Positions 1-41,834 of a stretch of 41,834 nucleotides of DNA are shown here, piece by piece. Positions within the stretch are counted from its first letter, which is position 1. Every line of letters begins with the position of its first letter. The DNA lies in the NCBI GenBank assembly GCA_027004715.1, contig JALTHG010000099.1, forward strand, positions 1 through 41,834. The letters are read 5' to 3'. Both the position numbers and the translations under genes were made by a program. Origin of the DNA: Deltaproteobacteria bacterium. Its GTDB lineage: Bacteria; Desulfobacterota; Dissulfuribacteria; Dissulfuribacterales; UBA3076. The notes under the pieces were generated by a model. That model did not search any database. It worked only from the letters and a program-made list of their open reading frames with translations, and was not told the origin of the DNA.

Positions 1-361
1 GTTCAATAAAGATCTGCCACTTCAACATCAGATAGATGGAAAGGAATATGGGAATCAGTGCACCGCCCACATTCACTGTCACCATAGTGCCAGGATGCGA
101 GTTTATGGGGACTCTATAGGTCATGCCGAAGAAGCTGACTGTTGAGGGCATCTCAGTGAGTTCTGTGTTTATTCGCCTGATAGGGATATTTATATAGCTG
201 CCAAAGAGAGAGAGCAACAAAAAGCCAAAGACCTGTCCCGGACCAAGACCTATCTTTTCGAAGGCTATGGTCATGATCCCTACCTGTATGAGGCCAAAGA
301 AGAAAAACAGCCCCAGCAGCAACATAAAGAAGAAGATGATGGCAAAGGGACTAAAAAACAT
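1..361 (-). CDS. DUF1614-like integral membrane protein (C-terminus runs off the window)
   Basis: Not in the ORF track. Minus-strand translation from the ATG at 361 reads MFFSPFAIIFFFMLLLGLFFFFGLIQVGIMTIAFEKIGLGPGQVFGFLLLSLFGSYINIPIRRI...HPGTMVTVNVGGALIPIFLSIYLM, which resembles DUF1614. Confidence 0.75.
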   Translation of the reverse strand, partial: MFFSPFAIIFFFMLLLGLFFFFGLIQVGIMTIAFEKIGLGPGQVFGFLLLSLFGSYINIPIRRINTELTEMPSTVSFFGMTYRVPINSHPGTMVTVNVGGALIPIFLSIYLMLKWQIFIE

Positions 362-374
362 ACCAAAAGGTCCT

Positions 375-409
375 CTTGTAGGGGCGAACACCAGATCCGC
401 CCCTACAAG
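375..409. repeat. 12-bp perfect inverted repeat cttgtaggggcg/cgcccctacaag
   Basis: Read directly: 375-386 pairs with 398-409 across an 11-nt loop. It lies between degP and the DUF1614 gene and has a REP-like GTAGGGGCG core. Confidence 0.7.
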
Positions 410-443
410 TGATCAGGTTAATCGATGTAATCTGCGGATCAGA

Positions 444-1922
444 TCAGTGCCTACCAAAACGTATGGCTATATAGCGGCTATATTCGCCATCCCGGACCCT
501 CAACAAGACACTCCCTGTTCTCTCTGATATCCTCAAGGCCCTCAGAAAATCACCCATGTTATGTACCCTTTTACGGTTTACCTCTTCTATCAGGTTTCCA
601 GGACGGATACCAAAACGGGATGCAGGACTCCCTGGCCTCACCTCTGTAACCAATACTCCCTGGCCTTCCCGGTATCCAAACTGCTCTGCCAGGTCTGGAG
701 TGAGTTCCTGTACTACAAAACCGAGCTTACGCAGTATCCTGTGTTGAGATAACATGCCCATTGATCTGTAGGCAGGCTGTTCACCAATAGTTACGTCAAT
801 GACCTTGTATCTTTTTTCTCTCAATATCCCTAGCCTTATCTTGGTACCAGGTGCAGTAAGGGCTATCTTATTCCTGAGTTCTTCCACATTCTCGATTTTT
901 TTGCCATTCAGACGGAGTATAATGTCCCCCTGCTCAAGCCCTGCCTTGTCTGCAGGAGAACCCTGTGATACCTCTGATATCAGAGCTCCTTCAGGTTTTT
1001 TGAGACCAAAAGACTGTGCAAGGTTTTCGTCTACATCCTGGATAACCACGCCAAGCCATCCCCTGATGACCTTGCCATTCTTGAGGATCTGGTCCTTTAC
1101 GGCCTTTGCCATATTTATGGGTATGGCAAAACCTATACCCATATAACCACCACTCTTGGTATATATGGCAGTATTCATCCCTACGGCCTCTCCATGGATA
1201 TTGACGAGCGGTCCACCTGAATTCCCTGGATTTATGGCGGCATCTGTCTGTATGAAGTCTTCATAGTCATTGATACCTATGCCACTCCTGCCCTTGGCAC
1301 TGACTACCCCTACAGTGACGGTATGGCTCAGACCAAATGGGTTGCCTATGGCTATGACCCACTCTCCTACCTTGAGTTTGTCTGAGTCTCCAAGGGGGAG
1401 TACAGGCAGGTTTTTCCCATTGATCTTTATCAATGCCACGTCGGTCTGTGGGTCTGTCCCTACCACCTTTGCCTTAAACTCCCTGCCATCTGCCAGCTTT
1501 ACCCTGATCTTGTCTGTATTTCTCACCACATGATTGTTGGTGAGGATGTAACCGTCTTTGCTGATAATAAAACCCGAGCCCTGTGCCATCTGATGAAACT
1601 TTCTAGGTATCCTCGGTTGGGGATAAGGGCCAAAAAAGAACCTGTTGAAGAATGGATCATTAAAGAAATTGAAAGGGTTCTGAAACTGAGAAGTTATTCC
1701 TCTGCTCTCTACAGTCTTCTCAACTTCTATAAAGACTACTGCAGGCGTTGCCTTTTTGACTATGGCGGCAAAGGCCTCGGCCGTCCTGTCTAATAAGGCA
1801 ATATTTTGGTCATTGGCCTTTGATGCGAGGCTGTTTGTTGCACAGCTCAATATCAGCAGTACTGTCAACAATATCCTGGCCAGGCTGTACTGCAAGGTCT
1901 TAAAATCACTCTTTAATTGCAT
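444..1922 (-). CDS. degP: Do/DegP-family periplasmic serine protease with two PDZ domains
   Basis: GSGFIIS...NNHVV, TDVALIKI and NPGNSGGPL trypsin-like motifs, two PDZ regions and a signal peptide. The start is more likely MQLKSDF at 1922 than the ORF-track start at 1952. Confidence 0.93.
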   Translation of the reverse strand: MQLKSDFKTLQYSLARILLTVLLILSCATNSLASKANDQNIALLDRTAEAFAAIVKKATPAVVFIEVEKTVESRGITSQFQNPFNFFNDPFFNRFFFGPYPQPRIPRKFHQMAQGSGFIISKDGYILTNNHVVRNTDKIRVKLADGREFKAKVVGTDPQTDVALIKINGKNLPVLPLGDSDKLKVGEWVIAIGNPFGLSHTVTVGVVSAKGRSGIGINDYEDFIQTDAAINPGNSGGPLVNIHGEAVGMNTAIYTKSGGYMGIGFAIPINMAKAVKDQILKNGKVIRGWLGVVIQDVDENLAQSFGLKKPEGALISEVSQGSPADKAGLEQGDIILRLNGKKIENVEELRNKIALTAPGTKIRLGILREKRYKVIDVTIGEQPAYRSMGMLSQHRILRKLGFVVQELTPDLAEQFGYREGQGVLVTEVRPGSPASRFGIRPGNLIEEVNRKRVHNMGDFLRALRISERTGSVLLRVRDGEYSRYIAIRFGRH

Positions 1923-3882
1923 CTTGTTTTTCTCCTTCTTTTTCTCCTGCAAGTCTGCGGAATTCCTCTTCGCTCATTATCTCTTCGACCAATAATCTGT
2001 CTGCTATTTTCTCAAGGGAGTCTCGATGCTCCTCTATGATGTTTTGCGCCCTGGCGCTCTGCTCATTCAAGAGTTGCCGGACCTCTTTGTCTACCTGTGA
2101 GGCAAGCTCAGGGCTCATGGGCTCTGTGGACTGCGGGGCACCAGGGACCTTGAGAAAGGGATTGGTCTCTCTCGAAAGGACCATAGGCCCGATCTCTTCA
2201 CTCATTCCAAAGCGACATACCATACTCTTGGCTATCTCTGTAGCCACCTCCAGGTCATTTTGGGCACCTGAACTTACTTCTCCAAAGATTATCTTTTCAG
2301 CGGCTCGTCCACCAAGAGATACACATATCTTGTCCACGAGTTCACTCTTGGTCATCAGGAATCGCTCTTCTTCCGGAAGTTGGAGCGTATAGCCAAGGGC
2401 TGCCTTGCCCCGTGGTATTATAGAGATCTTGGCGACTGGTGGTGCATTTGGACAGTGAAATGCCACCAGGGCGTGACCTGCCTCGTGATATGCCACACGT
2501 CTCCTCTCGTCCTTGCCAAGACGCCTGCTCTTTCGTTCAGGGCCGGCAAATACCTTTTCGACTGCGTCTTCAAGGTATGCCTGGGTAATCTCTTTTGAAC
2601 CATGCCTTGCCGCAAGGAGGGCAGCCTCGTTCATGATATTTGCGAGATCTGCCCCAGAGAAACCCTGTGTCCTCAGGGCAATACTCTTGAGGTCGATGTC
2701 AGGGGCCAGGGGCTTGTCACGGGAGTGGACCTTGAGTATTGCCTCTCTGCCCCTTACGTCTGGGGCATCGAGTATTATCTGGCGGTCGAATCTTCCAGGA
2801 CGGAGGAGGGCCGGGTCCAGGACCTCGGGCCTGTTAGTTGCTGCCAGTAAGATTACACCCAGGTTGGGCTCAAAGCCATCCATCTCTACAAGGAGCTGGT
2901 TAAGGGTCTGTTCTCTCTCCTCGTTACCGCCCCCTACCATACCACCGCCACGGAATTTCCCTATGGCATCGATTTCGTCAACAAAGATTATGCAGGGCGT
3001 ATTCTGCTTGGCCTGATTAAAGAGGTCTCTTACACGAGCCGCCCCAACACCTACAAACATCTCAATAAATTCAGACCCGGATATGCTGTAAAATGGGACC
3101 TTGGCCTCGCCGGCCAGGGCCCTTGAAAGGAGCGTCTTTCCTGTCCCAGGAGGCCCTAATAAAAGCACTCCCTTGGGGATCTTGGCCCCCAGGTCTTCAT
3201 ACTTTTTGGGGTTTTTCAGGAATTCCACTACCTCTTTCAACTCCTCTTTAGACTCCTCACATCCGGCCACGTCTTCAAATCGTACGCCAGTATCCTTTTC
3301 TACATTGATCTTTGCCTTGGATTTGCCGATCGAGAGGAGCCCTGCTCCAGGCCTTCCCATACCCCTAAGCAGAAGAAACCAGAGTCCTATCCAGAAGACT
3401 ATGGGGAGTATGGTGCCCCATAAGACCTGGCCTAACATGCTCTTCTGGACTCCGGAATAGTCAACTCCACTGGCATCCAGGTCGTCTACCAGCTTTGGGT
3501 CCTCAACCCTTATAGATTGGAAGATCGTTAGATCACTCTTCTGTTGAGTCAGTCTCCGGAAACGGCTCAATAACTCTTCCAGAGAGGGCTGTTTTTCTTC
3601 TGACAGGCCCCCAGCTTCTGCCTTTTTCTGCCTCAGGGCCTGGATCTTTGACCTGAGGGTCTGTAGACGCTCTATAGGACCTATATAGAGTATACCCTTA
3701 ATCTTTTCCTGATCCATACGGACTTCCAGGACCCTTCCTTCTCGAAGCATATGCTTAAAGCGGGAATAGGAGACCTCTTTTGTCTGCATGCGCAGCCATA
3801 GCTGCGGTAGACCAAAGATGAGAGCAAGCCCTATTGCCCAATAGATGGCAGAAAATATCAGCTTGCGGCGTTTTTTATCCAT
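1906..3882 (-). CDS. ftsH: ATP-dependent zinc metalloprotease FtsH
   Basis: GPPGTGKT Walker A, SGSEFIEMFVGVGAARVRDLF, and the HEAGH zinc motif. Confidence 0.97.
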   Translation of the reverse strand: MDKKRRKLIFSAIYWAIGLALIFGLPQLWLRMQTKEVSYSRFKHMLREGRVLEVRMDQEKIKGILYIGPIERLQTLRSKIQALRQKKAEAGGLSEEKQPSLEELLSRFRRLTQQKSDLTIFQSIRVEDPKLVDDLDASGVDYSGVQKSMLGQVLWGTILPIVFWIGLWFLLLRGMGRPGAGLLSIGKSKAKINVEKDTGVRFEDVAGCEESKEELKEVVEFLKNPKKYEDLGAKIPKGVLLLGPPGTGKTLLSRALAGEAKVPFYSISGSEFIEMFVGVGAARVRDLFNQAKQNTPCIIFVDEIDAIGKFRGGGMVGGGNEEREQTLNQLLVEMDGFEPNLGVILLAATNRPEVLDPALLRPGRFDRQIILDAPDVRGREAILKVHSRDKPLAPDIDLKSIALRTQGFSGADLANIMNEAALLAARHGSKEITQAYLEDAVEKVFAGPERKSRRLGKDERRRVAYHEAGHALVAFHCPNAPPVAKISIIPRGKAALGYTLQLPEEERFLMTKSELVDKICVSLGGRAAEKIIFGEVSSGAQNDLEVATEIAKSMVCRFGMSEEIGPMVLSRETNPFLKVPGAPQSTEPMSPELASQVDKEVRQLLNEQSARAQNIIEEHRDSLEKIADRLLVEEIMSEEEFRRLAGEKEGEKQDAIKE

Positions 3883-3993
3883 AATAGCCAGGACCTGGTT
3901 AGAGAGATCTAAGAACAGATGACATAAGCCAGTGGCCTTTTGAGGGGTCTCAGTGCAGATTAACAGGCAAAGTGTCTGATCCTGTCATCAATC

Positions 3994-4046
3994 TGTTCCT
4001 GAGACCCTGAAAGAGGCCGCTGCTGGCCGAGGGGATGTGAATACTT
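3994..4046. repeat. Diverged copy of short palindromic repeat family 2
   Basis: tgttcctgagaccctgaaagaggccgctgctggccgaggggatgtgaatactt; shares the TGTTC left arm, GCTGGCC centre and GGGGATGTGAA right arm. Confidence 0.4.
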
Positions 4047-4058
4047 ACTAACAAAGAG

Positions 4059-5000
4059 CTATTTTCTATTCAGAGGTGAGACCATATTGCCACCCTGTAG
4101 CACACATTCAGAGAGAAGGGCCTTATTGATCTTTACTGGATATCTGGCTTTTAGTTTTTTGATAAGCATATCCTGTATCTTTTCCTGTCTTTTCCTATAC
4201 AGTCTTCTTCTTATCTGAAACCGGACATCTGAGAGAGGTCTCATGCTGGCCTTCCTTCTTTTCTCTACCTGGATTATATGGTATCCAAAGCTGGTCTTTA
4301 TTGGATTACTCAGCTCACCTGGCTTGAGAGAAAAGGCCGCAGACTCAAATTCAGGTACCATCCGTCCCTTTGAGAAAAAGCCCAATTCACCACCCCTGTT
4401 CTTAGAGCCAGGGTCATCTGAGTACTCCTTTGCGAGTTTGGCAAACTTTTCACCTCTTTCTATCCTCTTCCTGATGCTCTCCGCCTTTAATCTGGCCTTT
4501 TCCCATACCTCTTTACTTGCCCCTGTAGGGACCTTTATCAAGATATGACGGGCCTTTACTGCCTCAGGTATGGAAAATTCTCTCCTATGTTGATTGTAAT
4601 AAGTCTCTATCTCCCTGTCTGTCACCTTGATCTTGCCCTTCATCTCCATGGCCATGAGTTTTTGGGCCAAAAGGGCATTTTTGATGTCCTCCATCCTGGC
4701 CCTGATTTCAGGGTCCTGGTCTAACTTCCTCTCTCTGGCCTCTTGGGCCAGGAGGGTAATATTTATCCATCTGTTCAAAAATTCTTCCTTTAGACGGGGA
4801 TTCCTGATCAGGGCCATCTGGAACTGGGGCGGCAGTGACTGGACCTGTCTCTCAAAGTCCTTGAGGGTAAGCCTGTAGGGGCCTACCTGTGCAAGGATAT
4901 CTCCCCCCTTGTCTGCAGCCAAGGAGTCAAAAGAGAGCCCAAAAACAATAAGAAGGCCCAATAAGACAAATAATATTCTATTAATAATGTTCTGTTTCAA
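4059..5000 (-). CDS. Exported parvulin-type peptidylprolyl isomerase (SurA/PpiC-like)
   Basis: Signal peptide; KARHILIK...A...[34 protein letters not shown] parvulin motif. Confidence 0.92.
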
Positions 5001-5029
5001 TTAATTCTCCTTTCTAGTAAAAATACCTG

Positions 5030-5836
5030 TCAGTGGATTACAGAATGAGGTGCATAGAATCCAGGCATTACTATGGCACCAGGATTTATAATCGAATCCA
5101 TTCCAACCAGTACTCCCGGATTCATAACAGAATTACATCCAGTCTGTACCCTGTCTCCCAAAATGGCCCCAAACTTGCGCCTTCCAGTATTGATTGATTG
5201 CTCCCCTATCTTGAAGGATACATTGCCAGAGGCAAAGCGAAGATTCGCAAGCCTGGTACCTGCCCCGAGATTCACATCCCTACCAAGCACACTGTCACCG
5301 ATATAGGCAAAGTGCCCTGCCTTGGCCCCATTCAGAAAAATAGAGTGCTTGACTTCAGTAGTATGCCCTACCACACATCCCTTTCCTATCAGACAGTCTC
5401 CTCGCATGTAGGCACCTTGCCTGACCTCTGTATGATCTCCAATAATGCATGGGCCCTTGATCATGGCGCCAGGCTCAATGATGACCCCTTTTCCTATCTG
5501 TACTTGAATGTCTGTAAAGATTGCACCCGCACAGATAAGGGATGCCTGGGGAATGGCCTCTCCGTCGATCCAGACCTGGAATCTACCTCTGGTGCCCTTA
5601 TTGTAGACGACCTCAAAACCATCGGTCAGCCATCCCTGTGGCAACAGGACCAGATGGGTGGACACAGGCACTCCTGGACAGAGTTGAGAGAAGAGATTTG
5701 GTCTAATGACATCAGAGATATAGCCATCGAGCCTGTCAAGGACTGTCCATACCCTGAAGCCATCAGAGAAGAGACCTCCATAGTCTGAGGCCCCAGAAAA
5801 AAAACAATCAATATTGCAGACAGTCTGTTCTGTCAT
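5030..5836 (-). CDS. Left-handed beta-helix protein, GlmU-like nucleotidyltransferase/acyltransferase family
   Basis: Hexapeptide-like repeats (VIIEPGAMIKGPCIIGDHTEVRQGAYMRGDCLIGKGCVVGHTTEVKHSIFLNGAKAGHFAYIGDSVLGRDVNLGAGT) resembling the GlmU C-terminus. Confidence 0.75.
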   Translation of the reverse strand: MTEQTVCNIDCFFSGASDYGGLFSDGFRVWTVLDRLDGYISDVIRPNLFSQLCPGVPVSTHLVLLPQGWLTDGFEVVYNKGTRGRFQVWIDGEAIPQASLICAGAIFTDIQVQIGKGVIIEPGAMIKGPCIIGDHTEVRQGAYMRGDCLIGKGCVVGHTTEVKHSIFLNGAKAGHFAYIGDSVLGRDVNLGAGTRLANLRFASGNVSFKIGEQSINTGRRKFGAILGDRVQTGCNSVMNPGVLVGMDSIINPGAIVMPGFYAPHSVIH

Positions 5837-6129
5837 TTAATAAGGGAGTCTTTCAAGAGGCGTTTTGCTATCTCGATATCGTAGAGCTGGATAGGAGCCT
5901 GTCCCTTTTTTCTCTCTCTACGATATAGTTCAGCTGCCTGTTGGATAGCACCCCATTCTACCCAGCCATGCTCGTCCCACAGACTCTGGTCATCTGCACT
6001 CCACATCCTGAACTCTATATCGTCAGAACCTGCACGGACATACATTCTAATCTTTTTGTTCTCTAAAATTGGATAATAATACAACCCTAAATCGTCTTGC
6101 AAGGCCTTCTCCTTATCCCTGTAAAACAA
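5833..6129 (-). CDS. Conserved hypothetical protein, 98 aa
   Basis: Intact ORF whose stop overlaps the start of the downstream beta-helix gene by 4 nt. Confidence 0.65.
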   Translation of the reverse strand: MFYRDKEKALQDDLGLYYYPILENKKIRMYVRAGSDDIEFRMWSADDQSLWDEHGWVEWGAIQQAAELYRRERKKGQAPIQLYDIEIAKRLLKDSLIK

Positions 6130-6274
6130 TAGACTCAGGTATTGAGGTCATGTTCTAAATCTTGTCAAAATCTCCTGGAGTGGCTAGCGATCTTTCGGAC
6201 AGATACCTTGAGTTTTATATATACTTTAACTAATATAGAGATAAAATGCAATTATTGAAGATATATTCCATATC

Positions 6275-9154
6275 ATGAGATCAAGATATATAGTTGGGAT
6301 TGACCTTGGAACCACCAATTCTGCAGTAGGCTACGTGGATCTCCACGATACAAGCCCGGGCTCTGTCACTATCTTGAGCTTTAATATACCCCAGATAGTC
6401 AGCCAGGGCAGGATAGCCAAGAGATTGACCCTGCCATCATTTCTCTATCTCTCAGGAGAGTATGATCTCCAAGCTGGGACGATCTCTCTTCCCTGGGATC
6501 CAGAAAGGACATATGCAGTTGGTACCTTTGCCAGGGATCAGGGAGGGCTTGTACCTGGCAGGCTGGTCTCATCTGCAAAAAGCTGGCTGTGCCATGGTGG
6601 AGTTGATAGAGAGAGCCCTATTCTTCCCTGGAATGCAGGAGATGAAGTAGACAAGGTCTCTCCAGTCACTGCATCTGCTCGCTACCTTCAGCATATAAGG
6701 GAGGCATGGGACTACACCATGCCCGAGTCTCTGGCAGACCAGATGGTGATCTTAACTGTACCGGCATCCTTTGATGAGGTCGCGAGAGAGTTTACCTTAC
6801 AGGCAGCCAGGGAGGCAGGTCTTGGCTCTGTCATTCTCTTAGAAGAGCCCCTGGCTGCCTTTTACGCATGGCTCTCCTGTCACGAAGGGGAATGGAATAC
6901 GCTCCTGCACTCTGGAGACCTGGTCCTGGTGTGTGACATAGGAGGCGGCACTACTGACTTTACCCTGATATCCTGTGAGGACAACTCGCATGGCCCTAGT
7001 CTCGAGAGGGTAGCAGTGGGAGATCACCTGCTCTTGGGTGGAGACAACATGGACCTTGCATTGGCAGCCACTGCAGAGAAGTCTTTGGGGCAGGAGCTGG
7101 ATACTGCTCAGTGGTACAGACTCTACCATCAATGCAGACAGGCAAAGGAGGTCCTCCTGCAAAACAATGGACTTGAGAAGGCCACAATAAGACTCACAGG
7201 ACGTGGCAGGTCTCTTATTGGCGGGACCATTATGACAGACCTTCACAGGGATCAGGTAAGAGAGGCCCTTATTGAAGGCTTTTTCCCCAGGCTAGATCTA
7301 GAGAAAGGTGGCTTTACAGATAGAGGAGAGACAGGCCTCAGAGAGATGGGCCTTCCCTATGTAAGCGATCCTGCAGTCACCAGACACCTTGCCCGTTTTC
7401 TCTCAAGGCAGGGCAGCGGCCGGATGCCTACAGTAGTCCTCTTTAATGGTGGTGCGCTCAAGCCACCTCTTATACAGAGGCGCCTCAAAGAGGTGCTTTC
7501 GTCTTGGTCTGGCCAGCCTGTCAGGGCCTTAGAGAACAGGTCTCTTGACCTGGCAATATCTTGGGGGGCTGCATACTATGGCCTGGTTACACAGGGCCTT
7601 GGGCTTCGAGTAGGCGGGGGGATAGCAAAGGCCTATTTTATAGGAGTGGCCTTAGATAGAGATCAGGCCAGGCCTATGGGAGTCTGTCTTCTGGAGAGAG
7701 GCACAGAGGAAGGAAGAGACGTGGAGGTCTTAAGGACATTTCGCGCCCGCACAAACAGACCTGTAAGATTTTCTCTCTATAGCTCTACCACTCGTAAGGG
7801 AGACAAGATAGGGGATCTTGTACCTGTGGACTCTGAAGACTTTGTTAGACTACCACCGCTTCAGACTGTCTTGCGTTATGGTAAAAAGGGGAGGCATGTA
7901 CAGATACCCATCAGATTGGGGGCAAAGGTAACTGCCATAGGGACACTGGAGCTCTACTGTAAGTCGCAGGAGACTCCGCATAGATGGCGTCTGCAATTCC
8001 ATCTCAGGAAATCAGCGGATCTTACTGATTCAGCTTCTCAGATCGAAGGAGTACGTGTGGCCCCGTCTGAGGCAAAGGCAACAGAGAGGCTGTCTGAAGA
8101 GGACCTTAAGGCACTGGAAGAGGCCAGGAAAGAGGTCTACAGATGCTTTGCTCCAGGCAGAGGAGAGAGGCCCACTCCGCCTTCACAACTCCCCAGGCTT
8201 CTGGCAGAGTGTATGGGTATGGAGAAGAATCTGTGGCCACTTGCCGTTTTGAGGAACCTGGCAGATGTCCTACTTGATGTCAGAGAGGGCTGTCGGATGT
8301 CTCCTCAACACGAGGCCAGGTGGTATAACCTGGCAGGCTTTTGTCTCAGACCAGGAGCCGGCGAGGTGATGGACCCCTGGCGTATCAAGAGGATATGGCC
8401 TATCTATTTTAAAGGCCTTGTCTTCTCAAGGGCAAGGGAATCAAGGCTCCAGTGGTGGATTTTCTGGCGGCGTGTAGCTGCAGGTCTGGGGTCAGGTCAA
8501 CAGGCCCAGATATTCTCTTCTATGTCTGGGGTCTTGTTGCCTGGCCAGGCCAAAAGACACAGGCGGACCAGGACGAGACAGATCAAGGTATCTCAGGAAG
8601 AGAGACGAGAGATGTGGCTCTTTGCTGCCAATCTCGAACGCCTCGAGATATCCTCTAAAATAGAACTTGGGAGAGAGCTCCTGTCTATGCTCATAAAGAC
8701 ACGATCGGCCTGGCAGGGTAGTCTGTGGGTCCTCTCTCGTATAGGCTCCAGGCAGCCACTATATGGCCCAGCTAATAAGGTGGTGCCTCCAAAAGAGGTC
8801 TATTCCTGGCTAAAGGCCCTGAAGAGACAGGAGTGGAGGCAGCCCATAAGGCTCTTTGAATCCGTGATCTCTATGGCAAGGCTCACAGGAGACAGGATCA
8901 GAGACCTGCAGCCCACAGCCCGTCAGGATATAATTAACTGGCTCCAGCTGTTGGGGGCCAAAGAGGGTGACCTGGAACCCTTGAGGGATGTCGTTTCTTT
9001 TGCAAAGAGGGAGAGAGATCAGGCATTTGGAGAGAGTCTGCCAGAGGGCCTTATCCTTGAGCAGGAAACGGTTACGAATGAATATTTGGAGAAGACACAG
9101 ACAGATGAGTCACCTGATCTCGGATCTCCAGTTAAACAGAGGAAATTTTCATGA
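6275..9154 (+). CDS. Hsp70/DnaK-like ATPase with a long C-terminal DUF3731-like region
   Basis: IGIDLGTTNSAVGYVD phosphate-binding motif, VCDIGGGTTDFTL, LFNGGALKPPLIQRRL; the C-terminal ~350 aa does not resemble a canonical DnaK substrate-binding domain. Confidence 0.88.
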   Translation: MRSRYIVGIDLGTTNSAVGYVDLHDTSPGSVTILSFNIPQIVSQGRIAKRLTLPSFLYLSGEYDLQAGTISLPWDPERTYAVGTFARDQGGLVPGRLVSSAKSWLCHGGVDRESPILPWNAGDEVDKVSPVTASARYLQHIREAWDYTMPESLADQMVILTVPASFDEVAREFTLQAAREAGLGSVILLEEPLAAFYAWLSCHEGEWNTLLHSGDLVLVCDIGGGTTDFTLISCEDNSHGPSLERVAVGDHLLLGGDNMDLALAATAEKSLGQELDTAQWYRLYHQCRQAKEVLLQNNGLEKATIRLTGRGRSLIGGTIMTDLHRDQVREALIEGFFPRLDLEKGGFTDRGETGLREMGLPYVSDPAVTRHLARFLSRQGSGRMPTVVLFNGGALKPPLIQRRLKEVLSSWSGQPVRALENRSLDLAISWGAAYYGLVTQGLGLRVGGGIAKAYFIGVALDRDQARPMGVCLLERGTEEGRDVEVLRTFRARTNRPVRFSLYSSTTRKGDKIGDLVPVDSEDFVRLPPLQTVLRYGKKGRHVQIPIRLGAKVTAIGTLELYCKSQETPHRWRLQFHLRKSADLTDSASQIEGVRVAPSEAKATERLSEEDLKALEEARKEVYRCFAPGRGERPTPPSQLPRLLAECMGMEKNLWPLAVLRNLADVLLDVREGCRMSPQHEARWYNLAGFCLRPGAGEVMDPWRIKRIWPIYFKGLVFSRARESRLQWWIFWRRVAAGLGSGQQAQIFSSMSGVLLPGQAKRHRRTRTRQIKVSQEERREMWLFAANLERLEISSKIELGRELLSMLIKTRSAWQGSLWVLSRIGSRQPLYGPANKVVPPKEVYSWLKALKRQEWRQPIRLFESVISMARLTGDRIRDLQPTARQDIINWLQLLGAKEGDLEPLRDVVSFAKRERDQAFGESLPEGLILEQETVTNEYLEKTQTDESPDLGSPVKQRKFS

Positions 9155-9903
9155 AAGTAGCTGTAAGTGGTAAGGGTGGTGTTGGCAAGACCACCATTGC
9201 TGCCTTTCTCATTAAGGTCCTGGCAGACAGGGGCAGACAGGTATTGGCCATTGATGCAGACCCAAGTCCACACCTGGCAATGGCCCTGGGTTTTCAGCAG
9301 GCAGAAAGGATTCGTCCTATAGTAGAGATGCGAGACCTTATTCAGGAGAGATCCGAACGGTGTGGATCATTCTATCGGCTAAATCCAAAGGTAAGTGACC
9401 TCCCAGGACGTTTTATGGTACAGAAGGGAAACATTAAACTCATGGTCTTAGGGGCCATTCAACAGGGTGGAGCAGGATGTGCGTGTGCCGACAATGCAGT
9501 GCTCAGGGCCCTCTTGAATACCCTGCTCCTCTCTCCAAATGAGGACATAGTCCTCGATATGGAGGCAGGCGTAGAACACCTTGGTAGGGGTACCATTGCC
9601 AGTGTCGATCACCTCCTGATAGTAATCCAGCCCTATAGAGGGAGCCTTGAGACCGCTGCCAAGATTCAGACTCTAGGGAGAGACCTGAAGATAGACCACC
9701 TTGAGATAGTAGCCAATCAGGTACAGGGTCCTAAGGACCTGGACTATATAGAGGGATATTTGGGGGAAAGGCCTATAGGGGTCTTTTTTGCCTCAGATGA
9801 AGTCAGAGAGGCCGAGAGATCAGGAATGCCTGTGTATGACAGTAGCCCAGGGCTCAGGAGTTCGGCTCAAGACCTCTTGTCCTTACTGGAACAGACAAAA
9901 TGA
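9151..9903 (+). CDS. CooC-like MinD/ParA-superfamily ATPase (CODH nickel-insertion accessory type)
   Basis: KGGVGKTT deviant Walker A and a GGAGCACADNAVLRALL CxC motif typical of CooC. Overlaps the Hsp70 gene by 4 nt (ATGA). Confidence 0.85.
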   Translation: MKVAVSGKGGVGKTTIAAFLIKVLADRGRQVLAIDADPSPHLAMALGFQQAERIRPIVEMRDLIQERSERCGSFYRLNPKVSDLPGRFMVQKGNIKLMVLGAIQQGGAGCACADNAVLRALLNTLLLSPNEDIVLDMEAGVEHLGRGTIASVDHLLIVIQPYRGSLETAAKIQTLGRDLKIDHLEIVANQVQGPKDLDYIEGYLGERPIGVFFASDEVREAERSGMPVYDSSPGLRSSAQDLLSLLEQTK

Positions 9904-10676
9904 ACAGGCCATTTTCTTCTCTTGTAGATGTACAGAGTCTGCCTGATGATCGAAATATCCCCCTGCACAGGGTAGGCATAAAGAACATCCGTTATCCTAT
10001 AACCGTTCTTGACAAGGTTAATGGCACTCAGCAGACAGTAGCCAGTATCAACATGTATGTAAGCCTGCCACATCAATTTAAGGGGACACACATGAGCCGT
10101 TTTGTGGAAATCCTGAATCATTACCACAGGGACATCAATCTCAGGAGTTTTTCCAAGATCCTTGCCGAGATGAAAGATCGTCTGAATTCACAGGAAGCGC
10201 ACCTGGAGATAGACTTCCCCTACTTCATAGAGAAGAGGGCCCCGGTAACAAAGACCCCTGGGCTCATGGAATACATGTGTGGCTTTCACGGCAGCATGAC
10301 CGAGCAACTCGATTTGGTCCTGGTGGTCAATGTACCTATAACTACTGTGTGTCCGTGTTCAAAAGAGATATCTAAATATGGTGCTCATAACCAGAGAGGA
10401 AAGGTAAAGCTATGGGTCAGATTTGACCGTTTTTTGTGGCTTGAAGACTTGATCGCAGAAGTGGAAAAGTCTTCCTCTTCAGAGGTCTATTCAGTGCTCA
10501 AGAGGCCTGACGAAAAATTTGTCACTGAAATGGGATATGACAGGCCCATGTTTGTAGAAGATGTAGTCAGGAATGTGTGCCAACGTGTCAAGAAATTGCC
10601 AGGCATTACATGGTTCAGGGTAGAGGCCGAAAACTTCGAGTCCATCCACAATCACTCGGCCTATGCCTGTACATAA
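9900..10676 (+). CDS. folE2: GTP cyclohydrolase I type IB (FolE2)
   Basis: IRYPITVLDKVNGTQQTVASINMYVSLP..KGTHMSRFVEIL and TTVCPCSKEIS..GAHNQRG motifs. ATGA overlap with the cooC-like gene. Confidence 0.93.
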   Translation: MNRPFSSLVDVQSLPDDRNIPLHRVGIKNIRYPITVLDKVNGTQQTVASINMYVSLPHQFKGTHMSRFVEILNHYHRDINLRSFSKILAEMKDRLNSQEAHLEIDFPYFIEKRAPVTKTPGLMEYMCGFHGSMTEQLDLVLVVNVPITTVCPCSKEISKYGAHNQRGKVKLWVRFDRFLWLEDLIAEVEKSSSSEVYSVLKRPDEKFVTEMGYDRPMFVEDVVRNVCQRVKKLPGITWFRVEAENFESIHNHSAYACT

Positions 10677-10692
10677 GACTATTCAATAGGGG

Positions 10693-11745
10693 CTATATGA
10701 TAAACATCGCATCCCCATAGCTAAAAAATCTGTAGCCAGATTTTATGGCCTCTCTATAGGCAGAGAGTATCTTGTCTCTTCCTGCAAAGGCAGATACCAA
10801 TATCAATAGGGAAGACTTGGGCAGGTGAAAATTGGTAATCATACAGTCAGTGACCTGAAAGCAGTGGCCAGGCAGGATATAGAGGTCACAGAGACCTCGA
10901 TAGGTCTTTATTCCTCCTGCCCCATCTGCTGTTGCCTCAAGGGCCCTGACTGTAGTGGTCCCTACTGCTATGACCCGGTGGCCTGTCCTATGGGTGAGTT
11001 CTATCTTTTTTACGGCATCTTCACCTACAGAGAGCCACTCTGAGTAGATTTTGTGCTCGCGTATATCAGTTGCCCTTACTGGGGCAAAGGTACCATATCC
11101 TACATGGAGTGTTATCCATGCCATCTGGATGCCCTTTTCCCTTGCCAGGTCTAGTTGTCTCCTGCTGAAGTGAAGGCCGGCTGTAGGTGCAGCCACTGAA
11201 CCAATCTCTTTGGCATAGACGGTCTGATATCTCTCTATATCAGACGAGGCCACTGGGCGCCTTATATATGGCGGGAGGGGGATCTCTCCGCAAGACTCCA
11301 GGACAGAAATCAGCTCTCCCTGAAATCTCAACTTTATATCGGCCTGTCCTGCAGGATAGACCTTGAGGATCTCTATCTCCAGAGAATCCCTGCAAGAAAT
11401 CTTTTGTCCTGTCTTTAGTGCCTTTGAGCTCCGATAGATAGCCCTTCCACAGGCCTCACCCCTGCAGGTCTCTCTAGGGAAGCTGAGTAAAAGGAATTCT
11501 ACCTTTCCACCTGTAGATTTCAGTCCCCTGATACGGGCAGGGAATACCTTACTGTTATTAAAGACCAGGCAGTCACCAGGATCTATATAGTCTAAGAGGT
11601 CACGAAAGAGCCGATGTCTTATTTGACCAGAGGTCCTGTCGAGGAGCATCAGGCGTGAAGATAGGCGATCTTCACTGGGATACTGCGCAATAAAATTGGG
11701 TGGTAGGGCATAGTTGTATTCTTCTAAATCAAAACCTGTCTTCAT
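10693..11745 (-). CDS. queA: S-adenosylmethionine:tRNA ribosyltransferase-isomerase QueA
   Basis: FDLEEYNYALPPNFIAQYPSEDR..SRLMLLDR; APTAGLHFS; VGTTTVRALE. The start is placed at MKTGFDLEEY (11745), overlapping the DUF2065 stop as ATGA. Confidence 0.95.
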   Translation of the reverse strand: MKTGFDLEEYNYALPPNFIAQYPSEDRLSSRLMLLDRTSGQIRHRLFRDLLDYIDPGDCLVFNNSKVFPARIRGLKSTGGKVEFLLLSFPRETCRGEACGRAIYRSSKALKTGQKISCRDSLEIEILKVYPAGQADIKLRFQGELISVLESCGEIPLPPYIRRPVASSDIERYQTVYAKEIGSVAAPTAGLHFSRRQLDLAREKGIQMAWITLHVGYGTFAPVRATDIREHKIYSEWLSVGEDAVKKIELTHRTGHRVIAVGTTTVRALEATADGAGGIKTYRGLCDLYILPGHCFQVTDCMITNFHLPKSSLLILVSAFAGRDKILSAYREAIKSGYRFFSYGDAMFII

Positions 11746-11942
11746 GAAAATATCCCTGTCTTCTGGGCAAGATAGCATATAGTCAAACCGATCAGGGTAA
11801 GGGTAAGACCCATCCACCGTAGATAATTTGGAGGCATCTCCTCAATCTGTCTTATAAGGACCTGCATCTTTTCAGGAAAGGCAAAATACGGGAGTCCCTC
11901 CATGACCATCACTAGACCTAACACAGTAATAAATAGCTTCAT
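11742..11942 (-). CDS. DUF2065 small membrane protein
   Basis: MKLFITVLGLVMVMEGLPYFAFPEKMQ...LRWMGLTLTLIGLTICYLA matches the DUF2065 pattern. Confidence 0.8.
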   Translation of the reverse strand: MKLFITVLGLVMVMEGLPYFAFPEKMQVLIRQIEEMPPNYLRWMGLTLTLIGLTICYLAQKTGIFS

Positions 11943-12067
11943 ACAACTAAGTGGTAATTATTCACATCCTGGCCGGAGAGATTGATAATTATCAATGACA
12001 GAGACTATACATCAAACTGGAGCTAACACAATAGTCATATCTTAAGGGGATCAGATCTCCACTAAAT

Positions 12068-12113
12068 CATTTGGTAACCGATTACAGGCTGCTTCTTTTT
12101 TCAATGTGCTCTT
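12068..12113 (-). repeat. Internal fragment of the ~150-bp MITE-like repeat
   Basis: catttggtaaccgattacaggctgcttcttttttcaatgtgctct matches the reverse complement of the inner region of the 23541 and 28675 copies. Confidence 0.75.
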
Positions 12114-12130
12114 ATCCATAATTTTTCTCC

Positions 12131-12159
12131 TTGACAGGTCGGTCCTGTGTTGATAGAAA
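12131..12159 (+). promoter_or_regulatory. Candidate sigma70 promoter for pdxST
   Basis: TTGACA (12131-12136), 17-bp spacer, TAGAAA (12154-12159). Confidence 0.45.
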
Positions 12160-12270
12160 TCGAGCTGTAGAGATAGGCTGGAATTTTATTAGTCTATCAG
12201 ACTAGAAGCCAGGCTAAATTCCCTGTCAATAGATAAAAAATTGAGTCTTTTGGGACAGGTTAAGGATACA

Positions 12271-13158
12271 ATGATAATGGATAAAGGTACATGGACAGTT
12301 AAAGCAGGGCTTGCACAGATGTTAAAGGGTGGGGTGATTATGGATGTAGTTACCCCAGAGCAGGCCAAGATTGCAGAGGATGCTGGTGCCTGCGCGGTAA
12401 TGGCACTGGAGAGGGTCCCTTCGGATATACGTGCCTATGGTGGTGTGGCACGTATGTCTGATCCCAGTATGATAGAGAAGATCATGGAGGCCGTCAGTAT
12501 CCCGGTGATGGCCAAGTGCCGTATCGGACACTTTGTAGAGGCCCAGGTCTTGGAGTCGCTTGGGGTAGACTATATCGATGAATCCGAGGTCCTTACCCCT
12601 GCCGATGAGGCCAATCATATCTGGAAACACGACTTTAAGGTCCCATTTGTGTGTGGCTGCCGGGACCTCGGTGAGGCACTGCGCCGTATTGGCGAAGGTG
12701 CGGCCATGATAAGGACCAAGGGCGAGGCCGGGACTGGAAATGTGGTGGAGGCAGTCAGACATATGCGGGCAGTAATGGAGGGTATCCACAGGCTCCAGGG
12801 GATGCGTGAAGATGAACTCATGGCTGAGGCAAAGAGGCTGGGTGCACCATTCGAGCTGGTCAAGGAAGTCCATGACTCAGGAAGGCTGCCAGTGGTCAAT
12901 TTTGCCGCTGGTGGGATAGCCACTCCTGCAGACGCCGCCCTTATGATGCAGCTTGGTGCAGATGGCAATTTTGTGGGCTCTGGCATCTTTAAGTCCTCCA
13001 GGCCAGAGGTAATGGCCAGGGCCATTGTTGAGGCCACTACACACTATCAGAACCCAGATATTATCGCCAAGGTATCCCATGACCTCGGTAAGGCCATGCC
13101 AGGGCTTGAGATAAAGTCTATACCTGAGGATGAACTCCTGTCTAAGAGGGGCTGGTGA
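12271..13158 (+). CDS. pdxS: Pyridoxal 5'-phosphate synthase subunit PdxS
   Basis: [47 protein letters not shown] is the PdxS signature. A start at 12271 or the upstream TTG at 12241 is possible. Confidence 0.97.
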
Positions 13159-13167
13159 TCTGCTGAT

Positions 13168-13737
13168 ATGAAGAAGATTGGAGTCCTTGCCCTCCAGGGC
13201 GCCTTTGTTGAGCACGTCTCTGTGCTGAATCGACTGGGTGTGGAGACCAGCCTGGTACGGCTTCCCCAAGAGCTCGATGGGATAGATGGATTAGTGATCC
13301 CAGGTGGTGAGAGCACTACCATTGGCAAGTTAATGAGGGCCTATAGCCTGGTCTCTCCATTAAAGGAACTGATTGCAGGGGGTCTGCCTGTCTTTGGTAC
13401 CTGTGCCGGCATGATACTCCTGGCCAAACAGACCACAGACCCCAATGACTACTCACTTGGGGCCGTGGATATCCGGGTACGTCGCAATGCCTTTGGACGA
13501 CAGGTGGACAGCTTTGAGACAGAGCTCTCTGTTCCTGTACTTGGCGATACGCCATTTCATGCAGTGTTTATACGCGCTCCCTGGATAGAGAAGATCGGCG
13601 ATGGGGTAAAGGTACTTGCCCAACTCCATGATGGCACACCTGTGGCTGCAAGGTCAAAAAATGTTCTGGTGACTGCATTCCATCCCGAGCTGACTGGAGA
13701 CATGCGGTTTCATGCCTACTTTCTCAAAATGATCTAG
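13168..13737 (+). CDS. pdxT: Pyridoxal 5'-phosphate synthase glutaminase subunit PdxT
   Basis: IGVLALQGAFVEH, GLVIPGGESTTIGKL, GTCAGMILLA, TAFHPELTGD. Confidence 0.97.
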   Translation: MKKIGVLALQGAFVEHVSVLNRLGVETSLVRLPQELDGIDGLVIPGGESTTIGKLMRAYSLVSPLKELIAGGLPVFGTCAGMILLAKQTTDPNDYSLGAVDIRVRRNAFGRQVDSFETELSVPVLGDTPFHAVFIRAPWIEKIGDGVKVLAQLHDGTPVAARSKNVLVTAFHPELTGDMRFHAYFLKMI

Positions 13738-13839
13738 TAGCCTGAGTGACTGTTCACATCTGAGCTCCAGACTTCTCCAGAGACTGCTCTATCTCCCCTC
13801 TAGAATTCCCATTATTCTGCACAGTTAGTGCCAGTTATA

Positions 13840-13982
13840 GCAATTTCTCAATAAGTTGGGGCATCCATTTTGGTAACTGATCACAGGGTATTTCTTTTTT
13901 AACATGCTCTCGCCCCTCACCCTGCCCTTCCCCCAGGGGGAGAGGGGGAACACTGTATTGCCAGGACTTATTGAGGAGCTAC
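13840..13982 (-). repeat. MITE-like repeat copy A (inverted relative to copies B and C)
   Basis: Ends gcaatttctcaataagttggggc and gacttattgaggagctac; internal palindrome cccctcaccctgcccttcccccagggggagaggggg; matches the reverse complement of the 23541 and 28675 copies. Confidence 0.88.
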
Positions 13983-14052
13983 AGTCTTTTTTAGGTAAGC
14001 ATTCAATAGTATAGTAGGTCGTGGGGGCTGGGGAGTAAAGCATTCTCTTTCA

Positions 14053-14331
14053 ATGTCAGGTCATGGTTTTGTGATCTGGGAGAAATTTTCAAAGGCTATA
14101 GATGTGCATATAAAACAACTGCAAGGATGTCCTGAAAGGATAGACATAGAAGAAATAGACAGGGATGTAGATACAGAGGGCAAGAACCTGTGGGATTTGG
14201 CGCAGGCATTGGCATGGAATGGCCGAAGACTGCTCAGTGATATGTTTGGCAATTATCTATCAAGTCCTCGAGACCTGCTTCCTGTCTCAGATGCCATTAC
14301 ATACTGTCTGGATGGGTACGTAGCAGCGTGA
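14053..14331 (+). CDS. Hypothetical protein, 92 aa
   Basis: Intact ORF with plausible coding composition and no recognised family. Confidence 0.4.
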   Translation: MSGHGFVIWEKFSKAIDVHIKQLQGCPERIDIEEIDRDVDTEGKNLWDLAQALAWNGRRLLSDMFGNYLSSPRDLLPVSDAITYCLDGYVAA

Positions 14332-14531
14332 GGCGGTTGAAATTCGCTTAGAGCCCCTTGATATACTGAGATTCTGTGCAGCACAGATACAACTGTGCAG
14401 AGCGCTTAACGAGAAAAAAAATAAGGCCTCGCAATGGGAAATGCCTTCTGTATGATGTCGGCTATGCTCCCAAAAATGTAAAAAATAGCCATTAATTGAT
14501 GCTATTTGGAGAAGTCTGGAGGTATAAAGTC

Positions 14532-15648
14532 ATGATCAAAAATTCACTGGATATACAGGAACTGAAAGAAAAATTAAGGGATATTCACGAAAAGATAGAG
14601 ACCATTAGAGGCCATCTTTGATCAGGAGGCAGTAGACAGACGCCTTGCAGAGCTAGACAAAGAGATGCTTCGCAAGGACTTCTGGGAAGATCCAAAATCA
14701 AAAGAACTCCTGAGAGAGCGGTCCCTGTTGCTAGACCAAAAAAAGGACCTGGATAGTCTATCTAAACGGCATGAAGAACTCTATCTCCTCTTGGAAATGG
14801 CAGAAGATGAAGGAGATCTATCGATCCTCAGAGATATAGAAGATGGATTGGAGGAATTAGACAGAGATATAGGCCATATTGAGCTCACCAGACTTCTCTC
14901 AAGTCCACATGATCGGAATAATGCCATTGTGACGATCCATGCCGGGGCAGGTGGTACTGAGGCCCAAGATTGGGCAGATATGTTGCTGAGGATGTATCTC
15001 CGCTGGTGTGATAGACGAGGGATAAAGGTCAAGATACTGGACATCATGCCAGGAGATGAGGCCGGCACAAAGAGTGTAACCTTTCTGGCAGAGGGTCTCT
15101 ATACCTATGGCTATCTGAAATCTGAGGCCGGTGTGCACCGACTTGTCCGCATATCACCATTTGATGCCTCAGGGAGACGACATACCTCCTTTGCATCCGT
15201 GTTTGTGAGCCCGGATCTGGACGATGTCATTGAGATCGAAATAAACGAAAAAGACCTGCGCATAGATACATATCGCTCTAGTGGAGCAGGGGGGCAACAT
15301 GTCAACAAGACGAGTTCTGCGGTCCGTATTACCCATATACCGACTGGCATAGTGGTCCAATGTCAGAATGAGAGGTCTCAACACAACAATCGGGCCATTG
15401 CCATGAAGATCCTGAGGGCCAGGCTCTTTGAACGAGAAAAGGCCAAAAAAGACACAGAAAAGCAACTTGCCCGTGGAAAAAAGAAGGAGATAGCCTGGGG
15501 GAGCCAGATCAGGTCATATGTACTACAGCCCTATCAACTCGTGAAAGACCACCGCACAGGCATGGAGACAGGGAATGTAGGTAGAGTCTTAGACGGAGAT
15601 CTGGACCCTTTTATTAAGGCATACCTGCAGGATCAGGCATCAACATAG
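14532..15648 (+). CDS. prfB: Peptide chain release factor 2, programmed +1 frameshift: join(14532..14618,14620..15648)
   Basis: Frame 0 MIKNSLDIQELKEKLRDIHEKIETIRGHL followed by TGA at 14619-14621 (ATTAGAGGCCATCTTTGAT). The +1 frame continues DQEAVDRRLAELDKEMLRKDFWEDPKSKELLRERS... GGQHVNKTSSAVRITHIPTG is the class I RF catalytic motif. Confidence 0.96.
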
Positions 15649-16556
15649 CGAATCTCTCCTGAGTTTACCTTGATCTCCTCATCCGTGTCCAAGAGCATCT
15701 TCAGACCTCCATCTGATGCAATTCCCAGGGCCAGGGCCTCAAACTCCGGATCGAGGTCTGCATCCAGGCCATAGACCACTCTGCGTCCAGGGGTATCGCT
15801 CAGGGAATTCCACGCCTCTAATACAGGATTTTTGGGCAGGCATACAGACCCCATATCCAGGCAGTCAGATTCCCATTCCTGGAGAAGACCGAAGATCCAG
15901 CCGATCCGTGCCAGGACCCGGGCTGCAAGCTGCTCTCTAGACCAGTATCTGCCTGTAAATAGAGAAAGGGATGTGGCCTGGGAAAGGCCTTCTGGGAAAC
16001 TATCTATATTGAGGTTGATCCCTATGCCAAAGAGGAGATATGTCTCTCCTGATCCAGGTGTCCTTACTGTCTCTGAGAGGATGCCAGCTAACTTGCGTCC
16101 TTCTATCAATATATCATTGACCCAGCGGATCTTTGCAGGAACTCCCATCTCTGTGAGGACCTGGGCAATGGCCACTCCTGCCCCCAGGTTATAAAACGGC
16201 CAATTTTTATTAAAGATAGAGGGATATAGGGCCAGACACAGATATACCCCCCCTTCAGGTGCCCACCAGGTTCGTCCCATCCTTCCCCTGGCCTGAGAGA
16301 GGGAATTGGCCCACCAGACATACCCAGAGGGCAGGTCAGTGCCATTGATATCGGCCTGAAGTATGGCCTCTTTGGCCAGAGGCATCAGTCTATCAGCCCC
16401 TTCGTAGTAATAGACCTTTTGACCAACGATCTTTGCCCTCCTCAAGACAGTCAGTCTCTTTTCCCTGCTCAGACCGGCCTGTATTTTGGCGTCTTGGACG
16501 CGGTAGTGATCGATAAGCCATTCTAAGTTCCTGGCCCTTAAGAGGTTTCTTGACAT
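15633..16556 (-). CDS. birA: Biotin--[acetyl-CoA-carboxylase] ligase
   Basis: SLSQARGRMGRTWWAPEGGVYLCLALYP and KIRWVNDILIEGRKLAGILSET ligase motifs; start probably MSRNLLRARN at 16556. Confidence 0.92.
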   Translation of the reverse strand: MSRNLLRARNLEWLIDHYRVQDAKIQAGLSREKRLTVLRRAKIVGQKVYYYEGADRLMPLAKEAILQADINGTDLPSGYVWWANSLSQARGRMGRTWWAPEGGVYLCLALYPSIFNKNWPFYNLGAGVAIAQVLTEMGVPAKIRWVNDILIEGRKLAGILSETVRTPGSGETYLLFGIGINLNIDSFPEGLSQATSLSLFTGRYWSREQLAARVLARIGWIFGLLQEWESDCLDMGSVCLPKNPVLEAWNSLSDTPGRRVVYGLDADLDPEFEALALGIASDGGLKMLLDTDEEIKVNSGEIRYVDA

Positions 16557-16593
16557 GGCTCTAATTAGAATCCATATTAACTTTATCTTGAAG

Positions 16594-16645
16594 TAACTGT
16601 TCATATCTGCTGGCCGGCGGTAAACGGTTCAACAGGAACAGTTAC
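16594..16645. repeat. Short palindromic repeat family 2, copy
   Basis: taactgttcatatctgctggccggcggtaaacggttcaacaggaacagttac; outer arms taactgttc/gaacagtta. Confidence 0.65.
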
Positions 16646-16843
16646 ATCTTGAAAATAGCTCAAAGCGAAAGCTCAAGGCCCAGAGTAAAAGATTATAAAT
16701 ATTGATCTCTTGCCTTATCCCTTTGAGCTTTGAGCCAACTTTCATGTCCAGGATTGAAGTACCTTGGCATGAAGCCTTCTATAAATAATAGATACCGTCC
16801 AGGATTTGACCACAAGTCTTTAGTAGGACACAAGGAGATAACT

Positions 16844-17650
16844 ATGATACGCCGACCTGCTGTAGCCAATCAATTTTATGACGGAAATCCCACCAGACTC
16901 CACCATGACCTTGGCATGTTGATAGGCCCCAGCAAGGGTGCAAGGCCTGCAAAGGCCATTGTAGTACCTCATGCAGGGTATATCTATTCAGGAGCTGTAG
17001 CTGGTGCTGCCTATGCCCAGATAGAGGTCCCTGAGACCGTTGTCGTCCTGGGTCCAAATCATACAGGTGTAGGGGCTCCAGTAGCAGTAATGACCACAGG
17101 GAAATGGGACATGCCTATGGGAGATGTGTCTATATCAGAGGACCTGGCATCCCTAATACTTAAGGGTTCTGATTACTTCAAAGAGGACATAGAGGCCCAT
17201 ATCTACGAACACTCGCTAGAGGTCCAGATACCATTCCTACAGTATCGCCAGTCCAACTTGAGTATAGTCCCGATATGTCTCGGTGGGGCATTCCCTTTTT
17301 CTATATGTAAAGAGATAGGCTCTGCCATAGCAGGGGCAGTGAGAGAGATAAGGAGACCTGTACTCCTTGTTGCCAGCACTGATATGACCCACTATGAATC
17401 CCAAGAACAGGCCCAGACAAAAGACCGCCTGGCTATTGATAGAATCCTTGCCATGGACCCAGAAGGTCTCTTAGAGACAGTGAGAAATTATGCCATATCC
17501 ATGTGTGGGGTAATACCAACTACTATAGCCATGGTAGCCTCTCTTGACCTGGGAGCAGATAGTGCCCAATTAGTCAGATATGCCACCTCTGGTGACATCA
17601 CTGGAGATTACGCACGGGTAGTTGGATATGCAAGCTTTATAATTGAATAG
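16844..17650 (+). CDS. MEMO1-family protein (AmmeMemoRadiSam system protein B)
   Basis: RRPAVANQFYDGNP, VVPHAGYIYSGAVAG, VVVLGPNHTG, EHSLEVQIPFLQY, STDMTHYE. Start placed at MIRRPAVANQF. Confidence 0.93.
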   Translation: MIRRPAVANQFYDGNPTRLHHDLGMLIGPSKGARPAKAIVVPHAGYIYSGAVAGAAYAQIEVPETVVVLGPNHTGVGAPVAVMTTGKWDMPMGDVSISEDLASLILKGSDYFKEDIEAHIYEHSLEVQIPFLQYRQSNLSIVPICLGGAFPFSICKEIGSAIAGAVREIRRPVLLVASTDMTHYESQEQAQTKDRLAIDRILAMDPEGLLETVRNYAISMCGVIPTTIAMVASLDLGADSAQLVRYATSGDITGDYARVVGYASFIIE

Positions 17651-17788
17651 TTATTCTGGATATTTCATTATAGGCAACACACAGAGCAGGTGTAACACAT
17701 TCCCTGGCCAGTACAGGGTTACGCTGAACGCTCAATAAGGACCTCTTGTGCTGCATCACAAAATTCACCTGCCTTTAGATATCCAGAG

Positions 17789-17817
17789 TTGACATCTCTA
17801 TCTAAAATTCTTATATA
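17789..17817 (+). promoter_or_regulatory. Candidate sigma70 promoter of tRNA-Gln
   Basis: TTGACA (17789-17794), 17-bp spacer, TATATA (17812-17817), 12 nt before the tRNA 5' end. Confidence 0.7.
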
Positions 17818-17829
17818 CAGTCTTGTTGT

Positions 17830-17903
17830 TGGGGGGTCGTTTAATGGCAGGACAGTAGACTCTGAATCTGCTTATCTAGGTTCGAATCCTAGTCCCCCAG
17901 CCA
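17830..17903 (+). tRNA. tRNA-Gln (anticodon CTG), CCA encoded
   Basis: TGGGGGGTCGTTTAATGGCAGGACAGTAGACTCTGAATCTGCTTATCTAGGTTCGAATCCTAGTCCCCCAGCCA folds to a cloverleaf; anticodon loop CTCTGAA; T-loop TTCGAAT. Confidence 0.95.
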
Positions 17904-18682
17904 GGTCCTAATTCCTTAAGGTGCTTTTCAAGGGTCTTCAGATCGGCCTCTGCCTCCTGGCAGTCAGGGTTCAGCTTGAGGGCCTCTTCGAAGGCCGCCT
18001 GGGCCTCTCTATACCAGCTCCCTTCCAGATAGTTTTTCCCTGCAATGTAATATGCCTTATACAGCCCTTCAGGGAACAAAAGCCCAAGCATATGGTCTAT
18101 CCCCCCGCTTTTTTGCCATACCTTCTCTAGCCTTGACCTGTTTTCGAGGATAAAGCGTATCAACAGGGAGTTGTCTCGCTCTATCATGAGGAGTGCCTCT
18201 GTCTGTTCAATTGCAGACATAAAGAGGTCTTTGAGCCGCTCCATACCCAGACGGATATCTTTTAATATCTGCTCAAAGAAGTGGCGGTATCTCTTCTGGC
18301 GTAGAGTCAGACTCATGGTACCTGTGATAATCTGGTATGCAGGATGATATCGCTCCATTAGATAGACATTTTCTTTTAGTTTCATTGCCTCATGGAATAT
18401 GGCCCCTATTATCCAGTCAAAGAAAAAGTGTTCTGGCTGGTCCTTTGGATCGATGTCTTTCCAGATATGGTGACAGTTATCCTTTAATGTCCATAAGATC
18501 CCAGGATCTGCCTGCGTGCCTACCAGATTATCCAGGTCTTTATAGTCAATAGACTGCCTTTCCCTATATCTCTGCTCAATCTCCATAAATAAAAGATAAG
18601 AACGGATAAAATCTCTAAAGGCGTTCTTTACAAAGAGGTCTCTCCGTTCATCTAGCCATGGCCGTCTATTTGTCTTTTTCAC
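17876..18682 (-). CDS. Hypothetical protein with a C-terminal TPR-like motif
   Basis: 268-aa ORF; GSWYREAQAAFEEALKLNPDCQEAEADLKTLEKHL is TPR-like. Its last codons are antisense to the tRNA-Gln 3' half. Confidence 0.75.
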   Translation of the reverse strand: MKKTNRRPWLDERRDLFVKNAFRDFIRSYLLFMEIEQRYRERQSIDYKDLDNLVGTQADPGILWTLKDNCHHIWKDIDPKDQPEHFFFDWIIGAIFHEAMKLKENVYLMERYHPAYQIITGTMSLTLRQKRYRHFFEQILKDIRLGMERLKDLFMSAIEQTEALLMIERDNSLLIRFILENRSRLEKVWQKSGGIDHMLGLLFPEGLYKAYYIAGKNYLEGSWYREAQAAFEEALKLNPDCQEAEADLKTLEKHLKELGPGWGTRIRT

Positions 18683-18744
18683 TGCTGGTAGTCCTCATCA
18701 GTAGTTAGAAAAATTATTAATAGTCTGGGGCACTCTGTCAACGG

Positions 18745-20544
18745 TTATGGCTCTACAGAGTGTATGGCCAGACTGATGACCTTATCATCTTCTTGAAACA
18801 CGAGCCGCTTCTCCACCAGACCTCTTATAAAGTCTCTTACCTGTTCGTGGGTCTGGCCTGTTGCCTGGTCACAGACAGATGCCAGTGTCTTTGGGGTGAT
18901 ACAATGCAGATAAAGCCTCCTTGACAGTCCTCTGAGGCGGTGGCTCAGGACCCTTCCATCAGGTAGCTTCTGAGTGATAATCAGATATTCACCTCCATCA
19001 CGATAGGTCAATGTCTTCTTATCGATGCCCATCTGTCTCCTCTGGACATGCCAGTCCATGACCTTTTTCTTTACCCTGTGCCAGCGCTGGTACTGTAACT
19101 CTCGGTCACCTCTATAGCTGAGTATCAATAAGGAAAGCCTGCGATATATCTCCTCAGGAAACAGGTAGGTAAAGAAGTGGTGAGACCTTATCCTGGATAT
19201 AGCGAAATCTGATGGTCTCTGTTCTACAGGGCTCCCAAGACCTAACCAAAAGGACACTGTATTGAGGGGTCTAAATGGCCATACAAAGTCCAGTGCCTCT
19301 ATAGTCTGTTCTACTTCCTCTTCCGTGCTTCCAGGAAAGTGTATGATGAGATTACCATCTAGCCTGATACCCACCTCTTCTGCATGCCGCATAATAGCAA
19401 CATTGTCTATGGCCCTTATCCCCTTATTGATCCTCCTGAGGAGAGAGGTGCTCAGGGACTCTATACCTACCTGTATGTCCTTGAGACCTCCTCTGGCCAT
19501 GACAGCGAGCTCATCCCTTGAGTGTACTGCCCTAAGCTCTGCAAATATCCTGTAATCTCTGTTATGAGCTGCCAGGAGCTGGAACAGCCTGGCCGCCTGT
19601 ATCTTTGGCAGTGCATTGTCCATGAATGCAAAGTCCAGTATCCCATAATGCCTGGAGAGGTAGTCGATCTCAGAGGCCATCTTTTTGAGTGACTTAGTAC
19701 GGTATCCAGACCACTGCAGATTGAGATTGCAGAAATTGCAGCGCCTCCACCAGCAGCCACGCGAAAACTCTACTGGGAGCATAGGAGAGATACCCCTTTT
19801 ATCCAGTATCTGCCCAAGCTGTTCAAAATAGTCATCAAAGTCCGGTATAGGTAACAGGTCCAGGTCTGGAATCTGCTCTTTTTTTATGTCATCAGGACGA
19901 TCTCCCTTAGTACGTCCGTATACGGCCTCTGGCAGCCTGTCTCTCTTTCCCTGTATATAGCGTAGAAGCCCAAGCAGGGGCCTCTCACCCTCTCCATTGA
20001 CAGCGTAATCGATCTGTGGAAAGACCTCTAAGAGGGAAGGCCCTAATTTTCCAGAGCAGCTCGCACCACCAATGACTATGGGCACTGATGGGGCCAGTTC
20101 TTTTATCTTCTTTGCAATGAGGAGTGAGGCACACAACTGGTTAAGGCAGACCGTAATCCCAATAAGCCTGTAGTCCCTCCAGTCATAGTGGTCCACAAAG
20201 GCATCTATAGTCTCTGCCATCACCTCCCTTACAGGTCCAGGAGAGATGGGTCTGCCTGCACAAGAGGCCCTCTTCTTGATGATCCTGGAAAAGAGACGAT
20301 CACATCTGTCTCTCATTTCCGGAAAGAGTATGCCTGCGCCTATGGACTCGGCCGTCCAGCTCGACTGGCTTATCTCGTGATAATATTTAAGACCCAGTTC
20401 ATTGGCGAGCTGGAGATAGGGATGCAGGCTGTGGACCTTGAGTCCTGGCTCCTCCTGTCTCAAAAATGCCTTTAGCGTGGCCAGTTGTATAGAGGGTCGA
20501 TTGAACAGGGGCCATGGCGGTGCAATCAAGGCAATGATATCCAT
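18745..20544 (-). CDS. B12-binding domain radical SAM protein, RiPP-maturation C-methyltransferase-like
   Basis: N-terminal ALIAPPWPLFNRPSIQLATLKAFL and VIGGASCSG..NGEGERPL (B12-binding type); SRGCWWRRCNFCNLN cluster motif; C-terminal winged-helix/PqqD-like segment. Confidence 0.82.
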   Translation of the reverse strand: MDIIALIAPPWPLFNRPSIQLATLKAFLRQEEPGLKVHSLHPYLQLANELGLKYYHEISQSSWTAESIGAGILFPEMRDRCDRLFSRIIKKRASCAGRPISPGPVREVMAETIDAFVDHYDWRDYRLIGITVCLNQLCASLLIAKKIKELAPSVPIVIGGASCSGKLGPSLLEVFPQIDYAVNGEGERPLLGLLRYIQGKRDRLPEAVYGRTKGDRPDDIKKEQIPDLDLLPIPDFDDYFEQLGQILDKRGISPMLPVEFSRGCWWRRCNFCNLNLQWSGYRTKSLKKMASEIDYLSRHYGILDFAFMDNALPKIQAARLFQLLAAHNRDYRIFAELRAVHSRDELAVMARGGLKDIQVGIESLSTSLLRRINKGIRAIDNVAIMRHAEEVGIRLDGNLIIHFPGSTEEEVEQTIEALDFVWPFRPLNTVSFWLGLGSPVEQRPSDFAISRIRSHHFFTYLFPEEIYRRLSLLILSYRGDRELQYQRWHRVKKKVMDWHVQRRQMGIDKKTLTYRDGGEYLIITQKLPDGRVLSHRLRGLSRRLYLHCITPKTLASVCDQATGQTHEQVRDFIRGLVEKRLVFQEDDKVISLAIHSVEP

Positions 20545-20551
20545 AATTAAA

Positions 20552-21457
20552 TTAACCTGCTATCAAGATAAGCCCTACACCCAGCACCATGAGGGCTGCC
20601 CCGGCAAGGCGTTGTCCGATCTCTTGTTCCTTAAAGATGAGCTTTCCATAGATAACACTGAATATCAGGCTGGTCCTCTTTACAGTAATCATATAGGCCG
20701 CTGCAACCAGATGTATTGCCCACATGTGACTGAGTACCATTATAGACTGGAAGAGTCCAACTGCCCACCAGGCACCCCAGGGATATGGGCCTTTTTGAGA
20801 AAGTGGATCCAACTGCCTGCCCTCTGAATGAGAGTCCCCAGACAGCCAATGGATTGTCCCTATAGATATGGGGACAACCAGGCCCAGCAAGACAAAATAA
20901 AAACAGGCAAAAAATACTGGATCAGAGTGCTGAATGGCCTTTTTCCCAAGGACAGAGGTGATGCTGTATATACCTGCAACTACCAGCATCAGCCTTGATC
21001 CCTGCTCCCTGGCAATGGCCTTTAAGGGCTCAAAAATTCCCTCTCTGCTGGCCTTGATGTGCAGGACATAGGCCCCCACTACAGTACAGAGTATACCCAG
21101 GAAGCCCATTGGAGTGATCTCCTCTCCAAGTATGAGCCACCCAGTCAAGACGATAAATACCGGGCTAAAGGCAAGAAAGGGTATGCTGAGCGAGAGGGGA
21201 GAGACCTTGAGGGCCTGCATATATAATAAGAGAGCAGATATCTCAAGGGGAAGCAAGAGGGCCACGGTCTGCCAGAAGATCGGGTCTGTATTGGGCCAGG
21301 ATATTGCAAAGAGTAGAGGTAATAAGAAGGGTATTGGGGCAGTAGACCTCGCTATTGCCATACTGCCTGGAGAGAGGTGACTGAAACGGGCCTTTAGGAT
21401 TGCATCTCCTGTGGCAGTGGTCAGGGCGGTCAAGATGGCCGCGGGAAACCAGCTCAC
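20552..21457 (-). CDS. EamA/DMT-family transporter
   Basis: Multi-TM protein with two internally repeated halves; PFLAFSPVFIVLTGWLILGEEITPMGFLGILCTVVGAYVL is EamA-like. Confidence 0.88.
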   Translation of the reverse strand: MSWFPAAILTALTTATGDAILKARFSHLSPGSMAIARSTAPIPFLLPLLFAISWPNTDPIFWQTVALLLPLEISALLLYMQALKVSPLSLSIPFLAFSPVFIVLTGWLILGEEITPMGFLGILCTVVGAYVLHIKASREGIFEPLKAIAREQGSRLMLVVAGIYSITSVLGKKAIQHSDPVFFACFYFVLLGLVVPISIGTIHWLSGDSHSEGRQLDPLSQKGPYPWGAWWAVGLFQSIMVLSHMWAIHLVAAAYMITVKRTSLIFSVIYGKLIFKEQEIGQRLAGAALMVLGVGLILIAG

Positions 21458-21468
21458 CCCCTGTGTCT

Positions 21469-22332
21469 CTATACTTCCCTATGCCCGGCCATGGCCATGA
21501 GCCTGCGTATACGTTCTTCTGTGGGTGGATGGGTACTGAACAACCTTGCAACCGAGGCAGAGGTAAGGGGATTTACAATGTACATCTGCGCAGTTGCAGG
21601 ATTTACCTCCATGGGGATACGTTGGTTCCCTGCCTCCAGTTTTTTGAGCGCATTGGCCAGAGACATCGGATTGTTACATATCCTGGCACCTGTGGCATCG
21701 GCCTGATATTCCCTGCTCCTGGATATGGCCATCTGGATGAGGGCAGCGGCTATAGGGGCCAATACTATCATGAGCAACTCTCCTATCAGGCCGGCCATGC
21801 CATCATCATCGTCTGATCTGCCAAATCCCCCAAAGAGCATGCCCCACTGCGCCATAGAGGCAATATAACTTATTGCACCTGCCATCACTGCTGCAACAGA
21901 GCTTATCAGTATGTCTCTGTTACGGATGTGGGCAAACTCGTGAGACAGGACCCCCTCCAGCTCCTCTGGACTGAGGGTCCTCAAGAGTCCTTCAGTAACT
22001 GCAACAGCGGCATGGTCAGGGTCTCGACCAGTAGCAAATGCATTTGGGGCCCCTTTGGGTATGACATAGACCCTCGGCCTGGGTATACCTGCCTTTTGGG
22101 CAAGCCCTGTAACTATAGAGTAGAGCTGCGGTCTCTCTGTCTCAGAGACCTGCTGCGCTCCACTCATCTGCAGGGCAATCTTGTCGCTGAACCAATAGGC
22201 AAAGAAATTCATTCCACAGGCCATCATGAGGGCAAAGGTCATACCTGCACGACCACCTAGTGCCCCTCCCACAAACACAAAGATTACTGTCAGGACCGCC
22301 AGGAAAAAGAATGTCTTAATCGTATTAGTCAT
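21469..22332 (-). CDS. htpX: Zinc metalloprotease HtpX (M48)
   Basis: [45 protein letters not shown]. Start at [13 protein letters not shown]. Confidence 0.95.
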
Positions 22333-22348
22333 GGCATCCAAAATCCTC

Positions 22349-23359
22349 CTACTTACCCTGCATAATCTCAGTGGCCTTCTCCACGTCCATTTTGCTGCCA
22401 ATAAAGAGAGGTACCCTCTCATGAAGGGCCGAGGCCTTTATATCCAGTATCCTCTGTTCACCATCTGTGGCAGCACCGCCTGCCTGCTCTGCTATAAAGG
22501 CCATTGGGGCAACCTCACACAAGAGGCGCAGCTTGCCCCTTGGCTTTGCAGGGTCTTTGCTATCGGCAGGATACATAAATATCCCACCATGCAGGAGATT
22601 TCTGTGAAAGTCGGCCACAAAAGAGCCTATATACCTGGCTGTATAGGGCCTACCCCCTTCTATTACTGAGTTTTTGAAATAGTTTACCACCTTTTTTGTC
22701 CTCTCGTCCCAATAGCAGGTATAGGCCTCATTTACAGAGTATATCTTTCCTGCCTCTGGGATAGTGATATTTTGGTGTGAAAGCAGAAATTCCCCTACTG
22801 ATGGATCAAGGGTAAAGCCATTTACTCCATTGCCAGTAGTATAGACCAGGACTGTACTGGGACCATAGAGAAAATAGCCTGCTGCTATCTGTTCTGAGCC
22901 ACGGCGCAGGAAGTCTTCAAGAGAGACATATGGTCTATCGCTTATCTTTCTGTGAATTGAAAAGATTGTACCTATATTGATATTTACATCGATGTTAGAT
23001 GAACCGTCTAAGGGATCAAAAATCAAGATATAGTCGCCCCTGGGCATGTCTTCAGGGACCTCTATAATATCGGCATTTTCCTCAGTGGCCATGGCACAGA
23101 GTACGCCTGTCCTCTGCATTCTATAGATAAGTACACGATTTGCAAAATCATCCAGCTTGCGTACCTGCTCACCCTGTACGTTTATTTCGCCTGTAAAGCC
23201 AAGGATATCTACCAATCCCGCCTTATTGACCTCTTTGGATATGATCTTTGCCGAAAAGATCAGTTCACTCAAGAGCTTTGTGAAACGACCTGTTGCCGCT
23301 GGGGATTCCTTCTGATGGATCAATAGGTGCTCATTTACTGTAATGCCTAATCCCTTCAT
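22349..23359 (-). CDS. fbp: Class I fructose-1,6-bisphosphatase
   Basis: [61 protein letters not shown]. Confidence 0.97.
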
Positions 23360-23540
23360 TTTTTCACTCCTTTCTCATATGAATAGTTATGAATAAATAG
23401 CCTACAGCCTCCTATAAAAAGGTCAAGCCCAAATTTTCTTATCTGTATGCCCTGCATAAAATATTTGCAGCATCCAGGTCTATGGCTTAAACTCCCAAAC
23501 TGTATTATGTATCTATAGAAAAGACCTAATTCAAGGATCC

Positions 23541-23696
23541 GTAACTTCTCAATAAGTCCTGGCAATACAGTGTTCCCTCACCCAAACCCTCTCCCCCAGG
23601 GGAGAGGGCAGGGTGAGGGGGGCGAGAGCATGTTGAAAAAAGAAGCAGCCTGTAATCGCTTGCCAAAATGGGAGCCCCAACTTATTGAGAGGTTAC
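23541..23696 (+). repeat. MITE-like repeat copy B
   Basis: gtaacttctcaataagt...acttattgagaggttac terminal inverted repeats; internal hairpin ccctctcccccaggggagaggg; flanked by AAGGATCC (left) and AAGTATCC (right). Confidence 0.9.
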
Positions 23697-23726
23697 AAGT
23701 ATCCCTTAAAAGAGAGGAGATTATCA

Positions 23727-25409
23727 GTGTTTTATCGTCCATCAGATATAACAGATACTGAGAAAATGGCCCTGCTTTCTCGTTTTTGGCAAAAAGACCC
23801 TTCTCTTTGGGCAGACAATCCAGAGACCTGTAAGCAGATTGTAAATCGCCTTGGCTGGTTAGATATCCTGCCCAAGATGAGGAGGGTCCAGATGGAGATA
23901 ACAGAGTTTGTCCAGGATATAAGGCATCGTGGCATCAGAGAGGTAGTACTGCTCGGTATGGGGGGTTCCAGTCTCTGTCCCCTGGTCCTGAGTAAGATAT
24001 TTGGGTCTCAAGAGGGATTTCCTGTCCTGAAGGTCCTGGATACCACTGATCCTGAAGAGATAGAAAAGGTAGTCAGAGATCGGGACTGGGAGGCAACGCT
24101 CTTCTTGGTGGCCAGTAAATCTGGGACTACACTGGAACCAAATGCACTATTCAGATATTTCTGGTCCCTGGTGGAAGACAGGTCGTCAGATCCAGGTTCA
24201 CATTTTGTAGCAATTACAGACCCCGGAACTCCTCTGGAAGAATTGGCGAAGAGACATGGATTCCTTAAGACCTTCCTCAATCCGCCTGATATAGGAGGCA
24301 GATATTCTGCCCTCTCTTATTTCGGTCTGGTCCCGGCCGCCATCCTTGGGATGGACCTTGACACGCTCCTCCAAAGGGCCGAGGAGATGGTCAAGAGATG
24401 TGGACCAGATATGGCCTGGAACAAAAATCCAGGCTATAGACTGGGGATCTTCTTGGGAGAATTTGGGCTACATAGTCGAGACAAGCTCACCATCCTTGCC
24501 GATCCACCTATTCGACCATTTGGCCTCTGGTTAGAACAGCTGATAGCTGAGAGTACTGGTAAAGAGACCAGGGGTCTTGTCCCTATTGTCGGGGAGAGCA
24601 CAGGGATTCCAGGATTTTATGGAGGAGAGCGCATCTTTGTCTACCTCAGATTGAGGGGGACACCATACGGAGACTCACTAGAAGATTTTGTCTCAGAACT
24701 CAAAAATGCAGACTTTCCTGTCTATGAGATATGGCTTGAAGACCTCTATGACCTGGGTGGCCAATTCTTCCTCTGGGAGATGGCAACGGCCATAGCCTCC
24801 CACTTCTTTGGGATCAATGCCTTTGATGAACCCAATGTCCAACTTGCAAAGAAAAAGACTGCTGAAGTGGTCAATATCTATCGCACCAAGGGCAAAATGC
24901 CCATAGAATTCTGGATAGACCCATTCAGCCAGATCCGCTTTCGTACCTCAAGGATATTGGCCACATCTATGAAGGGGCTTTCGAGGTGTATTATGGAGAT
25001 ATTTAAGGGTATGCCAAGTTGGGGCTATCTGGCATTTCTTCCATATCTACCCTATGATCCAGAAGTAGAAGAAATAATAGGAGAGATGCGTTATATCGTG
25101 AGGCAAGAAAAGGGCTGTGCTACGACTATGGGCTTTGGTCCCAGATATCTCCACTCTACAGGCCAGATCCATAAAGGTGGGCCCCTTTCAGCGGCCTTTT
25201 TGATCTTTACTCGAAGAGGCAAAAAGGACTATCCAATAGTCCCAGATATAGGTGTATCCTTCTGGCATATACAATTTGCCCAGGCACTCGGGGATTTTGA
25301 GGCCCTCTGTGAGAGCAATATGAGGGTCATTCATATCCATATGCCTCATGACTATCAGCAGGGATTAAGAGACTTCGGCAAGGTCCTATTGCGAGCAATA
25401 AGCATGTAA
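23727..25409 (+). CDS. pgi: Glucose-6-phosphate isomerase
   Basis: VLLGMGGSSLCPLVL, ASKSGTTLEP, DIGGRYSALSYFGLVPAA. GTG start at 23727 follows AGAGGAGA; the track start at 23685 lies inside the repeat. Confidence 0.9.
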   Translation: MFYRPSDITDTEKMALLSRFWQKDPSLWADNPETCKQIVNRLGWLDILPKMRRVQMEITEFVQDIRHRGIREVVLLGMGGSSLCPLVLSKIFGSQEGFPVLKVLDTTDPEEIEKVVRDRDWEATLFLVASKSGTTLEPNALFRYFWSLVEDRSSDPGSHFVAITDPGTPLEELAKRHGFLKTFLNPPDIGGRYSALSYFGLVPAAILGMDLDTLLQRAEEMVKRCGPDMAWNKNPGYRLGIFLGEFGLHSRDKLTILADPPIRPFGLWLEQLIAESTGKETRGLVPIVGESTGIPGFYGGERIFVYLRLRGTPYGDSLEDFVSELKNADFPVYEIWLEDLYDLGGQFFLWEMATAIASHFFGINAFDEPNVQLAKKKTAEVVNIYRTKGKMPIEFWIDPFSQIRFRTSRILATSMKGLSRCIMEIFKGMPSWGYLAFLPYLPYDPEVEEIIGEMRYIVRQEKGCATTMGFGPRYLHSTGQIHKGGPLSAAFLIFTRRGKKDYPIVPDIGVSFWHIQFAQALGDFEALCESNMRVIHIHMPHDYQQGLRDFGKVLLRAISM

Positions 25410-25421
25410 AAATACACTGAC

Positions 25422-25982
25422 TCAGTTGCATCTCAGTCTCTCATTTTCTGTCACAATGATGTCCATCCTCTGGTCATGGGCCTTGAGAGGAATCTCAGGA
25501 AGGATCTGGAGACTGAAGGCAAGCCCTATACGTATGGCCTGAGGGGCCTCTTTAGACAGAAAGCGGTCATAGTATCCTCCACCATATCCATAACGACCAC
25601 AGTGACGGTCGAATACGGTCCCAGGGACTATCACCAAGTCTATCTGGGCAGGTGATATACATGGAGTTGCCTCAGGATCTGGTTCAGCTATCCCATAGGC
25701 TCCTGGTCTGAGATCTCCCCATGACTTCAGGAGATGAATTTCCAACTTATGCTCTCTGACATCTGACCTGGGCACGGCCACCTTAAGCCCCTTTCTGAGC
25801 CTTTCTTTCAGGAGTTGGTGTGTATTTACTTCACTTCGAAAGGATACATAGATGAGAGGTAGCCTGCTGGCTCTATATTCATCTAGATCTACGAGATTAT
25901 TAATGACCCTTTTGCTCAGGCTGTCCAGGACAGACCTTGAGAGGTTGTCTCTTTTAGTGAGGATATGTCTTCGAAGGGACAT
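25422..25982 (-). CDS. 5-formyltetrahydrofolate cyclo-ligase
   Basis: DLVIVPGTVFDRHCGRYGYGGGYYDRFL is the signature motif. Confidence 0.95.
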   Translation of the reverse strand: MSLRRHILTKRDNLSRSVLDSLSKRVINNLVDLDEYRASRLPLIYVSFRSEVNTHQLLKERLRKGLKVAVPRSDVREHKLEIHLLKSWGDLRPGAYGIAEPDPEATPCISPAQIDLVIVPGTVFDRHCGRYGYGGGYYDRFLSKEAPQAIRIGLAFSLQILPEIPLKAHDQRMDIIVTENERLRCN

Positions 25983-26030
25983 AGAGAATCAGATACTTAC
26001 AGTATCTGTTGAGCTAGAGATAGGGACCTT

Positions 26031-26504
26031 CTAAGGGGAATGATAAAAGATGCGCAGACATGAGGAGCTGCGTAGACTGAGATCTTGCCAGATAGGCCTG
26101 CAGGTCTTGTCTCTTAAGACGACATCCCTACCAGAGCTAAGGAACTTCAGAGACCTTGCCAGGAGACAGAGATGTCCATCCCTGCAAAAAAATTTTGATC
26201 CTACCACCTCTATCTTTCTCCCACTGTGGAATCTGAGCCCCATCCTTCTTACAATCCACCTTGGTGCTACGATGACCCTGAAGGTCCGGGTACCAGACTG
26301 GAGAGTAAAACACTGAAATCTCATATAGGGACCCACTATAGACTGTCTGATAGTCCCCCTGACTACTACCTCTGTATTTTCGTCATAGCCCATATCATTG
26401 GCATAGGCAAAAGAGACATTAGCCAATACCAATATAGCACAAAGAAAGATATAAGGAGTCAGATTAGCCCTTGGATCAGATTCTCTATAGATATCCATTG
26501 CCAA
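26031..26504 (-). CDS. Hypothetical exported protein, 157 aa
   Basis: Hydrophobic signal-like N-terminus ending SFAYA, then a basic beta-rich domain. Confidence 0.6.
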   Translation of the reverse strand: MAMDIYRESDPRANLTPYIFLCAILVLANVSFAYANDMGYDENTEVVVRGTIRQSIVGPYMRFQCFTLQSGTRTFRVIVAPRWIVRRMGLRFHSGRKIEVVGSKFFCRDGHLCLLARSLKFLSSGRDVVLRDKTCRPIWQDLSLRSSSCLRIFYHSP

Positions 26505-26718
26505 TTATCATTAAATAATACACCTATTTCTTACTATTGAAAAGTATAGAATCTCTGTCCAGAGCTATACGCAATTTGTATACCTTTTTGGGATAGTTCC
26601 TTAAGGGATAGCCTTTTGCCTGTTAGCCCAGATTGTGCACTCCAAGTGCCTGAAAAAATGACCCCTTTCCCAACGCAAAAAGTTCGGCCTTGAGACCACA
26701 AGGGGCCCGCAATTTCAC

Positions 26719-26913
26719 TTAATTTGCTGCATTGTCAGGCACTTGAACTGACAAAGTACCTCTATATACCCTCTGCCTTGCAACTTCGGCAAACTTGCGA
26801 GCCAGTAATCTGGGATCAGTGGCCCAAAGTGTGCCTTGACTGATATTTATAGCCTTCAGCCTGACACCTATATCTGGCAACCGCAATTTTTGCATTATGT
26901 GCAATTTTTGCAT
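26719..26913 (-). CDS. Possible small hypothetical ORF, 64 aa; start lies in tandem dyads
   Basis: Open frame only. The first ~10 codons (MQKLHIMQKL) are made of the repeated dyads. Confidence 0.2.
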   Translation of the reverse strand: MQKLHIMQKLRLPDIGVRLKAINISQGTLWATDPRLLARKFAEVARQRVYRGTLSVQVPDNAAN

Positions 26914-26939
26914 TATAGAATGTGCAATTTTTGCATTAT
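26883..26939. repeat. Three direct copies of a TGCAA-N3-TTGCA dyad (gcaatttttgcattat)
   Basis: Copies at 26883-26898, 26901-26916 and 26924-26939, identical over 16 nt. Confidence 0.85.
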
Positions 26940-27044
26940 CTCTGGTCCCAGACTCCTATCCAGACTACAAGGCCTTGCCTGTAAGGGGTTTCAGTGCGGA
27001 TTAATGGGCATGGCTGGACCTCTTTTAAGAAGAGATAAAAGAAA

Positions 27045-27078
27045 GAAGGCCTTTCTAGAGGACTCCAGAAAGGCCTTC
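27045..27078 (-). terminator. Rho-independent terminator of the response regulator gene
   Basis: Perfect 12-bp stem gaaggcctttct/agaaaggccttc with a 10-nt loop; on the minus strand it is followed by TTTCTTTTATCTC. Confidence 0.8.
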
Positions 27079-27199
27079 GGGGAGAGGAGGGTTGGGAAGA
27101 ATGATGAAATTTGATATATTTCTAAAGCAATATATATGCCAAAACTAAAGCTCTCAATCTGTCCAATTTTTATTCTTAAATACAGCAAATACTGTGCCA

Positions 27200-28543
27200 C
27201 TATTTAAGGAGGCCATATTTCTTCAACTTGTACTGAAGTGTCCTGATAGAAACGCCTAATATCTTTGCTGCCTTAGCCCTGTGTCCGCCTGTTTCCCTGA
27301 TGGTCTCTTCTATGGCCTCTCTCTCCAGGTCCTGTATGCTTCGCAGCCGCTTCCTGGATGGCTCACGCTGAGCACCAGAAGGAGTGACAGTCAAGGGAGG
27401 TAGTATCAATTCAGGTCCCTGATTTAGGATGATAGCCCGCTCAAAGACATTATGGAGTTCACGTATATTGCCAGGCCAGTCATAAGACTCTATCTGGCTT
27501 AAGGTATCTTGAGAGATCTCTGGTACCTTTTTGCCTACACGTGCAGATATTGACTCTATAAGGTACTTACTGAGTGCTGGTATTGCCTTGCGGCGTTCCC
27601 TCAAGGGAGGGAGTGTGATTGGGAAGACATTTAGGCGGTAGTAGAGGTCTTGCCTGAAGCGCCTTTCATGTATCTTGTCTATCAGATTTTGATTGGTGGC
27701 AGCTATTATCCTTGCACTGGTATTGAGAGTAGTGATACCTCCAACCCTCTCAAAGGCCCTTTCCTGAAGCACCCTCAAGAGCTTTGCCTGCGCAGACAAA
27801 GGCATCTCCCCTATCTCATCCAGAAATATGGTCCCGTCCTGGGCAAGTTCAAACTTGCCCCGCTTTGTCTTTACTGCCCCAGTAAATGCCCCTTTCTCAT
27901 GCCCAAAGAGTTCAGATTCAATAAGGGCCTCGGGTATTGCAGCACAGTTGAGTTCTACAAAGGGCCCCCTCCGTCCGCTCAGATAATGAATGGCCTTGGC
28001 TATAAGACTCTTCCCTGTGCCACTCTCTCCCTGTAGTAAGATTGTGGCATCTGTCCTGGCCACCTGGTCTACCTCTTTCCACGTCTCTGCCATCCCGGCA
28101 AAGATGATCTCAGTAGGTGGAAGGCCTTCGGCCAGCTGATTTCTCCATAGAGTATTCGCCGCTACAATAGACTGGTGTTCTACTACCCTGGATACTGCTA
28201 TCCGCAGTTCATCTGGATCTTTAAGGGGTTTTATAAGATAGTCAAAGGCCCCCTGTTTCATGGCCTCTACTGCATTTTCCACAGTTGCATAGGCCGTAAG
28301 GATTATAAAGTCGATATCTGGTCTCTCTGGATGTACCTTTTTTAAGAGATCAAGGCCACTAATCTTGGGCATCTTGAGGTCTGTGATTACAAGATTGGGT
28401 AAAAACTCGCCTATCTTGTCAAGGGCCTCAGTACCTGTATTGGCGACCTCAACCTTATAGCCCGCCTGCTTAAGGATTCGGCTCAATAAGATCGCTACTG
28501 ATTTTTCATCGTCTACTACCAAAATACGAAAATTGTTGTCCAT
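27200..28543 (-). CDS. Sigma54-dependent response regulator (NtrC/AtoC/PilR type)
   Basis: Receiver domain [47 protein letters not shown]; Fis-type [24 protein letters not shown]. Confidence 0.95.
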
Positions 28544-28674
28544 AGATGTCCTTAATCCCAATTATACGAGTCTGCAGAATGCAAGGCAGAGAGGAACTAC
28601 ACTATTGTCTCTAATTTAATGATTTCAGCTTATGCTAGCAAGGATCTATGGATACACTATTTCTTATAGATCTT

Positions 28675-28825
28675 GTAACTTCTCAATAAGTCCTGGCAAT
28701 ACAGTGTTCTCACCCAAACCCTCTCCCTCTGGGAGAGGGCAGGGTGAGGGGGCGAGAGCATGTTGAAAAAAGAAGCACCTTGTAGTCGGTTACCAAAATG
28801 AAGCCCCAACTTATTGAGAAGCTAC
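28675..28825 (+). repeat. MITE-like repeat copy C
   Basis: gtaacttctcaataagtcctggcaatacagtgtt...ccaacttattgagaagctac; flanked by TAGATCTT (left) and TAAATCTT (right). Confidence 0.9.
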
Positions 28826-28876
28826 TAAATCTTAAAGTCGGGTCTTGTACTGGCAGGGACATTGCGGATAAAATAA

Positions 28877-29068
28877 TTGAGGATCTCTATTTTTTTGGGA
28901 TATGCAGGTCCTGGTCTGGATGCAAGGATAGTGGCCTCTGTCCAGAGACCTGGACGGGCGCAACAGGAAGAGGTGTGGACAGTTACCCTTTCAGAGATTT
29001 GTCTTATAGATCATCTTGTCCGAATAAGAAGAATAGATAGGATACAAATTTTTATTAGAGAGACATAA
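28877..29068 (+). CDS. Possible small hypothetical protein, 63 aa
   Basis: Open TTG-start frame LRISIFLGYAGPGLDARIVASVQRPGRAQQEEVWTVTLSEICLIDHLVRIRRIDRIQIFIRET; no clear RBS. Confidence 0.25.
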   Translation: MRISIFLGYAGPGLDARIVASVQRPGRAQQEEVWTVTLSEICLIDHLVRIRRIDRIQIFIRET

Positions 29069-29133
29069 GTGTTCATATCCCCTGCCAGCAGTGGCCAGAG
29101 ACTAAACAGTTCAGAGGAAGGGGTGTGAACGTC
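29068..29133. repeat. Short palindromic repeat family 2, copy
   Basis: agtgttcatatcccctgccagcagtggccagagactaaacagttcagaggaaggggtgtgaacgtc. Confidence 0.65.
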
Positions 29134-29146
29134 ATGGAGAATCAAT

Positions 29147-29548
29147 ATGCGCGAGAGGCGTAAAAATCCACGGTATCCCGTACACCTGCATGCATATCTT
29201 CCAGAATTCCATCTATGGGGATATACCTCTGACGTATCTTTAGATGGGTGTTACGTGGTGGTGAGTGTCCCTATATCCGAGGGATTCATAACAGACCTTA
29301 TCCTTGAGTTGCCAGTGATAGGTGCAATCTGTCTTAAGAGCTATGTACAGCGTAAGGGCCAACAGGTATCTGGGCTTGGTCTACAGTTTGTAGAGTTGGA
29401 GTTCGAAAATGTCCAATTAAAATATTATACCCTGTATGTACAATTTATCAAATGCGTTTCCAGACTGGAGGAAGTAAGGAAACAGTATCTAGACCTAGTT
29501 CAACAGGGTAGATTGAGGCTTGTTACTATGCCAGGAGGACAGATATGA
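29147..29548 (+). CDS. PilZ-domain protein
   Basis: RRKNPRYPVHLHAYL...TSDVSLDGCYV is the PilZ RxxxR...D/NxSxxG pattern; GLGLQFVEL. Confidence 0.85.
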   Translation: MRERRKNPRYPVHLHAYLPEFHLWGYTSDVSLDGCYVVVSVPISEGFITDLILELPVIGAICLKSYVQRKGQQVSGLGLQFVELEFENVQLKYYTLYVQFIKCVSRLEEVRKQYLDLVQQGRLRLVTMPGGQI

Positions 29549-29579
29549 GGCCAACATTTGAATAGATATAGGTCTTGAT

Positions 29580-30365
29580 GTGGCTATTCCACCGATATCT
29601 ATATGGCTTATGGTCTTCTGTATAGGTCTATGCATTGGCAGTTTTCTAAATGTATGCATATATCGTTTACCTTTGCGTAAATCTATTGTAATGCCAGGTT
29701 CTTACTGTCCCAAATGTGGTCACAGACTCAGATGGTGGGAGAATATCCCGGTATTGAGTTTTTTGCTCCTTCGAGCTAGATGCAGCTCCTGTGGGACAAG
29801 GATCTCTATACAGTACCCTGTAGTAGAACTCTTGACTGGTTTCCTGGCCTTGCTGCTCTGGTACAAATTTGGTCTCAATCTCAGTCTGGTTATCTATTTC
29901 TACTTTACGGCAGGCCTTATAGTGATATCTATGATCGATCTCAGACACCAGATCATTCCAGATGTAATATCTCTGCCAGGGATTGTCCTTGGCCTCCTGT
30001 CCTCCTTTGTGCTTCCTATGCTATCCTGGGAAGACTCTCTGCTAGGGATATTGGCAGGGGGCGGCACCCTATATCTGGTAGCATGGGGCTATCAGCTCCT
30101 GACCCATAGAGAGGGAATGGGAGGTGGAGACATCAAGCTCCTTGCTATGATAGGTGCCTTTTTGGGCTGGAAGGCCATCCCAATGGTAATCTTCTTGAGT
30201 GCAGCCCTGGGCTCGGTCATTGGTCTGGTGATGATACTGGTCCAGAAAAAAGGCAGGTATATGCCCATTCCCTATGGGCCTTTTCTGGCCCTGGCTGCCC
30301 TTGTATTTCTGTTCTGGGGACCTGAGCTGAATGCCTGGTATCTAAAGATAATAGCGGTAGACTAG
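29580..30365 (+). CDS. Prepilin peptidase (A24 family, PilD-like)
   Basis: GSFLNVCIYRLP, CPKCGHRLRWWENIPVLSFLLLRARCSSC double CxxC, SMIDLRHQIIPD and GGGDIKLLAMIGAFLGW. Confidence 0.95.
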   Translation: MAIPPISIWLMVFCIGLCIGSFLNVCIYRLPLRKSIVMPGSYCPKCGHRLRWWENIPVLSFLLLRARCSSCGTRISIQYPVVELLTGFLALLLWYKFGLNLSLVIYFYFTAGLIVISMIDLRHQIIPDVISLPGIVLGLLSSFVLPMLSWEDSLLGILAGGGTLYLVAWGYQLLTHREGMGGGDIKLLAMIGAFLGWKAIPMVIFLSAALGSVIGLVMILVQKKGRYMPIPYGPFLALAALVFLFWGPELNAWYLKIIAVD

Positions 30366-31105
30366 AGCCCTACTGCCAGCTTGAGCGATCTTATCTCTGA
30401 TCTAGTCAATCTCCTGGACCTACCAGGTGGCAGTTTGCCCAATTTTAGAGGCCCCATCTCGACACGTACAAGCCTGACAACCCGATGACCTATTGTGTCA
30501 AACATCTGTCTTATCTGGCGTTTTCTCCCTTCTTTTAAGATAATCCTTAGGACTGATAGACGACTCGAGGCACTTACTAGCTCAATCTCACAGGGCAGTG
30601 TCTCCTTCCCCTCAATCTCCACACCCTGCCTGAGTATCTCTAAGTCTGTCTCTGAAGGCATCCCTTTTACATTTACGCGATAGGTCTTTGGTACCTTGTG
30701 ACTGGGATGTAAGAGCCGATAGGCCAGGGCCCCGTCGTTTGTGAAAAATAGTAATCCCTCACTATCTTTATCCAGACGCCCTACAGGATAAACCCTGCCT
30801 GGTATCTTCCCAAGGAGTCCTATTACTGTAGGACGTCCATAGGGATCATGGACCGTGGTCAGGACCCCCTTTGGCTTATTGAGCATGAGATAGATCAGGG
30901 ATCTCTTTATAGAGATCCTGTTCCCGTCGAGATAGACCTCATCTATATATGGCTCTACCTTTGTACCCAGTTTGGTGACAATCTGGCCATCTATACGGAC
31001 TCTCCCGGATAAAATCAGGTCCTCTGCCGCCCTCCTTGAACACACGCCTGCGTGAGCAAGAAATTTTTGTAGCCTTATCTCTGTATCTTTGGGGGATTTG
31101 TGCAT
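30362..31105 (-). CDS. Ribosomal large-subunit pseudouridine synthase RluB/RsuA family
   Basis: S4 domain RLQKFLAHAGVCSRRAAEDLI; YPVGRLDKDSEGLLFFTNDG; LKEGRKRQIRQMFDTIGH. Confidence 0.94.
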   Translation of the reverse strand: MHKSPKDTEIRLQKFLAHAGVCSRRAAEDLILSGRVRIDGQIVTKLGTKVEPYIDEVYLDGNRISIKRSLIYLMLNKPKGVLTTVHDPYGRPTVIGLLGKIPGRVYPVGRLDKDSEGLLFFTNDGALAYRLLHPSHKVPKTYRVNVKGMPSETDLEILRQGVEIEGKETLPCEIELVSASSRLSVLRIILKEGRKRQIRQMFDTIGHRVVRLVRVEMGPLKLGKLPPGRSRRLTRSEIRSLKLAVGL

Positions 31106-31211
31106 GGAACCATCAAGAGAAAGAGTGATGTAGTATATAATTGTGCTTACACAACAATCACTTATAATATATAATACAGGCCCAATTCAATAGTCATAAA
31201 AACTCTGATAA

Positions 31212-32525
31212 ATGTATCGCTCTATACTCTTTATATATAATCTACTTCAGGCCCTGGCCCTTCCGTGGCTAGGTCCTCCGATGCTGCTATATTTCCTCTC
31301 CAGGTCAAAGTATCGAGGTCAGCTATTAGGGAGGCTCGGGAGGCTCCCAGATCTGTCCCCGCTGGATGGCCGGTCTCCCAGGATATGGATACATGCCCTG
31401 TCGGTAGGAGAGATAAATGCAACACTGGCCCTGGTAACAGGCATTGCTCAACGATGGTACAATGCAGGGATTATCTGTTCATCTACCACAGCTACTGGGC
31501 TCAGCACCTTAAAGAAGAGATTGGGCAACACCGCTCATGTAATTACCACTTCTCCTTTTGATCTGCTACCTATAGTGGGCCATGTGATAAGAAAGATCTC
31601 ACCTGACTGTTTTGTCCTGGTCGAGACAGACATCTGGCCCAACTGGATATGGGGCATGAGATACCTGGGCATCCCTACCCTGCTGATAAACGGGAGCATA
31701 TCTTCTCGCTCTGCAACAAGGCTCTCGCACCTGAGTCCTGTAAGAGATATCCTCTATAAGGGATTTGATTTCATTGCCATGCAGTCACCTGACGACAGGG
31801 AGCGGCTCCTGAGACTGGGCATGTCATCAGACAGGATAAAGGTCTTAGGAAACCTCAAATATGACCTCAATGTACCTCCTATTGATGAGACCCAGAGGAG
31901 AGAAATCAAGAGGGAAATGGGTCTTGAACCAGATGCACCACTCTGGGTGGCTGGAAGCACACACCCAGGAGAAGAAGAAGTGATACTTGCCGTCCACAAG
32001 GGACTCAAAGATCGGTTCCCAGGTCTTCAGCTCTTACTGGCCCCCAGGGATCAGAGACGCGGCCAAGAACTGAAGACCCTGGCAGAGGAGATGGGACTCA
32101 AGGCCGTAAGACGCAGTATAGGTAGAGATGCCAGGGCCCCAGACGTATTAGTACTTGATACCCTTGGAGAGCTCTTGATGTGTTATGGCCTCTGTGATAT
32201 CGCCTTTGTAGGGGGGAGCCTCGTGGACTTTGATGGTCATAATCTCCTTGAGCCGGCCGCCTATGGAGTGCCAGTGCTTTTTGGCCCATATGTAGAGAGT
32301 ATACGTGTAGTGGCTGTAGAGCTTCTGAGGAGAGGAGGGGGCAGTCAGGTCTCAGGCAAAGAGGAGCTGGAGGCAGTCCTGTATGACCTCTTAGGGGATC
32401 CAGATAGACGCAGGGATATGGGTATGAGGGCAAGGGAGCTCTTTCAGGAAAACAGGGGTGTTGTTCTCAGGTATCTGGATTGCATAGCAGAGGCCCTCAA
32501 GGGTACCTATAGGGAGGCGACTTGA
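31212..32525 (+). CDS. waaA: 3-deoxy-D-manno-octulosonic acid transferase
   Basis: IWIHALSVGEINATLAL, VLVETDIWPNWIW, VAGSTHPGEEEVIL, FVGGSLVDFDGHNLLEPAAYGVPVLFGP. Confidence 0.95.
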   Translation: MYRSILFIYNLLQALALPWLGPPMLLYFLSRSKYRGQLLGRLGRLPDLSPLDGRSPRIWIHALSVGEINATLALVTGIAQRWYNAGIICSSTTATGLSTLKKRLGNTAHVITTSPFDLLPIVGHVIRKISPDCFVLVETDIWPNWIWGMRYLGIPTLLINGSISSRSATRLSHLSPVRDILYKGFDFIAMQSPDDRERLLRLGMSSDRIKVLGNLKYDLNVPPIDETQRREIKREMGLEPDAPLWVAGSTHPGEEEVILAVHKGLKDRFPGLQLLLAPRDQRRGQELKTLAEEMGLKAVRRSIGRDARAPDVLVLDTLGELLMCYGLCDIAFVGGSLVDFDGHNLLEPAAYGVPVLFGPYVESIRVVAVELLRRGGGSQVSGKEELEAVLYDLLGDPDRRRDMGMRARELFQENRGVVLRYLDCIAEALKGTYREAT

Positions 32526-33616
32526 AGGAGAGTATCCGATCCACGCTCATGGTGCTTGGCAGGTCCCTCTCTCCTGCATACAGCACTATGATGAAGATCA
32601 GGACCTGGGCCTATAGAAATGGATACCTCACAATAAAGCGACTCCCATGTCCTGTAATAAGTATAGGGAATCTCTGCCTTGGAGGGACAGGAAAGTCTCC
32701 ACATGTTATAACTATAAGCAGGTGGTTAAAGGGGCAGGGGCTCTGTCCTGCAGTAGTCAGCAGGGGTTATGGTGGAAGGGCAGGCCGTGGTCCCATGATA
32801 GTCTCTGATGGCAACAGGGTCAGGGTCTCCCCACAGGATGCCGGAGATGAGGCAGTGATGATGGCCCAGGCACTTCCAGGTGTCCCTGTAGTGGTCGGAT
32901 CAGACAGGTATGCCGATGGGAGACTTGCCATAGAGTCTCTTGGTGCCCAGGTAATAGTACTTGACGATGCCTTTCAGCACCTGGCCTTATTCAGAGATAT
33001 CGACCTGGTCCTCCTGCCCGCACATAGATTTTTTGGGACACAGTGGGTATTTCCTGGAGGTGACCTGAGGGAACCTGTCTCATCCATCTCCAGGGCAACT
33101 GCGATCCTCCTGACCAGGACAGAGCTATTGTCTCGTGCAGACCAGGAGATAGCCCGATATGAAGTCCAGAGGATGGCCCCGAGGCGCCCGGTCTTTCTGA
33201 GCGAGATGCGGGCCGTGAGGTCTATCTCAATGGGAGGAGAGTCCATCAGGCCTGACAGACTCTCAAGAGAGGCCCTGTTTGCCTTCTGTGGCCTCGGCGA
33301 CCCTGAATCTTTTTTTGCCACCCTAGAAGGTCTGGGGTATTATCTTACTGGTAGGGTTGCATTCCCTGACCACTATCTATACAGGCCAGAGGATCTGGAG
33401 AAATTGATGAAGCATGCAAGGAGACAGGGGGCAACGGCCCTTGTGACCACAGACAAGGACAGGGTAAAGATAGAGCCCATCTGGTACGAATTGGCGGCCA
33501 GGGATAGAGCGCCCATTCCAATCTGGGTATTGGAGATAGAGGCACGGCCAGAAGAAGGCCTTTGGAATATACTTTGTGCAGATCTCAATATTGGCAATCG
33601 ATGTAATCATGCATAG
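32522..33616 (+). CDS. lpxK: Tetraacyldisaccharide 4'-kinase
   Basis: VISIGNLCLGGTGKSPHVI, VVSRGYGG, VGSDRYADGRLA, VLDDAFQHLAL; TTG start overlapping the waaA stop. Confidence 0.95.
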   Translation: MKESIRSTLMVLGRSLSPAYSTMMKIRTWAYRNGYLTIKRLPCPVISIGNLCLGGTGKSPHVITISRWLKGQGLCPAVVSRGYGGRAGRGPMIVSDGNRVRVSPQDAGDEAVMMAQALPGVPVVVGSDRYADGRLAIESLGAQVIVLDDAFQHLALFRDIDLVLLPAHRFFGTQWVFPGGDLREPVSSISRATAILLTRTELLSRADQEIARYEVQRMAPRRPVFLSEMRAVRSISMGGESIRPDRLSREALFAFCGLGDPESFFATLEGLGYYLTGRVAFPDHYLYRPEDLEKLMKHARRQGATALVTTDKDRVKIEPIWYELAARDRAPIPIWVLEIEARPEEGLWNILCADLNIGNRCNHA

Positions 33617-35006
33617 ACCTCTCCATTATCTCTATTTTGTGATCTTTATCCTCTGTTGTAGTATCATCGTACCTCGGCCTGCCTCTGCACTGATGTCTAT
33701 TGAAAAGGAACGAGAGCTCGGAGACAGACTGCTCCTGATGGTAAAATCTAGGACCACGCTGGTAGAGGACCCAGAGATTGTCGGATATGTGACTGACATA
33801 GGCCATAAGATACTGAGACATGTAAACGGCAAATTTTTTCACTATCGCTTCTTTGTTATACAGGACGACTCCATGAATGCCTTTGCCATGCCAGGTGGTC
33901 TTGTATTCATACATACAGGTCTGCTTGAGAACGTAGACAGTGAAGATGAGCTGCTATGTGTAATGGCCCACGAAATAGGTCACGTCCAGGGAAGGCATGT
34001 AGTCAGACGCATAGAGCAGGCAAAGCGGCTAAATATAGCCACGGCAGCCCTGGCAGTGGCAGGCTTCTTTCTGGGAGGGGCGAGAGGAGAGAGTAGTTCT
34101 GCGGCCCTTTTTGCATCAAGTGCCCTGAATGCCTCTATAGCCCTGAAGTATAGTAGAGAAGACGAGGAGGAGGCAGACAGAAGGGCATATCAGTGGATAT
34201 GTAAGGCCGGCTATGACCCACGTGGACTGATCTATATCTTAAAAAAGATGCAGAGATACCGGTGGCTTGGGTCAGATACCATACCTAGCTATCTCGCTAC
34301 CCACCCTGTAAGCAGCGAAAGAATGACTTATCTACAGAACCTCTGGAATCAGGATCCATGTATACAGAAAGCTAAGGAAGACCTCTTCAGGCTGAGAAAG
34401 ATACAGGTAAAGGCAAGGACCCTGACTGAGGACCCTCAGGTCCTGATACAACGATATACACAGGAACTCAAGGCTACACCAAACGATGTATTTATCCTGT
34501 ATGGGCTTGTACATTCACTCCTTGCTGCCCAGGAATACAATGAGGCCATTAAGATAGCCAATAGACTGGTCTCAGTGGCCAAAGATCGGCCTGAGTTCAA
34601 GATAGATCAGGGGCAGGCCTACCTTGCGGCAGGAAAATACAGACAGGCCATCTCAATCATTGAGCCATATTATAAGAGACATCCCTGGAATCTCGAGGCC
34701 AAATTCTTTTTGGCCAGGGCATATCTAGATCAAGGAAATGCACCTGGGGCCCTTCCCCTGCTAAAGTCCCTGGAGAAGTCCTGGCCAGATCCTACGCCTA
34801 TCTATCTACAGATGGGAAGGTGTCTTAGTGCCCTCAATAGACAGGGAGAGGCCCACTACTACTTATCCCGCTACTATGATGCCATAGGAAATCAGCAGGC
34901 TGCCTCGTATCATCACAAAGAGGCCCTAAAACTGCTTCCAAGAGACAGCAGGCTTTACCATAAGCTAAAAAAGACGACAGAAAGCAAAAAAGGTGACAAG
35001 ACATAG
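33609..35006 (+). CDS. M48-family metalloprotease with C-terminal TPRs (BepA-like)
   Basis: VMAHEIGHVQGRHVVRRIEQ, SREDEEEADRRAYQW, THPVSSERM and TPR-like C-terminus. Confidence 0.9.
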   Translation: MHRPLHYLYFVIFILCCSIIVPRPASALMSIEKERELGDRLLLMVKSRTTLVEDPEIVGYVTDIGHKILRHVNGKFFHYRFFVIQDDSMNAFAMPGGLVFIHTGLLENVDSEDELLCVMAHEIGHVQGRHVVRRIEQAKRLNIATAALAVAGFFLGGARGESSSAALFASSALNASIALKYSREDEEEADRRAYQWICKAGYDPRGLIYILKKMQRYRWLGSDTIPSYLATHPVSSERMTYLQNLWNQDPCIQKAKEDLFRLRKIQVKARTLTEDPQVLIQRYTQELKATPNDVFILYGLVHSLLAAQEYNEAIKIANRLVSVAKDRPEFKIDQGQAYLAAGKYRQAISIIEPYYKRHPWNLEAKFFLARAYLDQGNAPGALPLLKSLEKSWPDPTPIYLQMGRCLSALNRQGEAHYYLSRYYDAIGNQQAASYHHKEALKLLPRDSRLYHKLKKTTESKKGDKT

Positions 35007-35012
35007 GGTCCT

Positions 35013-35519
35013 TTGATGCACCTATCTACTTCTCTAAAGTCCTTCCTGGTTGTGGCCTGTGTAGTTGTGATCGCAGACCAGGTAACCAAGGCCCTGGTCA
35101 TATCTAACCTCTATCTACATGAGGTGAGACCTGTCTTAAATGGATTTTTTAACATCGTCTACACGACCAATACTGGGGCGGCATTTGGGTTTATGGCAGG
35201 GGCTGGTAGATGGCGAGATGTATTTTTCCAGACCGTAAGTGTGTTTGCCCTGACTGGACTCCTATACCTATATCATAGATCTCCTGATCGTAGCTATCCC
35301 TTCTTTTGGGGATGTTCTCTGATATTTGGGGGTGCCCTGGGAAATCTAATAGACAGGATACACTATAGATATGTCATTGACCTGCTGGATTTTTATATTG
35401 GCCCATATCACTGGCCGGCCTTTAATATCGCAGATTCTGCCATAACAGTTGGTGGAATCCTTCTGGCATTACACTTTTTACATACCTCTGCCAGACCTCA
35501 ATGTAAGGACTTCACGTAA
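35013..35519 (+). CDS. lspA: Lipoprotein signal peptidase II
   Basis: DQVTKALV, NTGAAFGF, GGALGNLIDRIHYRYVIDLLDFY, WPAFNIADSAITVG. Confidence 0.97.
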   Translation: MMHLSTSLKSFLVVACVVVIADQVTKALVISNLYLHEVRPVLNGFFNIVYTTNTGAAFGFMAGAGRWRDVFFQTVSVFALTGLLYLYHRSPDRSYPFFWGCSLIFGGALGNLIDRIHYRYVIDLLDFYIGPYHWPAFNIADSAITVGGILLALHFLHTSARPQCKDFT

Positions 35520-35594
35520 CTATCCCCTTCCCTTGACTGGAACAGGCAGATCATTTACCATCTCTTGAATGGCCACAGAATTGGTGTAAGAGAT

Positions 35595-36302
35595 ATGTAT
35601 ATTGTAGTTGCAGGAGGCGGCACATATGGCAGGACAGTTGCCTCCAACCTCATGGAACGCAGACACGATGTAGTGATTATAGAGACAGATCCAGAGGTCT
35701 GTGAGTATCTCTATGCCAAATTTGGCCTCTTAACCGTACGAGGGACGGCTACAGACATGAACGTACTCATAGGTGCTGGCATAAAGAAGGCCGATGTGGC
35801 CATTGCTACCCTCCCTAGGGATACAGAGAACCTCAGCTTTGCCCTCCTGTCTCACAGCATAGGTGTGCCCAAGATAATGGTAAAGATGCATGACCCTATA
35901 TATGAAAAGGCATACCGTACGGCCGGTGCCACCAGCATATGCGATATGAATTCTATGTTTGAACACAAAGTCATGACTGAACTTGAGAGTCCTGATATAA
36001 AGGTCATCAGTTCTCTTGAGAAGGGCCAGGCACAGCTTATAACCTTCCAATTGCCTGAAAGTTGGCCTTCAAACGGGATCACAGTCCAGGACCTGGCCAA
36101 AGAACCTGCCTTTTCTGCCAGCTGTATCATTGCAGGGGTATTAGACGAAGAGACAGAGAAGATTGTAGTGCCCCACGGCATGGACAAAATTTATCCAAAG
36201 AACCGTATTTTTATGGTTGCCAGCCCCAAGAGCACCAAGACTATAGCCAAATTTATCCAGGACATGCACAGGAAAAAGCTCGGTATTAAAGGCAGTCGCT
36301 AA
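35595..36302 (+). CDS. TrkA-N/TrkA-C family K+ uptake NAD-binding protein
   Basis: MYIVVAGGGTYGRTVASNLMERRHDVVIIETDPE Rossmann motif; TrkA-C-like C-terminus. An upstream start at 35565 is possible. Confidence 0.88.
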   Translation: MYIVVAGGGTYGRTVASNLMERRHDVVIIETDPEVCEYLYAKFGLLTVRGTATDMNVLIGAGIKKADVAIATLPRDTENLSFALLSHSIGVPKIMVKMHDPIYEKAYRTAGATSICDMNSMFEHKVMTELESPDIKVISSLEKGQAQLITFQLPESWPSNGITVQDLAKEPAFSASCIIAGVLDEETEKIVVPHGMDKIYPKNRIFMVASPKSTKTIAKFIQDMHRKKLGIKGSR

Positions 36303-36326
36303 GGCGATCTATACACAACTGGATCG

Positions 36327-36355
36327 TTGACGTCCTCAGGACAATACAGTATAAA
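36327..36355 (+). promoter_or_regulatory. Candidate sigma70 promoter of tRNA-Leu (and possibly recD2)
   Basis: TTGACG (36327-36332), 17-bp spacer, TATAAA (36350-36355). Confidence 0.65.
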
Positions 36356-36383
36356 TTACCGAAACAGTAAGGAAAGTTACATG

Positions 36384-36471
36384 GCCTGGGTGGTGGAATT
36401 GGTAGACACAAGGGACTTAAAATCCCTCGAAGCTTTCCTTCGTGCCGGTTCGACTCCGGCCCCGGGCACCA
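36384..36471 (+). tRNA. tRNA-Leu (anticodon TAA), CCA encoded
   Basis: GCCTGGG acceptor pairs with CCCGGGC; anticodon loop CTTAAAA; long variable arm; T-loop GGTTCGACTCC; terminal ACCA. Confidence 0.96.
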
Positions 36472-36481
36472 CTCATCCCTT

Positions 36482-38818
36482 ATGGAGGTCTATGTCATCT
36501 CTTCAGGTCCAGAACTCATCCTTCGTGGCCATATTGAACGAGTTACATATGCATCACCAGATACAGGCTTTGCTGTCCTCAGGGTACGTGCTGATAAGGG
36601 GGCAAGATTTACGGCCGTAGGTCTTGTGCCTGAGCTCTTGACCCAGGCCGGGCTGGAAGGCACGGAATTTCAGTTCTGTGGCTCATGGACCGTCAATAAA
36701 TATGGAAGGCAGTTTGCATTTTCAGACTGTAGCCTGGTGGGAAGCGAGCTCCTCTTTTTCCTGTCCAAGATAGTAAAGGGGCTTGGGGAAAGGCTTGCAA
36801 TTAAACTCCTGGAACAGTATGGAGAAGAGGACCTGGTGGATATCCTGGACCACCGACCAGAAGAACTCCTCAAGGTAAAGGGGATAAAAGAAAAACGCCT
36901 TGCACTCATAAAACGCTCCTGGTACAGACACAGGAATCTAAAGGCGCTTTCAGACTATCTGGCCAGACAGGGTGGGAAGATCACCCCCAATCTCCTCATA
37001 AGGATATATAATCACTTTGGTGATCAGGCACTGGAGATGCTGAAGAAAAATCCCTACCATTTGACAGAAGTCAGGGGTATAGGTTTTAAGACAGCAGACA
37101 GGATAGCCCTTGGGCTTGGAATTGGTGCCGACTCGCCTGAAAGGATCCAGGCAGCCGTGACATATATCCTTGTCAACACCGCAGAAAACGAAGGCCACAG
37201 CTACCTCTTCAGACAAGAACTCCTCAAGGCCCTGAAAGAGGTCCTCTCATCTGATGGAAAGGTGCCGACAGACTCCATGATTCAAGAGGTACTGGGGCCT
37301 ATGCTCATCAGCGGTACCCTGGTGCAGGGCAAAAGGGGAGAGATAGGCCTGTCCACCTACCGATATATGGAAGACTGGCTCAAGAATTTCTTTATCGAGA
37401 GATCAAAGGAATGTGAGAGATCAGTCATCCCTATTGATACAGTAGAGGATTTCCTGGAGAAATACGAGAGATCTAGTGGCATCAGGCTTGCCCAGAGACA
37501 GAGAGAGATAGTCCTGCGGGTTGCCACTGAGCCAAAGATGGTCTTTGCCCTTGCCGGTTATGCAGGTACAGGAAAGACCACTGTATGCCGGGCCATACTG
37601 GACCTCTTCTCGCGATGCTGTGTAGGGAGGAATAAGATAGCCTGCTGTGCCTTTACAGGTATGGCCTCGGCCAGGCTCAGAAAGGCCACTGGCTATGACT
37701 CATTTACAATTCACAGCCTACTCAAATACAGACGCGAGGGAGACTTCGAGTATGGGCCAGAGAATCCTCTCCCCTATAAGATAGTGCTCCTGGATGAGGC
37801 ATCTATGGTGAGTTTGCCCCTGTTCTATCGCCTTGTCAGGGCAATAAGACCTGCCAGCTTATTGCTCCTTGTGGGGGACCCGGCCCAGCTTCCACCCATA
37901 GGGTCAGGGAATGTCTTTGCCGATATACTGGCCGCAGGACTGGTACCTGTAGTGCAACTCACACAGATCTTCCGACAGGGCGAGGACAGTGTGCTTACCC
38001 TCTTTGCCAATGAGATACGTCAGGGCAAGGTGCCCAAAGGAATTGAGCGCTCTGGATGGCGAGACTTTGTCTTCGAGGAGGTAGAACTCCACAATATCTA
38101 TGCCATAAGACACAAGAAGACAGATAGAGAAATCAAGGTCCTGAGAGAAGAAAATAACCAGGCCATCTTGGAACGTATTCTTGCACATGCCAGAGAGTAT
38201 CGCGAGCACCTCAGCCACCCCATCTGGGAATTTCAGGTACTCACCCCAATGAGAATGGGGCAATTAGGGACAGAGGTCTTCAACAGGGCCCTCCAGGACA
38301 TCCTAAATCCAGAGTCTAAGGGCAGAGCCAGTGTAACCAGGGCAGGCATAACGATAAGAGAAGGAGACAAGGTAGTCCATCTACAGAATAGAGACATGCA
38401 GGTGATGGCCTGGTCTCATTTTATAGAGAAGGGGAAGGCCTTTGAGTCAGAGGAATTCAGGAGGGTCTTTAATGGCAATATGGGCCTTGTCTCAAAGATA
38501 GACCTTGAATTAGAGCAGTTCTATGTGGTATATCCAGAAAAGATAGTCATTGCCTATAACTTTGACCATCTGGGTGACATAATCGAACTGGCCTATGCCC
38601 TGACAGTCCACAAGGCGCAGGGGGCCCAGTATCGTATTGTGGCCATCCCACTCACCAATTCTCACTTCATAATGCTCAACAACAAATGGTTCTATACAGC
38701 CATAACCAGGGCAGAGGAAAAGGTATATCTGATCGGCCAAAGATATGCCTTGAGACGGGCCTGCACCAATATCAAAGGGGTAAGACGCCAGACCTGGCTT
38801 GCTCTGGCCAGTCATTAG
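36482..38818 (+). CDS. recD2: RecD2-family SF1B DNA helicase
   Basis: RGHIERVTYASPDTGFAVLRV; HhH region; AGYAGTGKTT Walker A; LLDEASMV; LTVHKAQGAQYR. Confidence 0.95.
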   Translation: MEVYVISSGPELILRGHIERVTYASPDTGFAVLRVRADKGARFTAVGLVPELLTQAGLEGTEFQFCGSWTVNKYGRQFAFSDCSLVGSELLFFLSKIVKGLGERLAIKLLEQYGEEDLVDILDHRPEELLKVKGIKEKRLALIKRSWYRHRNLKALSDYLARQGGKITPNLLIRIYNHFGDQALEMLKKNPYHLTEVRGIGFKTADRIALGLGIGADSPERIQAAVTYILVNTAENEGHSYLFRQELLKALKEVLSSDGKVPTDSMIQEVLGPMLISGTLVQGKRGEIGLSTYRYMEDWLKNFFIERSKECERSVIPIDTVEDFLEKYERSSGIRLAQRQREIVLRVATEPKMVFALAGYAGTGKTTVCRAILDLFSRCCVGRNKIACCAFTGMASARLRKATGYDSFTIHSLLKYRREGDFEYGPENPLPYKIVLLDEASMVSLPLFYRLVRAIRPASLLLLVGDPAQLPPIGSGNVFADILAAGLVPVVQLTQIFRQGEDSVLTLFANEIRQGKVPKGIERSGWRDFVFEEVELHNIYAIRHKKTDREIKVLREENNQAILERILAHAREYREHLSHPIWEFQVLTPMRMGQLGTEVFNRALQDILNPESKGRASVTRAGITIREGDKVVHLQNRDMQVMAWSHFIEKGKAFESEEFRRVFNGNMGLVSKIDLELEQFYVVYPEKIVIAYNFDHLGDIIELAYALTVHKAQGAQYRIVAIPLTNSHFIMLNNKWFYTAITRAEEKVYLIGQRYALRRACTNIKGVRRQTWLALASH

Positions 38819-38829
38819 TTATTGGTTTA

Positions 38830-38857
38830 TTGACAAAATTTAATGATGTGGTAATTA
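38830..38857 (+). promoter_or_regulatory. Candidate sigma70 promoter upstream of DAHP synthase
   Basis: TTGACA (38830-38835), 16-bp spacer, TAATTA (38852-38857) in AT-rich DNA. Confidence 0.4.
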
Positions 38858-38940
38858 ATAATTTTTTTATATAGGCTATGGATATAGAAATAGATAAGGT
38901 GCACAGATCAGTATTTTTAGATAGTTTTGAGAGCTGAAAG

Positions 38941-40044
38941 ATGATCCTGATACTAAAACCAGACATAACTACCCAAGGTCCTGAGTTCGAGAAGATAGAC
39001 AATTACCTGAAGCAGTTCCCTAATGTCAAAATCAAGTTGGTAGAACTTGAAGGTGAGACCAGAAAGGTAAGGGAGATTCACCTTATCGGCCCGACTCATG
39101 ACATCCCAGAGGACGTGTTGCTTGCCATGCCAGGTATAGAGCAGTTGATAAGGGTCTCCCAAAAATATCGCCAGATAGGCAGATATGATGTAGATCTGGT
39201 ACCAGTGGGCTTTACCTATCAGGGCCTGAAGTTTGATCAGGAGAGTTTTCATATCTTTGCAGGGCCGTGTGCAGTGGATACACCTGAGTATACAGAGGAG
39301 GTATTCAAGGGCCTCCAGAGGCTTGGGATAGTGACGAGCAGGATGGGCGCCTACAAGCCGCGGACAAGTCCATATGACTTCCAGGGACATGGGGCAAAGT
39401 GTCTGCCCTGGGTCTTTGAGCTGGCAGGAAAATATGGGATCAAGATCATTGCCATGGAGGTCCTGCGGGAGCAACATATTGAAGAGATCCGGGCTGCCCT
39501 CAGAGATGCAGGGAATCCTACTGGTGTCATGCTTCAGGTCGGGACACGAAATGCACAGAATTTTGAGCTGCTCAAGGCCGTAGGGTCTCAGAAGGAATTT
39601 CCAGTTCTGTATAAGAGGGGCATGGGGCTCACTCTGGAAGAGTCCTTGAATGCCTGTGAATACATTGTGAGTGAGGGCAACAGGCGGATAGTCTTCTGCC
39701 TCAGGGGAGTAAAGACACAGCTCGGCTCACCACACCGCAACCTGGTAGACTTTGTCCATGTACCAGTAATTAAGAGATTGACCAGGCTGCCTGTATGCAT
39801 AGACCCCAGTCATTCTATAGGCTCAAAGGCGCGTGCCTCAGACGGGCCCTTAGAGATAGCCCATGCAGCGGCACAGGGGGTTATAGCCGGGGCCAACATG
39901 ATCTTACTTGAATGCCATCCAAACCCAGGGGACGCCCTATGCGATAGTCAACAACTCTTGACCCTATCCGAGCTCGAGCAATTTATAAAGGATATGGCCC
40001 TGGTCCGAGAGACATATAAGAAGCGAATAGGTCTATATTCTTAG
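38941..40044 (+). CDS. 3-deoxy-7-phosphoheptulonate (DAHP) synthase, AroF/AroG type with N-terminal ferredoxin-like domain
   Basis: FAGPCAVDTPEYTEEVFKGL, GAYKPRTSPYDFQGHG, CIDPSHSIGSKA. Confidence 0.95.
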   Translation: MILILKPDITTQGPEFEKIDNYLKQFPNVKIKLVELEGETRKVREIHLIGPTHDIPEDVLLAMPGIEQLIRVSQKYRQIGRYDVDLVPVGFTYQGLKFDQESFHIFAGPCAVDTPEYTEEVFKGLQRLGIVTSRMGAYKPRTSPYDFQGHGAKCLPWVFELAGKYGIKIIAMEVLREQHIEEIRAALRDAGNPTGVMLQVGTRNAQNFELLKAVGSQKEFPVLYKRGMGLTLEESLNACEYIVSEGNRRIVFCLRGVKTQLGSPHRNLVDFVHVPVIKRLTRLPVCIDPSHSIGSKARASDGPLEIAHAAAQGVIAGANMILLECHPNPGDALCDSQQLLTLSELEQFIKDMALVRETYKKRIGLYS

Positions 40045-40097
40045 GCCATCCTGGTCGGCGACATAAACAGTTCAACAGGAGGGGTGTGAACAGTTAT
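40045..40097. repeat. Short palindromic repeat family 2, copy
   Basis: ccatcctggtcggcgacataaacagttcaacaggaggggtgtgaacagttat; 3' half matches the 29068 and 16594 copies. Confidence 0.65.
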
Positions 40098-40147
40098 GTT
40101 CTGGGCGTAGATGAGTTATAGGCCCGATAGGGGTCTTTTCTTAGACC

Positions 40148-40176
40148 TTGACAGGTCACAATAGAGCAGGTAGATT
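40148..40176 (+). promoter_or_regulatory. Candidate sigma70 promoter of the trp leader/trpE transcript
   Basis: TTGACA (40148-40153), 17-bp spacer, TAGATT (40171-40176). Confidence 0.65.
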
Positions 40177-40217
40177 TTAACTGAGTGTTTTTGGAGTCCT
40201 AAAAAGGAAGGCGTGGC

Positions 40218-40313
40218 TTGTCTTATCTATATAACAAGATACTCATTACCGATTTGGCCCGCTGGTGGTGCTGGCATATAGGGAGACTGCGCGTCCATTC
40301 CTTTTTGGGCTGA
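40218..40313 (+). CDS. trpL: Candidate trp operon leader peptide, MSYLYNKILITDLARWWCWHIGRLRVHSFLG
   Basis: TTG start 6 nt after AAGGAAGG; three Trp codons within four (TGG TGG TGC TGG at 40263-40274); stop TGA at 40311-40313; followed by a strong terminator and trpE. Confidence 0.78.
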   Translation: MSYLYNKILITDLARWWCWHIGRLRVHSFLG

Positions 40314-40332
40314 GTTCATAAAGGCAGAGGCT

Positions 40333-40378
40333 AAAGGCCGTGGATACGCAGAGATAGTGTCCACGGCCTTTTTGTTTT
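40333..40378 (+). terminator. Attenuator terminator of the trp leader
   Basis: Perfect 12-bp stem aaaggccgtgga (40333-40344)/tccacggccttt (40360-40371) followed by ttgttttg, before the trpE start. Confidence 0.88.
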
Positions 40379-40386
40379 GTCTCTGA

Positions 40387-40407
40387 CCCTCTCCCTGAGG
40401 GAGAGGG
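40387..40407. repeat. 21-bp palindrome ccctctccctgagggagaggg sharing the core of the MITE-like repeat
   Basis: Perfect palindrome; with flank ...cctctccctgagggagagggcaggtgagggg resembles the cores of copies B and C. Confidence 0.75.
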
Positions 40408-40426
40408 CAGGTGAGGGGAAGTTACC

Positions 40427-41834
40427 ATGGTTACTCCAGATCTGACACAGTTCAGGGCGCTGGCCAGAGAGGCCAATATCATACCGGTATGGAGAGAGAT
40501 GGCAGTAGACTTTGACACACCTGTATCTCTGTTTGCAAAGCTGGGAGGAGGCAGCTACTCGTTCCTGCTGGAGAGCCTTGAAGGCGGCGAGAAGTGGGGG
40601 AGGTACAGCTTTATAGGGCTGAGGCCCTTCCTGGTCTTTGCCTGCAAGGGAAAAGACATCTTTACTGATATCAATGGAGAACGCAGGCTCCTATCTGCCA
40701 GTAATCCCATAGATGCCCTGAGAGAGATAATGGCGCAATTCTCTCCTGCAGAGGTGCCGGGTCTCCCCAGGTTTTATGGCGGGGCCGTTGGGTATCTGGG
40801 ATATGATATGGTCCGCTTCATGGAGCGCCTGCCAGAAGACCTCCCTGACACCATGGGATTCCACGATGCAGTGCTCATGTTCCCTGGGCTCGTGCTTGCC
40901 TATGACAATATCAGCCAGACCCTCAAGATCGTTGCCTGCCTAAAGATAGAATCAAAAGACGACGTGGAGTCTGTCTATTCCAGGGGCCTGAATGCAATAG
41001 ACGACGTAGTCCGCCGTATAGAGACAGGGCTGGACTATCCCAGATCTCCCTATGACCAGGTCCCTGTTACTGAACTTGCCCCAGAGGTCTCCCAGGAGCG
41101 CTTTGAGACAATGGTCCGAAGGGCAAAGGAATACATCAGGGCCGGAGACGTCATACAGGTGGTCGTCTCTCAGCGATTCTCCGGTAGAAATTCTATCCCT
41201 ACCTTTGACCTCTATAGGTCCCTGAGGAGGATAAATCCGTCACCATATCTATATTATCTGCACCTGGGCGATGAAGTCCTCATAGGTTCTTCACCTGAGA
41301 TCCTGGTGAGGCTTACAGGCCATGAGATAAATCTGAGGCCTATTGCAGGTACCAGGCCAAGGGGCCACAATCAGGAAGAGGACCTCCGTCTTGAGAAAGA
41401 GCTCCTTGCTGATCCGAAGGAGAGGGCAGAACACCTGATGCTGTTGGACCTTGGAAGAAATGATGTCGGCAGGGTTGCCAGGATGGGGAGCGTGAAGGTG
41501 GATGACTTTATGACCGTGGAACGATATTCCCATGTCATGCACCTGGTCACGGCCGTTACTGGCGAGCTGGAGCAGGGGAAAGATATGTTTGATGTCCTGC
41601 AGGCGTGTTTTCCCGCAGGTACAGTGTCCGGGGCACCAAAGATCAGGGCCATGGAGATCATAGAAGAGCTCGAACACGCCAGGCGTGGACCATATGCCGG
41701 TGCCGTAGGCTATATGGGCTTTTCAGGCAACATGGACCTTGCCATTACCATACGCACACTCTGTCAGAAGAAAGATATGCTCTATCTCCAGGCCGGTGCA
41801 GGCATAGTAGCCGATTCTGATCCTGTCAGGGAAT
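40427..41834 (+). CDS. trpE: Anthranilate synthase component I (C-terminus beyond window)
   Basis: Not in the ORF track. Translation MVTPDLTQFRALAREANIIPVWREMAVDFDTPVSLFAKL...DVIQVVVSQRFSG...INPSPYLYYLHLGDEVLIGSSPEILVRL...RPIAGTRPRG...LLDLGRNDVGRV...FPAGTVSGAPKIRAMEII. Confidence 0.96.
   Translation, partial: MVTPDLTQFRALAREANIIPVWREMAVDFDTPVSLFAKLGGGSYSFLLESLEGGEKWGRYSFIGLRPFLVFACKGKDIFTDINGERRLLSASNPIDALREIMAQFSPAEVPGLPRFYGGAVGYLGYDMVRFMERLPEDLPDTMGFHDAVLMFPGLVLAYDNISQTLKIVACLKIESKDDVESVYSRGLNAIDDVVRRIETGLDYPRSPYDQVPVTELAPEVSQERFETMVRRAKEYIRAGDVIQVVVSQRFSGRNSIPTFDLYRSLRRINPSPYLYYLHLGDEVLIGSSPEILVRLTGHEINLRPIAGTRPRGHNQEEDLRLEKELLADPKERAEHLMLLDLGRNDVGRVARMGSVKVDDFMTVERYSHVMHLVTAVTGELEQGKDMFDVLQACFPAGTVSGAPKIRAMEIIEELEHARRGPYAGAVGYMGFSGNMDLAITIRTLCQKKDMLYLQAGAGIVADSDPVRE

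Follow-up and report, generated by a model that had tools for sequence, protein, structure and literature searches.

A probable ribosome-mediated trp attenuator ahead of trpE in a Deltaproteobacteria genome and its recurrence across Desulfobacterota

Between a DAHP-synthase gene that ends at position 40044 and the trpE gene downstream on the same strand, the original prediction placed an unannotated attenuator. The question raised by this locus is whether the region holds a regulator that reads tryptophan supply through translation of a leader peptide, or a terminator that a Trp-rich reading frame happens to precede. The window (the whole stretch of DNA analyzed, 41,834 nucleotides) is contig C99; the assembly totals 1.44 Mb over 100 contigs and is ~93% complete. 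Among named relatives, those closest by TrpE lie in Deltaproteobacteria MAGs, one labelled SeepSRB2. We read the element as a ribosome-mediated transcription attenuator of the trp operon with a probability of roughly 0.93, a judgment drawn from comparative sequence analysis; a response to tryptophan is what its features predict.

Elements of the trpE upstream region

Table 1. Features ahead of trpE, in window coordinates
Feature	Position	Strand	Remarks
Sigma-70-type promoter, TTGACA-N17-TAGATT (candidate)	40148..40176	+	10/12 consensus
Proposed segment 1, CCUAAAAAGGAA	40198..40209	+	Pairs with 40298-40309; 12 pairs including one U-G
Leader Shine-Dalgarno, AAGGAAGG	40204..40211	+	6 nt before TTG
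Leader peptide ORF, 31 codons, TTG start	40218..40313	+	Stop TGA, 40311-40313
Putative sensing codons, TGG TGG TGC TGG	40263..40274	+	Clustered TGG also in relatives
Segment 2, CUGCGCGUCCAUUCCUUU, antiterminator 5' arm	40287..40304	+	Within leader ORF end; p = 0.010 vs shuffles
Intrinsic terminator	40333..40379	+	15-bp stem (one U-G), 9-nt loop, TTGTTTTG tail
Segment 3	40333..40351	+	Terminator 5' arm and loop start; segment 2 pairs with its AAAGG and UGGAUACGCAG
trpE, anthranilate synthase component I	40427..41834	+	Start ATG 40427; truncated by window end

The original prediction had described a TTGACA-17-TAGATT promoter, a ribosome site, a 31-codon ORF started by TTG and encoding Trp-Trp-Cys-Trp, a perfect 12-bp GC-rich stem with a T-rich tail, and trpE, and each of these was recovered on direct reading (Table 1). 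The candidate promoter consists of boxes at 40148-40153 and 40171-40176 with a 17-nt spacer; about 0.9 promoter-like sites are expected by chance in the region, and family relatives carry a similar TTGACA..AAGCAGGT(C)AT stretch ahead of the leader. The terminator arms (5' AAAGGCCGUGGAUAC, 40333-40347; 3' 40357-40371) form 12 Watson-Crick pairs, or 15 pairs with the inner U-G, A-U, and C-G included, and among 3,000 dinucleotide shuffles of 40047-40426 a single one produced a perfect 12-bp stem closing a loop of at most 15 nt. The trpE product matches the Pfam domains Anth_synt_I_N and Chorismate_bind. At a related locus (L063), trpE is followed by trpG-, trpD-, and trpC-like ORFs, named by eye from their translations.

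The leader peptide of the window, MSYLYNKILITDLARWWCWHIGRLRVHSFLG, aligns with the ATG-started leaders of five family relatives (G003, G004, G005, G007, and G008). Its TGG codons lie at 40263, 40266, and 40272, and an ORF with three TGG within four codons occurred in only 84 of 20,000 dinucleotide shuffles of 40047-40426 (0.4%). Elsewhere in the window such a cluster occurs just once, in a 186-codon ORF of the minus strand. Given that TTG starts are rare, and that TTG 40254 is also in frame, translation of a genuine leader might begin at that codon or even outside the ORF as drawn. We regard this as improbable. The number of codons from start to Trp cluster is the same in the window and its closest relatives, so that TTG 40218 falls, without a gap, exactly where the ATG stands in the five relatives, and it is preceded at 6 nt by a good Shine-Dalgarno, of a kind that TTG 40254 lacks. 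Relatives have a AAGGAAAG-type Shine-Dalgarno at the equivalent place, and two order members from another family (G039 and G033) also appear to have TTG-started leaders. The ORF that begins at TTG 40218 is accordingly the one used below.

The gap between terminator and trpE is occupied by a palindrome, CCCTCTCCCTGAGGGAGAGGG (40386-40418), which is a dispersed repeat with ~16 further places in the genome and whose GGTGAGGGGA end runs into the likely ribosome site of trpE. At the equivalent position in a family relative (L004), short TGAACCC-type tandem repeats take its place.

Conservation in the order and across the phylum

Absence of the Trp codons and terminator from related genomes had been named as evidence that would count against the original prediction. 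The comparison instead found both, together with leader and antiterminator, conserved in the family and in part of the order, and recurring across the phylum. Six other genomes of the family carry the leader upstream of trpE, five with MYHPFAGKQIADLVLWWWQWHIGRVRVCSF-like peptides and one diverged; for G001, of the same genus, no trpE match was obtained beyond a paralogue. The order yielded 19 elements from 5 of its 11 families, about half of the families showing no such leader. The last Trp codon is usually 30-36 nt from the stop, and the stop 16-30 nt from the terminator; segment 2 and the length of the element vary much between families. Two loci, L019 (G031) and L023 (G042), retain a single Trp codon in the leader together with the terminator, possibly a case of sensor decay.

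Beyond the order, 106 genomes of the phylum were surveyed over up to 430 nt ahead of trpE for an ORF of 10-60 codons that repeats a codon within five positions and has a T-tailed hairpin 8-60 nt beyond it. With TGG as the repeated codon, this combination was present in 36 of the 106 genomes (18 families), a count that measures spread and not independent events, the genomes being related. The best other sense codon reached 6, which argues against chance ORFs. Desulfobulbales trpE regions with similar GCCATGG terminators were excluded from the count; they have an S20-like frame upstream and no Trp leader was found there. Many such loci (within L086-L142) run from an S20-like gene, called rpsT by eye, through a GCCATGGC terminator to trpE. 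Among other families of the phylum, L055, L056, and L058 have two tandem terminator-like hairpins ahead of trpE. As a generic terminator word, GGCCGTGGACA was rejected, being near background in most genomes.

These distributions bear on whether the hairpin merely terminates transcription constitutively, perhaps that of the upstream DAHP-synthase gene, with a fortuitous Trp-rich ORF before it. The orientation and nearness of that gene, and the Desulfobulbales terminators that stand ahead of trpE with no Trp leader, would suit such an arrangement. However, the ORF with the TGG cluster is conserved, and the clustering is specific to TGG among the 61 sense codons, the candidate promoter sits between the upstream gene and the leader, and segment 2 is complementary to segment 3, all of which make a constitutive terminator very improbable.

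Alternative RNA folds and the proposed mechanism

Attenuation further calls for an antiterminator. The original prediction had proposed that UCCA..CCUUU (40294-40304) pairs with AAAGG..UGGA (40333-40344). This pairing is present as written, but the antiterminator proved longer: CUGCG-C-GUCCA (40287-40297) is complementary to UGGAU-A-CGCAG (40341-40351), the CUGCG:CGCAG portion reaching into the terminator loop. A nearer AAAGG (40319-40323) is a competing partner for the CCUUU of segment 2. Pairing was assessed by matching the stretch from the last Trp codon to the terminator against the terminator 5' arm and comparing the result with dinucleotide shuffles of that stretch. Across the 55 elements, 38 gave p < 0.05 (23 families) and 17 were not significant; the order alone gave a combined p of 7e-12, and here as below the combined values overstate the evidence, related genomes not being independent. 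Compensatory changes accompany the pairing, with GUCCAC:GUGGAC in the order and AUCCAC:GUGGAU in G053, and with CUCGUGAGG:CCUCACGAG in G051 versus CCCGUGAGG:CCUCACGGG in G167. Several order members (G039, G033, G041, G040, and G042) retain the terminator 5' arm, GCCGUGGACA, despite a mismatched 3' arm, as would be expected of a sequence with a second pairing partner, although G040 and G042 have no clear segment 2.

In folds of the nascent RNA that took 40287 as the first base left free, as under a ribosome stalled at the Trp codons, the antiterminator was the predicted structure up to 40364 and the terminator from 40368. Computed for the free stretch, the terminator reaches -39.1 kcal/mol versus -25.7 kcal/mol for the antiterminator; because the completed terminator is the more stable, control would have to be kinetic. 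Run on the 19 elements of the order, RNAalifold recovered nothing beyond the core terminator; a single consensus cannot display two folds that exclude each other. Plain folding energy was not used as evidence because leader stretches minus the terminator were no more stable than shuffles.

Near the leader end, GAGGUGYGYCC(R)CC (peptide REVRPP or similar) recurs in G144, G049, G241, G279, and G078 (loci L188, L056, L254, L232, and L230, respectively). Pairing by its GGGAGG half can extend into the terminator loop, which gives the motif the look of an extended antiterminator arm.

We propose the following sequence of events. RNA polymerase would start shortly after 40176, and a ribosome would initiate the leader at UUG 40218. 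With ample Trp-tRNA, it would reach the stop at 40311 and cover most of segment 2, leaving segment 3 to pair with segment 4, and transcription would end near 40378. With Trp-tRNA scarce, it would stall at the UGG codons. The leading edge of a ribosome lies 12-15 nt beyond the A site, which would put that of the stalled ribosome at ~40285-40287 and leave segment 2 free to pair with segment 3 ahead of the synthesis of segment 4; no terminator would form, and trpE would be transcribed. A ribosome at the stop would occupy roughly 40296-40325, sparing segment 3. Both footprints fit classical attenuation. Should the leader go untranslated, segment 2 would pair with the leader's Shine-Dalgarno region, and termination would be the default.

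This last pairing involves the strongest helix that competes with the antiterminator, formed by the Shine-Dalgarno region (the part facing 40300-40309 being CCUAAAAAGG, 40198-40207) and the leader 3' end. For the window, complementarity to segment 2 relative to shuffles was p = 0.003 for the Shine-Dalgarno region and p = 0.90 for the Trp-codon region; an E. coli-type four-segment arrangement, with the Trp-codon region as segment 1, was thus not found there. Within the window's family, the Shine-Dalgarno pairing was significant in 6 of 7 elements (combined p 6e-9) and the Trp-codon pairing in 0 of 7, whereas outside it the Trp-codon pairing was significant in 13 of 48 (combined p 2e-9) and the Shine-Dalgarno pairing in 3 of 48 (combined p 0.09). 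Judged by eye, the Shine-Dalgarno helix is kept between the window and genus g3 through two-sided changes (e.g., U-A to A-U), and some genomes show a G-C to C-G change.

It is conceivable, if somewhat doubtful, that the Seep-SRB2-like family exchanged segment 1, such that the Shine-Dalgarno and start region, and not the Trp codons, traps segment 2. We put this forward tentatively: a single genus accounts for five of the six genomes, and the comparison was devised with the data already in view. If true, the leader would shut its own ribosome site after a single ribosome has gone through and segment 2 has become free; a Trp-stalled ribosome would block zipping of the hairpin or let a second ribosome occupy the start; and the phylum-wide set of attenuators would wire one sensor in two ways. 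Since segment 1 seems to have switched partner from family to family, reporters could directly probe how attenuator wiring evolved.

Relation to known tryptophan regulators

Other known means of tryptophan sensing account for the locus less well. The trpB RNA motif (RF04312) is likewise a cis element that sometimes stands ahead of tryptophan genes and has a terminator-like hairpin, but its reported occurrences are in Firmicutes and Fusobacteria, chiefly upstream of a transporter gene (PMC11109978). Least probable of the alternatives is attenuation through such a motif or a TRAP-like protein in place of a translating ribosome: the sub-threshold RF04312 match (20.7 bits versus a cut-off of 59, E = 1.3) is at chance level, neither TRAP/MtrB (PF02081) nor TrpR (PF01371) was found in the ~93%-complete genome, and in-frame Trp codons between start and stop would be needless.

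A translating ribosome remains the favored sensor. The locus has the hallmarks of the ribosome-mediated class, with a Trp-codon leader ORF ahead of a trp gene and a terminator between the leader and the first gene. Complementarity, covariation, spacing, and nascent folds all indicate a mutually exclusive antiterminator, the choice between folds presumably depending on ribosome occupancy. Classical trp attenuation, as originally predicted, is well supported by the conservation, the TGG specificity, and antiterminator pairing beyond that of shuffles. The class has long been known; the element is a further example of it, and its mechanism is not new.

Searches of Rfam 15 returned no match, near-misses being judged chance, and the Trp_leader covariance model (RF00513) gave no match at the gathering score in the window, and none within 40100-40430 with E as high as 5. 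These trp leaders would escape both Rfam and gene finders limited to ATG starts. Our literature search found no paper on trp attenuation in the phylum; older surveys, namely Vitreschak et al. 2004, Merino et al. 2008, and Lopatovskaya et al. 2010 (cited in PMC4833913), may cover some of the genomes, and we claim no priority. The amino-acid attenuators in Rfam have been suggested to be gamma-proteobacterial in origin, in a study that did not analyze delta-proteobacteria (PMC3766115).

The closest counterpart is the E. coli trpL/trpEDCBA attenuator, which shares the short leader ORF with adjacent Trp codons, the 2:3 antiterminator, and the T-tailed 3:4 terminator, followed by trpE. E. coli trpL also gave similar values in the complementarity tests applied to the window; as a control, it yielded p = 0.036 for the Trp-codons-to-stop region with segment 2 and p = 0.89 for the Shine-Dalgarno region with segment 2. 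The window's leader is longer (31 codons versus 14) and starts with TTG, its segment 2 falls within the last part of the ORF and not after it, and the Shine-Dalgarno region seems to serve as its segment 1. Trp leaders of other Desulfobacterota (18 further families) share the clustered TGG codons, a GCCGUGG-type terminator arm, and the antiterminator; in contrast to the window's family, their segment 2 leans toward pairing with the Trp codons rather than the Shine-Dalgarno. Attenuation of trp genes, best known from enterobacteria, is documented here as a recurrent arrangement across a phylum of largely uncultured anaerobes.
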